Assembly (NCBI RefSeq): GCF_022811685.1
Contig: NZ_CP094532.1
Location: forward strand, 893,501-957,500
Direction: 5' to 3'
DNA: 64,000 bases
From: Chryseobacterium suipulveris
Lineage (GTDB): Bacteria > Bacteroidota > Bacteroidia > Flavobacteriales > Weeksellaceae
Part shown: piece after piece, positions 1 through 64,000 of the stretch
How positions within the stretch are numbered: the first letter of the stretch is position 1
Layout: each line of letters opens with the position of its first letter
Translations under genes and position numbers: made by a program
The notes under the pieces: generated by a model
Database searches by the model: none
Told to the model about the DNA's origin: nothing
The model's input: only the letters and a program-made list of their open reading frames with translations

Positions 1-1
1 T

Positions 2-793
2 TCTTTCAACAATCTCCGCGATATGGATTTGTGCTGGAAAGTGGTCAACGAATTCAAAAACGAAATGGCGTGCTGCGCAGTGAAGCACTCCACTCCGTGC
101 GGTGTTGCGGTAGGAAACTCTCCTTTGGAAACTTACACCAAAACTTTCGAATGTGATCCTGTTTCCATTTTCGGCGGAATCATCGGGATGAACTTTAAAG
201 TAGATGCCGAAACTGCGGAGGAACTCAACAAAACCTTTCTCGAAATTGTGATGGCAACCGACTTTGACGAAGCCGCACTCGAAATTTTAAGAAAGAAGAA
301 AAACCTCAGAATCATCAAAATCAAAAATCCAGTTTCCGACCAAAAAACCTGGGTAAAAATCGACGGCGGAATTCTCGTTCAGGACAATGACCTGAAATTT
401 TCAGAAGACATCAAAACCGTTACCGAAAAACAGCCGGCTCCCGAACAGGAAAAAGCTTTGCTTTTCGCGCAAAGGGTGGTAAAATATGTGAAGTCCAACG
501 CGATCGTGGTTTCCAACGGAATTCAGGCACTCGGAATCGGTGGAGGACAGGTCAACCGAATCTGGGCGACAGAACATGCGGTAGAAAGAGCGAAACAAAA
601 GTTTTCTGGCGATCTGGTTTTAGCTTCGGATGCGTTTTTCCCGTTCCGCGATGTGGTCGATTTCTGTGCAAAAGAAGGAATCAAAGCCATTATTCAACCG
701 GGAGGAAGCATGAAGGATCAGGACTCCATCGACGCGGCAAACGAACACGGAATCCCAATGATGTTTACGGGAATGAGGCATTTTCTCCATTGA
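2..793 (+). CDS. purH: PurH, C-terminal part (AICAR transformylase), 5' end outside the window
   Basis: This is the 3' part of the bifunctional enzyme for the last two steps of IMP synthesis (AICAR formyltransferase and IMP cyclohydrolase). The frame is open from base 2, so the start and the cyclohydrolase domain lie to the left; the first Met visible, at base 23, is internal. The transformylase signature KHSTPCGVA gives the catalytic Lys-His pair. It is followed by [20 protein letters not shown] and the usual C-terminal end [14 protein letters not shown]. The stop codon is at 791-793. purD follows 179 bases downstream on the same strand, and guaA comes after that, so this is a purine block. 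Nothing seems damaged in the visible part. Confidence 0.95.
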
Positions 794-799
794 TTCAAA

Positions 800-935
800 T
801 GGGTGCAGGTGGGTGCAATTGGTGCACATTGTCGATCGATGCAGATTGGTGCAAATTGTTCCAACAACTTTCAACTACTGCAACAAGTGCAACCATCTGC
901 AACAACACTCGAAGATGTTTGCACTTTCACTTTCA
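800..935. repeat. Low-complexity tract built on TTGCA/TGCAA words
   Basis: The purH-purD gap is filled with imperfect copies of short words: gggtgcag, ggtgcaat and ggtgcaca, then the complementary words tgcaac and tgcaaca. The second half resembles, in reverse, the tract at 58310-58350 (gttgcag/gttgcaa words). No gene is seen here. It is one of many such tracts at gene ends in this window. Confidence 0.6.
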
Positions 936-941
936 AAACAT

Positions 942-949
942 TAAATTTG
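942..949 (+). promoter_or_regulatory. -7 box of purD (TAAATTTG)
   Basis: Matches the Bacteroidota -7 consensus TAnnTTTG and leaves about 23 bases to the purD start. No clear -33 TTTG was found at the usual distance. Confidence 0.5.
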
Positions 950-972
950 TAGAAATAATAAAATAAGCTTTT

Positions 973-2208
973 ATGAGAGTTTTAATCGTAGGAAACGGTG
1001 GCAGGGAATCCGCTCTCGCTGTAAAACTGAAAGAAGATAGCAGAATCTCTAAAATGTATTTCGCGAAAGGAAATGCGACCACTGATAAACTGGGACAAAA
1101 TGTATATGAAGACGGTGTGGAGCAACTCCGCAATTTCGCCATCAAAGAAAGAATCGATTTAACCATCGTGGGTCCGGAAGCTCCGTTAGTGGACGGAATC
1201 GTGGACGAATTCAATAAACATAACCTGAAAATTTTCGGTCCAAGAAAAAGAGCTGCGGATTTGGAGGGAAGCAAGGCATTCTCGAAAAAATTTATGCAGA
1301 CCAACAATATCAAAACCGCGAAAGCAGTCGTTTTCGATGCTTATCAGGATGCGATCGACTATGTGAGAACGCAGCAGTTTCCGCTCGTCATCAAAGCGAG
1401 TGGTTTAGCGGGCGGAAAAGGTGTTGTAATCGCTAATAATCTTACTGAAGCTGAATCTACCATCCACAGTTTTATGATCGACAGAATCTACGGTGACGCT
1501 GGAATCCAGGTGATCGTAGAAGAATTTCTGAAAGGTTTCGAGGCGTCGATCATCGCATTTTCCAACGGTGCAAAATTGTTTCCTTGCGTTCCCGTAAAAG
1601 ACTACAAGAAAGTCGGAAGCGGCGAAAAAGGTCCAAACACAGGCGGAATGGGAAGTGTTGCACCGAATCCGGATTTTACCGACGAGCATTATAAAGACTT
1701 TGAAGCCAATATTCTGACTCCGACTTTGGCGGGACTCAATGCGGCAAATATCCAATTCAAGGGATTCATTTTCTTTGGGTTAATGGTGACCAACAACGGC
1801 GTTTACCTTTTGGAATACAATATGAGGTTGGGCGATCCCGAAACTCAGGTCATCCTTCCTTTGATGGAAAACAATCTTCTCGACGTGATCAATGACTGCC
1901 TCGACGGAAAGGATGTGGAACTCAGGTTTAAAGACCAAAAAGCGGTTTGCCTCGTAATGACTTCAGGTGGTTATCCTGGGAAATTCGACACGGGATTTGA
2001 AATCAAGAACTCCGAAAAAGCGCAGACCCAGGTTTTGTTCGCGGGAGCAAGAAATTCTGGCGACAAAATCAAAACTTCTGGCGGAAGAGTGCTGAGTTTG
2101 GTGGCGACTGCCGATACTTACGACGCAGCCAGAAAAGCGGTGTACGAAGACGCAAAAACCATCAACTTCGACTACGAATATTACAGAGACGATATCGGAA
2201 AATTTTAG
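973..2208 (+). CDS. purD: Phosphoribosylamine-glycine ligase (GAR synthetase)
   Basis: PurD joins phosphoribosylamine and glycine using ATP, the second step of purine synthesis. At 411 residues it has normal length. The N-terminal loop LIVGNGGRESAL (about residues 4-15) is the phosphate-binding motif of the family. The ATP-grasp domain shows VIKASGLAGGKGVV near residue 140, GPNTGGMGS near 220, and the metal-binding EYNMRLGDPETQ near 280. The ATG is preceded by an AT-rich leader and a TAnnTTTG box 23 bases upstream. It stands between purH and guaA on the same strand, which fits co-expression of IMP and GMP synthesis. No frameshift or missing motif was seen. Confidence 0.97.
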   Translation: MRVLIVGNGGRESALAVKLKEDSRISKMYFAKGNATTDKLGQNVYEDGVEQLRNFAIKERIDLTIVGPEAPLVDGIVDEFNKHNLKIFGPRKRAADLEGSKAFSKKFMQTNNIKTAKAVVFDAYQDAIDYVRTQQFPLVIKASGLAGGKGVVIANNLTEAESTIHSFMIDRIYGDAGIQVIVEEFLKGFEASIIAFSNGAKLFPCVPVKDYKKVGSGEKGPNTGGMGSVAPNPDFTDEHYKDFEANILTPTLAGLNAANIQFKGFIFFGLMVTNNGVYLLEYNMRLGDPETQVILPLMENNLLDVINDCLDGKDVELRFKDQKAVCLVMTSGGYPGKFDTGFEIKNSEKAQTQVLFAGARNSGDKIKTSGGRVLSLVATADTYDAARKAVYEDAKTINFDYEYYRDDIGKF

Positions 2209-2594
2209 AAAGTGGGGGATTTTTCCCTCATTTTTCTTAGGAGCTTAATCCCTCTTTGTTCGTCGAACCACTTCGTTAGGTTTCCGCTGTATCTTTTTTG
2301 TTTTTTCCCTACGCTTTTAGCAAAGTACGAAATACGAAACACGAATTACGAAATACGAAAAAAGATAAAAGAAGAAAGAAAAAAGAAATGCGTATTTCGC
2401 AACCAGAAACCTGAAACTTGAAATGCGAAGCATTCACGAACTCAAATAAAAAAAATAGAAAAAAATGTGAGTAAACCAGAAACCTGAAACTCGAAACCCT
2501 ATCCCCGAACCTCGAACCTCGAACCCCGCATCTCGTATCTCGCATCTGAAATCTGACATCTGACATCTGACATCTGACATCTAATATCTATTAA
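2209..2594. repeat. Gene-free stretch filled with heptamer tracts and one copy of repeat A
   Basis: No gene is seen in these 386 bases. From about 2327 the DNA consists of successive 7-bp words: acgaaat-like (5 units, 2329-2362), gaaacct-like, cgaacct-like (2508-2527) and ctgacat-like (about 5 units, 2548-2582). An inverted copy of the ~90 bp repeat A lies at 2410-2490. The ctgacat tract runs to within about 12 bases of the guaA start, so guaA has no recognisable promoter of its own here. Read-through from purD is the simplest explanation. Confidence 0.75.
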
Positions 2595-4124
2595 ATGAAA
2601 AACGGCATCATCATCCTCGATTTCGGCTCACAATACAACCAGCTCATCGGTCGCAGAATCCGTGAAATGGAAGTGTATTCTGAAATCGTACCTTTTAATA
2701 CGCCTTTAGAAACGATCATCGCCAAAAACCCTACGGGAATTATACTTTCCGGCGGTCCCAGTTCCGTGAATTCCGAAAATGCACATTTGGTGGAAAAAGC
2801 GTTGTTCGACCAGAATATTCCCGTGCTTGGAATCTGTTACGGAATGCAGCTGATCACCCATCTTTTCGGCGGTAAAGTGAAGAAGGGCGAAAAAGGCGAG
2901 TACGGAAAATCGGAATTCGAAATCATCAGAAGCAATCCAATGTTCACCGGAGTTTCGCGTAATTCCACTGTTTGGATGAGCCATTTCGATGAGGTGGAAG
3001 AAGTTCCCACAGATTTTGAAATTTCAGGAAGGAGCGGCGTAATCGCTGCAATGGCGAATGAAAAGAAAAATATTTTCGCCATCCAGTTTCATCCTGAAGT
3101 TACGCATACGGAGGAAGGTTCCAAAATGCTCGAAAACTTTGTGTTCAATATCTGTAAAGCCGACCGCAACTGGAAACTTTCCGGCTATATCGAAAGGACC
3201 GTCGCCGAAATCAAAGAAAAAGTTGGAAACGAAAAAGTAATCCTCGGACTTTCCGGCGGAGTGGATTCCTCGGTTGCCGCGGTCTTAATTCATAAAGCGA
3301 TTGGCGATCAGTTGCAGTGCATCTTCGTCGATACCGGACTTCTGCGAAAAGACGAAGGCAAAAAAGTGATGGAGCAGTACGGAAACCATTTCCATATGAA
3401 TATCGATATGGTCGATGCTTCCGAAAGATTTTTGTCAAAACTGAAAGGAATCTCTGATCCCGAAGAAAAACGTAAAACTATCGGAAAGGAATTCGTTGCC
3501 GTTTTCGATGAGGAATCCCACAAATTTGAAGGCGCAAAATTCCTCGCTCAAGGAACCATCTATCCCGACGTGATCGAGTCGCAGTCGGTGAAAGGTCCTT
3601 CCGCAGTCATCAAATCCCATCACAATGTGGGCGGACTTCCCGAAGAAATGAAACTTCAGCTTCTGGAACCGCTCCGCGAACTCTTCAAAGACGAGGTAAG
3701 AAAAGTAGGGGAGGAACTCGGAATTCCGCACCATCTGGTTTACCGTCATCCTTTTCCAGGACCAGGTTTGGGAATCAGAATCTTGGGCGAAGTTTCCGAA
3801 GAAAAAGTAAAAATCCTTCAGGAAGGCGACGATATTTTCATCCAAGAACTGTATAAGAACAACCTTTACGAAAAAGTTTCGCAGGCGTTTGTCGTGCTTC
3901 TTCCCGTAAAATCTGTCGGCGTGATGGGCGACGAACGAACCTACGAATATACAGCAGTCGTTCGTTCGGCAAACACCATCGATTTTATGACCGCGGAATT
4001 CAGTAAACTCCCGTGGGAATTCCTCGAAAAAGTTTCAAACCGCATCATCAATGAAGTCCGCGGAATCAACCGTGTTACTTACGATATTTCCAGTAAACCT
4101 CCTGCGACGATCGAGTGGGAATAA
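2595..4124 (+). CDS. guaA: GMP synthase (glutamine-hydrolysing)
   Basis: Converts XMP to GMP with ATP and ammonia taken from glutamine. The 509-residue chain has the class I glutamine amidotransferase domain first (residues 1-190), with the nucleophile elbow GICYGMQ near residue 80 and the His-Glu pair in QFHPEVTHTEEG. The ATP-pyrophosphatase P-loop LGLSGGVDSS follows near residue 220. The C-terminal dimerisation domain ends in the usual KPPATIEWE. The start is fixed by the conserved MKNGIIILDFGSQYNQLI. The 5' flank is made of heptamer repeats, while a strong hairpin terminator follows 6 bases after the stop. Intact, with all catalytic motifs. Confidence 0.98.
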   Translation: MKNGIIILDFGSQYNQLIGRRIREMEVYSEIVPFNTPLETIIAKNPTGIILSGGPSSVNSENAHLVEKALFDQNIPVLGICYGMQLITHLFGGKVKKGEKGEYGKSEFEIIRSNPMFTGVSRNSTVWMSHFDEVEEVPTDFEISGRSGVIAAMANEKKNIFAIQFHPEVTHTEEGSKMLENFVFNICKADRNWKLSGYIERTVAEIKEKVGNEKVILGLSGGVDSSVAAVLIHKAIGDQLQCIFVDTGLLRKDEGKKVMEQYGNHFHMNIDMVDASERFLSKLKGISDPEEKRKTIGKEFVAVFDEESHKFEGAKFLAQGTIYPDVIESQSVKGPSAVIKSHHNVGGLPEEMKLQLLEPLRELFKDEVRKVGEELGIPHHLVYRHPFPGPGLGIRILGEVSEEKVKILQEGDDIFIQELYKNNLYEKVSQAFVVLLPVKSVGVMGDERTYEYTAVVRSANTIDFMTAEFSKLPWEFLEKVSNRIINEVRGINRVTYDISSKPPATIEWE

Positions 4125-4130
4125 TTGTAG

Positions 4131-4160
4131 GAACGTGCCTTTGGCGCGTTCATTTTTTTT
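4131..4160 (+). terminator. Rho-independent terminator after guaA
   Basis: A 9-bp stem GAACGTGCC / GGCGCGTTC (one G-U pair) with loop ttt is followed by a run of eight T. It lies in the convergent gap between guaA and the receptor gene. The taggaacg context resembles the hairpin family described at 58120. Confidence 0.85.
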
Positions 4161-4185
4161 GTTTTAGGATTAAATAAAAATCAAA

Positions 4186-6336
4186 TTACTTCCCACCACC
4201 ACTTTCCTTCTCCACATTCGTTTTTGTATTTTCCTTTACTTTCTGGTTTCCGAATCTTTTAACCAAAGTGAAAGAAACGCCGTACCAATCCCACTTCATC
4301 TCGTTTCTGAAAGTTCCGATCGGTGAGTAAGTGGTTCCGTCGAAATTGGGTCTCGCGAAAATATTGTTCAGTCGAACGGTTGCCTCCATTTCCAGCGCCG
4401 GAAAAATTTTGGTGGCAGAAACCGTGTGGAAAACATTCATTCCGTTGGCAATCGTGTTTCCGTTATTTTGGGTGAAAACCCCAATCCAGGCGTTCAAATT
4501 GATGTTTTTGTTGAAAAGATTGGTGTAGCTAATGTTGGAATTTCCGGTGAAATTGTTCAGGTATTTTTTAAGTCCAAGATTATTGCGGTCGTTGAAATCG
4601 CTGTTGTCGGTATAGCTGTAACCCGCATTAACATTGATGCTGAGTTTGTTTTTCAGAAACATTTGGTTCGTATTGAAAAACAGTCCATAACGTTCCACCC
4701 TACCTGAAAAATTAGTCGGCATATTGATGGTTTTTCCGTTTTCGATAGAGAAAGAATTCCAATAATCCTGATTGGTAAACCAGTAACTTGCCGTGAGGAA
4801 ATATTTTTTGTAAAGTCCCAGTTTCAGGGTAAAACGGTCGCTCGGATTGGGAAGCAGCTCCATATTTCCACGAAAATAATTACCGTCGTCTGTCGGCATC
4901 AAAAATGGGTTGAATTCCGAAAACCAAGGCCGCCAAAGGTTGTGATTATAAGTTGCGGAAAGATTATAGTTGTCGTTGAAGGAATATTTCAGCAATAAAT
5001 TCGGCAAAAAAGTTCCGTAGGAATCGCTTCTCCCGATGTTCCCGATATCCTGTTTAATGTTGAACGAAATGTGTTCATAACGCAAACCAATCCTGGTTTC
5101 CAGCTTTTTGAAAAATGTTTTGGTAAAGTTGGCGTACACCGAATTAAGATTGTCTTTATATTGAAAATGATTGCTTCTGGAGAAATCTTCAACCCACCCG
5201 TTTCCTGAAAAATTGAGGTAAGTGTAAGGGATTACGTTGTTTCTAAAATTCATTTTCCCGCCCAATTCCAATTGACTGCCAGATTTTCCGAGCGGTTGAG
5301 AATAATCGGCTTTTACATAATATTCTCTGTTTTCGTTGTCGGCAATAATTCGGTTTCCGGAATTTTCCGTATTGCTTTGGGTTCTGAAACGGTCATTGGT
5401 ATCTTGCAAACCGAAATAGTTGAAACCCGTATTCAGGTCGAGAATTTTGTTTTTTTCCTTGTCGTAATATTTGTAGAAATAATTGTTTCCGATGCTTCTG
5501 TTCAGTCCGGTTAAATTTTGGGTTTGTTCGTAATTATTTTGCAGAATATTGTTCAGAAATTGTTCACCAACGGCTTTTCCCTCCAAAGTTCGATTGGTTT
5601 GACTGAACTCGAAAATCATTCCTGCCGAATTTTTGTCGTTCAGTTCCACTTCTGATGAGGTGGAGAAGGAAGGGGTTTTAAAATTTTCATCCGTTTGAAT
5701 ATTCACTCTGTTGGAAGATTGATCGGCATAAATGTAATTTTCCGTAAAACTTTTCACCACGCTCAGATTGTCTCCATAACTTCCGGAAACGGTTTGTGTA
5801 AATTTATTTTTATGGTAATTTAGATTGAGATTGGTGTATTGCGAATTTTTGGTACTTTGGGTATTGGTGAAGGACGCGCTGCCTTTCATTCCTTCGTTGT
5901 CCGGTTTTTTCAACACGATATTTATCACAGCTCCGGAAGTTTCGTAACGGGAAGAAGGTGTGGTTATCACTTCAATTTTCATCAGATTTTCAGCAGGAAT
6001 ACTTTTCAGATATTCCTTCAGTTCCTTTCCGGTAAAAACCGATTTTCGGTCGTTGATGTACACAGTAACAATCAGACCTTCCGCATTTATAGTGTCGTTG
6101 TTATCAATGGCAACTAAAGGCGTCATCCGCAAAACATCCCAAGATGTATTTCCTGCAAGTATAGAGGAATTGGCGACATTGAAAACCGTTCGGTCCACTT
6201 TCGTTTCCACGGTTGGTTTTTTGGCAATTACCGTAACTTCTGCAATCTCTTTGGTTTTGGTGGAATCTGTTTTGGTTTCCTGAGCGAAAACGATAGTTGT
6301 CGATAAAAGCAGGACGGAAACGGTAAATTTCTTCAT
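4186..6336 (-). CDS. TonB-dependent outer-membrane beta-barrel receptor
   Basis: A 716-residue outer-membrane protein. A signal peptide (MKKFTVSVLLLSTTIVFAQ) is followed by a plug domain with the features EVTVIAKKPTVETKVDRTVF and IEVITTPSSRYETSGAVINI. The rest is a long barrel rich in aromatic and Asn residues, as in the 'outer membrane beta-barrel protein' family of Bacteroidota. The N-terminal carboxypeptidase-regulatory-like domain often found ahead of the plug is absent. The substrate cannot be told from the sequence; no SusD-like partner, permease or periplasmic binding protein is adjacent. It is divergent from the helicase gene, with a 255-bp AT-rich gap between them. Confidence 0.85.
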   Translation of the reverse strand: MKKFTVSVLLLSTTIVFAQETKTDSTKTKEIAEVTVIAKKPTVETKVDRTVFNVANSSILAGNTSWDVLRMTPLVAIDNNDTINAEGLIVTVYINDRKSVFTGKELKEYLKSIPAENLMKIEVITTPSSRYETSGAVINIVLKKPDNEGMKGSASFTNTQSTKNSQYTNLNLNYHKNKFTQTVSGSYGDNLSVVKSFTENYIYADQSSNRVNIQTDENFKTPSFSTSSEVELNDKNSAGMIFEFSQTNRTLEGKAVGEQFLNNILQNNYEQTQNLTGLNRSIGNNYFYKYYDKEKNKILDLNTGFNYFGLQDTNDRFRTQSNTENSGNRIIADNENREYYVKADYSQPLGKSGSQLELGGKMNFRNNVIPYTYLNFSGNGWVEDFSRSNHFQYKDNLNSVYANFTKTFFKKLETRIGLRYEHISFNIKQDIGNIGRSDSYGTFLPNLLLKYSFNDNYNLSATYNHNLWRPWFSEFNPFLMPTDDGNYFRGNMELLPNPSDRFTLKLGLYKKYFLTASYWFTNQDYWNSFSIENGKTINMPTNFSGRVERYGLFFNTNQMFLKNKLSINVNAGYSYTDNSDFNDRNNLGLKKYLNNFTGNSNISYTNLFNKNINLNAWIGVFTQNNGNTIANGMNVFHTVSATKIFPALEMEATVRLNNIFARPNFDGTTYSPIGTFRNEMKWDWYGVSFTLVKRFGNQKVKENTKTNVEKESGGGK

Positions 6337-6579
6337 AAATGCGATGATTGGAATAATAAGACAATAGAATCTGACATTTTGTTACATAAAATTCTAATAA
6401 ATTTTATAACTAATAATTTAGTGATACAAATTAAAAACAATTATTTTAATTATACAACAATTTTTATAGTGATATTTCTTTTGAGAATAATTTTAATGAA
6501 ATGAAAAACTGTTAATTTCAACACTGAACCATTGAACTACTTAACCATTTAACCACTCAAATACTTCCCTCCAAAACCT

Positions 6580-6587
6580 TATCTTTG
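6580..6587 (+). promoter_or_regulatory. -7 box of the helicase gene (TATCTTTG), 4 bases before ATG
   Basis: Perfect TAnnTTTG. The start codon begins 5 bases after the final G, so transcription should begin at or next to the ATG. The bases just upstream (6528-6562) are another tract of 7-8 bp words (aaccatt-like). Confidence 0.65.
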
Positions 6588-6591
6588 CAAA

Positions 6592-7944
6592 ATGGAAAAA
6601 CTCACTTTTGCCGATTTTGATTTGCCGGAAAAAATCCTCGATGTTCTTGCGGATTCCAATCTTTTTGAACCGACGCCGATTCAGGAAAAGTCTCTGAAAC
6701 CAATACTTTCAGGTCGCAACGTGATGGGAATTGCGCAAACCGGTACCGGGAAAACTTTGGCGTACCTTCTTCCCGTCCTGAAAAACTGGAAGTACAACAA
6801 AAGTGGAAATCCGACTGTGCTGATTCTTGTTCCGACACGCGAACTCGTGGTGCAGGTTACCGAAATCCTTGAGAATTTAACCCAAAATCTTACCGCGAGA
6901 GTCATTGGGATTTATGGCGGAAAAAACATCAACACGCAGAAACTGCTGTTTAACGACGGTTGCGATATTTTGGTCGGAACTCCGGGAAGAGTGATGGATT
7001 TGGCGATTGACAACGCGGTTTCTTTACGGGAGGTCCAGAAACTCATCATCGACGAGTTCGACGAGATGCTGAACTTGGGATTCCGTCCGCAACTGACGCA
7101 TATTTTCGAGATGATGAAGGAGAAGCGCCAGAACATCCTTTTTTCTGCAACGATGACCGAAGCGGTTGACGCAATGCTCGACGAGTATTTTGCAAATCCA
7201 GTGGAAATTTCTTTGGCGAAATCGGGAACGCCGCTCGAGAAAATTGAACAGATCGGCTATAAGGTTGAAAACTTCAACACCAAGATCAACCTTCTTGAAC
7301 ATCTTCTTAAAACGGAAACCGATTTCTCGAAAGTGCTGATTTTCTGCAACAATAAGAAACACGCCGATTATCTTTTTACCAAAATCGATGAGCTTTTTCC
7401 AGGTGAATTCGATGTGATCCATTCCAACAAATCGCAGAATTACCGCCTGAACGCGATGCGCAAATTCGAATCGGAAGAAATCCGCGGACTGATTACCACC
7501 GACATAATGGCGAGAGGACTCGATATTTCGAATATTACGCACGTCATTAATTTTGAAATTCCCGAAGTTCCCGAACAGTACATTCACCGAATAGGAAGAA
7601 CCGGAAGAGCTGATAAGGACGGAACTGCAGTTGCTTTCATCACCAAAAAAGAAGAATCACAGCTTTTGGATATCGAGCTTTTGATGGATAAGGAATTGGA
7701 GATTCTTGCATTTCCTGAAGGAGTAAAAATCAACCCGGTGAAAATCGCTTCCGAGAAAGAGGAGGTGAAGATGAAAAATGCACACACCGTAAAACTCGAA
7801 GAAGGAGGCGGCGCTTTCCACGAGAAAAAAGACAAGAACAAAAAGGAAAACTGGGGCGGTCCGCACAAAAGAAAACCTGCAAATAAAGTCGGAGCAAACC
7901 GCGCTCAACAGAAAGCCAAATCGAAGGCGAAGCGGAAGAAGTAA
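6592..7944 (+). CDS. DEAD-box-type ATP-dependent RNA helicase with DEFD in motif II
   Basis: A 450-residue RNA helicase that unwinds structured RNA using ATP. Visible motifs are the Q motif PTPIQEKSL, motif I AQTGTGKT, Ia PTRELV, Ib TPGRVMD, motif II IIDEFDEML, motif III SAT, and motif VI HRIGRTGR. In motif II the usual Ala of DEAD is Phe (DEFD); the catalytic Asp and Glu are kept. The C-terminus (about residues 390-450) is a Lys/Arg-rich, probably disordered tail ending in AKSKAKRKK, as in cold-shock helicases of this phylum. The start is fixed by MEKLTFADFDLPEKIL. Confidence 0.92.
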   Translation: MEKLTFADFDLPEKILDVLADSNLFEPTPIQEKSLKPILSGRNVMGIAQTGTGKTLAYLLPVLKNWKYNKSGNPTVLILVPTRELVVQVTEILENLTQNLTARVIGIYGGKNINTQKLLFNDGCDILVGTPGRVMDLAIDNAVSLREVQKLIIDEFDEMLNLGFRPQLTHIFEMMKEKRQNILFSATMTEAVDAMLDEYFANPVEISLAKSGTPLEKIEQIGYKVENFNTKINLLEHLLKTETDFSKVLIFCNNKKHADYLFTKIDELFPGEFDVIHSNKSQNYRLNAMRKFESEEIRGLITTDIMARGLDISNITHVINFEIPEVPEQYIHRIGRTGRADKDGTAVAFITKKEESQLLDIELLMDKELEILAFPEGVKINPVKIASEKEEVKMKNAHTVKLEEGGGAFHEKKDKNKKENWGGPHKRKPANKVGANRAQQKAKSKAKRKK

Positions 7945-8011
7945 GAAATCTTTCTTGCTCCAATTCTATTGGAATTTTAGTGAATGTCTCATTTTCTCAC
8001 AAAAAAATCAT

Positions 8012-8698
8012 TCAGTTCGCTCGTTGAACACTCTGGTTTTGTCTCTTGTCGTTCAAAATTTCAGCTCGTTTCGGCAAATGATTGAGGAGATTTTCGACTG
8101 CCTCGTTTTCTTCTTTTATGGACTTGAAAACGGGTTTAGCTTTTTTTGTGTTTTTTCCGTCAACAATTTTTGCGCCGGTAAGTTCCCCCACCGTAAGAAC
8201 TCCTGTGTTACTTTTTCGCTTAGATCTCGTTTTGCGGCTTCCGATATCTCTTAACTCATAATAGATTTGGTTTCCTGTGGTAATATCGGTCGCAACCAGT
8301 TGGTATTGATCAGATGCATTACGGGAAAGCTCATAATACAGCGTTTGAGGCACACGCGGTAACTGAAAAAATGTAATAAAACTGTTCTCAAACCATTGAA
8401 AATGTTGATCGGGAGAAAGAATTACCACGTCTTCAACAGATTCGGTCTCATCAGCGGACTTATTGCCTGAACTGATGTTGGCGAAAAATTCCCTTAATTC
8501 CGACTGAATCTGAACAGGCGCAAAATATACGGTGTTTTTTGAGCTGTACAAGTCTTCGTCTGCACCGTCAAAATATTCGTAGAAAACACCTTGATAATGT
8601 ACTTTTTGTATGTCCCAGGTTTTGCCGATTTTTTTTGTTTTTTGCGGAAAAAACATACTTCCCAAAATGAAGAACAAAAGAATAGATGATTTTTTCAT
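8012..8698 (-). CDS. Secreted protein of unknown function, paralogue of the downstream sorting-domain protein
   Basis: Function not recognised. The start is taken at the ATG giving MKKSSILLFFILGSMFF, a signal peptide; an upstream in-frame Met would add 18 residues before it. The mature part shares a layout with the protein at 8882-9568: a 'W-x(2)-x-K-V-x-Y' strand after the signal peptide and the shared segment TGNQIYY two-thirds along. Both are 228 residues. Unlike its neighbour it lacks a type IX sorting tail. Its C-terminal third (about residue 160 on) is rich in Lys, Arg and Glu, with KTRSKRKS. It is probably periplasmic or surface exposed. Both genes face the same way, about 180 bp apart. 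Confidence 0.7.
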   Translation of the reverse strand: MKKSSILLFFILGSMFFPQKTKKIGKTWDIQKVHYQGVFYEYFDGADEDLYSSKNTVYFAPVQIQSELREFFANISSGNKSADETESVEDVVILSPDQHFQWFENSFITFFQLPRVPQTLYYELSRNASDQYQLVATDITTGNQIYYELRDIGSRKTRSKRKSNTGVLTVGELTGAKIVDGKNTKKAKPVFKSIKEENEAVENLLNHLPKRAEILNDKRQNQSVQRAN

Positions 8699-8881
8699 AG
8701 TCAATTTTTTAGGATAACTAAAATTAATGAAAAATTTTCTAAGAAGATCCAAAAATTATTAAAAATGCTAATTTTCTTTCGACTATTTAAATCAGGCAGT
8801 GTTAAAAATTCATATGCAACACGAAGAACTGAGGAATTATTAGGTAGGAGAAATCGTTTCTAATTGCCTATTTAGCAATAG

Positions 8882-9568
8882 TTATTTCTTGATTATTTTT
8901 ACGATTTTCTCATCATTTATTTTCACAAAATAATTTCCTGCAGGTAAGTATTTTACATTGATTTCTAGGGTTTTGTTACCCTGTTCAATCGTTTGGATTA
9001 CCATCTTACCGCTGCTGTCATAGATTTTGATCAGTGAAACCTCACCAAGATTCCCGATTTTCAGAACGTCATCTACCGGATTTGGAAATATTTTTAGTTT
9101 ATCTTTTGGTATGTCGTTGATTGACAGAATTCCTGCCCAGTAATAAATTTGATTCCCGGTAGAAGGTTCTGTCAGGATCAAGTTGTATTCGTAACCGTCC
9201 TGTGTGATGGTGTAATCAAAAACTTTCGGGTTTCCCGTAATCTCCAACACGGATCGGTATGCACTTTCAAATGTGTCAAATGGCCCATCTTGACACTGAG
9301 CAAGCGTTCCACCAGTTTGGTACACTGAAATTTGGGAATCGGTCACTGAAATCTGACTCATTATGGTGTTGTAAAGTTTGGTAGATAAGGAAGTACTGGC
9401 GAAAGCTGCAGAATTGTTGTTTCCACATAAAGAGGATGGAACGTAATTATGAAACTCGTTATTGTATTTTACTTTGGTTACCTTCCATTGTGGCATAAAG
9501 AGAAGCTGGTTCTGTGAAAAAACAAAAATCCCGCATAAAATAAATAGAGAAAGTAGCGTTTTTTTCAT
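8882..9568 (-). CDS. Secreted protein with a type IX (type A) C-terminal sorting domain
   Basis: A 228-residue exported protein: signal peptide MKKTLLSLFILCGIFVFSQ, a novel middle region, and a C-terminal type A sorting domain from about residue 155 (KLKIFPNPVDDVLKIGNLG, IKIYDSSGKMV, LPAGNYFVKI, ending KIVKIIKK). Such tails direct export through the PorU/PorV machinery encoded at 15.8-20.9 kb. The middle region resembles the neighbour at 8012-8698 (WKVTKVKYNNEFHNY, TGNQIYYW). The function of that shared domain is unknown to me. The gene is immediately upstream of its paralogue in the same direction, which suggests a duplication. Confidence 0.8.
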   Translation of the reverse strand: MKKTLLSLFILCGIFVFSQNQLLFMPQWKVTKVKYNNEFHNYVPSSLCGNNNSAAFASTSLSTKLYNTIMSQISVTDSQISVYQTGGTLAQCQDGPFDTFESAYRSVLEITGNPKVFDYTITQDGYEYNLILTEPSTGNQIYYWAGILSINDIPKDKLKIFPNPVDDVLKIGNLGEVSLIKIYDSSGKMVIQTIEQGNKTLEINVKYLPAGNYFVKINDEKIVKIIKK

Positions 9569-9670
9569 GATTAATAGCTTTAAAAGATTTTCGTTAAAAT
9601 TACAAAAACTTTGGAGGTGTTTCCAAAGTTTTTGATTTTTGTCGCTGAATTGAGAATTCTTAGTGATTTA

Positions 9671-10837
9671 TTAATAACTCATCTCCACGATTTTGTACAC
9701 ATCCTGTGGCGACAGTTTTTTGTATTCACCCAAACCGAGCCATTTTCTTTCGGTAAATGCTTCCTCGATTTTTTCGGCAGTTCCGCGATAATCTTCGGTG
9801 TACTGCGAAAGTTTAGTGTCGATTCCCAAGCTGTGGAAAAACTCCTCGAGTTTCACAATTCCTTTTTCCGCCTTTTCCTCAACCGAACCTTCGGTGATGT
9901 TCCAAACCCTTTCTGCGTACTGCGCGAGTTTTCCTTTCTTCGTTTCAAAATTATAACGGTAATGCGAAGGCGCAATCACCGCCAAAGTTCGCGCGTGATC
10001 GATGCCGAAACGTGCGGTCAGTTCGTGTCCGATCGCGTGTACCGCCCAATCGGTGAGCACGCCTTTGGAAACGAGTCCGTTCAGCGCCATCGTGCAGCAC
10101 CACATAAAGTTGGAGGCAGCGTCATAATCGAATTCTTCAGCAAGCACTTTCGGCGCAACTTCCTGCAGCGTTTGCAGAATACTTTCCATCATTCTTTCCT
10201 GCAAAGTTGCGGAAGTAGGGAAAGTCATATACTGCTCCAAAACATGGGAATAAGCATCTGCGATTCCGTTGGCAATCTGCTTTTTCGGAATGGATCGGAT
10301 TACTTCAGGATCAAGGATGGAAAACTGCGGAAACAAACCGGGACCGCCCGTAGAAAGTTTCTCGTTGGTTCCCCTTCTGGAAACTACATATCCCGAATTC
10401 ATCTCGGAACCTGTCGCAGGAAGCGTGAGTACCGTGGCAAAAGGAATTCCTTCTCCCTCCATTGTTCTGACTGGTTTTTTCAGGATTTCCCATTTGTCTT
10501 CTCCCGAATAATTTGCCGCAGCGGAAAGAAATTTCGTTCCGTCGATTACAGAACCTCCACCGACTGCAAGCAGGTAATTGATGTTGTTATCTTTAATGAC
10601 TTTCAGCGCATCCATCAAAACATCATATTCAGGATTTGCGGGAATACCGCCGAATTCCGTAACCTCAAAACCTTGGAGCGCCGCTTTAACCTGGTCGTAA
10701 ACTCCGTTCTTCATAATGCTTCCGCCACCGTACAGAAGCAGGATTTTGGCGTCATTCGGGATTTCTTTAGACAGTTTGTGGATTTCTCCTTTACCGAAAA
10801 TAATCTTGGTTGGGTTTTTAAATTCGAAGTTGAGCAT
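9671..10837 (-). CDS. yqhD: Iron-containing alcohol dehydrogenase, YqhD type
   Basis: NADPH-dependent aldehyde reductase of the group III metal-dependent alcohol dehydrogenases. At 388 residues it is as long as E. coli YqhD, and its start MLNFEFKNPTKIIFGKG is typical. It shows the nucleotide-binding LAVGGGSVIDGTK near residue 95 and LPATGSEMNSGYV near 140. The metal ligands are in GIADAYSHVLEQY (Asp and His) and in AIGHELTARFGIDHARTLA (two His). The likely role is detoxification of short aldehydes in the cytosol. A TAAATTTG box lies 17 bases upstream of the ATG. It is a single gene, followed by the secreted-protein pair in the same direction. Confidence 0.9.
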   Translation of the reverse strand: MLNFEFKNPTKIIFGKGEIHKLSKEIPNDAKILLLYGGGSIMKNGVYDQVKAALQGFEVTEFGGIPANPEYDVLMDALKVIKDNNINYLLAVGGGSVIDGTKFLSAAANYSGEDKWEILKKPVRTMEGEGIPFATVLTLPATGSEMNSGYVVSRRGTNEKLSTGGPGLFPQFSILDPEVIRSIPKKQIANGIADAYSHVLEQYMTFPTSATLQERMMESILQTLQEVAPKVLAEEFDYDAASNFMWCCTMALNGLVSKGVLTDWAVHAIGHELTARFGIDHARTLAVIAPSHYRYNFETKKGKLAQYAERVWNITEGSVEEKAEKGIVKLEEFFHSLGIDTKLSQYTEDYRGTAEKIEEAFTERKWLGLGEYKKLSPQDVYKIVEMSY

Positions 10838-10854
10838 TGTAAAAATCTTTTCTT

Positions 10855-10862
10855 CAAATTTA
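10855..10862 (-). promoter_or_regulatory. -7 box of the yqhD-type gene (TAAATTTG)
   Basis: Seen as caaattta on the plus strand, 17 bases ahead of the start codon at 10837. Confidence 0.5.
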
Positions 10863-10918
10863 CGAAAAAAAGAGCGCCCGAAGAGTTTGAAGTCTTAGAT
10901 ATCAGATTTCAGATTAAA

Positions 10919-10998
10919 AGTTTCGAGTTCCAAGTTTACTACCACAATTTCTTTATTTTTTTATTTGGGTTCGTGAATGCTTCGCATTTCAGGTTTCA
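10919..10998 (+). repeat. Repeat A, copy 2
   Basis: A ~80-90 bp intergenic repeat. It has a ttcgagttccaagttta segment, an AT-rich middle (tttctttatttttttattt), then the near-invariant core GTGAATGCTTCGCATTTCA and agg/aagtttca. The core folds into a small hairpin with loop ttc. Other copies are at 2410-2490 (inverted), 13312-13404 and 35012-35095. Confidence 0.75.
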
Positions 10999-11039
10999 CG
11001 AAGAGAATCGGAACAGAGATTTAAAGACTGTCTAAATTT

Positions 11040-11115
11040 CAAAATAAGCCTAAATTTGATTACCCCGACCCTAAAAGGAGCAAATTCAGGTTTATTTTGA
11101 AGGAAATTTTCCGCC
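11040..11115 (-). repeat. Repeat B, copy 1
   Basis: A ~76 bp repeat with ends that are imperfect inverted repeats (AAATAAACCTAAATTTG against CAAATTTAGGCTTATTT) around a GC-richer centre containing ctccttttaggg and ggggtaatc. One flank carries GGAAAATTTCC. The two other copies are at 40239-40310 and 47405-47480, both on the plus strand. No gene lies in 10838-11305. Confidence 0.75.
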
Positions 11116-11195
11116 CATTAGGGACGGGGTAAAGAAAATTTCCGAAATGATATATTTTTTCGAATGTAATTTAAACAAGCTCTTAGTTCGTAAAC

Positions 11196-11226
11196 AAAAA
11201 AAGGCATCACAAAATGTAATGCCTTT
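11196..11226 (-). terminator. Terminator of ahcY (minus strand)
   Basis: Perfect 8-bp stem AAAGGCAT / ATGCCTTT with an 11-base loop. The plus-strand A-run at 11196-11202 gives the U-tract on the transcript. Between it and the ahcY stop lies a cggtctt-type heptamer tract (11243-11275). Confidence 0.8.
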
Positions 11227-11305
11227 AATTCTATTCAAAGTTCGTCTTCGGTCTTCGGTCTTCGGTCTTCCGACTTCAAACTTGGTACCTTGTACTTCGT
11301 ACTTT

Positions 11306-12619
11306 TTAATATCTGTAGTATTCCGGTTTATACGGTCCTTCAACCTCCACGCCGATGTATTTTGCTTGCTCATCTGAAAGTGTTTCCAATTCCACACCGA
11401 TTTTTTTCAGGTGGAGCATCGCTACTTTTTCATCCAGCTTTTTAGGAAGCATATACACTTTGTTTTCGTAAGCATCGGAATTCGTCCAAAGTTCGATCTG
11501 CGCCAAAGTTTGGTTGGAGAATGAGTTACTCATTACGAAACTTGGGTGACCGGTTGCACAACCAAGGTTTACCAAACGTCCTTCAGCAAGGATGATGATG
11601 TCTTTTCCATCAACATTGTAAATGTCAACCTGTGGTTTTACGGTAGATTTTGTAGCACCGTAGTTTGCGTTTAACCAAGCCATATCGATTTCGTTGTCGA
11701 AGTGTCCGATGTTGCAAACGATAGTTTTGTCCTTCATTTTTTTGAAGTGCTCACCGCGAACGATATTGAAATTTCCGGTGGTGGTGATTACGATATCTGC
11801 AGTTTCGATCACGTTTTCCAGTTTCTTTACTTCGTAACCTTCCATTGCAGCTTGAAGTGCACAGATTGGATCGATTTCAGTAACGGTAACGATTGAGCCC
11901 GCTCCTCGGAAAGAGGCCGCAGTTCCTTTACCCACGTCTCCGTATCCGCAAACTACCACTCTTTTTCCTGCAAGCATCACGTCGGTTGCTCTTCTGATCG
12001 CATCTACAGCAGATTCTCTACAACCGTATTTGTTGTCGAATTTAGATTTGGTTACCGAATCGTTTACGTTGATTGCAGGCATTACCAAAGTTCCGTTCGC
12101 CATTCTTTCATAAAGACGGTGAACTCCCGTTGTCGTCTCTTCGGAAAGTCCTTTGATGTCTTTAGTCAGTTCAGGATATCTGTCGAAAACCATATTGGTC
12201 AAATCTCCACCATCGTCCAAAATCATGTTTAATGGCTTTCTGTCTTCACCGAAGAAAAGTGTTTGCTCGATACACCAATCGAATTCTTCCTCGTTCATTC
12301 CTTTCCATGCATAAACGGGGATTCCTGCTGCCGCAATAGCCGCTGCTGCATGATCCTGTGTCGAGAAAATATTGCAGGAAGACCAGGTAACATCAGCTCC
12401 CAATGCAACCAAAGTTTCAATTAAAACCGCAGTTTGGATCGTCATGTGGAGACATCCGGCGATTCTTGCGCCTTTCAACGGTTGCGACGGACCGTATTCT
12501 TCACGGATCGCCATCAAACCGGGCATTTCTGCTTCGGCAAGTTCAATTTCTTTTCGTCCCCACTCAGCGAGGGAAATATCCTTAACTTTGTAAGGAACGT
12601 ATTGTGTTGTAGTTTCCAT
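11306..12619 (-). CDS. ahcY: S-adenosylhomocysteine hydrolase
   Basis: Splits S-adenosylhomocysteine into adenosine and homocysteine in the methylation cycle. At 437 residues it is complete, from [18 protein letters not shown] to the invariant C-terminus [10 protein letters not shown], whose Lys and Tyr contact the cofactor. The NAD-binding loop [13 protein letters not shown] sits near residue 225, and substrate residues appear in CLHMTIQTA and in [21 protein letters not shown] box lies 19 bases before the start and a hairpin terminator about 80 bases after the stop. It is divergent from the phosphopantetheinyl transferase gene. The last bases of the gene abut a heptamer tract. Confidence 0.97.
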
Positions 12620-12638
12620 CTAATTGAAAAAATTTTTG

Positions 12639-12646
12639 CAAATTTA
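12639..12646 (-). promoter_or_regulatory. -7 box of ahcY (TAAATTTG)
   Basis: Read on the minus strand, 19 bases before the ahcY ATG. The same short gap must also hold the promoter of the divergent gene starting at 12672. Confidence 0.5.
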
Positions 12647-12671
12647 CGAACTAATTTTCCGCCCACAAAAT

Positions 12672-13283
12672 ATGCCGCTGTACCGAGATTTCTCTGACCA
12701 AAAAGCCAAAATCCTGCTCTGGAAGTACGATGAGAGCGAGGAACTGGATCAGAAACATCTTGTGGAGGAAGAGAATTACGACAAGATTAAGGATTATCAT
12801 CCCACAAAGTTGAAAGAACTTCTGCTGGTGCGGAAAATCCTGAAATCGGTTTTGCCCGATCACAAGATTCTTTACGATGACCGAACTCCGGTTCTCTTTC
12901 CCAACGACTACGAGATTTCGATCACACATTCTTTTCCATACGCAGCTTTGGCGATTTCTGAACATAAAATCGGCATCGACATCGAACCTTTTAATCCCAA
13001 AATTCTAAGGGTTAAAGACAAATTCCTTTATCCCGAAGAAGCGGAGTTTATCGAAAAAAATAAGGAAGTCGCCTATCTGACCGTGATTTGGTCGCTGAAG
13101 GAAAGCTTGTACAAAATCCACCATTCCAATTACTGGTCGCTGAAGAAGCATTACGAAGTAAAACCGTTCGATCTGGATTTCCCGTACAATATTATGTGCC
13201 GCGTTCACGACGATAAAGTGTCGGATTTATTCAAAGCCAGGGTGGAGTTTTTTGATAATTATTGCTTTACAATTGTCAACTAA
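12672..13283 (+). CDS. 4'-phosphopantetheinyl transferase superfamily protein
   Basis: Predicted to move 4'-phosphopantetheine from CoA to a carrier protein. The start MPLYRDFSDQ at 12672 is chosen because the upstream in-frame extension from a TTG overlaps the ahcY promoter region; this gives 203 residues, similar to AcpT/Sfp-like proteins. The Mg-binding motif is IGIDIEPF (about residues 105-112), and the second signature WSLKESLYKIHH follows near residue 145. The usual upstream histidine motif is SITHSFPYAALA. The carrier-protein partner is not encoded here, and no polyketide or peptide synthetase genes are nearby. The gene is intact and is followed by repeat A and other tracts. Confidence 0.85.
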   Translation: MPLYRDFSDQKAKILLWKYDESEELDQKHLVEEENYDKIKDYHPTKLKELLLVRKILKSVLPDHKILYDDRTPVLFPNDYEISITHSFPYAALAISEHKIGIDIEPFNPKILRVKDKFLYPEEAEFIEKNKEVAYLTVIWSLKESLYKIHHSNYWSLKKHYEVKPFDLDFPYNIMCRVHDDKVSDLFKARVEFFDNYCFTIVN

Positions 13284-13507
13284 GAAAGTTTGAAGTTTGG
13301 GGTTTGAGGTTTCGAGTTTCGAGTTTCAGGTTCCAAGTTTACTCACACAATTTTTTTTATTTTTTCATTTGAGTTCGTGAATGCTTCGCATTTCAAGTTT
13401 CAGGAGTAGCGTTCGAAATTTCATAATTTACTTAAATTGGAACTACATGCTGATTGCTGAATGCTGAATGCTGACTGACGAAAGCCGATTGCTACATTGC
13501 TACATTG
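13284..13507. repeat. Repeat A copy 3 plus heptamer and octamer tracts
   Basis: Repeat A lies at 13312-13404, introduced by tttcgag heptamers (about 13310-13327). At 13448-13480 are four gctgaat-type heptamers, and at 13488-13513 three attgctac octamers. The last octamer runs into the FUSC gene and supplies its final Met codon and stop. Confidence 0.75.
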
Positions 13508-15754
13508 CTACATAGCCAAATCCGCCATCAGTTTCTCGGCAACACGTCGTTGTTCTTTCGCCACATCGTAGATGAGTTCCAGGATTTCGGTGAGGTTTTT
13601 TAACTCTGTCAAATGAGTGATTCTATTCGGATCGCGTCGGTTCACAATATCTGATTCGCCGATTTCCCGCTTTCTTTTTTCGAGGAGTTTTTCTACGGAA
13701 TCTTCAGGAGTGATGCTGCTTTCGATGGCGATTTCCTTGCCCGGTTCTTCCTGATTTAGAAGAAGATCGGTGCGTAAAAGTTCGGCGGTAATTTTCTTGT
13801 TCCATCCATCGATGTCGATTTCAGGATAATCTGACGCGGACTTTTGATATTGTGAAAATGAGGCGGTATATGCGGTGATCAAATGCGCAGTATTGACGAA
13901 CTGATGCACTTTCTGCAACCTTTTCTGCTGGTTCTTGGGATCGGAAATCATCCGCTGGAAATTGTCGGAAAGATTCGCCAAATCGATGACGGCATCTTTT
14001 CTTTTCAGTTTGTAGTCCTGGATTCCGATGTTTTGATTTTTAAAGTAAGCCATTACCGCCTCGAAATATTTCAGGTTGCTGTGTGCAGATTTCTTCATAA
14101 ATACAATGTTCTGCGTATGTTCCCAAACCGGAAGAACAAAATAGGAAACCGCAAACGCGACCACCCCCGCAATCGCAGTGTCGAGGATTCTGTCCTTAAA
14201 GATAAGGTTTACATTTCCCGGATTCAGAAAGTTGAAACTAAGGAAAATATAAACGGTCATAAACAACACGGCCCAGAAATACTGCCACTTTAAAAAGCTG
14301 AAACACAGGATCATACTGAAAAGCAAAATGAGCAGAAGCGCAGTATTATTATGGATGAAGAAAAGCAGCGCATACGCCAAAACCGCACCGGTCACGGTTC
14401 CGTACAAGCGCAGAAGATTCCGGTGTTTGGTGGTGGAATAGGCAGGTTTCAGAATTGCGGTGATGGTGATGAGAATCCAATACGAATGTCCGATTCCCAA
14501 AAAGTGAAGTTTGGAAATCAAATAACCGATTAACAACGCCACTGTAATTCGGATGGAATGACGGAAATGCGATGACTTGAGTGAAAGGTTGTCGCGAATG
14601 ACTTTTCGGTTGAGCTTTTCTTCGCTGGGAAGAAATTTCTTGTAATCCAAACCGGTGGATAAGCTCTTGGCAAGCTTGATGTCCTGCGAAAAAACTTTGT
14701 AGATGGTTTTTACTTCGTCGGTAATGTCGGTGATGCGGTTCAGAATCAGCCGAAGAATCATAAAGTTTTCGAGCGTTTCCGGAGAAAGTTTTGCATTCCG
14801 CAAATCGAAATACTGATCGTAAACCAGACCAATTTCGTCCTCGATATTGTTGATCGGCTTCGCTTTGTTCCCGCTTTGCAAAGCAATTCCGATATTGCTC
14901 AGTTCGTCGGAAATTTTGACGAGGTATTCGCCGACAAATTGTAGAAATCCCGAATCGCCGAAGCTTTCCTGAATTTTCCGGTAGTCGCTTTCGGAGGTCA
15001 TCAGTTTTTCGTGCAGGTCGATGGAATTCAGGAACATCAACATCAGCAAGCGGCTCGTTGTAGTCGATTCATTGACAATTTTCCTCGTCTTGAAAACAGT
15101 TTCCCGCGTTTCTTCCTGAAGGTTTTTAATCTTGATTTGCTGCGCGATCACTTGTCTTTGCAGGGTTTCGAAATCTGGGTTTTCGAGGTAGAACTTAGAT
15201 TTGGTTTTCAGGTAATTGGCAAGTTCGATATAGTTTTCGCCAATCATCTGCGACGCCAATTTGTAGGGCTGAATTCGCGAAACCACCAGAAAAACGAGTA
15301 CAAACCACAAACAACCCGCAAAGAAAATGAGTACACTCTTGGCAATATTGCTTCCGGTGAGATGACCGTCAATAAAGATTCCCAGTACAACCAGCGAGAG
15401 CGAACCCACCGCTGCGAGACGCTGCCCATAAATCCCGATCATCGAAAAGAAGATTCCAAAGAAGATAATTTCAACATAAATCAATGGCGGAAAATCCTTC
15501 AGCAAACTCGCAATCGCCGCGACCACCGCAAAACTCACCACGGCGAGAATCAGTGAATTTCTTCTCCTGATAAACGGTCCCGGTTGATCGGTAAGTCCCA
15601 CGAAACTGGTTCCCAAAGGAAAAAGGAAAAACTCCTTGAGCAAACCGAAATGTGCCAAAATAATACTGGGAACCACGATCGCCAAAGTAATCCTCACCGC
15701 CGAATTGATGTACTGGCTCGTCGCGTATTTCTTGAGTTCGGTGGCGTAATTCAT
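13508..15754 (-). CDS. FUSC-family inner-membrane protein (YccS/YhfK-like)
   Basis: A large membrane protein of 748 residues made of two blocks of hydrophobic helices (about residues 15-165 and 400-545), each followed by a long cytosolic helical region. This is the arrangement of the YccS/YhfK/aromatic-acid exporter (FUSC) family. The second block carries the characteristic GIGHSYWILITITAILKP. The start is taken at the ATG giving MNYATELKKYA; a GTG two codons earlier lies inside the promoter region. Substrate unknown; efflux is the family expectation. A TAAATTTG box ends 5 bases before the ATG. The C-terminal codon and stop are inside an attgctac repeat. Confidence 0.85.
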   Translation of the reverse strand: MNYATELKKYATSQYINSAVRITLAIVVPSIILAHFGLLKEFFLFPLGTSFVGLTDQPGPFIRRRNSLILAVVSFAVVAAIASLLKDFPPLIYVEIIFFGIFFSMIGIYGQRLAAVGSLSLVVLGIFIDGHLTGSNIAKSVLIFFAGCLWFVLVFLVVSRIQPYKLASQMIGENYIELANYLKTKSKFYLENPDFETLQRQVIAQQIKIKNLQEETRETVFKTRKIVNESTTTSRLLMLMFLNSIDLHEKLMTSESDYRKIQESFGDSGFLQFVGEYLVKISDELSNIGIALQSGNKAKPINNIEDEIGLVYDQYFDLRNAKLSPETLENFMILRLILNRITDITDEVKTIYKVFSQDIKLAKSLSTGLDYKKFLPSEEKLNRKVIRDNLSLKSSHFRHSIRITVALLIGYLISKLHFLGIGHSYWILITITAILKPAYSTTKHRNLLRLYGTVTGAVLAYALLFFIHNNTALLLILLFSMILCFSFLKWQYFWAVLFMTVYIFLSFNFLNPGNVNLIFKDRILDTAIAGVVAFAVSYFVLPVWEHTQNIVFMKKSAHSNLKYFEAVMAYFKNQNIGIQDYKLKRKDAVIDLANLSDNFQRMISDPKNQQKRLQKVHQFVNTAHLITAYTASFSQYQKSASDYPEIDIDGWNKKITAELLRTDLLLNQEEPGKEIAIESSITPEDSVEKLLEKRKREIGESDIVNRRDPNRITHLTELKNLTEILELIYDVAKEQRRVAEKLMADLAM

Positions 15755-15759
15755 TACCA

Positions 15760-15767
15760 CAAATTTA
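15760..15767 (-). promoter_or_regulatory. -7 box of the FUSC gene (TAAATTTG), 5 bases before ATG
   Basis: Minus-strand TAnnTTTG immediately ahead of the start codon at 15754. This predicts a leaderless transcript. Confidence 0.6.
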
Positions 15768-15780
15768 ATTCTTTAGTCTA

Positions 15781-15807
15781 TAAAAAAAGCCCCGAAAATC
15801 GGGACTT
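15781..15807 (-). terminator. Terminator of the porU-porV unit (minus strand)
   Basis: Minus-strand stem AAGTCCCGA / TCGGGGCTT (9 bp, one G-U) with a 3-base loop is followed by a run of T. It lies 20 bases after the porV stop. Confidence 0.85.
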
Positions 15808-15827
15808 TGTTATTTGTAAAATTTCTT

Positions 15828-16961
15828 TTAGTAATCCTGTGCATTCGAAGATTCTTCCCCAATATTCCAGGTGAGTCCAAATCTTAACGTATTGTCCAGT
15901 GCAGAATTCACTTTAGAAGTGTTGATGAGGTAAGAAAGATCCAAACCAAATGATTGATATTTTAATCCAACACCAACGGTAGCGTACTGTCTTCCTCCTT
16001 GTTCAGGACTTTCGTGGAAGAAACCACCTCTAACTGCAAATGCATTGTCGTATTCATATTCCAAAGCACCGCTGTACATTAAGCTTTTTGGATTACTGAA
16101 CGATTTTCCGATTCCCGACATCACGCCTACGTTTGGCACGTTTCCAGTTTCATCCGGACCTGGAACAAGAAGTTTGGATGCTTCCAGATTGATACCAACT
16201 CTGTTCAGATCATCGATGAACAAATCGTAACCGGCACCTAATCTCGCCATTGTAGGAAGATAAGATCTTGATTCTTCATCACCGGTGTAATCCAAACGAG
16301 GACCTAAGTTTTGAACTGCAAATCCCGCTCTCGCTCTTCCTTCGTATTCACCGAAACTCTGGTGTTTTGGTGATTGGAAATAACCAGATACGTCAACCGC
16401 AAAACTGTTTGCCGGCTTTAGTGTATTGTCACTTCCAAATCCTCCGGACAAGTCGGATCTAATGTATCGACCGGTTACAGCCATAGAGTAGGTATCGGAA
16501 AGTTTGAGTCCGTAAGCAACATCGATTGAAAATTCGTTGGGTTTTGCTGTACCCATTTGTACCACTTCCGTACCAACAAGGTTTGTAAGATCTACTGAAC
16601 CCATATTGAAGTAGTAGATGCTCGCAGAAATCGTCGATCTTTCCTCGTCACCCAAAAATCTGTGATAAGCTCCATACAAAAGAAAAACGTCGTTGGTGAG
16701 TTTACTCATATAAGGAGTATAGTTAATACCTACTGCGGAAGTGGTTTTGCTGAAAGGGTATTTCGCAGCATTCCAGAATTGCGAAAAAGCGTCAGTTGTT
16801 GTTACAACTCCTTGGTCACCCATACCTCCGGCTCTCGCGTCTGGTGAAATTCTCAAGAAAGGAGCTCCTGTAAGTACCGGCCGAATGTTTCCAATCTGCG
16901 AATAAGCAACCATACTTACTCCTAAACCTAATCCTACAAAGAGTTTTTTAGTCAATGTCAT
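15828..16961 (-). CDS. porV: Type IX secretion outer-membrane protein PorV (LptO)
   Basis: PorV is the outer-membrane barrel that takes substrates from the SprA translocon and delivers them to the sortase PorU. The 377-residue protein begins with a signal peptide (MTLTKKLFVGLGLGVSMVAYSQ). It continues with the family hallmark PFLRISPDARAGGMGDQGV and QFWNAAKYPF, then a 14-strand-type barrel (FadL-like) ending in LRFGLTWNI. It starts 28 bases after the end of porU on the same strand, so both are likely one operon. A terminator follows. Confidence 0.95.
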   Translation of the reverse strand: MTLTKKLFVGLGLGVSMVAYSQIGNIRPVLTGAPFLRISPDARAGGMGDQGVVTTTDAFSQFWNAAKYPFSKTTSAVGINYTPYMSKLTNDVFLLYGAYHRFLGDEERSTISASIYYFNMGSVDLTNLVGTEVVQMGTAKPNEFSIDVAYGLKLSDTYSMAVTGRYIRSDLSGGFGSDNTLKPANSFAVDVSGYFQSPKHQSFGEYEGRARAGFAVQNLGPRLDYTGDEESRSYLPTMARLGAGYDLFIDDLNRVGINLEASKLLVPGPDETGNVPNVGVMSGIGKSFSNPKSLMYSGALEYEYDNAFAVRGGFFHESPEQGGRQYATVGVGLKYQSFGLDLSYLINTSKVNSALDNTLRFGLTWNIGEESSNAQDY

Positions 16962-16989
16962 AAAGTCAATTTTTTTCGTTTATATATTG

Positions 16990-19900
16990 TTATCTTAATA
17001 AAACCATTTTTTCTACTGCTGTTGCAGTGCCTTTACATTTGTCTTGGTTTTGGCTTTTTGCAAAGATTTTAAAAATGTAAGTTCCTTTGCCTACCGCGTC
17101 TCCAAAATCATCTTTTCCGTCCCACTCAATTGCTGTTCTCGGTGTTCTGTACCCTTGAAGGAACGGTTCGTTGGAAACAGTGGTCGAGATCGTTCTAACC
17201 AGTTTTCCGGTAATGGTGTAGATCTGCACGTTTACATCCAAAATATCGTCGCAATTATGCTCAAACTGCACATAAGTCTTATTGGTAAAAGGATTTGGCC
17301 AGTTCAGCAATTTATTTACCTCCAAGTTTTTGTTCGTTTCATCCTTAACTACAAAGTTTAACGTGGCAGTTGTAGAATTATTGTTAATGTCCCAAACCTT
17401 AAAGGTCAACTGGTGCGGTCCTGGCGAAAGATTTCTGAAAGGGTAGGTTACATTTCCTTTCTGATAATCGGCCAAATTTGGATTGGTACAGCCATTACCT
17501 TCTCCCGAGAAAAAGAAATCATTAAGTACGGCAGTATTGATAATTTGACCATCAAGAACTACGGTTATATCATGTCCGATTCCCGAACCGGTGGAGTTTA
17601 TCCCATGGTCGTCTGTAACACATGCTAAAAGCATCGGGTTTTGATCTGTAATACCACCATCGGCAAAGTTGGTGTTATTCATAAATAGACTTACGGTAGG
17701 AGGTTGGGTATCATTAATGCCATCTGGATTGATTCCTCCGATTACCTGGGTTTGGTTGTTAAAAACGTCGAAAGATTTATTATCTGCATAAACCAATATT
17801 CTTCCATTTCCATTTTCATAGTTAATGTCTTTAGGAACATAGAACTCAACAGTGAACACGCCATTTGTAGCAGTTCCGGATGATTTTACAATTGCGCTTC
17901 CTTCTTCAGTATAATTTAGGACTGGAGTCATTTTGGGATCCTGGTCGTTGTTTAGCGTTTTTTTGTTCAGGCGTTTATCAAAAATATTCACTGCAACCCG
18001 TCCATTGAAGGTATTGTCAAGGGTACCGTCCGGTTTGTTGATGTGGCCTTTAACTTTTACAAAATCCAGTGCACGCAATTGTCCGGGAACCGGTGATTCT
18101 ATTTGATCGACAACAAGATATCGTTTTGGTCGGCTCAATTTAGTGGCGGGATCACCAAGGAAATTAATCTTCAGGTGATCCGCTTGAGGTCCTGCTTCAA
18201 TTTTTGCCTTTAAAAATGAATCGCCCATATTGATAAAATCATCATTCACAAGCTCGAACAAGTGTTTGGTGAAAATGGTGGTAAAACTTCTACCGTATCC
18301 CACACCGATTGCTCGGCTGGATGTAATCATTGTTGAAGCTCCTCCCTGTTTGGATTTTATTACCTGTTCGCCGGCAGAGAATGTTCCCGGTTCGTCCCAA
18401 AGTGTAAATTCACAGGTAATGGTAGAAATGAGTGGGAATCTGGAGAACACCCCATTGAAATTATTAAAATTCTGAATCATACCGATAGTGAGAACCCTTT
18501 CCTGTGCCCAACCGTTGATACCGCCATGACCGAAATAAAACATATAGAGACTGTTGCCCACATCATTTGCAATGGCCTGGTTTACCTGCGGATAACGCTG
18601 TCCTCCAGCTGAAGTCTGCGCAGCAAAAGAGTCTAAATACAGTTTTCGGATATTATATTCCGGCTTTTTATTGACAAAGTTTTGCGGCGGGGTATTGGGG
18701 AACGGAGATCCGGTTTCCATCTCTGCCTTAATCAGAGCGTTGTTCATAGTGTTATGAAACGGGTCTCCACCGTCGTAGTCGTCATCCACCACGAAATCCA
18801 TTTTCATACGCCATTCACCAAAAGGTGTTGACTGCCCTGGAAGAGCATTGTTGTATGCAAGGGTTTTATCGACAAGAAGTTTGGCCTCGCTTATGTTTTC
18901 GGCAGGTAACCTCCCAATCGGTAAATCGGGAAGTCGGCTGTAAACCGTAGTAATCGGGGAAATTGGATTCGTGGGAATGGCTTGTTGCGAGGTCATCACA
19001 TAATAATCGTCCGTCACGAAAGAATCAGCGTAGTTGCTGCTTTCTTCACTTTCGTAACTCGGTATTATGTCGGAGTTGGGGTGATTTTTACCTTTGTAGT
19101 CATAAGAAGTGTCTCCCAGAATCAATGCATATTTCAAAGTGCCTTTTGGCGTGTTGAGCTTCGTAATGAAATCACGGATTGCGGTAATGTCTTTTCCTCC
19201 ACTGCTGTATTCGTTGTAAATTTTATTTACATCTACAACTGCCACATTATACTTGTTTTGATAATAATCTGCAAGACGCTGTGCCTGACTCATCATTTCG
19301 GGAACGGTAATCATCACGTAACCTATATTCTGAAGTCCCGCTAAATCCTGATTCTGAATTTTTCCCACAAAAGAAGGAGAAAATGCCTCACTGCTTTTGA
19401 ATGCCACAAACTCGTTTACGAAAGTATTGCTGTCTGCAGTGTAACCGAAAAGAAAGTTCGAATTATTTCCGGATTTATTAACCATTTTCTTGGCATTGGT
19501 GATGTCGGAAACTTCCCAAACCTGTTCTGCGGAAGCTGCTTCAGACAAATTAAAACTATAACTGCTTCCGCTTCCTTCCTGAATCTCGTAGCTTCTGAAA
19601 TTCATCTGAGTATTGTTGAATTTCAGGTCTTCTTTGTATTGAACTTCAGCATAGTCAAAATAAAATTTTCCGTTTGGATTTGCGGAGGTATTTGGATCAT
19701 AGTTAAAACTTATCTGATTTCCCTGCTGATTCGTTAGAAAATTGGTGTAAACTAATGAAACATAATCTCTTTTGTCGTCAATTGGAATACTTAAGTTGAC
19801 CGGATTAGTGTTGTTAATATTGATGGATACCTTATTTCCCTGACTTAAATATCCTATTACTCGGGACCGGTAGCGGATCACATCTGATGGCTGCATTGGT

Positions 19901-20943
19901 GACCTGGTCGTGAAAGTAACTGTCTTAGTTTGGTTAAATGCATCACCTACCCAGTTTCTACCGATCTTCATCAGGTTAAATTTTTCCTCGTTGATGAATT
20001 GGTACTCATCATATCTCGTGATTGGATTTGATGTCGCAGTTCGGTCACTTTCGATAACTCTTTTTCCCGGGCCTAAATCAAAATTGATGAAATAATAGGC
20101 GAAATCTTCATAAATGTTAATATAGTTACCCGACTGATCGGAACGGGTTTCAAATCTCCGATTACCGGTTCCGTTGTCGTAGGTTTTATAAACATTGAAT
20201 CCGTTTGGTCCCTGTGCATAAAAAATTGCGTAATCTTCCTCGTTCCACACCCCGTCATTTTCACCCACTACTTGTATTGCGTTTTCCTGTAATGCGGGGA
20301 ATCTGAAATCTCTGTTATGCTCTGGAAGCATTAATCCTCCGTTTCCGTAAATTCTGAAGTTTTTCGGATTAACACTTGAAGGATTGATCCCGTTGCTTCG
20401 CAAGAAATCTGAAGTAATCTTGAAGATTCCCGATTTGTCAACTTTAATCTTATAGAAATTACCTGTCTTCAGCGGATTTTCTGTAGTTGCAGTTCGCGAA
20501 GTACTCACGACGGAGCTCGTCGAAGCGGGCTTTTCATCTGCCAAACCGAAGGAAACTAGGCGGTAAACAACGCCTTTCTCATATTTCAGTGCGGCTACCC
20601 TTATATTGGTCGTGTTTTCGTTGGAATATGGGTTAGTATAATAGGTAACCTCGCCATAGTCACTTTTGGGCAGCTGATGGATGTTGATTTCATACAGGTT
20701 TTTGGCTTCCACTTTTTCCCAGGAATAATTGACCACCTTCTTATTTCCTGAATTTTTTTCGGTTGCCCTGTAATAGATTCCGCCTTCCTCAAAGGTGAAA
20801 CCGCTGTTCTTGAAAAACGGCAGTGTGATTCTGTAGCTACCAAAATCCTGCACTGTGCTGCCTTCCCACTCAATTTTGGTGGTTTGTGAAAAGGAAAGCA
20901 TGAAAAAGAGGTTAATAAAAACAAGAGTTAAAATTCTTTTCAT
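16990..20943 (-). CDS. porU: Type IX secretion system sortase PorU
   Basis: PorU is the surface cysteine peptidase that removes the C-terminal sorting domain from exported substrates and attaches them to the surface. The start is set at MKRILTLVFINLFFMLSFSQ (a signal peptide), 32 residues after a longer reading frame; this gives 1317 residues. The gingipain-like (C25) catalytic part shows the His in FGHGG (H806) and the Cys in ITCEFTLWDEPG (C844). The C-terminal end has a type A sorting-like domain (LLNWPNPFTNKTYVQF, ending AVEKMVLLR) that is kept on PorU. Divergent from gldJ and upstream of porV. Confidence 0.95.
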   Translation of the reverse strand: MKRILTLVFINLFFMLSFSQTTKIEWEGSTVQDFGSYRITLPFFKNSGFTFEEGGIYYRATEKNSGNKKVVNYSWEKVEAKNLYEINIHQLPKSDYGEVTYYTNPYSNENTTNIRVAALKYEKGVVYRLVSFGLADEKPASTSSVVSTSRTATTENPLKTGNFYKIKVDKSGIFKITSDFLRSNGINPSSVNPKNFRIYGNGGLMLPEHNRDFRFPALQENAIQVVGENDGVWNEEDYAIFYAQGPNGFNVYKTYDNGTGNRRFETRSDQSGNYINIYEDFAYYFINFDLGPGKRVIESDRTATSNPITRYDEYQFINEEKFNLMKIGRNWVGDAFNQTKTVTFTTRSPMQPSDVIRYRSRVIGYLSQGNKVSININNTNPVNLSIPIDDKRDYVSLVYTNFLTNQQGNQISFNYDPNTSANPNGKFYFDYAEVQYKEDLKFNNTQMNFRSYEIQEGSGSSYSFNLSEAASAEQVWEVSDITNAKKMVNKSGNNSNFLFGYTADSNTFVNEFVAFKSSEAFSPSFVGKIQNQDLAGLQNIGYVMITVPEMMSQAQRLADYYQNKYNVAVVDVNKIYNEYSSGGKDITAIRDFITKLNTPKGTLKYALILGDTSYDYKGKNHPNSDIIPSYESEESSNYADSFVTDDYYVMTSQQAIPTNPISPITTVYSRLPDLPIGRLPAENISEAKLLVDKTLAYNNALPGQSTPFGEWRMKMDFVVDDDYDGGDPFHNTMNNALIKAEMETGSPFPNTPPQNFVNKKPEYNIRKLYLDSFAAQTSAGGQRYPQVNQAIANDVGNSLYMFYFGHGGINGWAQERVLTIGMIQNFNNFNGVFSRFPLISTITCEFTLWDEPGTFSAGEQVIKSKQGGASTMITSSRAIGVGYGRSFTTIFTKHLFELVNDDFINMGDSFLKAKIEAGPQADHLKINFLGDPATKLSRPKRYLVVDQIESPVPGQLRALDFVKVKGHINKPDGTLDNTFNGRVAVNIFDKRLNKKTLNNDQDPKMTPVLNYTEEGSAIVKSSGTATNGVFTVEFYVPKDINYENGNGRILVYADNKSFDVFNNQTQVIGGINPDGINDTQPPTVSLFMNNTNFADGGITDQNPMLLACVTDDHGINSTGSGIGHDITVVLDGQIINTAVLNDFFFSGEGNGCTNPNLADYQKGNVTYPFRNLSPGPHQLTFKVWDINNNSTTATLNFVVKDETNKNLEVNKLLNWPNPFTNKTYVQFEHNCDDILDVNVQIYTITGKLVRTISTTVSNEPFLQGYRTPRTAIEWDGKDDFGDAVGKGTYIFKIFAKSQNQDKCKGTATAVEKMVLLR

Positions 20944-21104
20944 CGGATAAAAATTTCGCGGATACAAATTAAACGAAAAATAATAAATAATAATATGGTG
21001 CAATAAAATTAATTTGTTAACGTTTTCCAAAAAAATCAATATATAAATTTGATTTATTAGAGAATTTATTTTTTCTTTGTACTTTGTAAATATTTATATC
21101 AACT

Positions 21105-22709
21105 ATGAATAAACTTAAGTTGTTTACACTATTGACGCTTGGCGCCTCAATTCTTCTCGTGAGTTGCGGTGGCGGAGGCACCAAAAATGGCGGCGGAACG
21201 AAGCGTTTTACCAGCAAAACTGGTTGGAAGCCAAATGACCAGAAAGGTTGGTTTTTTACCGGGAAGCAACAAAAACAGAAAGGATGGCCGGGAATGGTGT
21301 ATGTAGAAGGTGGAACTTTCACAATGGGACTTGTGAAAGATGACGTGATGCACGACTGGAATAATACTCCCAGAAGAATGCAGGTAAGCTCATTCTTTAT
21401 CGGTGAGACCGAAATAACAAACTATGAATACAGAGAGTACGTAACCTGGCTGAAATTTGTTTTTCCATCTTCAGACCCAAATTTCAAAGATATTTACACT
21501 GGTGCACTTCCTGATACGCTGGTTTGGAACAACAAGCTTTCGAGAAATGACTTTGCAGAAACTTACTTCAGAAGTCCGGAGTTTGATTATTATCCTGTAG
21601 TTGGGGTGTCTTGGCTTCAGGCATCAAGATATTGCGATTGGCTTACTGACAGAGCAAATGAAAAAGCGTTGATGGAACAAGGGGTAATCTCAAAGGATTT
21701 CTACTCCAATGATGCCAACAATCAGGGAGCGAATTCATTCAGCTTAGATAAATTTAAGGCAAATGATCCAGAAATCGAAGCTTATGTTAACAAACAACGT
21801 CTTCAGCAAAAAACCGGTATCAAAACCAGCAACCAAAGAATCGCTGCGGCAAACAGAAATGCAACTGCAGGAATCGTAGAGAAATTCCGACTCCCAACAG
21901 AAGTTGAATGGGAATTTGCTGCTCTCGGACTTCAAAAAGACCGGGAATATAACCTATACCAAAATAAAAAACCGGAAATTGAGACTCTGAAAGGTAAGAA
22001 AGGAAGACAGAGAGGAATGTACCTTGAAAACTTCAAACAGGGTAGAGGTGACTACTCAGGAGTTGCGGGCTGGAAAAATGACGGTTCTCCTACGACTTCA
22101 GATGTTAAACAATACCCATCCAACAACCTCGGTATTTACGGAATGTTTGGTAACGTAGCAGAATGGACTGCAGATGTTTACAGACCAATTATTGACGATG
22201 AAGCAAGTGACTTCAATTACTACCGCGGAAATGTGTCAAGAGAAGTGGTTAAGAATGCTGATGGTACCTTCAAGAAAATTGAAAAACCAACTTATGATAC
22301 CTTAGCTGATGGAAGAGCTGTGTACAGAGGACTTCCTGGTCAGTACGAAAGAGTGATAGTAGCCGATAACAAAAATTTCAGAGACGGTGATTTCCAGTCC
22401 TCTCTTGATGCAGGTTATGGAAGAGGCGAAGACAGTACAACCGTAGATTACAACATGTACAACTCAAAACAGAAAAGATTTATCGTGGATGGAAACGGTA
22501 GGGTAATCCTCCAAAAAGATCCGCTATCCAGAACGACGAGAATTACAAACGAAGTTAGAGTAATCAAAGGTGGTTCTTGGCTGGACGGTGCTTACTGGCT
22601 GGATCCGGGACAAAGGAGATTCCGTGATGAGGGCAAATCTTTCGGATGGGTTGGCTTCCGTGTTGCACAGGATGCGAAATCTACCGGAAAAGGCAGAACG
22701 AAAAGATAA
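21105..22709 (+). CDS. gldJ: Gliding motility / type IX secretion lipoprotein GldJ
   Basis: GldJ is an outer-membrane lipoprotein needed for gliding and for a stable type IX secretion system. The 534-residue protein has a lipobox with Cys at residue 21 (ILLVSC) followed by a Gly-rich stretch. It then carries a formylglycine-generating-enzyme-like (sulfatase-modifying) fold: GMVYVEGGTFTMG near residue 65, FRLPTEVEWEFAA near 265, GNVAEWTADVY near 355 and VIKGGSWLDGAYWLDPGQRR near 490. It is divergent from porU by 161 bp and is followed by murF. This grouping of porV, porU, gldJ and murF is known in flavobacteria. It ends in a basic tail (GKGRTKR). Confidence 0.95.
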   Translation: MNKLKLFTLLTLGASILLVSCGGGGTKNGGGTKRFTSKTGWKPNDQKGWFFTGKQQKQKGWPGMVYVEGGTFTMGLVKDDVMHDWNNTPRRMQVSSFFIGETEITNYEYREYVTWLKFVFPSSDPNFKDIYTGALPDTLVWNNKLSRNDFAETYFRSPEFDYYPVVGVSWLQASRYCDWLTDRANEKALMEQGVISKDFYSNDANNQGANSFSLDKFKANDPEIEAYVNKQRLQQKTGIKTSNQRIAAANRNATAGIVEKFRLPTEVEWEFAALGLQKDREYNLYQNKKPEIETLKGKKGRQRGMYLENFKQGRGDYSGVAGWKNDGSPTTSDVKQYPSNNLGIYGMFGNVAEWTADVYRPIIDDEASDFNYYRGNVSREVVKNADGTFKKIEKPTYDTLADGRAVYRGLPGQYERVIVADNKNFRDGDFQSSLDAGYGRGEDSTTVDYNMYNSKQKRFIVDGNGRVILQKDPLSRTTRITNEVRVIKGGSWLDGAYWLDPGQRRFRDEGKSFGWVGFRVAQDAKSTGKGRTKR

Positions 22710-22728
22710 TCAATCTAAAATATTTTCA

Positions 22729-22759
22729 AAATCCTTCTCACTTGCAGAAGGATTTTTTT
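22729..22759 (+). terminator. Terminator of gldJ
   Basis: Perfect 10-bp stem AAATCCTTCT / AGAAGGATTT with a 7-base loop and a T-run. The T-run directly overlaps the -7 box of murF, so the end of one unit touches the start of the next. Confidence 0.9.
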
Positions 22760-22766
22760 ATTTTTG
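22759..22766 (+). promoter_or_regulatory. -7 box of murF (TATTTTTG), 4 bases before ATG
   Basis: TAnnTTTG between the gldJ terminator and the murF start at 22771. Only 4 bases separate box and ATG. Confidence 0.6.
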
Positions 22767-22770
22767 AACC

Positions 22771-24045
22771 ATGAATGCAGAAAGTTTCTATCCTTTGTTA
22801 TTAAAGGGCTCAAAGGTAACCATCGACAGCAGGAAAATTGAAAACAACGATATATTCTTCGCCTTTTCGGGCGAGAATTTCAATGCTGCAACTTTGGCAG
22901 AAGAAGCCATCAATCAAGGCGCACTCGCAGTAATTGTGGAGCAGAAGGAATTTGAAAACACCGAAAGAAATATCTTTTATGTTCCCTCCACTCTTGATTT
23001 TCTGCAGCAGCTTGCAACGTTTCACCGTGAAAAGCTAAACATCCCAATTATTGCATTGACGGGAAGTAACGGAAAAACGACTACCAAAGAAATTATTCAC
23101 GCCGTGCTTTCAGAGAAATATAAGGTACAGTACACTTTCGGAAATCTCAACAACCATATCGGAGTTCCTTTAACGCTGCTTTCCATAAAGCCGGAGCACG
23201 AAATCGCTGTTGTGGAAATGGGCGCAAATCATCAGAAGGAAATCGAAATGCTCTGCAAAATTGCAAAACCCAACATTGGTTATATCACCAATTTCGGGAA
23301 AGCGCATTTGGAAGGGTTTGGCGGATTTGAAGGAGTGATCAAAGGAAAATCTGAATTGTACGATTACTTGATGGGGAATTCCCAAACCATTCTCGTCAAC
23401 GAAAATGATCCGATCCAGCTTGAAAAAACGGTGGATTATTCCAATAAAATTACCTTTGGTAAAGAGACTTCGGATTATTCTTTTGAAGAATTTTCCGACA
23501 ATAATTTTGTGGGTCTGGTTCACGACGGAGAAATCGCTCAGTCGAAATTGACCGGTAATTATAATTTCACCAACCTTTGTGCGGCAGCTTCGCTGGGATT
23601 TCATTTTGGTTTAAACTTTAACGAAATCAAGAAAGCAATCAGTAATTATACGCCAACGAATATGCGTTCGCAGATTTTGGAAAAAAATGGCAAAACCTTC
23701 GTGCTCGATACTTACAACGCCAATCCAAGTTCGATGACGGAATCGCTAAAAAATTTCAGCAAATTTGAGGGTTCAAAAACCATCATTATCGGCGATATGT
23801 TGGAGTTGGGTGATGAATCTGAAAATGAACACCACAATATTTTGCAATTAGCCAATTCCCTAAATTTTGACGAAATTATTACCGTAGGCAAATTTTTCAA
23901 AGCAGTAAATTCAGAATCAGCTTCTTTCGCCAGTTCATCGGAACTCGCGGATTATCTGAAAGAAAAGAAAATTGATTCCAAAAACGTTCTGCTAAAAGCT
24001 TCCCGCGGAATCGCGCTCGAAAAAGTCTTGGATTTTATCAGTTAG
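22771..24045 (+). CDS. murF: UDP-MurNAc-tripeptide:D-Ala-D-Ala ligase
   Basis: MurF adds D-Ala-D-Ala to UDP-MurNAc-tripeptide, the last cytosolic peptide step of peptidoglycan synthesis. At 424 residues it is slightly short but complete. The N-terminal UDP-binding part has TIDSRKIENNDIFFAFSGE, the central ATP-binding loop is ALTGSNGKTTTKE (about residues 93-105), and EMGANHQKEIEML and the C-terminal DTYNANPSSM are present. The carbamylated-Lys region GKSELYDYL is in place. The stop codon overlaps the end of the convergent NUDIX gene by 4 bases. Confidence 0.96.
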   Translation: MNAESFYPLLLKGSKVTIDSRKIENNDIFFAFSGENFNAATLAEEAINQGALAVIVEQKEFENTERNIFYVPSTLDFLQQLATFHREKLNIPIIALTGSNGKTTTKEIIHAVLSEKYKVQYTFGNLNNHIGVPLTLLSIKPEHEIAVVEMGANHQKEIEMLCKIAKPNIGYITNFGKAHLEGFGGFEGVIKGKSELYDYLMGNSQTILVNENDPIQLEKTVDYSNKITFGKETSDYSFEEFSDNNFVGLVHDGEIAQSKLTGNYNFTNLCAAASLGFHFGLNFNEIKKAISNYTPTNMRSQILEKNGKTFVLDTYNANPSSMTESLKNFSKFEGSKTIIIGDMLELGDESENEHHNILQLANSLNFDEIITVGKFFKAVNSESASFASSSELADYLKEKKIDSKNVLLKASRGIALEKVLDFIS

Positions 24046-24647
24046 AAAGATTCCCAATATTCGTTCAGAATCAGTTTGATATTTTCGAAAGTCGAAGGGA
24101 AAACTTCGTCCCTAATCTGCTGTTCGTTTTTCCATGATACCTGCGAAATTCCTTCCTCGGTTTGCGGTTTCGGAACTTCGTCACCTACCGAAGTCATTTT
24201 GAACCAGTACGTAGTTTTAAGGATTTTGTCGCCGTTTCGCTCGGTATAGATGTGGAAGGTGTTGTTCAGAAATTTCTCCACCATCAGGTTTTGGAGTCCC
24301 GTCTCTTCGCCCACTTCACGGATCGCGGCTTGCTGTTCGGATTCCCCTTTTTCAATTTTTCCTTTCGGCAGATCCCATTTTCCCAACCGGTGGATAAAGA
24401 GAACTTCGCCGTTTTTGTTGCTCACAACGCCGCCTGCAGCTTCTACCACTTTAAAAATATGGGTAAAATCTTCCCAGATATCGTCGATGTTTTCACCATA
24501 CACATTAAGTTCCGGGCAGGAAGTGTTTTCCAGCAGATCCACTGCAATTTCCAAAGTTGCAAATCCCTCGAAACGTAATTTTTTTTCCATTTCTTCCGGG
24601 TATTTACTCAATGTTAATTTTTTTTCATTGACAAAAACTTTATACAT
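24042..24647 (-). CDS. NUDIX hydrolase
   Basis: A 201-residue pyrophosphohydrolase for a nucleoside diphosphate linked to another group; the substrate is unknown. The start is taken at MYKVFVNEKKLTLSK. The NUDIX box, G-x5-E-x7-R-E-x2-E-E-x-G, is GKIEKGESEQQAAIREVGEE near residues 125-144, with all acidic residues present. An N-terminal part of about 90 residues precedes it, as in flavobacterial homologues. The gene is convergent with murF (4-base overlap) and divergent from the SRPBCC gene. The -7 box of that neighbour lies across this gene's start codon. Confidence 0.9.
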   Translation of the reverse strand: MYKVFVNEKKLTLSKYPEEMEKKLRFEGFATLEIAVDLLENTSCPELNVYGENIDDIWEDFTHIFKVVEAAGGVVSNKNGEVLFIHRLGKWDLPKGKIEKGESEQQAAIREVGEETGLQNLMVEKFLNNTFHIYTERNGDKILKTTYWFKMTSVGDEVPKPQTEEGISQVSWKNEQQIRDEVFPSTFENIKLILNEYWESF

Positions 24648-24650
24648 TTG
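24643..24650 (+). promoter_or_regulatory. -7 box (TACATTTG) of the SRPBCC-like gene
   Basis: Lies 29 bases before the start at 24680 and overlaps the start codon of the divergent NUDIX gene, so the two promoters interleave. Confidence 0.45.
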
Positions 24651-24666
24651 CAGCACTTTAATTTTA

Positions 24667-24674
24667 CAAAAATA
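24667..24674 (-). promoter_or_regulatory. -7 box (TATTTTTG) of the NUDIX gene
   Basis: Minus-strand box 19 bases before the NUDIX ATG. Confidence 0.45.
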
Positions 24675-24679
24675 TAAAA

Positions 24680-25066
24680 ATGAATTTAGAAGGACGAAAA
24701 ATCATTGTGAATAAATCAGTAGCGGAACTTGTAGAAATGCTGAATAAACCCGAAGACTACAAAACGCTGATGCCGGAGTCGCTGCAAAGTTTTGAGACCC
24801 GCGACAATGGTTTTAAGTTCAGCTTGAAGGGAATGCCGGAAATCGCACTGAAAATCGAGGAGGTTACAGACAGCCAAGTGGTGTTGAAATCCGCAAGCTC
24901 AAGTCTGGATTTCGCTTTGCGCGGAACAATGGCTCCGGTTAGTGATTCACAGACCGAAATTCAGCTGCTTTTCGACGGGAACTTCAATCCGTTTATCAAA
25001 ATGATGGTAGAGAAGCCATTACAGAATTTCATCAATTCCTTGACCGACAATATCGAAAAATTGTAA
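24680..25066 (+). CDS. SRPBCC-like small cytosolic protein
   Basis: A 128-residue protein without signal peptide or membrane segment. Its start MNLEGRKIIVNKSVAELVEM, the 'MPESLQSFE' segment and the alternating beta pattern ending in a long C-terminal helix (MVEKPLQNFINSLTDNIEKL) fit the START/SRPBCC fold, which binds hydrophobic ligands. No ligand can be named. In other flavobacteria I recall this gene lying beside NUDIX and pyrE; no pyrE is present here. A terminator hairpin follows 20 bases after the stop. Confidence 0.7.
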   Translation: MNLEGRKIIVNKSVAELVEMLNKPEDYKTLMPESLQSFETRDNGFKFSLKGMPEIALKIEEVTDSQVVLKSASSSLDFALRGTMAPVSDSQTEIQLLFDGNFNPFIKMMVEKPLQNFINSLTDNIEKL

Positions 25067-25086
25067 GAGATTTTCTCAAAAATAAC

Positions 25087-25120
25087 AAATCCCGGAACGA
25101 TCAAAAGTTTCGGGATTTTT
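25087..25120. terminator. Hairpin terminator between convergent genes
   Basis: Stem AAATCCCG / CGGGATTT, extendable by four further pairs, is followed on the plus strand by TTTT. It sits between two gene ends and could serve both. Confidence 0.75.
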
Positions 25121-25133
25121 ATTTGGGTTAAAG

Positions 25134-25829
25134 TTAATGGGTATAACTTGCGAACGCCTCTTCCAAACTGTCGTATTTGCCTTTAAATTCATCAATTGGC
25201 GAGTCCTGGATAATGTTTCCTTCGTGAATTAAGATCACTCTGGAACAAAGCGCCTCGACTTCCCGCATGATGTGCGTTGAAAGGATCACGGTTTTCTCTT
25301 TCCCAATTTCGCGGATCACGTTTCGGATTTCAATAATTTGGTTAGGATCGAGTCCGTTGGTTGGCTCGTCGAGAATCAATAAATCAGGTGAATGTAAAAT
25401 CGCTTGAGCCAGACCTACACGCTGTTTGTATCCTTTCGAGAGTTGCGAGATTTTCTTGGATTTCTCTGGGGTAATTCCGACCAGCTCGATGACTTCGTCG
25501 ATTCTCTCTTTCGGTATTTTGTGGATTTCTGCAACAAAGTTAAGATACTCTTTCACATACATATTCTGGTAAAGCGGATTGTTTTCCGGCAGGAAACCGA
25601 TATTCTTCTTAGCTTCAATTTCGTTTTCCGAAATATTTTTGCCATTAAAGATGATTTCGCCTTCGTCAACTTTGATCACGCCGCATACCGACTTCATCAG
25701 GGTAGATTTTCCGGCACCGTTTGGTCCGAGCAGTCCGATAATTTCGTTATTAATAATTTCGATATTGACCTGGTTCAGCGCGGTTTGTTCACCGAATTTC
25801 TTAGTCAGATTGATAATTTGGAGGGACAT
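25134..25829 (-). CDS. GldA-like ABC transporter ATP-binding protein
   Basis: ATPase subunit of an ABC exporter, closest in my memory to GldA of the gliding apparatus. The start MSLQIINLTKKFG is chosen; an upstream extension has no coding character. It has Walker A GPNGAGKST (residues 35-43), a Q-loop in FLPENNPLY, the signature LSKGYKQRVGLAQAI, Walker B LLILDEPTNGLDP and the H-loop in ILSTHIMREVE. At 231 residues it is shorter than Flavobacterium GldA, which I recall as near 300, and lacks the C-terminal extension. The membrane partner genes (gldF, gldG) are not adjacent. Another bacteroidetal ABC-2 type ATPase is possible. Confidence 0.8.
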   Translation of the reverse strand: MSLQIINLTKKFGEQTALNQVNIEIINNEIIGLLGPNGAGKSTLMKSVCGVIKVDEGEIIFNGKNISENEIEAKKNIGFLPENNPLYQNMYVKEYLNFVAEIHKIPKERIDEVIELVGITPEKSKKISQLSKGYKQRVGLAQAILHSPDLLILDEPTNGLDPNQIIEIRNVIREIGKEKTVILSTHIMREVEALCSRVILIHEGNIIQDSPIDEFKGKYDSLEEAFASYTH

Positions 25830-25848
25830 GGTTCTATGGATTGAACTG

Positions 25849-25856
25849 CAAATGTA
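25849..25856 (-). promoter_or_regulatory. -7 box (TACATTTG) of the GldA-like gene
   Basis: Minus-strand box 19 bases before the ATG. It is directly downstream of the tRNA terminator. Confidence 0.45.
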
Positions 25857-25868
25857 CATTATTTGAAA

Positions 25869-25895
25869 CAAAAAAAACCCCGCAATTGCGAGGTT
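25869..25895 (-). terminator. Terminator of the three-tRNA unit
   Basis: Minus-strand stem AACCTCGC / GCGGGGTT (one G-U) with loop AATT and a U-tract. It begins right after the encoded CCA of tRNA-Arg. Confidence 0.8.
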
Positions 25896-25972
25896 TGGTG
25901 AGCGCGATAGGATTCGAACCTATGACCGTCTGCTTAGAAGGCAGATGCTCTATCCAGCTGAGCTACGCACCC
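25896..25972 (-). tRNA. tRNA-Arg (anticodon TCT), CCA encoded
   Basis: Full cloverleaf of 77 bases including an encoded 3' CCA. The acceptor is GGGTGCG / CGCGCTC with two G-T pairs, the D-loop AGCTGGATA has G18-G19, the anticodon loop is CTTCTAA (TCT, reading AGA/AGG) and the T-loop is TTCGAAT. It is the last of three tRNAs transcribed leftwards. Confidence 0.97.
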
Positions 25973-26012
25973 ATAATGGTAAAAAAAAATTCCCGAAGGA
26001 ATTCTCAAAAAG

Positions 26013-26087
26013 TCGGGGCGGCAGGATTCGAACCTGCGACCTCCTGGTCCCAAACCAGGCGCGATGACCGGACTACGCTACGCCCCG
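26013..26087 (-). tRNA. tRNA-Pro (anticodon TGG)
   Basis: 75 bases. The acceptor is CGGGGCG / CGCCCCG, the anticodon loop is TTTGGGA (TGG), and the T-loop is TTCGAAT. CCA is not encoded. It is the middle gene of the cluster. Confidence 0.97.
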
Positions 26088-26105
26088 AAAATTGTCCAAA
26101 GGTTG

Positions 26106-26190
26106 CGGAGGGTGTGGGATTCGAACCCACGCGACCCTTGCGGGTCGACAGTTTAGCAAACTGCTCCGTTAACCACTCCGGCAACCCTCC
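26106..26190 (-). tRNA. tRNA-Ser (anticodon GCT)
   Basis: 85-base class II tRNA with a long variable arm (cgacccgcaagggtcg). The acceptor is GGAGGGT / ACCCTCC, the anticodon loop is TTGCTAA (GCT), and the discriminator base is G. It is the first gene of the leftward cluster. CCA is not encoded. Confidence 0.96.
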
Positions 26191-26286
26191 TTTGCAATTT
26201 TTATAAGAACTTCTTTTCTGTAATTGCGAGTGCAAATATAAAACAGTTTTCACTATTAACCAAAACTTTTTACTTAAATTTTTTCG

Positions 26287-26294
26287 TATTTTTG
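26287..26294 (+). promoter_or_regulatory. -7 box (TATTTTTG) of the amidase gene
   Basis: TAnnTTTG, 28 bases before the ATG at 26323. Confidence 0.45.
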
Positions 26295-26322
26295 GGAGAT
26301 TAAACACAATAACGATCGTACA

Positions 26323-27345
26323 ATGCGTAAATCCTTATATTTCATCGGCTTAAGTTTTTTCATTATTTCCTGCGGATCCCAAAAGCCAGTTCAGGCGACC
26401 AACCCAAAAAGTAAAACGACGGTCACTAACGTAAAACCTGCACAGAATCTGACGGAACCAACAAAGCCACCCGTTCAACATATCGGAGAATACGATTTCT
26501 TCAAAACCAATATTTCTGATCCAACCAAAAATGACAATACGATAAGCTACGGGTCGATCGTTTCTGCAGCTCCCAGAGGTTACCACGTTGTAAAAACCTT
26601 TTTTCCAGCAGTGGCGCAAAATTTTAGACAGCGATATATTATTCTGCATTATACCGCACTTAATGACGAGAAATCGGTTTCAGTTTTGACGCAGCAGTCG
26701 GTGAGTTCGCATTATTTGGTGAATAACAAAAATGATAGCGAAATCTACCAACTGGTTGATGAAAACAAACGTTCTTATCACGCGGGAGTAAGCGCATGGC
26801 GAAACGACAAAATGCTGAATGACACATCGATCGGAATTGAGATTGTGAACGACGGCTATAAAACTGATGCTTCGGGAGCAAAAATCTTCCCCGATTTCGA
26901 TAATCATCAAATAAAGAAAGTTGCTGCTTTGGTGAAAGATATTGCAACACGTTATATGATTCCTCCAACCAATATTTTGGCACATTCCGATATTGCTCCG
27001 ACGAGAAAACAGGATCCGGGACCGAAATTTCCATGGAAGAAACTTTACGACGATTACCAAATCGGTATGTGGTACGACGAAGCTACCAAGCAAAATTTCT
27101 ATGCTGCGGCTCAGCTTGAAGATTACACCTTGCAGATGACGGTTCCTTCGTTTGTGTTTAAGGTTCAGGCAGCTTTCAAGACTTTTGGATATGATCTGCA
27201 ACCTTCAGGAATGGTGGACGACGCGACCAAGAAAACCATTGAGGCGTTCCAATACCATTTCCGACCGGAGAAATACGACGGCGTTGTGGATGCTGAAACC
27301 TGGGCGATTTTGCAGGCATTGAATCAAAAGTATCCCAACAAGTAG
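26323..27345 (+). CDS. Lipoprotein N-acetylmuramoyl-L-alanine amidase (AmiD-like)
   Basis: Cuts the bond between MurNAc and L-Ala in peptidoglycan or its fragments. It is a 340-residue protein with a lipobox (Cys17 in FFIISC) and a Thr/Lys/Pro-rich linker, then an amidase-2 domain with the first zinc His in YIILHYTAL, SSHYLV, and the second zinc site in ILAHSDIAPTRKQDPGPKFPW. A C-terminal peptidoglycan-binding domain (FQYHFRPEKYDGVVDAETW) follows. This is the AmiD layout: outer-membrane-anchored and active in the periplasm, mainly in cell-wall recycling. Expressed alone; aspA follows after 122 bases. Confidence 0.92.
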   Translation: MRKSLYFIGLSFFIISCGSQKPVQATNPKSKTTVTNVKPAQNLTEPTKPPVQHIGEYDFFKTNISDPTKNDNTISYGSIVSAAPRGYHVVKTFFPAVAQNFRQRYIILHYTALNDEKSVSVLTQQSVSSHYLVNNKNDSEIYQLVDENKRSYHAGVSAWRNDKMLNDTSIGIEIVNDGYKTDASGAKIFPDFDNHQIKKVAALVKDIATRYMIPPTNILAHSDIAPTRKQDPGPKFPWKKLYDDYQIGMWYDEATKQNFYAAAQLEDYTLQMTVPSFVFKVQAAFKTFGYDLQPSGMVDDATKKTIEAFQYHFRPEKYDGVVDAETWAILQALNQKYPNK

Positions 27346-27467
27346 TCATAAATCACAGATTATCAGTTAAATTCGGGCGAACAAATCGTCCGTTTTTAGT
27401 ATAGCCATTAATAAAGTCAATTTTAGAAATCCACTTTTTAATCTTATCTTTTCATCAAATTTATTTT

Positions 27468-28868
27468 ATGGAAAATTTCAGAAATGAAAGCGATTTGCTG
27501 GGTACGCTGCAGGTTCCGGCAAATGCCTATTACGGAGTCCAGACTCAGCGTGCGATCGATAATTTCAAAATTTCAGGGCAGCATCTTTCGTCATACCCCC
27601 ATTTTATTGCAGCATTGGGAATGGTCAAAAAAGCCGCCGCAAAAACCAATTACGAATTAGGAATGCTCGATGAGCAGCTTTACCTAAAAATTGCTGAAAC
27701 CTGTGATGAACTGGTTGCAGGAAAACTTCACGGCGAATTCCCTATCGATATGATTCAGGGAGGTGCAGGAACTTCCGTTAATATGAATGCGAACGAGGTG
27801 ATCGCAAACCGTGTTCTGGAAAAACTGGGCAAGGAAAAAGGCGATTATCAGTTTTGCTCGCCAAACGACCATATCAACCTTTCTCAGTCAACAAATGATG
27901 CTTACCCAACTTCGATCAAGATCGCGTTGCTGAATATGAATATTGAGCTGGTTGAAAAACTGAAGAAAATCGTTGCAGCGTTCCGCGAAAAAGGGAAGGA
28001 GTTTTCTAATGTGATCAAAATGGGAAGAACCCAGCTTCAGGACGCAGTTCCGATGACTTTGGGACAGGAGTTCGAAGCATATGCAGCCAATCTTGAAGAA
28101 GATATTTCCAAACTCAACGCCAACGCTAATCTTTTCGTAGAAATCAATATGGGTGCAACTGCGATTGGAACGGGTTTAAACGCACCGGTTGGTTACGCAG
28201 AATTGTGCGCCAAAAATTTAGCCCAGATCAGCGGATTTCCAATTGTTTCCGCACCTAATTTGGTCGAGGCAACTCCTGATACCGGTTCTTACGTCATCTA
28301 TTCATCGGCAATGAAGCGACTTGCCGTGAAGCTTTCAAAAATCTGCAACGACCTCCGTTTGCTTTCATCAGGACCGAGAGCAGGATTCTTCGAAATCAAT
28401 CTGCCACCGATGCAGCCAGGTTCTTCGATTATGCCCGGAAAAGTAAATCCTGTAATTCCAGAGGTGGTGAATCAGGTTTGCTATAAAGTGATTGGAAATG
28501 ATTTGACGGTGACTTTCGCTTCCGAAGCGGGACAGCTTCAACTGAACGTGATGGAGCCGGTTCTTTCGCACGCCATCATGGAAAGTAATATTTTCCTCGG
28601 TAATGCGATCGACACATTACGTGAAAAATGTATTAAAGGAATCACTGCTAATAAAGACGTTTGCCTGAATATGGTGAAGAACAGCATCGGAATTGTTACC
28701 GCACTCAATCCGTACATCGGGTACAAAAATTCAACGGAAATTGCGAAGGAAGCTTTGGAAACCGGAAAAAGTGTTTACGATCTCGTTCTTGAAAAAGGCG
28801 TGCTTTCTCAGGAGAAACTCGACGAAATTCTTGATCCTGCAAATATGTTGAATCCACATCATTTTTAA
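27468..28868 (+). CDS. aspA: Aspartate ammonia-lyase
   Basis: Converts aspartate to fumarate and ammonia. It has 466 residues with the fumarase/aspartase superfamily signature GSSIMPGKVNP near residue 317, the early substrate loop GGAGTSVNMNANEV near residue 98, and the phosphate/carboxylate-binding SQSTNDAYPTS near 140. The close relative fumarase C is the alternative. The start region RNESDLLGTLQVPANAYYG and SIGIVTALNPYIGY favour aspartase. The M16 protease gene begins 33 bases after its stop without a visible promoter, so the two may be co-transcribed. Confidence 0.9.
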   Translation: MENFRNESDLLGTLQVPANAYYGVQTQRAIDNFKISGQHLSSYPHFIAALGMVKKAAAKTNYELGMLDEQLYLKIAETCDELVAGKLHGEFPIDMIQGGAGTSVNMNANEVIANRVLEKLGKEKGDYQFCSPNDHINLSQSTNDAYPTSIKIALLNMNIELVEKLKKIVAAFREKGKEFSNVIKMGRTQLQDAVPMTLGQEFEAYAANLEEDISKLNANANLFVEINMGATAIGTGLNAPVGYAELCAKNLAQISGFPIVSAPNLVEATPDTGSYVIYSSAMKRLAVKLSKICNDLRLLSSGPRAGFFEINLPPMQPGSSIMPGKVNPVIPEVVNQVCYKVIGNDLTVTFASEAGQLQLNVMEPVLSHAIMESNIFLGNAIDTLREKCIKGITANKDVCLNMVKNSIGIVTALNPYIGYKNSTEIAKEALETGKSVYDLVLEKGVLSQEKLDEILDPANMLNPHHF

Positions 28869-28901
28869 AATAAAAAAATTGCTCACTCTAAAAGGAACTT
28901 A

Positions 28902-31817
28902 ATGAAGAAAATTTTAACGACCATTACTTTAACCGCAACATTATTGATGACCAGCGCACAAAAATTTGAAACCAGACAAATTACCGACAAATCCGGCTAT
29001 TCCTACGAAACCGTGGAAGGCGACAAAAACGGAGTTCGGATTTATACCTTAAAAAACGGATTGAAAGTGTACCTCGCCAAAAACGACGACGCTCCCAGAA
29101 TCCAAACCTACATTCCGGTCAGAACGGGAAGCAACAACGATCCCGCCGACAACACTGGATTGGCTCACTATCTGGAACACATGATGTTCAAAGGAACCTC
29201 AAATCTCGCGTCCGGAAACTGGGCAAAAGAGAAACCGCTCTTAGACGAGATTTCGGAACTTTACGAGCAGCACAAAGCCGAGAAAGATCCTGAAAAGAAA
29301 AAAGCCATCTACAAAAAAATCGATGAGATTTCGCAGGAAGCGAGCAAGTACGCGATCGCAAACGAATACGACAAAGCGATTTCTTCTTTGGGAGCAACCG
29401 GAACCAACGCACACACCTGGCTTGATGAAACGGTTTATAAAAACAATATTCCCAATAACGAGCTTGAAAAATGGCTCAAAGTGGAGAAGGAGCGGTTTTC
29501 TGAACTTGTTCTGCGATTGTTCCACACTGAGCTTGAGGCGGTTTATGAAGAATTCAACCGTGCGCAGGATAATGACAGCCGACTTGTAAATTATGAGCTA
29601 ATGGACGCGCTGTTTCCGAAACATCCGAACGGACAGCAAACCACGATCGGGAAGTCGGACCACCTGAAAAATCCTTCGATGGTGGCGATTCATAAATATT
29701 TCGACACCTATTACGTTCCCAACAATTACGCAATGGTTTTGGTAGGCGATCTGGATTTCGACAAGACCATCAAATTGGTGGATGAGTATTTTGGTGGATT
29801 CAAATTCAGCGAACTTCCAAAGAAAGAAACGATTACCGAAGAACCGATGACCAAGATTGTGGAGCGAACTGTGAAAAGTCCTTCCGCACCTCGACTTCAG
29901 TTAGCGTGGAGAACGGATTCCTACGGAACAAACGGAGCGCGTCTTGCAGATATGGTCGCCAATATTTTGACCAATTCGGGGGAATCTGGTTTGATCGACC
30001 TTAACATTAACCAAAAACAAAAAGCGTTGAGAGCATTTGCTTACGCTTCTCCATTCAAAAACTATGGAAATTTTTCGATGGTGATTGTTCCTAAAAACGA
30101 CCAAAGTTTGGATGATGCCAAAAAACTTTTGCTCGAACAAATAGATTTGGTGAAGAAAGGCGACTTCCCGGACTGGTTGATTCCTTCGATTGTAAATGAC
30201 ATGAAGATTCAACGGATGAAGAGTTTCGAAACAGCTGATGGACTTGCTACAACGCTTTACCAAACCTATATCGGAAACCAATCTTGGGAAAATGAACTGA
30301 ACGAACTTAACGAATATTCCAAAATCACCAAAGCCGATGTGGTGAAGTTTGCCAACGATTTCTTTAAAGATAATTATGTCGTTATTAAGAAAGAAAAAGG
30401 CGTGAACGACAAACTCGTGCGCGTTGAAAATCCAGGGATTACTCCTGTGAAAATTAATCGTGATGCACAATCGCCTTTCCTGAAAGAAGTGATGGGAATT
30501 ACACCTGCCGAAATCAAACCGCAGTTTGTGGACTACGCGAAAGCCATTAAAACAGATAAAATCGGCGACAAGAAAGCCAGCTTTGTCAACAACAAGTACA
30601 ACGATGTTGCGCAGGTTTTCTTTATCTATCCATTTGGTGGCGACCACGACAAGGAGCTCGGTTTGGCGACACAGGTTTTGCAGTATCTCGGAACCGACAA
30701 ACTGACGCCGGAACAGCTGAAGCAGGAATTCTTCAAATTGGGAATTACCAACGATTTCAGAACCGCTCCTGATCAGCTGATCATTTCATTGACCGGACTT
30801 GAAGAAAATATGCCGAAAGGAATCGAGTTACTGAAAAACTGGATGCAGAATGCAAAACCGGACGAAAAAGTTTACATTGACTATGTTCAGACCATTCTTG
30901 AAAGCCGCGAAGTTGCCAAGAAGGACAAGAACAGGATTATGAACGCACTCTCTAACTACGCCAAATTTGGCAAAGATTCGAGAATGACGGATGTGGTTTC
31001 TAAAGACCGACTGAATTCCATTAAATCGGTGGAAATGACCCAGAAAATCCAGAACCTGTTGAAGATGCCGTACCAAATTTTCTTCTACGGAAACGATTTC
31101 GGAAAGTTCAAAAATTATGCAAAATCCTTTGTGGAAAAAGAAACGTTGAAAGTTCCGGCAAGAAAGATTTATCCCGAACCGGCAACCACGGGTAAAGTTT
31201 TCTTCACCAACTACGATATGGTGCAAACCGAAATGAGCAAGATTGGAAGAGGAAGCGACGTGAATACCGAAAACTTTGGAAAGATCAACGTTTTTAATGA
31301 ATATTTTGGAAGAGGGCTATCTTCGATTGTTTTCCAGGAAATCCGCGAGAGTAAGAGTTTGGCGTACACTGCCTATGTTTCGTACGCCGCAAACAACGAG
31401 TTGAAACACCCGGATTATGTGACGACCTATATCGGAACTCAGGCGAACAAACTTCCGCAAGCAGTAAATGCAATGGATGAGTTAATGGCGAACCTTCCGC
31501 AAATTCCGGCGCAGTTTGAAAATGCGAGAAATTCAGCACTAAAGCAGATTGCTTCGCAAAGAATCACGAGAACCAATATCTTTTTCAGCCAGCTGAATCT
31601 GCAGAAACTGGGAATCAGCACCGACTTCAGAAAGAATATCTACTCACAGATTGAAAAGCTGACTTTGAAAGACCTCACCGATTACTACAATTCAACGATA
31701 AAGCCACTACAATACAACACCGCAATTATCGGGAAGAAAGAAAACCTCGATATGGACGCGATGAACAAGATGGGAACTTTCCATGAAGTGACGCTGGAAG
31801 AGATTTTCGGGTATTGA
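28902..31817 (+). CDS. M16-family zinc metallopeptidase (two-half, pitrilysin type)
   Basis: A 971-residue exported protease with a signal peptide (MKKILTTITLTATLLMTSAQ). The N-terminal active half has the inverted zinc motif HYLEH (H89, E92, H93) and the third ligand in ELEAVYEEFNRAQDND. The C-terminal half (about residue 530 on) keeps the fold without the motif and has the typical RGLSSIVFQEIRESKSLAYT. Likely periplasmic or outer-membrane-associated, degrading peptides. It follows aspA closely. A strong bidirectional hairpin terminator comes right after. Confidence 0.92.
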   Translation: MKKILTTITLTATLLMTSAQKFETRQITDKSGYSYETVEGDKNGVRIYTLKNGLKVYLAKNDDAPRIQTYIPVRTGSNNDPADNTGLAHYLEHMMFKGTSNLASGNWAKEKPLLDEISELYEQHKAEKDPEKKKAIYKKIDEISQEASKYAIANEYDKAISSLGATGTNAHTWLDETVYKNNIPNNELEKWLKVEKERFSELVLRLFHTELEAVYEEFNRAQDNDSRLVNYELMDALFPKHPNGQQTTIGKSDHLKNPSMVAIHKYFDTYYVPNNYAMVLVGDLDFDKTIKLVDEYFGGFKFSELPKKETITEEPMTKIVERTVKSPSAPRLQLAWRTDSYGTNGARLADMVANILTNSGESGLIDLNINQKQKALRAFAYASPFKNYGNFSMVIVPKNDQSLDDAKKLLLEQIDLVKKGDFPDWLIPSIVNDMKIQRMKSFETADGLATTLYQTYIGNQSWENELNELNEYSKITKADVVKFANDFFKDNYVVIKKEKGVNDKLVRVENPGITPVKINRDAQSPFLKEVMGITPAEIKPQFVDYAKAIKTDKIGDKKASFVNNKYNDVAQVFFIYPFGGDHDKELGLATQVLQYLGTDKLTPEQLKQEFFKLGITNDFRTAPDQLIISLTGLEENMPKGIELLKNWMQNAKPDEKVYIDYVQTILESREVAKKDKNRIMNALSNYAKFGKDSRMTDVVSKDRLNSIKSVEMTQKIQNLLKMPYQIFFYGNDFGKFKNYAKSFVEKETLKVPARKIYPEPATTGKVFFTNYDMVQTEMSKIGRGSDVNTENFGKINVFNEYFGRGLSSIVFQEIRESKSLAYTAYVSYAANNELKHPDYVTTYIGTQANKLPQAVNAMDELMANLPQIPAQFENARNSALKQIASQRITRTNIFFSQLNLQKLGISTDFRKNIYSQIEKLTLKDLTDYYNSTIKPLQYNTAIIGKKENLDMDAMNKMGTFHEVTLEEIFGY

Positions 31818-31833
31818 TAATTGGGGAAATCCT

Positions 31834-31866
31834 AAAAAAAAGTGAAGTTTCGGCTTCACTTTTTTT
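31834..31866. terminator. Bidirectional terminator between M16 protease and glycosyltransferase
   Basis: Perfect 13-bp stem AAAAAAAGTGAAG / CTTCACTTTTTTT with a 6-base loop, between convergent gene ends. Confidence 0.9.
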
Positions 31867-31873
31867 GTCTGAC

Positions 31874-33091
31874 TCACTTTTTCGAATTCTTCTCCTCAAT
31901 CCATTTCCCCAGATATTTGGTGCTTTGAAGCGTATGGTGCTGCAAAACCTGACCGAGAAAATTGTGGGATCTGTGTTGCTCTAAATTTTCGGAAAGTTGA
32001 TTCAAGACCAAAGAAAATTTAGGAAGATGATTTCCTGGATTGAATCGATTTTGAATAATTTCAAAACCGTTTGTTTGCTTTTCCTTCCACAGATTTTCAT
32101 CTTGGTAAAGCAGTATCGATTTTTCAACAAAGTCATCATCTTCATCACAAATAAAGCCGTTCCAGGAAAGGTTTCCATTCATCGCTTCTGCACCGATCGA
32201 TGAAGTAATATTAGGAATCCCAAATTCCATGCTTTCCAAAAGTTTGCCTTTAATTCCCGCTCCGAAAGGAATCGGCGCAAGCAGAACCTTGTAATCTGAA
32301 AAAACGGTTTCCTTTTTTTCTGCCCTTCCTTTGATGAGGAAGCCCTCTTTTTCATTGTGCAATTGCAGTGCTTTTTCAGAAACATACGCTCCGTAAATAT
32401 GCAGTTCGGAATCTGGAAGTTTCCCGCGGATTTTTGGCCAGATTTTTTTTAGATTCAAAACTGTTTGCCAATTCGGTTCGTGCAGGAAATTGCCGATGCT
32501 CACGAAGTTTTTACGCTCCGTGAATGTTCTTTCCGAAGTTTTTGTTTCCCCAAACATAGGGAGATAGTGGAGGATTTTAGGGTCGATTCTGAATTGCTCG
32601 GTAAGCAATTGGAATTCAAATTCGGAGATGATTAAAGAAAGATCACACCTTAGAATGGACGCGATTTCTCTTTTAAAAATGTCATTCACCAAATCGGAAT
32701 ATTCGGTTGTTCTGTGTTGTTTAAAGCTCATTTCACGCGCTTTTCGCAGAAAATGCAAATCTTCGGTATCGAGGATTCTCACTGCATTTGGACAAATCTC
32801 GGAAACTTTCCAGCCAAACTGTTCCTCAGTAGTGAAACGGTCGAACATCACAGTGTGTGGATTGAGTTCTGCGATGAGTTGCTCGAAAGAGCTGTCGTTT
32901 AATTTTATGGAATAAATGTCGATTCCCTTGGATTTCAGATCAAAACTGTTTTCTGAAACCGCAGCTGCCGATAGAAACGAGATTCTGTAATTTTCGCTCA
33001 GAAAAAAATCGATGAGCTGAAGCATTCTTTGTCCTGCAGCGGTGGAATCTGGCTCTGGAAAGACGGTGCCGATGATGACGAGATGCTTCAT
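31874..33091 (-). CDS. Glycosyltransferase, GT-B fold (group 1-like)
   Basis: A 405-residue cytosolic protein. The N-terminal Rossmann half starts MKHLVIIGTVFPEPDSTAAGQRML. The C-terminal half has the sugar-nucleotide features FVSIGNFLHEPNWQTVLNL and the acceptor/donor loop VLLAPIPFGAGIKGKLLESM, followed by GIPNITSSIGAEAM. Sugar and acceptor are unknown; no polysaccharide cluster surrounds it. A TATTTTTG box ends 4 bases before the ATG. It is convergent with the M16 gene and divergent from the toxin-antitoxin gene. Confidence 0.85.
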   Translation of the reverse strand: MKHLVIIGTVFPEPDSTAAGQRMLQLIDFFLSENYRISFLSAAAVSENSFDLKSKGIDIYSIKLNDSSFEQLIAELNPHTVMFDRFTTEEQFGWKVSEICPNAVRILDTEDLHFLRKAREMSFKQHRTTEYSDLVNDIFKREIASILRCDLSLIISEFEFQLLTEQFRIDPKILHYLPMFGETKTSERTFTERKNFVSIGNFLHEPNWQTVLNLKKIWPKIRGKLPDSELHIYGAYVSEKALQLHNEKEGFLIKGRAEKKETVFSDYKVLLAPIPFGAGIKGKLLESMEFGIPNITSSIGAEAMNGNLSWNGFICDEDDDFVEKSILLYQDENLWKEKQTNGFEIIQNRFNPGNHLPKFSLVLNQLSENLEQHRSHNFLGQVLQHHTLQSTKYLGKWIEEKNSKK

Positions 33092-33095
33092 GTTT

Positions 33096-33103
33096 CAAAA
33101 ATA
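33096..33103 (-). promoter_or_regulatory. -7 box of the glycosyltransferase (TATTTTTG), 4 bases before ATG
   Basis: Seen as caaaaata on the plus strand, directly in front of the start at 33091. Confidence 0.6.
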
Positions 33104-33158
33104 GAAAAAGTAAAGGAATTCCAATTTTGGTAATAATTATTTATGAATAAATTTTTAG

Positions 33159-33174
33159 GTTACATAAATGTAAC
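33159..33174. promoter_or_regulatory. Palindromic operator GTTACATAAATGTAAC
   Basis: Perfect 7-bp inverted repeat with a 2-base centre. It ends one base before the -7 box of the HicA-HicB gene. The position suits autorepression by the HTH-bearing HicB part. Confidence 0.65.
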
Positions 33175-33175
33175 G

Positions 33176-33183
33176 TATATTTG
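33176..33183 (+). promoter_or_regulatory. -7 box (TATATTTG) of the HicA-HicB fusion
   Basis: TAnnTTTG directly after the palindrome, 15 bases before the ATG at 33199. Confidence 0.55.
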
Positions 33184-33198
33184 TTTGAAACTTCTAAC

Positions 33199-33798
33199 AT
33201 GGATAGCAAAGAATTGATCAGAATTTTGACCAGGGACAATCGGTCTTTAAAAGCGGTGAAAGGAAGTCACCATCATTTCAGCCATCCGGAAAAGAAAGGT
33301 AAAATTACTGTTCCGCATCCCAAAAAGGATTTATCAATTGGAACGGTTAATGCAATTTTAAAACAGGCAGGACTTAAATTGAAAGCAATGAAAAAAATTA
33401 AGGTTACGGTAAGAAAATCCAACGGAGAATATTTTGGAAACACCGAAAATATTGAAGGAATCGTCGTTTCTTCAGGATTTTCATTAGATGAATTGAAAGA
33501 GAATATGAAACAGGCGTTTCTTTTTCATTTGGAAGAATGTGAAAAAGATGGTGATACTGATTTCGTTGAGAAATATAAGAATGGAGTAGAGTTCGTCTAT
33601 GAAATCGATTTAGCGGGTATCGGAAAACAATTACCGGAACTGAACTTCGCGGAGTTGAGCCGCAGATTGGGAATTAGTCCTGTAATGATGAGAAAATATG
33701 CGACCGGAAAAACCAAAGCTTCTGAAAAAAGACTTTCTGAAATTCAGAAAGGAATTCGGGAAATTGGTAAGGAGTTGTCCGAAATAAATCTGCTTTAA
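33199..33798 (+). CDS. hicAB: Fused HicA toxin - HicB antitoxin in one reading frame
   Basis: Type II toxin-antitoxin pair encoded as one 199-residue chain. Residues 1-62 are a complete HicA mRNA interferase: SKELIRIL, then KGSHHHFSHP with the expected catalytic His (H24), and ITVPHPKKDLSIGTVNAILK. Residues 64-199 are a complete HicB: a partly degraded RNase-H-like half (KIKVTVRKSNGEYFGN, EGIVVSSGFSLDELKENM) and a C-terminal helix-turn-helix (NFAELSRRLGISPVMMRKYATG). HicB's own Met is at 33388. A TGA lies one frame off at 33380-33382, so one extra T would have removed the hicA stop and joined the frames. It lies next to the 3' end of a tRNA-Arg. Confidence 0.8.
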   Translation: MDSKELIRILTRDNRSLKAVKGSHHHFSHPEKKGKITVPHPKKDLSIGTVNAILKQAGLKLKAMKKIKVTVRKSNGEYFGNTENIEGIVVSSGFSLDELKENMKQAFLFHLEECEKDGDTDFVEKYKNGVEFVYEIDLAGIGKQLPELNFAELSRRLGISPVMMRKYATGKTKASEKRLSEIQKGIREIGKELSEINLL

Positions 33799-33803
33799 TT
33801 CTG

Positions 33804-33835
33804 CAAAAAAAAACTTTGCAGCGTGTGCAAAGTTT
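33804..33835 (-). terminator. Terminator of tRNA-Arg(ACG)
   Basis: Perfect 9-bp stem AAACTTTGC / GCAAAGTTT with a 7-base loop. The plus-strand A-run provides the U-tract for leftward transcription. It could also stop the rightward hicAB transcript. Confidence 0.8.
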
Positions 33836-33839
33836 CTTG

Positions 33840-33913
33840 TGAGCTCGACAGGATTCAAACCTGTAACCTTCTGAGCCGTAATCAGATGCGCTATTCAGTT
33901 GCGCCACGAGCCC
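33840..33913 (-). tRNA. tRNA-Arg (anticodon ACG) with an A19-T56 pair
   Basis: 74 bases. The acceptor is GGGCTCG / CGAGCTC, the anticodon loop is TTACGGC (ACG) and the variable loop AGGTT. The D-loop reads AACTGAATA and the T-loop TTTGAAT, so the normally invariant G19 and C56 are A and T. They can still pair with each other. CCA is not encoded. Confidence 0.95.
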
Positions 33914-33959
33914 CGATTTTTGGTTTGCAAATATAACACTTTTTTGCTTTCTTTGAGAA

Positions 33960-35006
33960 ATGAAATCCTATTTTTTCGCATTTGTTGCATTTCTCCTCAT
34001 CTTTTCCTGCAAGAAAGAAACCCCAAAAACAGTTACCGACTGGGAAAAAATCTCTGAAAATCTTCAGTTTATACAAAACGAAAACACCTTTGACCTGAAA
34101 TCGGGAAAGTTTAATTATTCATTTCCAAAAGAAAAATTGCCGTTGCAGAAGGTCATGCTGCTGAATGCAAGTTTGGTCGGTTACTTTACTGAACTCGGTT
34201 TGGAAGAGAAAATCATCGGGATTTCAAGTCCGGAATATGTGTACTCGGAAAAAATTCATCAACTGATCGATCAAGGGAAAATTACCAATATCGGGAACGA
34301 ACAAAAGTATAATGTCGAGAAAATCATCGCGCTGAAACCCGACGCAGTCTTTACCAATTACATCGCAAGCTTTGAAAACACCTATGAACTGCTCAAAAAA
34401 AACGGAATCGAAATTATCTTTCTTGATGAATTTTTGGAACAGAATCCTTTACAAAAATCAAAATACCTGATCGTTTTCGGGAAACTTTTTAATGAAGAAG
34501 AAAAGGCGGTTTCAAGATTTAATGAAATTGAGAAAAGCTACGATTCCTTAAAAACTTTAGCAAGGAAATCAGCGACAAAACCGATTGTCTTGACCAACGA
34601 AATTTACGGTAACCAGTGGTTTCTTCCCGGTGGGAAAACCAACTTCGCGCAGTTTGTAGCCGATGCGAATGCGCAATACATCAATTCAGAAAACGATGAA
34701 ACGAAAGCGGTTCCCATGAGTTTCGAGGAAGTCTTCGTAAAAGCTGAAAAAGCGGAATTCTGGGTAAATGCGGGAAATCACAAAACCAAAAAGGAACTGT
34801 TGCAGATCAATCCCAATTACGCTAAGATGAATGTCTTTAACAAAGGAAAAATCTACACGGTCACAGGAAGGGAAAAGGGAAACGCGAACGATTATTTTGA
34901 AAGCGGAGTGGTGCGCGCAGATTTAATTTTGAAGGATTATGTAAAGATTTTCCATCCCGAACTTTTACCAAATTATGAATTGACTTATACGAAGGAACTT
35001 CATTGA
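33960..35006 (+). CDS. ABC transporter substrate-binding lipoprotein (BtuF/FecB-like)
   Basis: A 348-residue periplasmic-side lipoprotein with a lipobox ending at Cys17 (LLIFSC). The class III periplasmic binding fold is shown by KVMLLNASLVGYFTELGLEEKIIGISSP, 'ALKPDAVFTN', a long helix linker, PIVLTNEIYGNQWFLPGGKTNFAQFV, and GKIYTVTGREKGNANDYFESG. Such proteins bind cobalamin or iron-siderophore complexes for uptake; the exact ligand cannot be seen. No permease or ATPase gene is adjacent. It is followed by repeat A and then mtgA. Confidence 0.85.
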   Translation: MKSYFFAFVAFLLIFSCKKETPKTVTDWEKISENLQFIQNENTFDLKSGKFNYSFPKEKLPLQKVMLLNASLVGYFTELGLEEKIIGISSPEYVYSEKIHQLIDQGKITNIGNEQKYNVEKIIALKPDAVFTNYIASFENTYELLKKNGIEIIFLDEFLEQNPLQKSKYLIVFGKLFNEEEKAVSRFNEIEKSYDSLKTLARKSATKPIVLTNEIYGNQWFLPGGKTNFAQFVADANAQYINSENDETKAVPMSFEEVFVKAEKAEFWVNAGNHKTKKELLQINPNYAKMNVFNKGKIYTVTGREKGNANDYFESGVVRADLILKDYVKIFHPELLPNYELTYTKELH

Positions 35007-35011
35007 GGTGG

Positions 35012-35095
35012 CGAGTTTCAGGTTTCAAGTTTACTCACAATTTGATTTATTTTTTTACTTGAGTTCGTGAATGCTTCGCATTTCAGGTTTCAGTT
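35012..35095 (+). repeat. Repeat A, copy 4
   Basis: Contains gagtttcaggtttcaagttt, tactcacaattt, an AT-rich middle and the core GTGAATGCTTCGCATTTCA. It closely follows the layout of copy 3 at 13312-13404. Confidence 0.75.
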
Positions 35096-35154
35096 TTGAA
35101 GTTTCACTAAGTTACTTGATGAAAAAACTTAGGATTCTTGTCGGACAAAATTCC

Positions 35155-35162
35155 TATTTTTG
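35155..35162 (+). promoter_or_regulatory. -7 box (TATTTTTG) upstream of mtgA
   Basis: TAnnTTTG about 72 bases ahead of the preferred mtgA start. An alternative in-frame ATG at 35184 would shorten the leader. Confidence 0.4.
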
Positions 35163-35234
35163 CTGAATTATTACGTGTTTTGGATGGTTATCGAACAATT
35201 TCAAACCCAATCAAACATTTCAAACTATCTTCAG

Positions 35235-35879
35235 ATGTGGAAGAAAATCAAAAAAATCATATATCTTATCGTCCTCGCCAATATTCTCTTTATTGTTTGG
35301 GGTAAGTTTTTCAATCCGCCCATCACCATTACGCAAATCGGCGGTTTGTTTGAATTTGGAAAGCTGAAAAGAGATTATGTTTCCTACGCCGAAATGGGCG
35401 ACAATGTGAAAAAAGCGGTCATTGCCGCCGAAGACCAGACTTTTTTCGACCACAACGGATTTGACTACAAGGCAATCGAGAAAGCCGTAAAACACAACAA
35501 TGCAGGAAAAAAACTTCGGGGCGGAAGTACGATTTCGCAGCAAACCGCAAAAAATATTTTTCTTTGGCAGGGAAGAAGCTGGATCAGAAAAGGTTTGGAG
35601 GCAGTTTACACCTTCATTATCGAGCTGATTTGGGGCAAAGACGTGATTCTTGAAAGATATCTGAACTCCATCGAAATGGGACGCGGCGTTTTTGGGGTTG
35701 AAGCGGCTTCGGAATATTATTTCAATAAACATTCGAAGGATTTGACCAAGAGTGAAGCTGCGTGGATTGCCACCATTTTGCCGAATCCCAAGAAATATGA
35801 TCCCAAGAATCCGTCCGCTTATCTGAACAAAAAACACAGCTGGATCATGCGGCAGATGAACAATGTCAGTTTGAAATAA
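35235..35879 (+). CDS. mtgA: Monofunctional peptidoglycan glycosyltransferase
   Basis: Polymerises lipid II into glycan strands. The start at MWKKIKKIIYLIVLANILFI is chosen because it leads straight into a single membrane anchor (residues 5-24); upstream in-frame Met codons would add a repeat-like tail. The GT51 motifs are VIAAEDQTFFDHNGFDY (with the catalytic Glu), GGSTISQQTAKN, 'KDVILERYLNSIEMG' and the second catalytic Glu in KSEAAWIATILPNPKKYDP. At 214 residues it is of normal length with no transpeptidase domain. The Gcr-type gene follows after 18 bases but with its own -7 box. Confidence 0.95.
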   Translation: MWKKIKKIIYLIVLANILFIVWGKFFNPPITITQIGGLFEFGKLKRDYVSYAEMGDNVKKAVIAAEDQTFFDHNGFDYKAIEKAVKHNNAGKKLRGGSTISQQTAKNIFLWQGRSWIRKGLEAVYTFIIELIWGKDVILERYLNSIEMGRGVFGVEAASEYYFNKHSKDLTKSEAAWIATILPNPKKYDPKNPSAYLNKKHSWIMRQMNNVSLK

Positions 35880-35881
35880 TT

Positions 35882-35889
35882 TATCTTTG
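35882..35889 (+). promoter_or_regulatory. -7 box of the Gcr-type gene (TATCTTTG), 8 bases before ATG
   Basis: TAnnTTTG starting 3 bases after the mtgA stop. Only 8 bases separate it from the ATG at 35898. Confidence 0.55.
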
Positions 35890-35897
35890 CGGTAACT

Positions 35898-37931
35898 ATG
35901 GAGTTTAAGTTCCGAAATACCGAGGATTTCCGCAGTGTTTGTGTGAAGTATTTCAGTTTCAGAAATGAGACTGATTCCACCGAACCGATACGCAAACTGC
36001 TACCTGCAATCAGGAACGCATATTTTTCTGAATTTCTCGATTTTCTAAAAGAGAATCCCGAAATTACAGAAAACCTCTCTCAATATATTCATCAACTTTT
36101 TAAAGGTAAACCTTTCAACCTTTCGTTGACGGAGGCGAATATTCTTTCGGAAAATGCGTTCTATCCCGAGTTGAAGAAACGGCTTCTTGACAAATTTCTC
36201 CCGGCAATCGAGAATGAGCAAACCGTTTGGTATTTGGTCGATACGATTTCGGTGCGTCCGAAAAAAGACCTGGAATTTTTCCATAATCAGGATCAGGATC
36301 AGTTAGACGAGCTTTTCAGATTGCTGCGAATCGACCGCTTTATCGGTGAAAAATTTGTAAAAAAAGAACTGTATTTCTCGCTGAACATTTTGGCGTGGCG
36401 GGCTTTAGGAAACGCGCTCGATGTGGAAGTAGTAAATATGGCTCCGAATTATCGTAATCTTGACAACCCTTTTGTCGCGATGCAGAACGAGATCGATTCG
36501 CTAACCAAAGATTTTCAAAAGAACCCCGATTTTGTGCTCAGTTCAAAAGATCCGCACTATAAGCAGATCCGGATTTACCTGACCCAGTGTTTCACTTTCG
36601 TGGGCGAAGCTTTTAAGAATTCAAGCAAGTACGGTATTTCGGGTAAGATTAACCAGTTCCTGTTGAAAATTCGGCAGCAGCTTGCGAGGATTAATGATAT
36701 TCTGGCGGTTTTGGTGATTGATAAAGAGGAAGATGCTCTGCAAAATTCCAAACAGTTGTTTTTCAATATTCTGGAGTATAAATCGCACAAGAACAATGTT
36801 GCGGAATTATTTTCTGACAGTACCACGCTCATTTCGCACCTGATTACGAACCACACCGCGGAAACCGGTTCCCATTACATTACCTCGACGCGAAGGGATT
36901 ACCTGAAAATGTTTCTACGCGCGAGTGGAGGTGGAGTGATTGTGGGCGCACTTTGTGTGCTGAAGCTGCTGTACAGCTATATTCCGGGAAGTGATTTTTC
37001 GCACGCATTTCTTTATGCTTTAAATTATGCGATGGGGTTCATTATGATTTATCTGATGAATTATACCCTGGCTACGAAACAGCCCGCAATGACGGCTGCA
37101 ACGATGGCAAAAGTGCTTTCCGAAGGGAAGAATACCCGAAAGAATTACGTCGATTTTGCGCACTTGGTTTCCAAGGTTTTCCAGTCGCAGTTTATTGCGT
37201 TTATGGGAAATGTGCTGCTCGCTTTTCCGGTGGCGCTCGCTATTATTTATGGAGTTGACGTTATTTTCAAAGAGAACTTTGCTTTTGACAAATCGGCGAA
37301 ACTCTTAACTGATTTAGACCCTTTCCAATCAAAGGCAATTTTTCATGCGTCGATTGCAGGTTTCTTCCTTTTTCTTTCAGGGATTATTTCTGGAAATATC
37401 GGCAACAGTTCGGTGTTTTACAGAATTCCTGAAAGGATTGCCAAGAATCCTTCTCTCAATTATTTCTTTGGGGCAAGAATCTCTAAAAATATCTCCGATT
37501 ATTACTCGAAAAACTGGGCGGGAATTGTCTCCAACTTCTGGTTTGGTATTTTCTTGGGGGTAACCGGACCGGTCGGACTTTTCTTGGGTCTAGATCTCGA
37601 TATCCGACACATTACTTTTGCTTCCGGGAACTTTGCACTCGGTCTTTACGGTAAAGAATTTTCGGTAAGCCATTACGCTTTCTGGATTTCTTTTATTACC
37701 GTTTTCCTCATTGGTTTTTTCAATTTTGCGGTAAGCTTTGGCTTGTCGATGATTTTGGCGTTCAGGTCAAGACAGGTGAAATTTGGCGATATGAAAGAGA
37801 TTTACCGGGAAATCCTGCGGTATTTTATGAAAAATCCGTTGAGGTTTTTCATTCCTTTACGTTCGGAACTGGATAAAAGTGCAAAAGAGCTTGTTGAAAA
37901 AACGGTCGCTACAAAACCAAAAGATCACTAA
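35898..37931 (+). CDS. Gcr-family ('site-specific recombinase') membrane protein
   Basis: A 677-residue protein of the family often labelled 'site-specific recombinase Gcr'. The sequence argues against recombination activity. Residues 1-330 are soluble and helical. The rest carries about six or more hydrophobic segments (for example VIVGALCVLKLLY near 350, FMGNVLLAFPVALAIIYGVD near 435, WISFITVFLIGFFNFAVSFG near 600). No tyrosine- or serine-recombinase motif is visible. The likely location is the inner membrane; function unknown. Its last 23 bases overlap the end of the convergent DUF721 gene. Confidence 0.75.
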   Translation: MEFKFRNTEDFRSVCVKYFSFRNETDSTEPIRKLLPAIRNAYFSEFLDFLKENPEITENLSQYIHQLFKGKPFNLSLTEANILSENAFYPELKKRLLDKFLPAIENEQTVWYLVDTISVRPKKDLEFFHNQDQDQLDELFRLLRIDRFIGEKFVKKELYFSLNILAWRALGNALDVEVVNMAPNYRNLDNPFVAMQNEIDSLTKDFQKNPDFVLSSKDPHYKQIRIYLTQCFTFVGEAFKNSSKYGISGKINQFLLKIRQQLARINDILAVLVIDKEEDALQNSKQLFFNILEYKSHKNNVAELFSDSTTLISHLITNHTAETGSHYITSTRRDYLKMFLRASGGGVIVGALCVLKLLYSYIPGSDFSHAFLYALNYAMGFIMIYLMNYTLATKQPAMTAATMAKVLSEGKNTRKNYVDFAHLVSKVFQSQFIAFMGNVLLAFPVALAIIYGVDVIFKENFAFDKSAKLLTDLDPFQSKAIFHASIAGFFLFLSGIISGNIGNSSVFYRIPERIAKNPSLNYFFGARISKNISDYYSKNWAGIVSNFWFGIFLGVTGPVGLFLGLDLDIRHITFASGNFALGLYGKEFSVSHYAFWISFITVFLIGFFNFAVSFGLSMILAFRSRQVKFGDMKEIYREILRYFMKNPLRFFIPLRSELDKSAKELVEKTVATKPKDH

Positions 37932-38199
37932 TTTTTTCGCTGCCGAACTTTTCCTGAAATTTCTTTAGAAAAAAAGTTTTCCGCATTCTGAAATCGTTTT
38001 TCAGCAAAGACGATTTTATTTTGATGGAAAGGAGTTTGCCGTTCAAATTCACGTCTCCGATTTCTCTGAAAAGTGCATCGTCCAAGTATTCCGAGAGAAA
38101 ATCTTTCACCTCAAAAGCGAGCAGTTTTTCCTCAAAACCATAAATCTTCGCAAATGATTTCACGACTTCTGAACTTTGGTATTCTCTTTTTCTTTTCAT
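37909..38199 (-). CDS. DUF721 (DciA-like) family protein
   Basis: A 96-residue basic protein with the DUF721 pattern: MKRKREYQSSEVVKSFAKIYG at the start (VVKSFAKIYGFEEKL), a middle beta strand NGKLLSIKIKSSLLKNDFRMRK, and a C-terminal amphipathic helix FFLKKFQEKFGSEKISDLLVL. DUF721/DciA proteins in other bacteria help load the replicative helicase; whether this short bacteroidetal form does so is not known to me. The usual Trp in the family's 'vWpevvG' segment is not obvious. Convergent with, and overlapping by 23 bases, the Gcr-type gene. Confidence 0.65.
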   Translation of the reverse strand: MKRKREYQSSEVVKSFAKIYGFEEKLLAFEVKDFLSEYLDDALFREIGDVNLNGKLLSIKIKSSLLKNDFRMRKTFFLKKFQEKFGSEKISDLLVL

Positions 38200-38439
38200 T
38201 CGAAAATGTTCGGGTTTACAAACCTAAGAAAAAATTATAAGCCACTGGTAGGAATAATCAAAATCCATTGAAAAGCCGAAATCTATCCTTTACGAATCGA
38301 TTCCTTTATTGGTTGCTCATGCTCTATGTTTTTTGGTTAGTTTTCAAAATCCATCATTATTTTGGCTTTATCAGAAAAATATTGACTGTATTCAAAAAGA
38401 AATTTGCCTTTGGATTGTTAATAATTGCTAAATTTTAAT

Positions 38440-38447
38440 ACTTTTGA
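38440..38447 (+). promoter_or_regulatory. -7 box (TACTTTTG) of the permease gene
   Basis: TAnnTTTG with a TTG at 38416-38418, 21 bases upstream, that could be the -33 element. The leader to the ATG is 22 bases. The rest of the 270-bp gap (38200-38469) is AT-rich with no other feature seen. Confidence 0.5.
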
Positions 38448-38469
38448 AAATCTTTAAAAAATTAAAACA

Positions 38470-40158
38470 ATGTCGAATCTTTGGAGAACGAAACCATTAA
38501 ACCAACTTCTTGCAGAGGCGGAAGAAAGTGATAAAGGACTCAAGAAAACCCTCACTTCCGGTGCGCTGGTTGCGTTGGGAATCGGTGCGATTATCGGAGC
38601 CGGGCTATTTTCAATCACCGGAATTGCAGCGGCAAACTACGCCGGTCCGGGAATTATGATTTCATTTATCATCGCCGCTTTAGGTTGTGCTTTTGCCGGA
38701 TTGTGTTATGCGGAATTTGCTTCGATGATTCCTGTTGCAGGAAGTGCTTACACGTATTCTTATGCAACAATGGGTGAGTTCATCGCCTGGATTATCGGTT
38801 GGGATTTGGTTTTGGAATATGCAGTGGGAGCGGCGACAGTTGCTTCGAGTTGGTCGGGATATCTCGGTAAACTTTTCCATACTTTTGGGGTGAGTCTTCC
38901 TCAGGAACTTCTGATGACACCATTCGACGTGGGTGCAAACGGAGCAGCTGGAATTATCAATCTTCCCGCAGTTTTTATTGTGGTCATCATGTCATTAATT
39001 CTAATCAAAGGAACCAGCGAATCAGCATGGGTGAATACCGCGATTGTAATTATGAAGGTAGGGATTGTCCTGATTTTCATCTTTGTTGGTTTTAAATATG
39101 TTAAGCCGGAAAATTTAACTCCGCTTATTCCTGAAAATACGGGTAAGTTCGGTGAGTACGGTTGGTCGGGAATTATTCGGGCCGCGGCAGTCGTCTTTTT
39201 TGCCTATATCGGTTTTGATGCCGTTTCTACAGCTGCACAGGAAACTAAAAATCCTAAAAAAGCGATGCCGATCGGAATCATGGGTTCGCTCCTGATTTGT
39301 ACCGTTTTGTATATCGCCTTTGCTTATGTAATGGTGGGAGTTGTACACTATAAAGCTTTTACAGCTGGAGGTGGAGCAGATCATTTAGCGCCGGTTGCGA
39401 TTGCGATTGAAGCGATGGGAGCTGTTATCAACGGAACAGTGGTTCCTGAATATCCTTGGTTGAATACGTCGATCATTATTGCGATTCTTTTGGGTTACGC
39501 GTCGGTAATTTTGGTGATGTTGATGGGGCAGAGCCGCGTTTTCTATTCTATGAGCCATGATGGTTTGCTGCCGAAAGTTTTCAGCGAGATTCATTCTAAA
39601 TTCAGAACTCCGTTCAAATCCAATATTTTCTTTTTGGTTTTTGTGAGTTTGTTTGCAGCGTTTATTCCAGGTAGAGTTGTTGGTGAGATGACTTCAATCG
39701 GGACTTTATTCGCATTCATCCTCGTTTGCGTCGGAGTTTTGGTGATGAGAAAAACCCAACCGGATGCACCGAGAGCTTTCAAAACTCCATTAGTTCCGCT
39801 GATTCCTGTGTTGGGAATTTTGACCTGCTTCGGAATGATGGCGTTTCTGCCTTTCGATACCTGGATCCGTTTGGTGATCTGGATGATGATTGGTTTGGAT
39901 GTGTATCTTTATAGAGGAATCAAAAACTCCTTCCTTGGGAAACACAACAATACGACCAACGATCCGAAGAACTATACTGTTTCGGCAATTTGCGGCGCAG
40001 CGTTGACATTGATTTTGATCGTTCTTACCTATTTCCATCACCAAGCGGCAATTGCTGAAAACATTGACGATGGCGGTTTGGTAATTTTCTCTGTGGTAAT
40101 GATCGTTCTCCACGTACTGATTTACGGATATTACTATTTCGTTAGAAGCAAGAAATAG
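38470..40158 (+). CDS. Amino-acid permease, APC superfamily (cationic amino-acid transporter type)
   Basis: A 562-residue inner-membrane transporter with about 12-14 membrane helices. The first helix has the APC substrate loop VALGIGAIIGAGLFSITG (about residues 36-53), followed by PGIMISFIIAALGCAFAGLC and the conserved WDLVLEYAVGAATVASSWSGY. Helix 6 is FFAYIGFDAVSTAAQETKNPKKAMP, typical for the CAT/YfnA group. The substrate may be basic or other amino acids. It is monocistronic, with its own promoter and a hairpin terminator 22 bases after the stop. Confidence 0.9.
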   Translation: MSNLWRTKPLNQLLAEAEESDKGLKKTLTSGALVALGIGAIIGAGLFSITGIAAANYAGPGIMISFIIAALGCAFAGLCYAEFASMIPVAGSAYTYSYATMGEFIAWIIGWDLVLEYAVGAATVASSWSGYLGKLFHTFGVSLPQELLMTPFDVGANGAAGIINLPAVFIVVIMSLILIKGTSESAWVNTAIVIMKVGIVLIFIFVGFKYVKPENLTPLIPENTGKFGEYGWSGIIRAAAVVFFAYIGFDAVSTAAQETKNPKKAMPIGIMGSLLICTVLYIAFAYVMVGVVHYKAFTAGGGADHLAPVAIAIEAMGAVINGTVVPEYPWLNTSIIIAILLGYASVILVMLMGQSRVFYSMSHDGLLPKVFSEIHSKFRTPFKSNIFFLVFVSLFAAFIPGRVVGEMTSIGTLFAFILVCVGVLVMRKTQPDAPRAFKTPLVPLIPVLGILTCFGMMAFLPFDTWIRLVIWMMIGLDVYLYRGIKNSFLGKHNNTTNDPKNYTVSAICGAALTLILIVLTYFHHQAAIAENIDDGGLVIFSVVMIVLHVLIYGYYYFVRSKK

Positions 40159-40180
40159 CATTTCAAATAAACTGTGAACT

Positions 40181-40207
40181 TCCCGTCGTAATGGCGGGAT
40201 TTTTTTT
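40181..40207 (+). terminator. Terminator of the permease gene
   Basis: 7-bp stem TCCCGTC / GGCGGGA (one G-U) is followed by eight T. Confidence 0.85.
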
Positions 40208-40238
40208 AATTTTGGTTTAAAGGTTCTTGCGACGTGCA

Positions 40239-40310
40239 GGGAATTTCCTTCGAAATAAACCTAAATTTGCTCCCTTTAGGGGATTGGGGTAATCAATTTT
40301 AGGTTTATTC
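40239..40310 (+). repeat. Repeat B, copy 2
   Basis: Contains ggaatttcc, then AAATAAACCTAAATTTGCTC, ctttagggg, ggggtaatcaa and AGGTTTATT. Same order as the copy at 47405-47480. Confidence 0.75.
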
Positions 40311-40345
40311 AAAAAATTTAAACACGCATCAAAGAATTATTAACA

Positions 40346-41359
40346 ATGAAAAAGATTATTGCCGGATTATTATTAATGATATTGAATTTCACATTTGCGC
40401 AGAAACTGGAATTTCAAACATTATTAAAAGACAAAATCAGCATTCGAGCCATTCAGATATGGAACGGGAAAGTTTGGTATGCAGGAACGGATTCGAAGTT
40501 TGGGTATGTTTCGCTAAAAGATTCTGCAGATAAGAAACAACTGATTCTTTGTGACATCAAATTGCAGTTCAGAACTCTGGGTTTTGACGGAGAACGATTT
40601 TATGCAATCGGCATAGAAAGTCCTGCATATTTTTTCGAAATAGACAAAAATACACTTGATTTCAAAAATACATATGTTGATACTCATCCAAAAGCATTTT
40701 ATGATGCAATAAAATTTGATGATAAATCTCGTGGAATTGCTATAAGTGATCCGGATGAACACCATTTCGTCAAATTTAAATATTTTAATTTCAGACCAAC
40801 AAAAGGAATTTACAGGTTACCAAATTATTTTGATGGTGAAGCGCATTTCGCCGCGAGCAATTCAAATATTGCAATGAAAGGCGATTGGGTTTGGATCGCA
40901 ACAGGAGGAAGTAAAGCCAGAATTTTTAAATTCAATTGGAAAGATTTGATGGATTGGAAGAAAATTGATACGCCCTTCATTCAGGGAACTTCAACACAGG
41001 GAATTTATTCCATCGATTTTTATGACGAAAAATTCGGAATCGCTGTCGGCGGTGATTATACCAAACAATCTGAAAATGTCGATAACATCGCAACCACCAA
41101 CGACGGAGGGGAAACCTGGCAAATTCAGGCATCGGGGAAAAATGGCGGCTACAAAACCTGCGTGAAAATCCGCCCGAAATCAAAAGGAAAAGACATTATT
41201 GCAGTAGGTGACCAAAACATCGAGTTCTCCTCAGACTACGGAAAAACCTGGACAAAGATCTCCGATGAAAAAGGACTCTACGTTTGTGAATGGGTTGATA
41301 AAAACACTTTGGTTTTCGCAGGAAAAAATCGGATTGTTAAAGTGATAATGAAGGATTAA
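40346..41359 (+). CDS. Secreted beta-propeller protein (BNR / Ycf48-like), function unknown
   Basis: A 337-residue exported protein with signal peptide MKKIIAGLLLMILNFTFAQ. It has repeated four-stranded blade motifs with Asp-box/BNR elements: ATTNDGGETWQIQ near residue 250 and FSSDYGKTWTKIS near 298. Earlier blades are diverged (VWYAGTDSKFGYV, VWIATGGSKARIF). Homologues are often named 'oxidoreductase', but no redox motif is visible. There is no sorting domain, so it is probably periplasmic. It follows a repeat B copy and is followed by hemN with its own promoter. Confidence 0.7.
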   Translation: MKKIIAGLLLMILNFTFAQKLEFQTLLKDKISIRAIQIWNGKVWYAGTDSKFGYVSLKDSADKKQLILCDIKLQFRTLGFDGERFYAIGIESPAYFFEIDKNTLDFKNTYVDTHPKAFYDAIKFDDKSRGIAISDPDEHHFVKFKYFNFRPTKGIYRLPNYFDGEAHFAASNSNIAMKGDWVWIATGGSKARIFKFNWKDLMDWKKIDTPFIQGTSTQGIYSIDFYDEKFGIAVGGDYTKQSENVDNIATTNDGGETWQIQASGKNGGYKTCVKIRPKSKGKDIIAVGDQNIEFSSDYGKTWTKISDEKGLYVCEWVDKNTLVFAGKNRIVKVIMKD

Positions 41360-41418
41360 TAATTAATAATGAAGAATTCTGGTGAGATTTGTCATTAAGT
41401 CAAGGAAAATAATTTGCC

Positions 41419-41426
41419 TATTTTTG
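41419..41426 (+). promoter_or_regulatory. -7 box of hemN (TATTTTTG), 5 bases before ATG
   Basis: TAnnTTTG. The next ATG, at 41432, starts the conserved HemN N-terminus, leaving room only for a leaderless or nearly leaderless mRNA. Confidence 0.6.
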
Positions 41427-41431
41427 CAGAC

Positions 41432-42868
41432 ATGAACTCTTTAATCGACAAATACAATATTCCCGGACCTCGATACACTTCTTATCCAACCGTTCCTTTT
41501 TGGGACGAAACCACCTTCACCGCCGATCAGTGGAAAGAATCCGTGATTCGGTCATTCAATGAAAGCAACAGTGGTGAGGGAATTTCAATCTATATTCACC
41601 TTCCGTTTTGCGAACAGCTGTGTACATTCTGCGCGTGTCACAAGAGGATTACCAAGCAACATTCCGTGGAAACTCCGTATCTGGAAAGCGTTTTGAAAGA
41701 ATGGGATCTGTATCTTGAATTGTTTAAGAGCCAAGAGCCAAGAGCCACGAGCCAAGAACCAATTAACGAAAGCCAAGATACGCTCCAACTCACCGACACT
41801 CCAACTCACCGACCCAAAATAAAAGAACTCCATCTCGGTGGCGGAACTCCAACTTTCTTTTCTCCTGAAAATTTAAGGATTTTACTGGAAGGAATTTTCG
41901 CCAAGGCAGAAATCGCTGAGAATCCTGAATTTTCTTTCGAAGGACATCCCAACAATACGACGAAAGAACATTTGCAGACGCTGTACGATTTGGGCTTCAG
42001 AAGATGCAGCTTCGGTGTACAGGATTACGATCCGCAGGTGCAGAAAGCCATCAACAGAATCCAGCCATTTGAAAATGTTGAAAAGGTGACAAATTGGGCT
42101 CGAGAAATCGGCTACAAAAGTATTTCCCACGATTTGGTGTTCGGTTTGCCGTTCCACAACTGGAAAAAACAGGAATATACGATCCGCAAAACTCTGGAGC
42201 TGAAACCTGACCGTTTGGCATTCTACTCCTACGCTCACGTTCCTTGGATTAAAGGTGTCGGACAAAGAGGTTTCGACGAAAACGATTTGCCGAGCGGCGA
42301 AGAAAAACGCAAACTCTACGAAAACGGAAAAAAACTTCTCGAAGAACTCGGCTACATCGAAGTCGGGATGGATCACTTTTCGCTGGAACACGACGATCTG
42401 TATCAGTCGATGATTTCGGGCGATATCCACAGGAACTTCATGGGGTATTCATCCAGCAAAACCCAGTTGATGATTGGTTTGGGAATGAGCGCGATCTCGG
42501 ATTCGTGGTACGCTTTTGCCCAAAACGAAAAAACGGTGGAGGAATACCAAAAAAGAGTGGAAGAAGGAATACTGCCTGTTTTCCGCGGACATATTTTAAA
42601 CGAAGAAGATTTAATCATCAGAAAGCATATCCTAAATTTAATGTGCCGACTTGAAACTTCTTGGGACACACAGAACTTCGTGCCCGATCTGGAAAACTCC
42701 ATTCACCAACTAAAAGAAATGGAAGCCGACGGTTTGGTGGAAATCTCCGACAACGCTATCAAGATTACCGAAAAAGGACGCGCCTTCACAAGAAACGTGG
42801 CGATGACCTTTGACCTGAGGATGATGCGTAACCAACCGGAAACAAGGATTTTTTCGATGACGATTTAA
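41432..42868 (+). CDS. hemN: Oxygen-independent coproporphyrinogen III oxidase with a repeat-derived insert
   Basis: Radical-SAM enzyme that decarboxylates coproporphyrinogen III in haem synthesis without oxygen. The start MNSLIDKYNIPGPRYTSYPT is the conserved HemN N-terminus. The iron-sulfur motif CEQLCTFCAC places cluster cysteines at 60, 64 and 67, and the SAM motif ELHLGGGTPTFFS begins near residue 132. YSYAHVPWIKG and the C-terminal HemN domain are intact; 478 residues in all. Residues about 100-128 (from SQEPRATSQEPINE to TDTPTHRP) are low complexity. They are encoded by the same 7-8 bp words found between genes elsewhere in the window, inserted in frame between the cluster loop and the GGGTP strand. 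Confidence 0.93.
   Translation: MNSLIDKYNIPGPRYTSYPTVPFWDETTFTADQWKESVIRSFNESNSGEGISIYIHLPFCEQLCTFCACHKRITKQHSVETPYLESVLKEWDLYLELFKSQEPRATSQEPINESQDTLQLTDTPTHRPKIKELHLGGGTPTFFSPENLRILLEGIFAKAEIAENPEFSFEGHPNNTTKEHLQTLYDLGFRRCSFGVQDYDPQVQKAINRIQPFENVEKVTNWAREIGYKSISHDLVFGLPFHNWKKQEYTIRKTLELKPDRLAFYSYAHVPWIKGVGQRGFDENDLPSGEEKRKLYENGKKLLEELGYIEVGMDHFSLEHDDLYQSMISGDIHRNFMGYSSSKTQLMIGLGMSAISDSWYAFAQNEKTVEEYQKRVEEGILPVFRGHILNEEDLIIRKHILNLMCRLETSWDTQNFVPDLENSIHQLKEMEADGLVEISDNAIKITEKGRAFTRNVAMTFDLRMMRNQPETRIFSMTI
41728..41812 (+). repeat. Heptamer/octamer tract inside hemN
   Basis: About 85 bases: four gccaaga-type heptamers, a degenerate part, then two copies of ctccaactcaccgac. The reverse complement of the second part matches the tract at 54899-54955 (gagttggagtgtaggtgag). 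Confidence 0.85.
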
Positions 42869-42899
42869 ATAAATGAGCTTATCGTTTATTCAACCGCAT

Positions 42900-44255
42900 T
42901 TATTTTATGATTATTTTCTGAGAATAGATTTTTAGTTGACCAGTTTTAATCGTTAAGAAATAGACTCCAGGTTTCAAATCCGAAACATCAATTTTTTCTT
43001 TATTAACCATTTTATTCAAAACTGTTTTTCCTTCGTAGTCAATGATTTCTGCGGCATAATTTCCGCTTTTAAGTCCTCTAACAAATATTTTATCAGAGGT
43101 CGGATTTGGAAATATTTTGATCTGACTGATATTAGAATTTTCCGTCGCAAGTGGAGTCGTGGTAACTTTAAAAATTTTTCCGTTGTTTATTGCAGCTACA
43201 TAAAGTTCTTTGTTGGCATCAACTCCGAATGTTGAAAAATTATTTCCAGCAAAAACTGAACTCCAGATAATACTTCCGTCATCATTCATCATTCCGATTT
43301 GTTTTGAGCAAAAATCTGCGAAAAAATATTTTCCTACTAAAGCTGGGTACAGAGTTCCGCGATAAACATAACCTCCTGTGATGGAGCATTTTCCTCCGGA
43401 ATGATCATAAACTGCCATTGGAAAAGTCATGGTAGAACTGATTGCGCAACCCGAATTATTGTAAACAGAATTTCCCTCGTAGCAGCGCCATCCGTAATTA
43501 ATTCCTGATTGGGAAACAGGCATTCTGTTGATTTCTTCAAAAATCTCTTGTCCAACATCGGCAATCATTACATTTCCGGTCGTTTCATCAAAAGAAAATT
43601 TCCATGCGTTTCGAAGTCCAATTGCCCATATTTCATCAGCTCCATCAGTTCCCACGAAAGGATTGTCGGTAGGAATATTGTAGGTTCCGACAGAATTAAC
43701 ATCAATCCTCAACATTTTTCCTAAAAGAGAGTTCTTGTTTTGTGCGTTGTTGTTTGGATCGCCGCCACCGCCACCATCACCGGTTGAAATCCAAAGGTTT
43801 CCGTCGGGCGCAAAATGCATGCTTCCACCGTTATGATTAGTAAAAGGTTTTGTAATATTCAGCAAAATTTTTTCTGAAGCGGGATCTGCAAGATCGGGAT
43901 CTGTAGGATTCACAGAAAATCTCGAAACTGTAATATTTCCTTCGGTGTTATTGTAGTAAACAAAGAAATACCCGTTGGTAGAATAATTTGGATGAAAAGC
44001 AAGACCAAGCAAACCTCTTTCACCGCCAAATGTAATTTTTGAGCTGATGTCGAGAAAATCAGCAGAATTGCTAACTCCGTTGGGCTGAACAATTTTGATA
44101 AACCCATTTTGTTGAACAACAAAGAGCCGACTGTCTTTGGCATTTACAATTTCTACGGGGCTTCCGAATCCGCTCGCAAATTCTTGTAAAATAATTTCCT
44201 GACCTTTCACCCCGAAAGTCAGAAAAAGTATGAGAATAAAGGTTGTTTTTTTCAT
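42900..44255 (-). CDS. PQQ-type sugar dehydrogenase with type IX sorting domain
   Basis: A 451-residue secreted six-blade beta-propeller of the soluble glucose/sorbosone dehydrogenase family. Signal peptide MKKTTFILILFLTFGVKGQ is followed by VQQNGFIKIVQPNG, the calcium/PQQ-region features GERGLLGLAFHPNY and STGDGGGGGDPNNNAQ, GLRNAWKFSFD, and INYGWRCYEG. A C-terminal type A sorting domain (QIKIFPNPTSDKIFVRG, LKPGVYFLTI, ending SQKIIIK) marks it as a client of the PorU/PorV system. Oxidation of a sugar or aldose at the cell surface is the family expectation; the real substrate is unknown. Divergent from secDF. Confidence 0.88.
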   Translation of the reverse strand: MKKTTFILILFLTFGVKGQEIILQEFASGFGSPVEIVNAKDSRLFVVQQNGFIKIVQPNGVSNSADFLDISSKITFGGERGLLGLAFHPNYSTNGYFFVYYNNTEGNITVSRFSVNPTDPDLADPASEKILLNITKPFTNHNGGSMHFAPDGNLWISTGDGGGGGDPNNNAQNKNSLLGKMLRIDVNSVGTYNIPTDNPFVGTDGADEIWAIGLRNAWKFSFDETTGNVMIADVGQEIFEEINRMPVSQSGINYGWRCYEGNSVYNNSGCAISSTMTFPMAVYDHSGGKCSITGGYVYRGTLYPALVGKYFFADFCSKQIGMMNDDGSIIWSSVFAGNNFSTFGVDANKELYVAAINNGKIFKVTTTPLATENSNISQIKIFPNPTSDKIFVRGLKSGNYAAEIIDYEGKTVLNKMVNKEKIDVSDLKPGVYFLTIKTGQLKIYSQKIIIK

Positions 44256-44408
44256 AATATTTTGGTTTTTAAAGTTTTGTGAATTTATTAATATTTGTTC
44301 AGTTTCGCAATAAATTGCTATAAAAAGAAATTTTTGTTTTTTTTTTCTTTGTGAAATTCATGAATGAAATCTTTTGTTAAATTATTCTTAATTCTATTGA
44401 AAATCATT

Positions 44409-44416
44409 ATATTTGC
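44409..44416 (+). promoter_or_regulatory. -7 box (TATATTTG) of secDF
   Basis: TAnnTTTG with a 33-base leader to the ATG at 44450. Confidence 0.5.
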
Positions 44417-44449
44417 CGACTATAATTTAAATGTTGTAAACTATTAACA

Positions 44450-47368
44450 ATGCAAGGAAAAGGACTTATTACGCTGGTTGCGATTGTTTTGGGACTCATC
44501 TGTCTTAATGAATTGTTGCCGACTTGGTACGCTGGAAAAATTGAAAAGCAGGCGAGTGCAGTTGCCGGAAACGATCCTGTGAAATATCAGAAAGAGATGG
44601 CCCGGCTTTCCAAAGATACCCTGAATCTCGGCTTCACCAAACTTTATTATACAAAAGCGAAGGAGAAGGAAATGAAGCTCGGTCTCGACTTGAAAGGAGG
44701 GATCAACGTACTTTTGGAAATTAACCAGAGAGATTTGGTAAACGATTTGACTAACTATTCGGCAAACCCAGTTTTGCTCGAGGCACTCGATCAAACCGAC
44801 AAAGCACAGAAAAATTCAACCAAAACCTATATCGAGGATTTCTTTACCCAGTTCGATGCGGTAAACAAAGCGAAAGGAACCAACCTAAAACTTGCTGATC
44901 CTGAGGTTTTCGGGAACACCAACTTGTCAGAAATCAAATACAACAGTTCCGACGAGGAGGTGAAGAATATTGTGAGAAGAAAAATTTCTGCTTCCGTAGG
45001 TTCGGCGTATGAGGTGATCAGAACGCGTATCGACAAAATGGGAGTTACGCAGCCGAACGTACAGCGAGTACCTGGAACCGGAAGAATCTCCGTGGAAATG
45101 CCGGGAATCAAAGATATCGACAGAGTGAAGAAAATGCTTCAGACTTCTGCAAAACTCCAGTTCTGGGAAGTGCAACAAGCGCAGGAAATTTTCCCTTATT
45201 TCGATCAGCTGAATACCGTGATCGCCGCAAAAGGTGATTCCCTCGGAATTGCAAAAAATTCGAATTTCATTAACCTGATGCAGATGAACACGCTTCGTTC
45301 GAACGGAGTGGGGAATGTGAAACTTTCGGACACTGCAGTAGTAAACAAAATCCTTAACAACGATATTGCTAAGAGACTTCGTCCTGCAAACATTAAGTAC
45401 ACCCAGTTTATGTGGGGTTACAAACCGGAAGCAGGTGATGAGAACAACCTTGTTCTTTATGCAATCCGTGGAAACATTAACCAAAAAGCACCTGTAGACG
45501 GAGCAGTAGAATCTGCAAGAGTAAACTACGACGAACTCGGAAGAGTAGTGGTTGATATGCAAATGGACTCAAAAGGTTCTAAAGACTGGAAAACTTTGAC
45601 AGGTAAAAACGTAAACAAACCTGTTGCAGTAACTTTGGACAACGTGGTTTATACCGCACCAAACGTAATCAACGAAATCCCGAACGGTAGAACGCAGATC
45701 TCTGGAAACTTCTCACAGCAGGAAGCTCAGGATTTGGTTGACGTGTTGGGAGCAGGTAAACTTCCTGCAAGTGCAAAAGTGGTTCAGGCGGATGTTGTGG
45801 GACCTTCATTAGGTAAGGAGTCGATCAACGCGGGGATGCTTTCCTTCATTATCGCGTTCTTCGTGATTATTGTTTACATCATCGTTTATTACGGTGGAGC
45901 AGGTATTTACGCAGTAATCGCAATGGTGATCAACCTTTTCTACATCTTCGGAATTATGGACTCGGTGGATGCGACACTTACGCTCCCTGGAATCGCGGGT
46001 ATCGTACTCTCGATGGCGATGGCGATTGATACCAACGTAATTATTTATGAAAGAACCAAGGAAGAACTTTTCGCGGGTAAAAATATCTTAGAGGCCTACA
46101 AAGACGGTTTCAAACACGCACTTTCGGCGATTGTCGATGGTCACTTAACTACGATTCTTACAGCGGTTGTACTCTATATCTTCGGAACGGGGCCGATCAA
46201 AGGATTTGCCGTAACGTTGATTATCGGTATTATGATGACCTTCTTTACTTCAGTAATGTTATCGAGGGTAATGATTTTCGCACGTCTTAACAAAGGAAAA
46301 CACCTTTCTGTTTGGACCCCTCCAACGAAAAACCTTTTCAGAAATATCTGGATCGACTTTATCGGAAAGAGAAAGTATGCTTATATGATCTCTGCATTCC
46401 TTACTGTGGCAAGTATTCTTTCGATCGCGGTGAACGGATTCAAATACGGTATCGACTTCACTGGTGGTAGAAACTTCGTGGTAAGATTCGACAAACCAGT
46501 TGATGCCAACAAAGTTGAAAGTGATTTGGTAAAACTCTTCACAACTCAGGATGGAAAAAATTCAGCAGTAGAAGCGAAAACTTTCGGTAGCGGGAACCAG
46601 CTGAAAATCTCAACCGATTACCTAATCGACGATGAATCACTTAAAGCAGATAATATTATCGAAGAAAAACTTTTCCAGGGATTGAAGCAGTATCTTCCTG
46701 CAGACATGACCATTCAGCAGTTTAAGGTTGCAGATAAAGACCATTCGGGAATTGTTTCCTCTGCGAAAGTGGGACCGACTGTTGCAGACGATATCAAAAC
46801 CCACGGAACTTTTGCGGTGATCGCAGCTTTGGCGGGAATCTTCCTCTATATTTTGTTGAGGTTCAACAAATGGCAGTTCTCTCTCGGTGCGGTTGTTGGT
46901 CTCTTCCACGATGCGGTGATTATTTTGGGAACTTATTCCTTGCTCCATAAGTATATGCCGTTCAACATGGAAATCAACCAGGACTTCATTGCGGCGATTC
47001 TTACGGTACTCGGTTACTCGATCAACGACACGGTGATTATCTTCGACAGGATCCGTGAATACCTGCGCGAGAAGAAAGCACTTACCCTTGCTGGATTATT
47101 CGACGACTCCATCTCCAGTACTTTGGGTAGAACGTTCAACACTTCATTCACAACGATTCTTGTAATCTTGGCGATCTTCATCTTCGGTGGAGATAACCTT
47201 AGAGGATTTATGTTTGCGTTGCTTATCGGTATCGGATTCGGTACTTACTCGTCCATCTTCGTTGCATCGGCGATCGCTTACGACTTCCTGAAAGGTAAAG
47301 GAAAAGAAGAAGCGGTACACGGTAGAACTTCCGTAGCAAAAGAAGTAGTTGATAAGAAAAAGAAATAA
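44450..47368 (+). CDS. secDF: Fused protein-export membrane protein SecDF
   Basis: SecD and SecF in one 972-residue chain, as usual in Bacteroidota. It uses the proton gradient to pull secreted proteins through SecYEG. The SecD part (about 1-620) has an N-terminal helix, LGLDLKGGINVLLEI near residue 77, the P1 domain RTRIDKMGVTQPNVQRVPG, and helices with AMAIDTNVIIYERTKEE. The SecF part (about 640-972) has GIDFTGGRNFVVRF and VLGYSINDTVIIFDRIRE, ending in a Lys-rich tail. It is complete. A repeat B copy and a hairpin terminator follow. Confidence 0.97.
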   Translation: MQGKGLITLVAIVLGLICLNELLPTWYAGKIEKQASAVAGNDPVKYQKEMARLSKDTLNLGFTKLYYTKAKEKEMKLGLDLKGGINVLLEINQRDLVNDLTNYSANPVLLEALDQTDKAQKNSTKTYIEDFFTQFDAVNKAKGTNLKLADPEVFGNTNLSEIKYNSSDEEVKNIVRRKISASVGSAYEVIRTRIDKMGVTQPNVQRVPGTGRISVEMPGIKDIDRVKKMLQTSAKLQFWEVQQAQEIFPYFDQLNTVIAAKGDSLGIAKNSNFINLMQMNTLRSNGVGNVKLSDTAVVNKILNNDIAKRLRPANIKYTQFMWGYKPEAGDENNLVLYAIRGNINQKAPVDGAVESARVNYDELGRVVVDMQMDSKGSKDWKTLTGKNVNKPVAVTLDNVVYTAPNVINEIPNGRTQISGNFSQQEAQDLVDVLGAGKLPASAKVVQADVVGPSLGKESINAGMLSFIIAFFVIIVYIIVYYGGAGIYAVIAMVINLFYIFGIMDSVDATLTLPGIAGIVLSMAMAIDTNVIIYERTKEELFAGKNILEAYKDGFKHALSAIVDGHLTTILTAVVLYIFGTGPIKGFAVTLIIGIMMTFFTSVMLSRVMIFARLNKGKHLSVWTPPTKNLFRNIWIDFIGKRKYAYMISAFLTVASILSIAVNGFKYGIDFTGGRNFVVRFDKPVDANKVESDLVKLFTTQDGKNSAVEAKTFGSGNQLKISTDYLIDDESLKADNIIEEKLFQGLKQYLPADMTIQQFKVADKDHSGIVSSAKVGPTVADDIKTHGTFAVIAALAGIFLYILLRFNKWQFSLGAVVGLFHDAVIILGTYSLLHKYMPFNMEINQDFIAAILTVLGYSINDTVIIFDRIREYLREKKALTLAGLFDDSISSTLGRTFNTSFTTILVILAIFIFGGDNLRGFMFALLIGIGFGTYSSIFVASAIAYDFLKGKGKEEAVHGRTSVAKEVVDKKKK

Positions 47369-47404
47369 TTAAAGTCGGAAATTTTCTTTACCTCATTCCT
47401 AAAG

Positions 47405-47480
47405 GAAGGAAAATTTCCCACAAAATAAACCTAAATTTGCTCCTTTTAGGGTAGGGGTAATCAAATTGAGGTTTATTTTG
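47405..47480 (+). repeat. Repeat B, copy 3
   Basis: ggaaggaaaatttcc, AAATAAACCTAAATTTGCTC, ttttaggg, ggggtaatcaaatt and AGGTTTATTTTG. It lies between the secDF stop and its terminator. Confidence 0.75.
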
Positions 47481-47490
47481 AATCTTACTT

Positions 47491-47519
47491 AAATGTCCGT
47501 CGAAAGAGGGACATTTTTT
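47491..47519 (+). terminator. Terminator downstream of secDF
   Basis: Perfect 8-bp stem AAATGTCC / GGACATTT with a 10-base loop and a T-run. Confidence 0.85.
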
Positions 47520-47555
47520 GTGTTAAAGTTTTGCAGTTTGACGGTTTCGAATAAC

Positions 47556-47563
47556 TAACTTTG
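47556..47563 (+). promoter_or_regulatory. -7 box of the MFS gene (TAACTTTG), 8 bases before ATG
   Basis: TAnnTTTG. An out-of-frame ATG lies between box and start (47565). Confidence 0.55.
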
Positions 47564-47571
47564 CATGCTCA

Positions 47572-48792
47572 ATGAAAAAAAACCAGAAATCAGCAGCAAT
47601 CGCATTCATCTTTATCACGCTCCTCATCGACATTACGGGATGGGGAATTGTGATTCCCGTGGTACCCACGCTGATCCGCGAGCTGATCCACAATCCTGAT
47701 CTCAGTGTCGCCTCACAATACGGAGGTTGGCTGAGTTTCGTGTATGCGGCGATGCAGTTTGTGTTTGCGTCGGTTCTGGGCGGGTTGAGCGACAAGTACG
47801 GAAGAAGGCCGATTATTCTTTTTTCGCTACTGGGTTTTTCCATCAACTTTTTCATTCAGGCGATTGCTCCGACGATTTTCTGGCTCTTTGTAGGACGGAT
47901 TTTTTCGGGAGTTACGGGAGCGAGTATCACCACTGCAAGTGCGTATATCGCAGATATTTCGAGCGATGAAGACCGTGCTAAAAACTTTGGGATGATCGGT
48001 GCTGCATTCGGTTTGGGATTCATCATCGGTCCTGTTATCGGTGGAGTTTTGGGGCATTATGGACCAAGGGTTCCTTTCTACGCCGCTTCGATTTTATGTT
48101 TGATCAATTTCCTTTATGGACTCTTTATTTTACCTGAAAGTTTAGACAAAGAACACCGCCGTCCTTTCGACTGGAAACGTGCGAATCCCATTGGTTCGCT
48201 GCTTCGGCTTAAACGATATCCGCAGATTTTGGGACTCATTGCCGCATTGATTTTCGTGTATATTGCGGGTCATGCGGTGCAGACGAACTGGACTTTCTTC
48301 ACCATGTACAAATTCAGCTGGACGGAACGTATGGTCGGGATTTCACTCGGAGTTTCGGGTTTTATGGCGGCGTTGGTTCAGGGATATTTAATAAGGATTA
48401 TTCAGCCAAAAATTGGTGATGAGCGAAGTATATTTTACGGACTAACTCTTTACGCAATCGGGATGGTGCTTTTTGCATTTGCAAGTCAAAGCTGGATGAT
48501 GTTTGCCTTCCTCGTTCCTTATGGATTGGGCGGAATTGCAGGTCCCGCTTTGCAGTCGGTGATTTCATCGGAGGTTCCGAAAAATGAGCAGGGCGAGTTA
48601 CAGGGAGCGTTGGCGAGTTTGATCAGCTTGACGGCGATTGTCGGTCCACCTTTGATGACGAATACGTTTTACTATTTCACTCACAGCGATGCGCCTTTCA
48701 TCTTTCCAGGTGCGCCGTTCTTCCTTGGATTTCTGCTGATGGCGATTTCTGCAGTCATCGTGTTTTTCGTCTTCAACAAAAAGAAATCCTGA
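47572..48792 (+). CDS. MFS transporter, TCR/Tet family
   Basis: A 406-residue, 12-helix proton-driven efflux protein. The Tet-like N-terminus has [19 protein letters not shown], the motif A loop [19 protein letters not shown] (residues 72-90), and the motif C region [16 protein letters not shown]. The second half has [20 protein letters not shown]. The substrate cannot be predicted; tetracycline resistance should not be assumed. The last ~66 coding bases and the following bases are copied four more times downstream (see the array). The gene itself is complete, ending [10 protein letters not shown]. Confidence 0.9.
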
Positions 48793-49297
48793 CGATTGAT
48801 TTTCTTCATCATTCTAATTGCTTTTAAATGCACCATTTTGAATCGGTCATTGTTTAATTTTACGGTTTTAGTTTTTCACAAAGCTAGCAATGACTCTATT
48901 CCGCGTTTACTTCTTTGTCTGTCTGAAAAATAAGCGTTAGCGCCTTTGTCTAGCGTAAAAGCAGCATAAAATTTAAGTAAATCTTTGTCTGGCTTTGCGA
49001 GAATTCCTGTACGATTGTAGTTTACATAATTTGTGAATGAATAATATGCAACGCTCAAAATCTCGCAAAGCAAGACAAAGAAAAACATTCTACATCCTTC
49101 ATATTTTTAAGACAGACAAAGGCGCTTGCGCTTAGCGAAGATAAACGATGGCTTGATTGATAATCAACTTTTATGGCTTTAGAACTTTGTTTGTCTGAAA
49201 AATAAGCGTTAGCGTCTTTGTTTAGCTTAATAACAGCATAAGTTTTTTGTGATTCTTTGTTTGGCATTGCGAGTAAATTTCCACGCAAGTTTTTCTG
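48727..49297. repeat. 571-bp tandem unit 1 (includes the native MFS 3' end)
   Basis: Unit layout: 66 bases of MFS coding end, ~120 bases of spacer, a full two-armed palindrome P (48913-49147), a short spacer, and a half element H (49186-49290). Unit 1 lacks 2 bases present in later units (cttcatcattc against cttcatctaattc). Minus-strand reading frames here (for example 48876-49088) repeat with the unit and look like by-products, not genes. Confidence 0.9.
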
Positions 49298-49870
49298 GGA
49301 TTTCTGCTGATGGCGATTTCTGCAGTCATCGTGTTTTTCGTCTTCAACAAAAAGAAATCCTGACGATTGATTTTCTTCATCTAATTCTAATTGCTTTTAA
49401 ATGCACCATTTTGAATCGGTCATTGTTTAATTTTACGGTTTTAGTTTTTCACAAAGCTAGCAATGACTCTATTCCGCGTTTACTTCTTTGTCTGTCTGAA
49501 AAATAAGCGTTAGCGCCTTTGTCTAGCGTAAAAGCAGCATAAAATTTAAGTAAATCTTTGTCTGGCTTTGCGAGAATTCCTGTACGATTGTAGTTTACAT
49601 AATTTGTGAATGAATAATATGCAACGCTCAAAATCTCGCAAAGCAAGACAAAGAAAAACATTCTACATCCTTCATATTTTTAAGACAGACAAAGGCGCTT
49701 GCGCTTAGCGAAGATAAACGATGGCTTGATTGATAATCAACTTTTATGGCTTTAGAACTTTGTTTGTCTGAAAAATAAGCGTTAGCGTCTTTGTTTAGCT
49801 TAATAACAGCATAAGTTTTTTGTGATTCTTTGTTTGGCATTGCGAGTAAATTTCCACGCAAGTTTTTCTG
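49298..49870. repeat. 573-bp tandem unit 2
   Basis: Near-identical to unit 1, with a full palindrome at 49486-49720 and a half element at 49759-49863. It shares the acattctacatcc variant with unit 1. It begins with a detached copy of the MFS 3' end. Confidence 0.9.
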
Positions 49871-50441
49871 GGATTTCTGCTGATGGCGATTTCTGCAGTC
49901 ATCGTGTTTTTCGTCTTCAACAAAAAGAAATCCTGACGATTGATTTTCTTCATCTAATTCTAATTGCTTTTAAATGCACCATTTTGAATCGGTCATTGTT
50001 TAATTTTACGGTTTTAGTTTTTCACAAAGCTAGCAATGACTCTATTCCGCGTTTACTTCTTTGTCTGTCTGAAAAATAAGCGTTAGCGCCTTTGTCTAGC
50101 GTAAAAGCAGCATAAAATTTAAGTAAATCTTTGTCTGGCTTTGCGAGAATTCCTGTACGATTGTAGTTTACATAATTTGTGAATGAATAATATGCAACGC
50201 TCAAAATCTCGCAAAGCAAGACAAGGAAGACATTTACATTCTTCATATTTTTAAGACAAACAAAGGCGCTTGCGCTTAGCGAAGATAAACGATGGCTTGA
50301 TTGATAATCAACTTTTATGGCTTTAGAACTTTGTTTGTCTGAAAAATAAGCGTTAGCGTCTTTGTTTAGCTTAATAACAGCATAAGTTTTTTGTGATTCT
50401 TTGTTTGGCATTGCGAGTAAATTTCCACGCAAGTTTTTCTG
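49871..50441. repeat. 571-bp tandem unit 3
   Basis: Palindrome at 50059-50291, half element at 50330-50434. It carries a different variant (gacaaggaagacatttac) that is 2 bases shorter and is shared with unit 4. Confidence 0.9.
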
Positions 50442-50869
50442 GGATTTCTGCTGATGGCGATTTCTGCAGTCATCGTGTTTTTCGTCTTCAACAAAAAGAA
50501 ATCCTGACGATTGATTTTCTTCATCTAATTCTAATTGCTTTTAAATGCACCATTTTGAATCGGTCATTGTTTAATTTTACGGTTTTAGTTTTTCACAAAG
50601 CTAGCAATGACTCTATTCCGCGTTTACTTCTTTGTCTGTCTGAAAAATAAGCGTTAGCGCCTTTGTCTAGCGTAAAAGCAGCATAAAATTTAAGTAAATC
50701 TTTGTCTGGCTTTGCGAGAATTCCTGTACGATTGTAGTTTACATAATTTGTGAATGAATAATATGCAACGCTCAAAATCTCGCAAAGCAAGACAAGGAAG
50801 ACATTTACATTCTTCATATTTTTAAGACAAACAAAGGCGCTTGCGCTTAGCCAAGATAAACAATGGCTT
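50442..50869. repeat. Partial tandem unit 4
   Basis: Matches units 1-3 up to the end of the palindrome (50630-50862), then diverges after atggctt. It has the unit 3 variant. No half element follows; instead comes a new spacer and another palindrome. Confidence 0.9.
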
Positions 50870-50886
50870 TTTCCCGCTCTTAGTTT

Positions 50887-51118
50887 CTTTGTCTATCTGA
50901 AAATAAGCGATAGCGCCTTTGTGTAGCTTGAAGCAGGATAATGTCAAGAAAAAACTTTGTTTGTCTTTGCGAGAATTTCTACGCAATTAAGTTATAATGC
51001 AATTTTCGAAAACAATAGCAACGCTTAGATTCTCGCAAAGCAAGACAAGGAAAAATATTTTACACTCTTCATATTTATAAGACAAACAAAGGCGCTTGTG
51101 CTTAGCGAAGATATACAA
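50887..51118. repeat. Diverged palindrome P5, left flank of the GxxExxY gene
   Basis: Same bipartite plan as in the array. The left arm words are aagcgatagcgcctttgt and ctttgtctttgcgagaat; the right arm words are attctcgcaaagcaagacaa and gacaaacaaaggcgcttg. The loop sequence differs from units 1-4. Confidence 0.8.
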
Positions 51119-51186
51119 AGAAGGAAAAATCTACTGTTAATTTCTATGGTTATTTTTGATTATTGATAACCATTTAAGAAAACAAC

Positions 51187-51564
51187 ATGACTGAAAATGA
51201 AATCTCAAAAATCGTATTCGAACTCGGATTGAAAATCCATAGAAAACTTGGAGTTGGACTCTACGAAAGGGTTTATGAGGAATGCTTAATGTATGAATTG
51301 AAAAAAGCAGGACTGAAAGCTGAAAGACAGAAATTCCAAGCAATTCAGTATGAAGAATTGTTTTTCGAGAGAGCTTACCGAATGGATATTCTTGTTGAAG
51401 ACAAAGTGGTAATTGATTTGAAATCTGTTGAATTTATTAGCGATTCTAATACGAAGCAACTCAATAATTATCTGAGATTAGGCAATTATAAATTAGGAAT
51501 GATTCTTAATTTTAACAGCCCATTATTTAAGGATGGCGTTAAGAGGGTAGCAAACGGATTATGA
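51187..51564 (+). CDS. GxxExxY protein (PD-(D/E)xK-like small protein)
   Basis: A 125-residue protein of the GxxExxY family (PDDEXK_3). The name-giving motif GLYERVY is at residues 24-30, preceded by the helix ISKIVFELGLKIHRKLG. The nuclease-like core is RMDILVEDKVVIDLKS, followed by a helix and NYKLGMILNFNS. Biological role unknown; the fold suggests nucleic-acid cleavage or binding. It is complete, with an ATG after an AT-rich leader. Both flanks are palindromic repeats of the neighbouring array (50887-51118 and 51583-51812), so it looks like a cassette caught between repeats. No partner gene is present. Confidence 0.85.
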   Translation: MTENEISKIVFELGLKIHRKLGVGLYERVYEECLMYELKKAGLKAERQKFQAIQYEELFFERAYRMDILVEDKVVIDLKSVEFISDSNTKQLNNYLRLGNYKLGMILNFNSPLFKDGVKRVANGL

Positions 51565-51582
51565 CAAACCTGCACTTTTTTC

Positions 51583-51812
51583 CTTTGTCTGTCTGAAAAA
51601 TAAGCGTTAGCGCCTTTGTTTAGCTTAAAAACAGCATAAATTTTTTGTAATTCTTTGTTTAGCATTGCGAGAATTCTTACCAAACTAATAGATTAAGCAG
51701 TCCAATGAATACATTTATAATGCTTAAAATCTCGCAAAGCAAGACAAAGAAAAACATTTTGCATTCTTCATATTTTTAAGACAAACAAAGGCGCTTGTGC
51801 TTAGCGAAGATA
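51583..51812. repeat. Diverged palindrome P6, right flank of the GxxExxY gene
   Basis: Left arm aagcgttagcgcctttgt and ttgtttagcattgcgagaat; right arm atctcgcaaagcaagacaaa and acaaaggcgcttgtgctt. It starts 18 bases after the GxxExxY stop. Confidence 0.8.
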
Positions 51813-51853
51813 GACAATGGCTTTACTGATAATCAATTTTAACGACTTTTAGA

Positions 51854-52052
51854 ACTTTGTCTGTCAAAAATAAGCGTTAGCACCTTTGTTTAGCTTGAAG
51901 AAGTATAATGTCAAAGAAAATCCTTGTTTAGCATTGCGAGAAACTTTCCATGCAAGTTTTTATTGGACTTCTGCTGATGGCGATTTCTGCAGTCATCGTG
52001 TTTTTTGTCTTTAACAAAAAGAAATCCTGACGACTGATTTTCTTCATCTGGT
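51854..52052. repeat. Diverged half element plus a fifth copy of the MFS 3' end
   Basis: The half element (51854-51955) is followed by gcaagttttta and then, from about 51967, an imperfect copy of the MFS gene end (cttctgctgatggcgatttc onward, with a few substitutions) to cttcatctgg. Together with P6 it forms an older, diverged version of the tandem unit. The gap 51565-52309 holds no gene. Confidence 0.8.
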
Positions 52053-52108
52053 TTTTACGCGGAAAATTCTTTAAATTTAGATGCTTTTTAAGAGTAAAAT
52101 TATTGGTC

Positions 52109-52260
52109 TTTGTTTATCTAAAAATAAGCGTTAAGCACCTTGGTTTAGCTTAAAAGCAGCATGAGATTTAAGTAATTCCTTGTTTGGCTTTGCGAGAAAT
52201 TTTCCGCGCAAAGCAAAGCAAGGGAAAATAATCATTCAATTCTTTGTTGCTTCAATGACG
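52109..52260. repeat. Last, degraded half element of the array
   Basis: aagcgttaagcaccttggtt, agcatgagatttaag, ctttgcgagaaa, then gcaaagcaaagcaaggg. Arms are shortened and the order is compressed. It ends ~50 bases before the truncated ATPase gene. Confidence 0.65.
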
Positions 52261-52309
52261 AAGATAATGAGGTAATTTAATGATGAATATACACGGTTAA
52301 TTTTAGACA

Positions 52310-52819
52310 ATGGATTTCAATATTCCTGAACACTTATCGGGACTTACCGATGCGCAAGTGGTTTCCTCACGGGAGAAACATGGCGAAAATCAAATAGCGG
52401 AATCAGGAAAATCGACCTGGTTTTCGCTCTTGCTGGATATTTTAAAGGAACCGATGCTGATCCTCCTGTTCGTGATCACAATTATTTATTTGGTGGTCGG
52501 CGATTACGGCGAGGCGGCGTTTATGTTTTTGGCGATCGTCGCGGTTTCGGGAATTTCATTTTATCAGGACAACAGAAGCAAGAAGGCGCTGGAAGCTCTG
52601 GAGAAACTCAACGAACCTTCGAGCAAAGTCATCCGAAATTCAAAAATAGAGACCATTCCCACCCACGAAATTGTGGTCGGAGATCTGTGCATTACCGAAG
52701 AGGGAAAAATGGTCAATGCCGACGGAACCATCGTACACAGCAACGATTTTTCTGTCAATGAATCTTCTTTGACGGGGGAAAGTTTTTCAAAATCTCCCGA
52801 CTTTGAGCCGCTCCAATAG
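52310..52819 (+). pseudogene. Truncated P-type cation ATPase (N-terminal fragment)
   Basis: A 169-residue frame matching only the start of a Ca/Mg-type P-type ATPase: an N-terminal cation-ATPase domain (LSGLTDAQVVSSREKHGENQ), the first membrane pair (MLILLFVITIIYLVVG, AAFMFLAIVAVSGISFY) and most of the actuator domain, including DFSVNESSLTGES. It stops right after TGES with an unrelated tail (SPDFEPLQ). The phosphorylation site DKTGT, the nucleotide-binding domain and the remaining helices are missing, and no remainder is found downstream, where tatA begins. It is a remnant next to the repeat array, probably a deletion product. Confidence 0.85.
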
Positions 52820-52917
52820 AAAATCTAATAATTATGTCGCTCTCATCAAAAAAGTCCCCACCAAAAACTTTTAACAACATTTTAATCCAACGCAAACTCG
52901 GGTTTCGCAATCTTTTG

Positions 52918-52925
52918 TAAATTTG
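52918..52925 (+). promoter_or_regulatory. -7 box of tatA (TAAATTTG), 4 bases before ATG
   Basis: TAnnTTTG. Only ccgt separates it from the start codon at 52930. Confidence 0.6.
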
Positions 52926-52929
52926 CCGT

Positions 52930-53253
52930 ATGGAACTAAGTTTAGGCGAAATGCTTTTGATTGCCGTGGCAATCGTCGTTTTATTCGGACCCGACAAACT
53001 GCCGCAGATTGCACGCGATCTGGGAGCGGGTGTGCGTAAAATGCGCGGCGCGATGGAAGACGTGAAAACCGAAATCCTGAAGGAAACCGACAATCCCGTT
53101 TCCGAAATCAAACGCGAGATCGACAAGGTAAAACAGCAGGCAAAAGATTTCAATCCCTTGAGCGACTTGGAAAAAGACGCCATCGCCGAACGCTCCAAAT
53201 CCAAACAAAACCTAGCCGAAAACGACGACCACGAAGGACCGGTAAGCAGATAG
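52930..53253 (+). CDS. tatA: Twin-arginine translocase subunit TatA/TatB-like
   Basis: A 107-residue Tat component with one N-terminal membrane helix (LGEMLLIAVAIVVLFGPDKLPQ, residues about 5-26), the FGPDKLP hinge, and an amphipathic helix (IARDLGAGVRKMRGAMEDVK). A charged cytosolic tail of about 60 residues follows. The length and tail favour a TatA/B-type protein that helps form the pore for folded Tat substrates. tatC is not in this window. It is the first intact gene after the repeat array. The stop is followed at once by the direct-repeat region. Confidence 0.92.
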   Translation: MELSLGEMLLIAVAIVVLFGPDKLPQIARDLGAGVRKMRGAMEDVKTEILKETDNPVSEIKREIDKVKQQAKDFNPLSDLEKDAIAERSKSKQNLAENDDHEGPVSR

Positions 53254-53274
53254 CTCTTGCTGAATTTCATATGA

Positions 53275-53590
53275 TCTCGGAGATTTCAGTGATTACGTAG
53301 AACGACTTGCCACAGATGCACGACAATTTCTTATAAAAAATTCACGCAAAGGTTTTTTTTCAACCTAAAAAATTGAGACAAGCAAAGTTTGCGGATAAAT
53401 CCGCTGAATAAGCGACCGCTTCATCAATTCGCTTTAGCGGATTAAACTTTGTCGTCTTAAAATAGAAAATGATTTAGAAAATGCTTTGCGGGTTTTATTC
53501 TCGCAGATTTCAGTGATTACTCAGAACGACCTGCCACTAATTCACGAATATTTCTGTTAGTAACCTCACTCATTTCGACCTCGGAGATTT
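53275..53590. repeat. ~316-bp direct repeat D, copy 1
   Basis: Begins tctcggagatttcagtgatt and ends acctcggagattt. It contains gatttcagtgattac twice, the perfect palindrome GCGGATAAATCCGC, and an inverted pair around gaataagcgaccgcttcatc (agcggat/atccgct). No gene lies in 53254-54322. The second copy is 553-555 bases downstream. Confidence 0.85.
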
Positions 53591-53603
53591 TTGCGTGAAG
53601 AAA

Positions 53604-53743
53604 AATTGAAGTTTCTTCCGGACGTACTCTTCAACTAATCCTCCATAAAAATTTCCAGTGTTCGAAGCGCGGCAAAAAATGGGTATCGAAGACAAACTTT
53701 CTTTCCGCGCAAGTTTTGGAAATTTTGTTGGAAGAAACTTCAA
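53604..53743. repeat. Inverted repeat between the D copies
   Basis: ttgaagtttcttcc near 53607-53620 is the reverse complement of ggaagaaacttcaa near 53730-53743. It encloses ~110 bases without coding character. A reading frame at 53658-53855 crosses these repeats and was not accepted as a gene. Confidence 0.6.
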
Positions 53744-53777
53744 TTTTTTAGCAAAAAGATCCAGTCTTGATTTTTGG

Positions 53778-53803
53778 TTACTTTTGCATCAAGGCAAAAG
53801 TAA
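53778..53803. repeat. Strong hairpin TTACTTTTGC / GCAAAAGTAA
   Basis: Perfect 10-bp stem with loop atcaag. A related hairpin with the same loop lies at 54226-54247 just ahead of the PAP2 gene. Both follow the word aaaaagatccagtcttga, so the flank between the D copies is itself duplicated. Confidence 0.75.
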
Positions 53804-53829
53804 GAGAATTGAAGTCCAGCATTTTATAC

Positions 53830-54143
53830 TCTCGAAGATTTCAGTGATTACGTAGAACGACTTGCCACAATTGCACGACAATTTCTTATAAAAATTCACG
53901 CAAAGTTTTTTTTCAACCTAAAAAATTGAGAGAAGCAAAGTTTGCGGATAAATCCGCTGAATAAGCGACCGCTTCATCAATTCGCTTTAGCGGATTAAAC
54001 TTTGTCGTCTTAAAATAGAAAATGATTTAGAAAATGCTTTGCGGTTTTTATTCTCGCAGATTTCAGTGATTACTCAGAACGACTTGCCACTAATTCACGA
54101 ATATTTCTTTTCATAACCTCACTCATTTCGACCTCGGAGATTT
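53830..54143. repeat. ~314-bp direct repeat D, copy 2
   Basis: Nearly identical to copy 1, with scattered substitutions and one-base gaps. The same internal palindromes and the same doubled gatttcagtgattac are present. Confidence 0.85.
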
Positions 54144-54322
54144 CTTCGCAAAAAGATCCAGTCTTGAAACCGAAGGTTAGCCGATTCCATTGAAAATCTT
54201 AAATTGCAGAAAAGCAATTTTCGTTACTTTTGCATCAAGGCAAAAGTCAAAAAGTATTTCTCGCTTTTCACCTTAATATACACAGCTCAAAATCAATTCA
54301 AATAGTATTTTCAAGTATTATT

Positions 54323-54901
54323 ATGCACGAAATCATCACCGAAGACAAAGAAATATTCCTTTTCCTCAACAATTTGGGGAGCGACACTTTCGACCGTTTT
54401 TGGATAATGGTTTCGGGAACGTGGATCTGGGTTCCGCTGTATGTGATTTTCCTTTATCTCCTTGCCAAAAATTATAAAGTCCGCAATTTGGTCTTCATTC
54501 TGATTTTCATTGCGTTGGGAGTTACGGTTTCGGATCAGTTGGCGGGAATCTTCAAATCGGGGATCGGCAGATTGCGACCATGTCACGATCCGAGTTTGGA
54601 CCATTTGATGCGGGAAGTTCAGTGCGGTGGTCAGTTTGGGTTTTACTCCAGTCACGCCTCCAATACGTTCTTTATCGCAACTTTTATGACGATGCTGCTC
54701 TTCAAAAAATACAGATTTCTTCCGTATTTCCTCTTCTTTTGGGCGGCAATGGTTTCGTACAGCCGCATTTATCTTGGCGTACATTTCCCGATGGATATTT
54801 TAATGGGAGCCGCGATGGGATTTTTCCTCGGAGGTTTCTTCTCGACACTGGCTTTGAAGGTAATCAGAAAGCAGGAAAATAATGAGTCGGAGCGTGGGTG
54901 A
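54323..54901 (+). CDS. PAP2-family membrane phosphatase
   Basis: A 192-residue membrane phosphatase of the PAP2 superfamily (lipid phosphate or undecaprenyl-diphosphate phosphatase type). The start MHEIITEDKEIFLFLN is preferred; a longer frame begins in a hairpin repeat (MHQGKSQ) and adds 31 residues without family support. The motifs are K-x6-RP in KSGIGRLRP, SSHASNTFF and SRIYLGVHFPMDIL, giving the catalytic His and Asp. Five to six membrane helices are seen. The role is probably recycling of polyprenyl carrier lipid. Its last codons (ESERG and stop) run into a gttgg-type repeat tract. Confidence 0.88.
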   Translation: MHEIITEDKEIFLFLNNLGSDTFDRFWIMVSGTWIWVPLYVIFLYLLAKNYKVRNLVFILIFIALGVTVSDQLAGIFKSGIGRLRPCHDPSLDHLMREVQCGGQFGFYSSHASNTFFIATFMTMLLFKKYRFLPYFLFFWAAMVSYSRIYLGVHFPMDILMGAAMGFFLGGFFSTLALKVIRKQENNESERG

Positions 54902-55060
54902 GTTGGTGAGTTGGAGTGTAGGTGAGTTGGAGAGTATGAGAGTTGGAGCGTGAATTTCTCCGAGTGAATTTGCTTCGCTGTGAATTTCTCCGAGTGAATT
55001 TTGAAACCTGAAACCTGAAACCTGAAACTTGAACCTCGCACCCTGTATCATGCACCTAAT
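54893..55060. repeat. Heptamer/octamer tracts between PAP2 and polA
   Basis: gagttgg words (54893-54950), a doubled gtgaatttctccgagtgaattt (two copies ~20 bases apart), four gaaacct-type heptamers (55002-55030) and cctcgca words. The polA promoter begins right after. Confidence 0.8.
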
Positions 55061-55111
55061 TTGACCGAATAAATTACTTGTTTCTTGGTCCTTTTACTTG
55101 GCTCTTTTTTC

Positions 55112-55119
55112 TATCTTTG
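55112..55119 (+). promoter_or_regulatory. -7 box of polA (TATCTTTG), 5 bases before ATG
   Basis: TAnnTTTG directly ahead of the start at 55125. It also shows that the longer frame from a TTG at 55098 is not the real start. Confidence 0.65.
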
Positions 55120-55124
55120 CTCTC

Positions 55125-57968
55125 ATGACACACAACGAAAACGACAAGCGCCTTTTCCTTATAGACGCCTATGCGATGATCTTTCGCGGCTATTACGCAC
55201 TCATCAGAAGTCCGAGAATTACCAGTACGGGAATCGACACTTCGGCAATTTTTGGGTTTACCAATTCTTTGATTGAACTGATCCGAAGAGAGCGTCCGTC
55301 GCATTTGGCGGTGGTTTTCGATGTGGGTGAAGCAAGTGTGCGAACCGCCGACTTTGCCGAATACAAAGCCAATCGGAGCGAAACTCCCGAAGCGATCAAA
55401 ATTGCCGTTCCCTACATTCACAGAATACTCGAAGCGATGCATGTCCCGATTTTGGGAGTGGAAGGTTACGAAGCCGACGATGTGATCGGAACCATCGCCT
55501 GCAAAGCGGAAGCGGAAGGTTACAAGGTTTTTATGGTGACTCCCGATAAAGATTTTGCGCAGTGCGTTACCGAGAACATCAAGATTTACAAGCCAGGTTT
55601 GAAGGGTGCCGAATTTGAGATTCTGGGAATTCCAGAAGTGTTGGCGAAATACGAAATCGAGGATCCGAAACAGGTCATCGATTTCCTTGCAATGATGGGC
55701 GATTCCGTTGACAATATTCCGGGATTGGAAGGAGTGGGCGAGAAAACTGCCAAGAAATTCCTGAAAGAGTACGGAAGCATTGAAAACCTTTTGGCGAATA
55801 CCCACGAAATCAAGGGGAAACTTCGCGAAAAAGTTGAAGCTTCTGCAGAACGTGGGATTCTTTCAAAGAAGTTGGCGACGATTCTATGCGACGCACCGAT
55901 TGAGTTTCATCAGGAACAGTACGATTTGGAGACTCCTGATTTTGAAAAAGTTAAAGAGATTTTTGATGAAATTGAATTCCGCAGATTGTATGAAAATCTG
56001 TACCGCGCTTTTGCGACCAATGGGGAATCAACCAACGGAATTCAGCAATCGGCGGATCCGAATAAAGTTTCACGATACGACAAAGTAGAACAGAAAAGCG
56101 GACCGATTCAACTGGATTTATTTGCCAATTTCGAGGAACTCGATCACGCAACGACCACTAAATCGACGGTGGACAATAACGACCACCTTTACCAATACAT
56201 TGCTTCACCGAAAGCGCAGAAAATTTTGGTGGAAAATCTTTTGGCTCAAAAAGCAGTTTGCTTCGACACCGAAACCACATCATTAAACGAAATGGAAGCC
56301 GAACTGATCGGGATGAGTTTCTCGTACAGAAAAGGTTTGGCGTATTATATTCCACTTTCGGAAAACAGGGAGGAAGCTTTGGAAACACTTGAAATTTTCC
56401 GTCCGTTTTTTGAGAAAAAGGAAATTATCAAAATCGCCCATAATTTAAAGTTCGACTATAAAATCCTCAAACAGTACGGAATTGAAGTGGAAGGTGCGAT
56501 GTTTGACACGATGATCGCGCATTACCTCCTGAATCCCGACGGAAGACACGGAATGGATTACCTCGCCGAAGTTTACCTGAATTACAAACCAGTACCGATT
56601 GAAACCCTGATTGGCAAAGGAAAAAATCAGGGAACGCTGCGTTCGGTTTCGATTGAAGATCAGACGAAATATGCGGGGGAAGATGCGGATGTTACTTTTC
56701 AACTTTATGAGATTTTCTCGCCTCAACTGAAAAAGGAAAACCTGGAGGATCTTTTTTACCAGGTCGAAATGCCTTTAATGAAAGTCCTTGCCAATATGGA
56801 ATTGGAGGGAATTTCACTCGACAAAAAATGGCTCGAACAGGAAAGCAAGGATTTGGAAAATGACTTGAAAGAACTCGAAACCAAAATCTTCAACTTGACG
56901 GGAGAGGAATTCAATATGAACTCGCCGCGACAGTTGGGAGAGATCCTTTTCGACAAACTGCAACTCGACCCAAAAGCAAAGAAAACGAAGACAGGTCAAT
57001 ACGCCACTTCCGAAGATGTGCTGCAGAAACTGAGTTCGAAACACGAGATCATTCCATTAATTCTGGAATACAGAACCTACCAAAAACTGAAATCAACCTA
57101 CGTTGACGCCTTGCCAAACCAGATCGACAAGGACGATAACCGCGTACACACCAATTTCTCGCAAACCACGGCTGCAACGGGAAGATTGGCTTCAGTAAAT
57201 CCGAATTTGCAGAATATTCCGATCCGTACTTTGCGTGGTCAGCAAATTCGTGGCGCATTCAAAGCTGATGAGGGAAAGAAGATTATTTCCGCCGATTACT
57301 CGCAGATTGAACTTCGCCTGATTGCCGAGATTTCCAACGAGGAAAATATGATCAAAGCTTTCCAGAACGGGGAGGATATTCACGCTTCCACCGCTTCAAA
57401 ATTGTTTAATGTTCCTTTGGAAGAAGTCACCAAAACCCAGCGTTCACAGGCGAAAACCGTCAACTTTGGAATCATCTACGGACAAGGAGCATTTGGTTTA
57501 GCTGAACAAACCGGACTTTCCCGTACCGAAGCAAAACAGATGATCGAAAACTATTTCGCGACCTATCCGCAACTGAAAAAATATATGGCAGAACAGGTGA
57601 AGAAAGCCCAGGATTTAGGTTACGTGGAAACAATCCTGAAAAGAAAGCGCCACCTGAAAGACATCAACTCCGCCAATTTTGTCGTGAAAGCGCACGCCGA
57701 AAGAAACGCGGTAAACGCACCCATTCAGGGAAGCGCAGCCGACATCATTAAAATCGCCATGATTAAGATTGATGAGGAACTTTCTGCAAAAAATTTAAAA
57801 ACAAAAATGTTGCTTCAAGTTCACGACGAACTGGTTTTCGAAGCACCGATTGAAGAAATAGAAACCGCCAAAGAACTCATCAAAACCGAAATGGAATCTG
57901 CGTTTGACACAAAAGTTCCGCTACTCGTGGAAGTTGGAGTGGGCGAGAACTGGTTGGAAGCGCACTAA
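55125..57968 (+). CDS. polA: DNA polymerase I
   Basis: A 947-residue repair and Okazaki-fragment polymerase with all three activities. The 5'-nuclease part (about 1-300) has LFLIDAYAMIFRGYYA, YEADDVIGTIA and GDSVDNIPGLEGVGEKTA. The 3'-5' exonuclease (about 365-550) keeps its acidic residues in CFDTETTSL, HNLKFDYKIL and YAGEDADVTFQLY. The polymerase part has TGRLASVNPNLQNIPIR, motif A SADYSQIELRLIAE, motif B RSQAKTVNFGIIYGQG and motif C LLQVHDELVFEAP. The start MTHNENDKRLFLIDAY is chosen over a TTG 27 bases upstream. The stop is followed at once by gttggaga octamers. Confidence 0.97.
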   Translation: MTHNENDKRLFLIDAYAMIFRGYYALIRSPRITSTGIDTSAIFGFTNSLIELIRRERPSHLAVVFDVGEASVRTADFAEYKANRSETPEAIKIAVPYIHRILEAMHVPILGVEGYEADDVIGTIACKAEAEGYKVFMVTPDKDFAQCVTENIKIYKPGLKGAEFEILGIPEVLAKYEIEDPKQVIDFLAMMGDSVDNIPGLEGVGEKTAKKFLKEYGSIENLLANTHEIKGKLREKVEASAERGILSKKLATILCDAPIEFHQEQYDLETPDFEKVKEIFDEIEFRRLYENLYRAFATNGESTNGIQQSADPNKVSRYDKVEQKSGPIQLDLFANFEELDHATTTKSTVDNNDHLYQYIASPKAQKILVENLLAQKAVCFDTETTSLNEMEAELIGMSFSYRKGLAYYIPLSENREEALETLEIFRPFFEKKEIIKIAHNLKFDYKILKQYGIEVEGAMFDTMIAHYLLNPDGRHGMDYLAEVYLNYKPVPIETLIGKGKNQGTLRSVSIEDQTKYAGEDADVTFQLYEIFSPQLKKENLEDLFYQVEMPLMKVLANMELEGISLDKKWLEQESKDLENDLKELETKIFNLTGEEFNMNSPRQLGEILFDKLQLDPKAKKTKTGQYATSEDVLQKLSSKHEIIPLILEYRTYQKLKSTYVDALPNQIDKDDNRVHTNFSQTTAATGRLASVNPNLQNIPIRTLRGQQIRGAFKADEGKKIISADYSQIELRLIAEISNEENMIKAFQNGEDIHASTASKLFNVPLEEVTKTQRSQAKTVNFGIIYGQGAFGLAEQTGLSRTEAKQMIENYFATYPQLKKYMAEQVKKAQDLGYVETILKRKRHLKDINSANFVVKAHAERNAVNAPIQGSAADIIKIAMIKIDEELSAKNLKTKMLLQVHDELVFEAPIEEIETAKELIKTEMESAFDTKVPLLVEVGVGENWLEAH

Positions 57969-58030
57969 CGAAGTTGGAGAGTTGGAGAGTTGGAGAGTTT
58001 GAAGTTTCGGGTTTCAAGTTTCAGGTAAGC
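57969..58030. repeat. gttggaga octamers after polA
   Basis: Three perfect 8-bp units, followed by gtttgaag and ttcaagtttcagg words of the repeat A type. Confidence 0.75.
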
Positions 58031-58111
58031 CATTTAATGAACAATTCGCAATTTGATGAGCTGTTTTTATTTCGGAGAAATGAAATCTGTGTAGAATAAT
58101 CATAACATTGC

Positions 58112-58140
58112 GAAAATGCGTTCCGTAGGAACGATATAAT
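58112..58140. repeat. Small hairpin of the TCCGTAGGA family
   Basis: CGTTCC-GTA-GGAACG, followed by atataatgtaaaaaa. Related hairpins with compensated stem changes occur inside the gene at 60990-62129 (61627-61639 and 61678-61690). Confidence 0.7.
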
Positions 58141-58184
58141 GTAAAAAAAAAAATAACGGAATTAAATGAATTTCGCGGATAAAA

Positions 58185-58215
58185 CATCAAACATCAAACA
58201 TCAAACATCAAATCT
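58185..58215. repeat. catcaaa heptamer tract
   Basis: Four perfect 7-bp units, just before the YciI-like remnant. Confidence 0.8.
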
Positions 58216-58235
58216 TAAACAAAAATTTTTTAGAT

Positions 58236-58301
58236 ATGAGAACCGTAGTATTTTACGAAAACACGCCCGATGCAACGATGGAAAAAATGCTGGAAAAATA
58301 G
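58236..58301 (+). pseudogene. N-terminal remnant of a YciI-family gene
   Basis: A 21-codon frame starting MRTVVFYENTPDATMEKMLE, which I recognise as the usual start of small YciI-like (dimeric alpha/beta barrel) proteins of about 95 residues. It then meets a stop and a gttgca-word tract, so the rest is gone. Expression as a peptide is unlikely but possible. Confidence 0.55.
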
Positions 58302-58383
58302 GTGGATATTGTTGCAGTAGTTGCAATGGTTGCAGTTGGTTGCATTGGTACATTGCTACATTTTTAAATTGGTAGAATAAAGA

Positions 58384-59262
58384 ATGAAGTTCCTGATCAT
58401 CATTCCCGCACACAACGAAGAGAAAAATATTTTCTTTACGCTCGAATCTTTAAAGAACCAAATCTTTAAAGACTTCGAAATAGTGGTCGTGAATGACGGA
58501 TCAACCGACAAAACTGGCGAAATCGTCGAAAACTTCAAATCTCAAATTCCAAACCTCAAACTTTTGAATTTAGAAAAATCGGTACACGAACCTGGAGCAA
58601 AAGTGGTGAACACTTTTAATAAAGGTCTTAAAAGTGTTGACGTTCAGAGTTTTGATATCATCTGTAAATTCGATGCCGACATTATTTTTCCTGATAATTA
58701 TCTGAAAAAAGTCAATGAGGTTTACGAAACAAATCCCAAAGCAGGAATGGTTTCTGGATTGGTAAAAATCAAGAAATCGGTATTTGAAAAGAATTTGGCT
58801 TTTGATTTTAAAGATGAAAAGCATCAGTGGATCTTTGAAAATATTTCCTCTAAAAACCATATTCGCGGCCCCATAAAATCTTACCGAAAAGAATGTTTTC
58901 TGCAGATGAACGGACTTCGACCAGTTCTCGGTTGGGACAATATCGACGTGATGCTCGCGAAGAAACACGGTTGGGAAACCGTCACCATCAAAGACTTGTG
59001 GGTGAAACATCTTCGTCCGACTGCCTACAAATACAAAAAACAGAAAGCCGAAAAACTCGGGGAATATTTCTACAACATCGGTTTGAGTTTCCCGTTGGCA
59101 ATGATTTCATCGGCAAAATCTTCATGGAAAAACAAATCATTTTCAGAATTTTTCGCCACTATGAAAACTTTTCTGAAACAGAGTTCCAAAAGAAAGCTCA
59201 CCAAAGAAGAAATCAAACATATCCGAAATCTGCGGTGGAAGCAGATAATCAATAAAAAGTAA
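58384..59262 (+). CDS. Family 2 glycosyltransferase
   Basis: A 292-residue GT-A fold enzyme. The start MKFLIIIPAHNEEKNIFFTL contains the nucleotide-sugar strand. VVVNDGSTDKTGEI near residue 40 and the metal-binding DxD in CKFDADIIFPDNY near residue 96 follow. GLRPVLGWDNIDVMLAKKHGW near residue 178 is the acceptor-side loop. A short basic C-terminal region follows, without clear membrane helices. It belongs to a small surface-polysaccharide-like group with the later glycosyltransferase and flippase. The amidohydrolase gene begins 3 bases after its stop, so they are co-transcribed. Confidence 0.92.
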   Translation: MKFLIIIPAHNEEKNIFFTLESLKNQIFKDFEIVVVNDGSTDKTGEIVENFKSQIPNLKLLNLEKSVHEPGAKVVNTFNKGLKSVDVQSFDIICKFDADIIFPDNYLKKVNEVYETNPKAGMVSGLVKIKKSVFEKNLAFDFKDEKHQWIFENISSKNHIRGPIKSYRKECFLQMNGLRPVLGWDNIDVMLAKKHGWETVTIKDLWVKHLRPTAYKYKKQKAEKLGEYFYNIGLSFPLAMISSAKSSWKNKSFSEFFATMKTFLKQSSKRKLTKEEIKHIRNLRWKQIINKK

Positions 59263-59265
59263 ATT

Positions 59266-60930
59266 ATGAATATGAAGTTTAATAGTGTGTTTAGAAAATT
59301 ATTCGTGCATTCGTGGCAGTTGAAATTGGTATTGGTGTTCTCGTCGGTAATAATGTCCGCCCAGAAATCCACCGATCTCATCATTCACAACGCAAGAATC
59401 TACACCGTCAATAAGAATTTCTACGTGGCGCAATCCATGGCAGTTTCCAAAGGAAAAATTGTCGCGGTAGGAAAAAGCTCAGATATCCTTAAAAAATATA
59501 AATCTAAAAATATTCAGAATCTGAATGGGAAAACAGTTTTCCCTGGATTCATCGATGCGCATTGCCATTTCACAGGTTATGCGACCGACAAATGGAAGTG
59601 CGAACTTTGGGGTACGAAATCTTGGGATGAGATCATTGCGCGGTTAACCGAATATTCTAAAAATGCGCCGATGGAATGGATTTACGGTAGAAGTTGGGAC
59701 CAAAACGATTGGCCAGTAAAAGAGTTTCCAAATAAGGAACGACTTGACCAGCTTTTTCCTAACCGACCCGTTTATCTGAAAAGAATTGACGGTCACGCTG
59801 CAATTGCCAATCAGAAAGCGCTCGACATCGCTGGAATTACTTTGAACACTAAAGTTAACGGTGGCGAAATCGAACAGAAAAACGGAAAACTGACCGGAGT
59901 TCTCATCGACAATGCGATGCTTGTGGTGGAAAAACATTTGCCGCAGATCAGCGACGAGATGGCTATTAATTATTTTTCGGAGTTGCAAAAAGAATGTTTT
60001 TCTTACGGCTTGACTTCCCTTCACGACTGCGGAATCACAGAACATACTTTGTCGCTACTGGAAAAAGCGCAATCCCAGAATATTTTGAAAATGAAAATTT
60101 TTGCCCTTCTTGAAGATAATCCCGATTACTACGACAAATGGGCAAAGAAAGGAAGGTACACCAACGGAAATATCACAGTGGGCGGATTCAAGGTCTATTC
60201 AGACGGCGCGCTTGGTTCGAGAGGAGCGTGTCTGATTCACGATTATTCAGACAAAAAAGGGTGGAAAGGGTTTCTCCTAAGTGAAGAGGAATATTTTCGA
60301 ACTTTAGCTAAAAAACTGAAAAACAGCAACTTGCAAATGTGTACACACGCAATCGGAGATTCTGCAAACCGAACGATTCTCAAAATTTATGGTGAAGTTC
60401 TCGGAGCCAAAAACGACCGAAGATGGAGAATTGAACACGCCCAAATTATGGACAAAGACGATTTCGGACTGTTTGGTAAATATTCTATAATCCCTTCTGT
60501 ACAGCCGACTCACGCCACTTCAGATATGTACTGGGCAGAAGAAAGAGTGGGAAAGGAGCGCTTGAAATATTCCTACGCTTACAAGGATTTGTTGAAACAA
60601 AACGGATGGCTTCCTTTGGGAACTGATTTTCCTGTGGAAGAAATCAGCCCATTCAAAACCTTTTTAGCGGCGGTTGCAAGAAAGGATGCCAACAATTTCC
60701 CTGCAAACGGATTTCAAAAAGAAAACGCTTTAACCCGCGAACAGGCGATCCGGGGAATGACGATTTGGGCGGCAAAAGCTGGCTTTCAGGAAAATGAAAT
60801 CGGGAGTTTGGAAGTGGGGAAATCCGCCGACTTCATCATCCTGAATCAGGATCTGATGAAGGTTCCCGAAGATCAAATTTTGAAAACGAAGGTTTTGAAA
60901 ACTTACTCCAGCGGAAAGCAAGTTTTTTGA
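59266..60930 (+). CDS. Exported amidohydrolase (YtcJ-like, amidohydrolase-3 family)
   Basis: A 554-residue metal-dependent hydrolase of unknown substrate. The N-terminal ~33 residues form a signal-peptide-like stretch ending SSVIMSAQ. The TIM-barrel features are FPGFIDAHCHFTG (HxH metal site) near residue 91, YLKRIDGHAAIANQKAL, GFKVYSDGALGSRGACL, MCTHAIGDSANRTIL, RIEHAQIMDKDDF and LPLGTDFPVEEISPF. The composite barrel ends in GSLEVGKSADFIILNQDLM. The stretch coding KLFVHSWQ matches, in reverse, the intergenic word gccacgaatgcacgaata. The gene is in an operon with the glycosyltransferases. Confidence 0.88.
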   Translation: MNMKFNSVFRKLFVHSWQLKLVLVFSSVIMSAQKSTDLIIHNARIYTVNKNFYVAQSMAVSKGKIVAVGKSSDILKKYKSKNIQNLNGKTVFPGFIDAHCHFTGYATDKWKCELWGTKSWDEIIARLTEYSKNAPMEWIYGRSWDQNDWPVKEFPNKERLDQLFPNRPVYLKRIDGHAAIANQKALDIAGITLNTKVNGGEIEQKNGKLTGVLIDNAMLVVEKHLPQISDEMAINYFSELQKECFSYGLTSLHDCGITEHTLSLLEKAQSQNILKMKIFALLEDNPDYYDKWAKKGRYTNGNITVGGFKVYSDGALGSRGACLIHDYSDKKGWKGFLLSEEEYFRTLAKKLKNSNLQMCTHAIGDSANRTILKIYGEVLGAKNDRRWRIEHAQIMDKDDFGLFGKYSIIPSVQPTHATSDMYWAEERVGKERLKYSYAYKDLLKQNGWLPLGTDFPVEEISPFKTFLAAVARKDANNFPANGFQKENALTREQAIRGMTIWAAKAGFQENEIGSLEVGKSADFIILNQDLMKVPEDQILKTKVLKTYSSGKQVF

Positions 60931-60989
60931 TTCGATACTAAAAGAACGAATTGCAACAAATGTGACTTTGTAACCAACTGCATCAAACC

Positions 60990-62129
60990 TTGAAAAAAAT
61001 CGCCTACATCGAACTCGACACCCACGCTGAGATTGCAGTCAACTTTATGGAGCTGATGCAGGATTCCAAAGAATTTTCTGTGGACTATTATTTCTCCCAA
61101 AAAATTTTGAAGAGCATCGGCAAGCATCATCCGAATATTTTTCTGTCGGAAAATTCGATGCTTTTGGATCAGTTGAAGGCGAAAACTTATGACTTGGTCA
61201 TTATCGGGACGGTTCATCGTTATTTCAATCTTTTCAATGAAATTTGTACGAAATATCAAACATCGGTGATTGTGCACAATCTGAATTTCACGAAAATTTC
61301 CAAATTTCAGCTTCTGAAAAATATCTTCAAGAAAGATTTCAAATACCGGCTGAAACTGTTGTTGAAAGAAGACCTGCTTTCCGCACCCAATGTTTTCAAG
61401 AATTCTAAAAACCTGTTGGTTCTGGATAAAAATCTTGCAGTTGGGAAGTTTAAATTTTTGCCTTTGTTTTTTAATCAGTTTAATGAAAATTCGGGTTCAC
61501 AGATTTTTACCATCGTTATTCCAGGAGCGGTTTCGCAGCAAAGAAGGGACTATAAAAAAGTTTTGGGAAAATTAGAAAAACTGGGATGGAATAATAAGAG
61601 TGCAGAAAATGATGCGGAATTTGAAAAACTCCGTAGGAGTGACAGGTTTGTAGAAAATGATTTTGCTGAGGAAGCAAGCTCCGTAGGAGCGACAAGTCAA
61701 AAAGTACAGGTGGTTTTTCTTGGCAAAGCAAAAGGGAACGAACTTCATTGGTTACAGAAATTTGAGAAAGTTCTACCCGAAAACCTTACCATTAAATATT
61801 TCACCGAAAAAGTTCCACAACCTCTTTTTGACGAATGGATGAACAATGCCGACGTTTTATGGTGTCCCATTCTAAGCGAAACCGAATTTTTTAGCCAAAA
61901 AGAAATCTACGGTAAAACCAAAATGTCGGGAAATATCGGCGACGCTATTAAATACGGAAAGATGGCGGTTTTCCCAGAAAAATACAGTTCCGATTTTGAC
62001 TTTATTATCTCAGAAAAAAAGCTGGATGTCTTCAGTTTTAGTGGTGAAACATCATTCGATTTTTCAAAGGATTTTAACAAAGAAAAAGTGATAAAAGAGT
62101 TGGAAGATAAACTCCTACTTTTACTTTAA
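60990..62129 (+). CDS. Probable glycosyltransferase with in-frame repeat insertion (TTG start)
   Basis: A 379-residue protein that resembles bacteroidetal GT-B-like glycosyltransferases; the assignment is modest. The TTG start is chosen because KKIAYIELDTHAEIAVNFME is the first Rossmann strand. Visible features are YDLVIIGTVHRYFNLFNEI, LLVLDKNLAV, FTIVIPGAVSQQRRDYKKVL, VVFLGKAKGNELHWLQKFEK and a donor-site-like NADVLWCPILSETEFF. Residues about 210-242 are coded by two TCCGTAGGA-type hairpin repeats and their spacer (61622-61705), inserted without breaking the frame. The upstream neighbours point to a surface glycan role. Confidence 0.7.
   Translation: MKKIAYIELDTHAEIAVNFMELMQDSKEFSVDYYFSQKILKSIGKHHPNIFLSENSMLLDQLKAKTYDLVIIGTVHRYFNLFNEICTKYQTSVIVHNLNFTKISKFQLLKNIFKKDFKYRLKLLLKEDLLSAPNVFKNSKNLLVLDKNLAVGKFKFLPLFFNQFNENSGSQIFTIVIPGAVSQQRRDYKKVLGKLEKLGWNNKSAENDAEFEKLRRSDRFVENDFAEEASSVGATSQKVQVVFLGKAKGNELHWLQKFEKVLPENLTIKYFTEKVPQPLFDEWMNNADVLWCPILSETEFFSQKEIYGKTKMSGNIGDAIKYGKMAVFPEKYSSDFDFIISEKKLDVFSFSGETSFDFSKDFNKEKVIKELEDKLLLLL
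61622..61705. repeat. Pair of TCCGTAGGA hairpins inside a coding region
   Basis: ACTCC-GTA-GGAGT at 61627-61639 and GCTCC-GTA-GGAGC at 61678-61690, each followed by a gacag/gacaa word. The stems differ in compensated positions. Confidence 0.8.
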
Positions 62130-62204
62130 TATTTTAGCAATCAATAGGTTTAAGTATAAAATTTGTTTCCTTATTGGGAAATTGTTGTTTTTGAAGAAAA
62201 ACTG

Positions 62205-62525
62205 ATGAAAAATAATTTTGAGGTTGACTTGTTGCCCGAGGTATTGGAATTTTTGGGACGGATTGCAAGAGAAGGCGAGAGCTAAGATTTACTACAATAT
62301 CAGAAAATCTCAAATGGTTACTGATGAGGAGCTATTCAATAAACTGAATGAGAATATTTGGGAATTCAGGACTTTATTCGCAGGAAAAACCTACCGTCTT
62401 TTTTCATTTTGGGATCCTCGCAGAAAATCATTTGTTATCGCCACGCATTGAATTATTAAGAAAACTCAAAAAACTCCTAAAAAAAAATTACCAAAGCAGA
62501 GAAAATTAGAATAGAATACTTAGAA
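62205..62525 (+). pseudogene. Decayed HigB/RelE-type toxin gene
   Basis: Frame 1 starts MKNNFEVDLLPEVLEFL, then meets an extra G in a TTTTTGGG run (62253-62260). After that the frame changes to DGLQEKARAKIYYNIRKSQM and WEFRTLFAGKTYRLFSFWD, the core of a HigB-like (Gp49/DUF891) mRNA interferase. A TGA then interrupts after VIATH, where GGA (Gly) would be expected. A run of nine A (62478-62486) appears one base short before the remnant tail ending EYLEANYN. The original stop would overlap the antitoxin ATG. Three separate lesions make it non-functional unless some are sequencing errors in homopolymers. Confidence 0.8.
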
Positions 62526-62535
62526 GCCAATTACA

Positions 62536-62856
62536 ATGAAAAATAAGTTAAAAACAGTATCGCTGGAAGTAGCAATTGACAAACACATCGGAAAAATCGG
62601 GACTGAAAGTAGAGATGCTTTCGAGAACGAACTCAGATTGGAAATGCTTGGTCACGCAATAAAAATGGCCAGAAAGGAGAAAAATCTGACCCAGGAAGAA
62701 CTTGGTGAACTTGTTGGTGTTCAGAAAGCCCAGATCTCGAAAATTGAAAACAGTATGAAAAATGCCCGTTTCGAAACGATTATGAAAGTTTTTGACGCGC
62801 TTGGTGCTAAAGTAAATTTCAATGTCGAAATCAACGACCGAAAACTTGCTTACTGA
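62536..62856 (+). CDS. XRE-family antitoxin (HigA-like), intact
   Basis: A 106-residue DNA-binding antitoxin. An N-terminal part of about 45 residues (LEVAIDKHIGKIGTESRDAFE) precedes a complete helix-turn-helix (LTQEELGELVGVQKAQISKIEN, about residues 53-74), then a short strand part ending FNVEINDRKLAY. The ATG overlaps the former end of the toxin gene, the usual toxin-first layout. With the toxin decayed, it is an orphan antitoxin that may still repress its own promoter or neutralise related toxins. The convergent flippase gene ends 12 bases away. Confidence 0.88.
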   Translation: MKNKLKTVSLEVAIDKHIGKIGTESRDAFENELRLEMLGHAIKMARKEKNLTQEELGELVGVQKAQISKIENSMKNARFETIMKVFDALGAKVNFNVEINDRKLAY

Positions 62857-62868
62857 GGAACTAGTGCA

Positions 62869-64000
62869 TCAAAACCTAAACAAACTCCTGAAAAAATCGC
62901 GGTTCAGGTAATCCTCCACAGGGAAAATATTCATGAAGTAATTTCCCGTGAAAATAATTCCCAAAACCAACGTGGGTTTGTAAATCAGGTTTGCAAAACT
63001 ACTCTTGAAATCAGGAAGGATGATCGCCACCGTAATCGCCACCGTCGAAATTATTGCGGCATAAATCATCTCGATTGTGAGCGGCGAAACTTTGAATTTG
63101 ACGAAGTTGAAAACGATTTTAATGATATTGAAAAGAGTGAGTGAAATCGCGGTCGCCATTGCAATTCCGATGATTCCTAAATGTGTTCTGGTGAGAAAAA
63201 GCCAGTTGAGACCGATCGTTGTCAACGCCAGAAAAAGCATCACCACAATATTGAAACGATAATGTTTTGAAAGCGAAATAATATGCCCGTTGAATCCTGT
63301 CGCCAAATCGAACAGCATTGCAAATCCCAGAATCCAAACCACGGGTTCCGCTTGCCGAAGTTGTTCGCCGTTCTTGATAAAGTCGCACAAATACGGGAAT
63401 CCCACAAGAATACACGAAAAAAGCAGTGAACCGAGGAAGAACAAGCTGAGCGAAGTTTTTTTGTGGAAACGGTCGAGCTCCTCATAATTGCCTTCCGCAA
63501 TGGTTTTGTTGATGATTGGTGCAGAAATGTTGAACAGTCCCATTTGCGGAATCATGATGAAGGAAAGCACTGAGAGAATAATGCTGTAAACTCCGTTTTC
63601 CTCGAAATTCAGGAATTCGCCGATCATGAAATTATCAACTCTGAAAGCGATGTAGTTGCCGATATTACCCAGGAAACCGAAGAAACTGTAACTCAGGACT
63701 TCTTTCCAGAGCTGTTCTTTTTTTAAGTAATCGGTGTTGAAGTCGGGTTTGATTTTTTCCAGTTTGTTGGCATAAAAAATATAGCCCAAAAACGAAAATA
63801 CAAACATCCCGAAGAAAAATGCATAAGAACCTTTCTCGGAAACCCCTAAATAGAAAAACAGACAGAAAGCCCCCAAATTAGCCAGTTTCGGGAACAAGTT
63901 CTCGAAGATATTTGGTACAACGATCCTTTTGAAATTCGAAATATATTTGTTGAAAACCGCCGAAAGCGCCAAAACCAAAATCAGTGGCAAAATGAGCCGC
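62869..64000 (-). CDS. Polysaccharide flippase (Wzx/MOP family), 5' end outside the window
   Basis: The C-terminal ~377 residues of a membrane exporter of lipid-linked sugars; the frame stays open to the right edge, so the start is missing. At least nine hydrophobic helices are visible, with FRVDNFMIGEFLNFEENGVYSI and MIPQMGLFNISAPIINKTIAEGNYEEL, typical of the MOP/MATE-like polysaccharide transporters. The family is about 480-500 residues, so roughly 110 are cut off. With the nearby glycosyltransferases it suggests cell-surface glycan export. Convergent with the antitoxin gene. Confidence 0.88.
   Translation of the reverse strand, partial: RLILPLILVLALSAVFNKYISNFKRIVVPNIFENLFPKLANLGAFCLFFYLGVSEKGSYAFFFGMFVFSFLGYIFYANKLEKIKPDFNTDYLKKEQLWKEVLSYSFFGFLGNIGNYIAFRVDNFMIGEFLNFEENGVYSIILSVLSFIMIPQMGLFNISAPIINKTIAEGNYEELDRFHKKTSLSLFFLGSLLFSCILVGFPYLCDFIKNGEQLRQAEPVVWILGFAMLFDLATGFNGHIISLSKHYRFNIVVMLFLALTTIGLNWLFLTRTHLGIIGIAMATAISLTLFNIIKIVFNFVKFKVSPLTIEMIYAAIISTVAITVAIILPDFKSSFANLIYKPTLVLGIIFTGNYFMNIFPVEDYLNRDFFRSLFRF

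Follow-up and report, generated by a model that had tools for sequence, protein, structure and literature searches.

The Rickettsia palindromic elements (Ogata et al. 2000, 2002) are, according to the review PMC10969869, about 150 bp long and palindromic, and encode a conserved peptide. Long simple sequence repeats were described by Mrazek et al. (2007), and TAACTGA heptamers are known from Beggiatoaceae, cyanobacteria and some Bacteroidetes (MacGregor 2015, PMC4679880); the latter tracts are dispersed, some of them overlap open reading frames (ORFs), and they are also reported from Elizabethkingia, which belongs to the same family as the genome studied here. Short intergenic repeats are usually regarded as non-coding debris shaped by slippage. 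The STRR heptamers of cyanobacteria occur in the RNase P RNA gene. In the open-licence literature, covered mainly by titles and the beginnings of abstracts, no report of heptamer or octamer tracts inside genes was found for the source family, which is weak evidence of absence.

The tract described here lies in the hemN gene of Chryseobacterium suipulveris (G000), within a window of 64,000 nucleotides, the whole stretch of DNA that was analysed (Table 1). The ORF is intact, 478 residues counted from the ATG at 41432, and its product scores 414.6 bits against the curated cut-off of 324.95 for NCBIfam hemN (TIGR00538), which places it in the family. The closest solved relative, by both sequence and fold, is E. 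coli HemN (1olt; TM 0.81/0.89), and the nearest named relatives are Kaistella and Chryseobacterium records. The CxxxCxxC and GGGTP motifs are kept, with C60, C64, C67 and G136-P140 invariant in an alignment of 46 sequences. A search with PF01218 found no HemF in the genome, while it gave matches in E. coli and in two further genomes used as controls, and HemN is therefore probably its only enzyme for the coproporphyrinogen III oxidation step.

Table 1. Positions in the window of hemN, of the two repeat blocks inside it and of the intergenic tracts with related words.
Feature	Position	Strand	Remarks
hemN, oxygen-independent coproporphyrinogen III oxidase	41432..42868	+	TIGR00538 above cut-off; 1olt top match
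Heptamer block, GAGCCAA type, peptide KSQEPRA	41726..41782	+	Regular to 41762, then decaying
Octamer block, two 16-base units ACRCTCCAACTCACCG, peptide TLQLTDTPTHR	41780..41813	+	Word dispersed in the genome
Octamer tract with the HemN octamer word, just after the stop of the upstream gene	54884..54948	-	22 exact bases in common with the tract in E2 gene L232
14-base and 7-base repeat blocks, same intergenic mosaic as 54884..54948	54950..55033	-	Tandem Repeats Finder
Degenerate word of the GAGCCAAGTAAAAGGACCAAG type, in the spacer from the mosaic tract to the next gene	55083..55110	-	By eye
Second intergenic octamer array (CTCCAACT)	57972..57999	-	Tandem Repeats Finder and word count

The extra stretch of HemN, residues about 100-127, is made of GAGCCAA heptamers and a block of CTCCAACT octamers. 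Tandem Repeats Finder recovers a repeat of period 7 at 41726-41762 (5.3 copies, AAGAGCC) and one of period 16 at 41783-41813 (1.9 copies, CTCCAACTCACCGACA), in good agreement with an earlier note on this DNA that had set a tract of intergenic type at 41728..41812. The same note had seen the words between genes, in reverse complement near 54899-54955, and they were found there as well: CTCCAACTCACC with at most two mismatches occurs 10 times in the window against 2.9 expected, a number that none of 100 shuffles reaches, and four of the ten matches lie at 54897-54948 on the minus strand. For the heptamer word, four of the five matches in the window (at most two mismatches; five are reached by 2 of 100 shuffles) are the hemN tract itself, and its dispersal is apparent only at the scale of the whole genome. 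With tandem units of 5-11 bases beyond chance and dispersal in the genome, the tract can be classed as a long simple sequence repeat, as judged from Tandem Repeats Finder arrays and counts against reversed controls in place of the published statistical definition. A 255-base tandem repeat (1.9 copies, 80% matches) is also present in the window, at 50628-51118, outside ORFs of at least 100 amino acids.

The size of the insert becomes clear when the loop, measured from the first radical-SAM cluster cysteine to GGGTPTF, is compared between relatives. It is 83 residues long in the source genome, 56 in E. coli, and 57 in most sequences of three overlapping sets: 57 of the 82 genome loci extracted, 89 of the 120 best proteins listed of 8000 scored, and 66 of 80 GTDB contigs retained from 281. 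The 82 loci come from 119 genomes searched, 110 of which gave some match, those left unextracted being weak matches only (best E 3.8e-22). The insert thus amounts to 26 residues over the common length (83 vs 57), and not about 29 as first estimated. Intermediate loops of 58-67 residues are common among near relatives (58-65 in 20 of the 82 loci), and longer ones were found in G064 (85), G047 (76), G045 (74) and G048 (74) as well as in seven further proteins of the 120 (P0003, P0027, P0055, P0099, P0103, P0106 and P0119; 73-85). Neither the sequence nor the length of these long loops is conserved; most of the relatives examined have no insert, and they do not have in common a conserved sequence of the length seen in the source genome, which the earlier note had named as evidence against its reading. 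The G045 insert is an AGTCCGA-type heptamer block followed by the octamer CAATCACT, the peptide of which is, in a comparison at the protein level, also that of the P0003 loop (NSITQSLNHSIT); the G047 insert contains CTCCAACTC, and a shortened loop of KSQEP type is present in G022 and P0049. In the inserts of G000, G045 and G047 (DNA) and of P0003 (protein), a heptamer-type block seems to come first and an octamer-type block after it. Repeats are prone to assembly error, and the insert could be thought a sequencing or assembly artefact, but this can hardly be credited, since the genome is a single contig of 3.04 Mb and 99.88% complete, the frame is intact, and comparable inserts are present in other genomes and in metagenome proteins.

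When a HemN tree is built with the loop removed, at least nine changes are needed for the 12 rows with long loops (73 residues or more), a count that cannot by itself tell gain from loss. The tree holds 102 rows, many of its forks being weakly supported, and omits the loci L069-L082, identical rows, eight rows with long branches and, apart from 15, the proteins with a loop of 57. A single ancestral insertion in all 12 was rejected, as they do not form one clade (p 2.8e-5). The sister of the source sequence, P0002, is placed on a starred branch; its HemN is 96% identical over the alignment (93% in the protein search), and its loop of 67 residues is unrelated in sequence to that of the source genome, which implies that the loop has been replaced and not only lengthened. 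Judging from these comparisons, several independent lengthenings of the HemN loop have taken place within the family, and they differ in sequence. The proposed spread of a tract into HemN therefore stands as an event, but not as a single one, since the site has been hit repeatedly.

In an AlphaFold2 model, the tract is placed between the helix 77-99 and the strand 129-136, with pLDDT below 50 for residues 103-124, and the insert is thus predicted to fall in a loop of low model confidence that is probably disordered. In barrels of the HemN type, such loops from helix to strand generally lie on the side opposite the active site. The earlier reading that a tract of intergenic type had become part of HemN, with its frame kept, and had been tolerated is supported, the product being apparently still working. 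It could also be that the insert was selected for its sequence or length, for instance for binding a partner, the likeness to repeats being secondary. The reading frame and the hydrophilic orientation are kept, and lengthened loops recur, as would be expected from such a function. However, the long loops have no conserved sequence or length, the closest relative P0002 has a different loop and most relatives lack the insert, and we consider a selected function very improbable.

The words in the tract are dispersed in the genome in which they are found. With one mismatch, AGCCAAGAGCCAAGA has 26 matches in the source genome against 0 for the reversed control, and CTCCAACTCACCGACAC with three mismatches has 85 against 2. 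Exact CTCCAACTCWCC occurs 46 times in the source genome and 25 times in G047, the 24 other genomes having 0-4 copies each, and the first two are also the two of the 26 with CTCCAACTCWCC inside HemN. Similarly, CAATCACTCAATCACTC with one mismatch is found 15 times in G045 (two of them within HemN), 14 times in G027 and 11 times in G047, the others having at most 2. In G000, G047 and G045, the inserted HemN words are thus abundant at home and rare in most of the relatives examined. When 16-mers from the loops were compared with the home genome, the source genome had 184 matches in its sample against 26 for the reversed control, and G045 had 119 against 2; the small home samples of G022 and G047 gave 2 against 7 and 6 against 3. 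For the G064 loop, matches were more numerous in G045 (164 vs 9) than at home (22 vs 6). G027 has 14 octamer words in its genome, yet a HemN loop of 57 residues, and G001 and G039 are rich in the heptamer word (29 and 23) with none in their HemN. The match between loop and home genome is thus not universal, and word abundance does not predict a HemN insert. A comparison of 12-mers with shuffled loops proved too blunt (11.8 vs 6.0 at home for G000, 13.3 vs 7.8 for G045, other rows near background), and the longer words and reversed controls were used in its place.

HemN is not the only gene that carries the words. The 46 exact octamer matches and 33 heptamer matches (at most one mismatch) in the source genome fall into 43 clusters, 12 of which are inside genes with a family match, in frame: HemN, a nucleotide-sugar dehydrogenase, a LuxE-type protein, two E2 acyltransferases, leucyl-tRNA synthetase, 3-hydroxyacyl-CoA dehydrogenase, an M3 peptidase, an ABC-F-type ATPase, a GHL10 protein, a penicillinase-repressor-family protein (with the tract at its tail) and LptE. 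Excluded from this count were three clusters where the gene start is uncertain (L237, L246 and L247, the last of which would be in the hydrophobic orientation), and an amidase match (L241) was dropped as a lone 12-mer without a surrounding tract; the other 27 are elsewhere, some of them in short, unjudged ORFs. By a simple rule, ORFs cover about 86% of a 400-kb sample of the genome, and with 12 of 43 clusters in genes, the tracts look depleted there. The words sit in loops, linkers and tails of the enzymes, and the hydrophilic orientation is used by all 11 interior or tail tracts (two-sided p 0.001 on the assumption of independence, counted post hoc). In this orientation the words are free of stops, and units of 7 or 8 bases give the same repeating peptide in all three frames.

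The exception to this orientation is LptE, where the reversed heptamer word reads LGSFSLAL and forms the hydrophobic part of an apparent lipoprotein signal peptide. The reversed word is at the same place in G022 and G047, with something similar in G027, and is absent in G020, G026, G021, G039 and G045 (9 of 12 N-termini compared). The LptE loci are L254 (G000:C1:203742-204374), L300 and L307, and in G022 and G047 the start of the apparent signal peptide is also encoded by an AAGTCCG heptamer (SLKSEVRSPK). The leucyl-tRNA synthetase L242 (G000:C1:382122-384200) has the KSQEPR word at residues 23-28 and, at about residues 332-436, a DUF559 domain (PF04480, E 1.5e-32) inside or beside the editing domain. 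At L243 (G000:C1:531378-531654), a 65-base unit with the heptamer composite is repeated in about five tandem copies.

It is conceivable that the words belong to a mobile element, of which they are the portion that can be seen, and that a transposase or a similar enzyme moves it, as has been proposed for the Rickettsia palindromic elements. They are dispersed in both orientations and lie in frame in 12 genes, and one composite recurs as the 65-base unit at 531378-531654. However, no inverted repeat was found in 41680-41860, the hemN tract forms no stable hairpin (191 of 200 shuffles fold at least as well), and sites aligned by eye have no visible constant ends. These observations make transposition decidedly unlikely, and the missing inverted repeat together with the shuffle-level folding rules out a palindromic or hairpin element as the hemN tract. 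Among known RNA families at gathering scores, only four tRNAs were found in the window.

A more serious alternative is that the loop grew by local slippage only, duplicating its own bases, and that its likeness to intergenic tracts reflects a slippage bias acting throughout the genome. Both hemN blocks are tandem, and the short KSQEP loop of G022 and P0049 could be the source of the heptamer block. Against this, the octamer word in the source loop is absent from the G022 loop and has 1 match in the G022 genome, the sister P0002 has an unrelated loop, and identical interrupted composites of 22-30 bases are found at unlinked loci. In a comparison over 622 kb of the source genome with reversed controls, 30 exact bases are common to a PDH-E2 gene and a site at 2987424 outside genes of annotated size, 28 to the M3 peptidase and PDH-E2 genes, 25 to LptE and a tract at 445358, and 22 to the E2 gene L232 and the intergenic tract at 54897 of the window. 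The longest stretch that HemN has elsewhere is 22 bases, in common with the sugar dehydrogenase gene (14 for its reversed control). The other seven in-gene tracts share 15-21 bases, the ABC-F case (15 vs 13) being unconvincing; the reversed controls of all these comparisons give 11-14. The same interrupted composite is not expected from independent slippage, which favours ectopic copying followed by slippage and makes local slippage alone unlikely, if worth serious consideration. With moderate confidence, we regard the hemN tract as an in-frame insertion of the genome's own dispersed short repeat words, which would have been copied and then expanded by slippage; the shared stretches suggest that words may be copied around the genome. 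The earlier view that slippage in non-coding DNA alone is insufficient is thus borne out by composite words recurring at unlinked sites, genic and intergenic. Its further proposal, that the tracts are mobile or spread by template switching, fared less well; no inverted repeat or stable hairpin was found, and some form of local expansion may account for what is read as copying.

Insertion at a recurring site is not confined to HemN. The loop of 3-hydroxyacyl-CoA dehydrogenase has heptamer words in three of the seven genomes read (G000, G001 and G027) and none in G022, G015, G020 and G047; these are seven of 11 orthologues, four being without anchors, and G045 has a distant relative only. No two of the five genomes compared (of 12) have the same M3 peptidase loop, and the sugar-dehydrogenase loop varies from 63 to 119 residues between anchors (10 of 12 genomes compared). 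In the source genome, the latter loop (L224, G000:C1:511159-512601) has two copies of 'SVIAS.ACHPEVLEGST' flanking a stretch of octamer words, and at this loop the G020 orthologue carries other sequence that resembles repeats (SEESQ, LSGAEG). Core patterns of 'CHPEVLEGS' had no match, or 1 for one shorter core, in the window and the 400-kb sample, L224 being outside both. Upstream of the gene at 55125, which we take to encode DNA polymerase I, the spacer holds the mosaic tracts in the source genome and is shorter and tract-free in G022, G015 and G020, which by eye share the same upstream gene.

It may be that words reach new sites by ectopic copying, through template switching or through gene conversion at short stretches of matching sequence, and that they would then grow or shrink by slippage. 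Selection would remove most insertions, and those in loops away from the active site could be kept if their overall length is divisible by three. Recurrent hits on the same loops would reflect their tolerance of insertions, and not a target in their sequence. More tentatively, and somewhat short of what we would call probable, each genome may have a repeat 'dialect': a palindrome-free copying process, with no known enzyme, would spread words of 7-8 bases and replace them wholesale over short evolutionary times, leaving its traces in core enzymes at the same loops and occasionally forming working protein parts, such as the apparent LptE signal peptide.

If words specific to a genome keep entering the same protein loops, these loops are natural recorders of how and when repeats spread, and the question of copying or slippage becomes testable by comparing strains. 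The word tracts would also be a source of new protein segments in ordinary bacteria, apparently including signal peptides, and they mark where HemN and other enzymes can accommodate long insertions.

Compared to described systems, the STRR heptamers are similar in being dispersed heptamer tracts within a housekeeping gene, but this is an RNA gene, in another phylum and with other words. The Rickettsia palindromic elements are like the words found here in being dispersed and in frame in unrelated metabolic genes, the products of which apparently work. Unlike these elements, the words are 7-8 bases, of variable length, without inverted repeat and specific to the genome, and one loop has been hit repeatedly by different words within the family. 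Thus, of the features of Rickettsia palindromic or MITE-like elements, the in-frame position in unrelated genes is present, and a palindrome with a stable hairpin is not. TAACTGA repeats are also dispersed and mostly intergenic heptamer tracts (PMC4679880), but they have stops in the forward orientation and are reported mostly at protein ends, whereas the words described here are stop-free as used and lie inside conserved enzymes. The difference from these systems is that words of 7 and 8 bases, stop-free, specific to the genome and arranged as mosaics, lie within conserved enzymes and recur at one loop.
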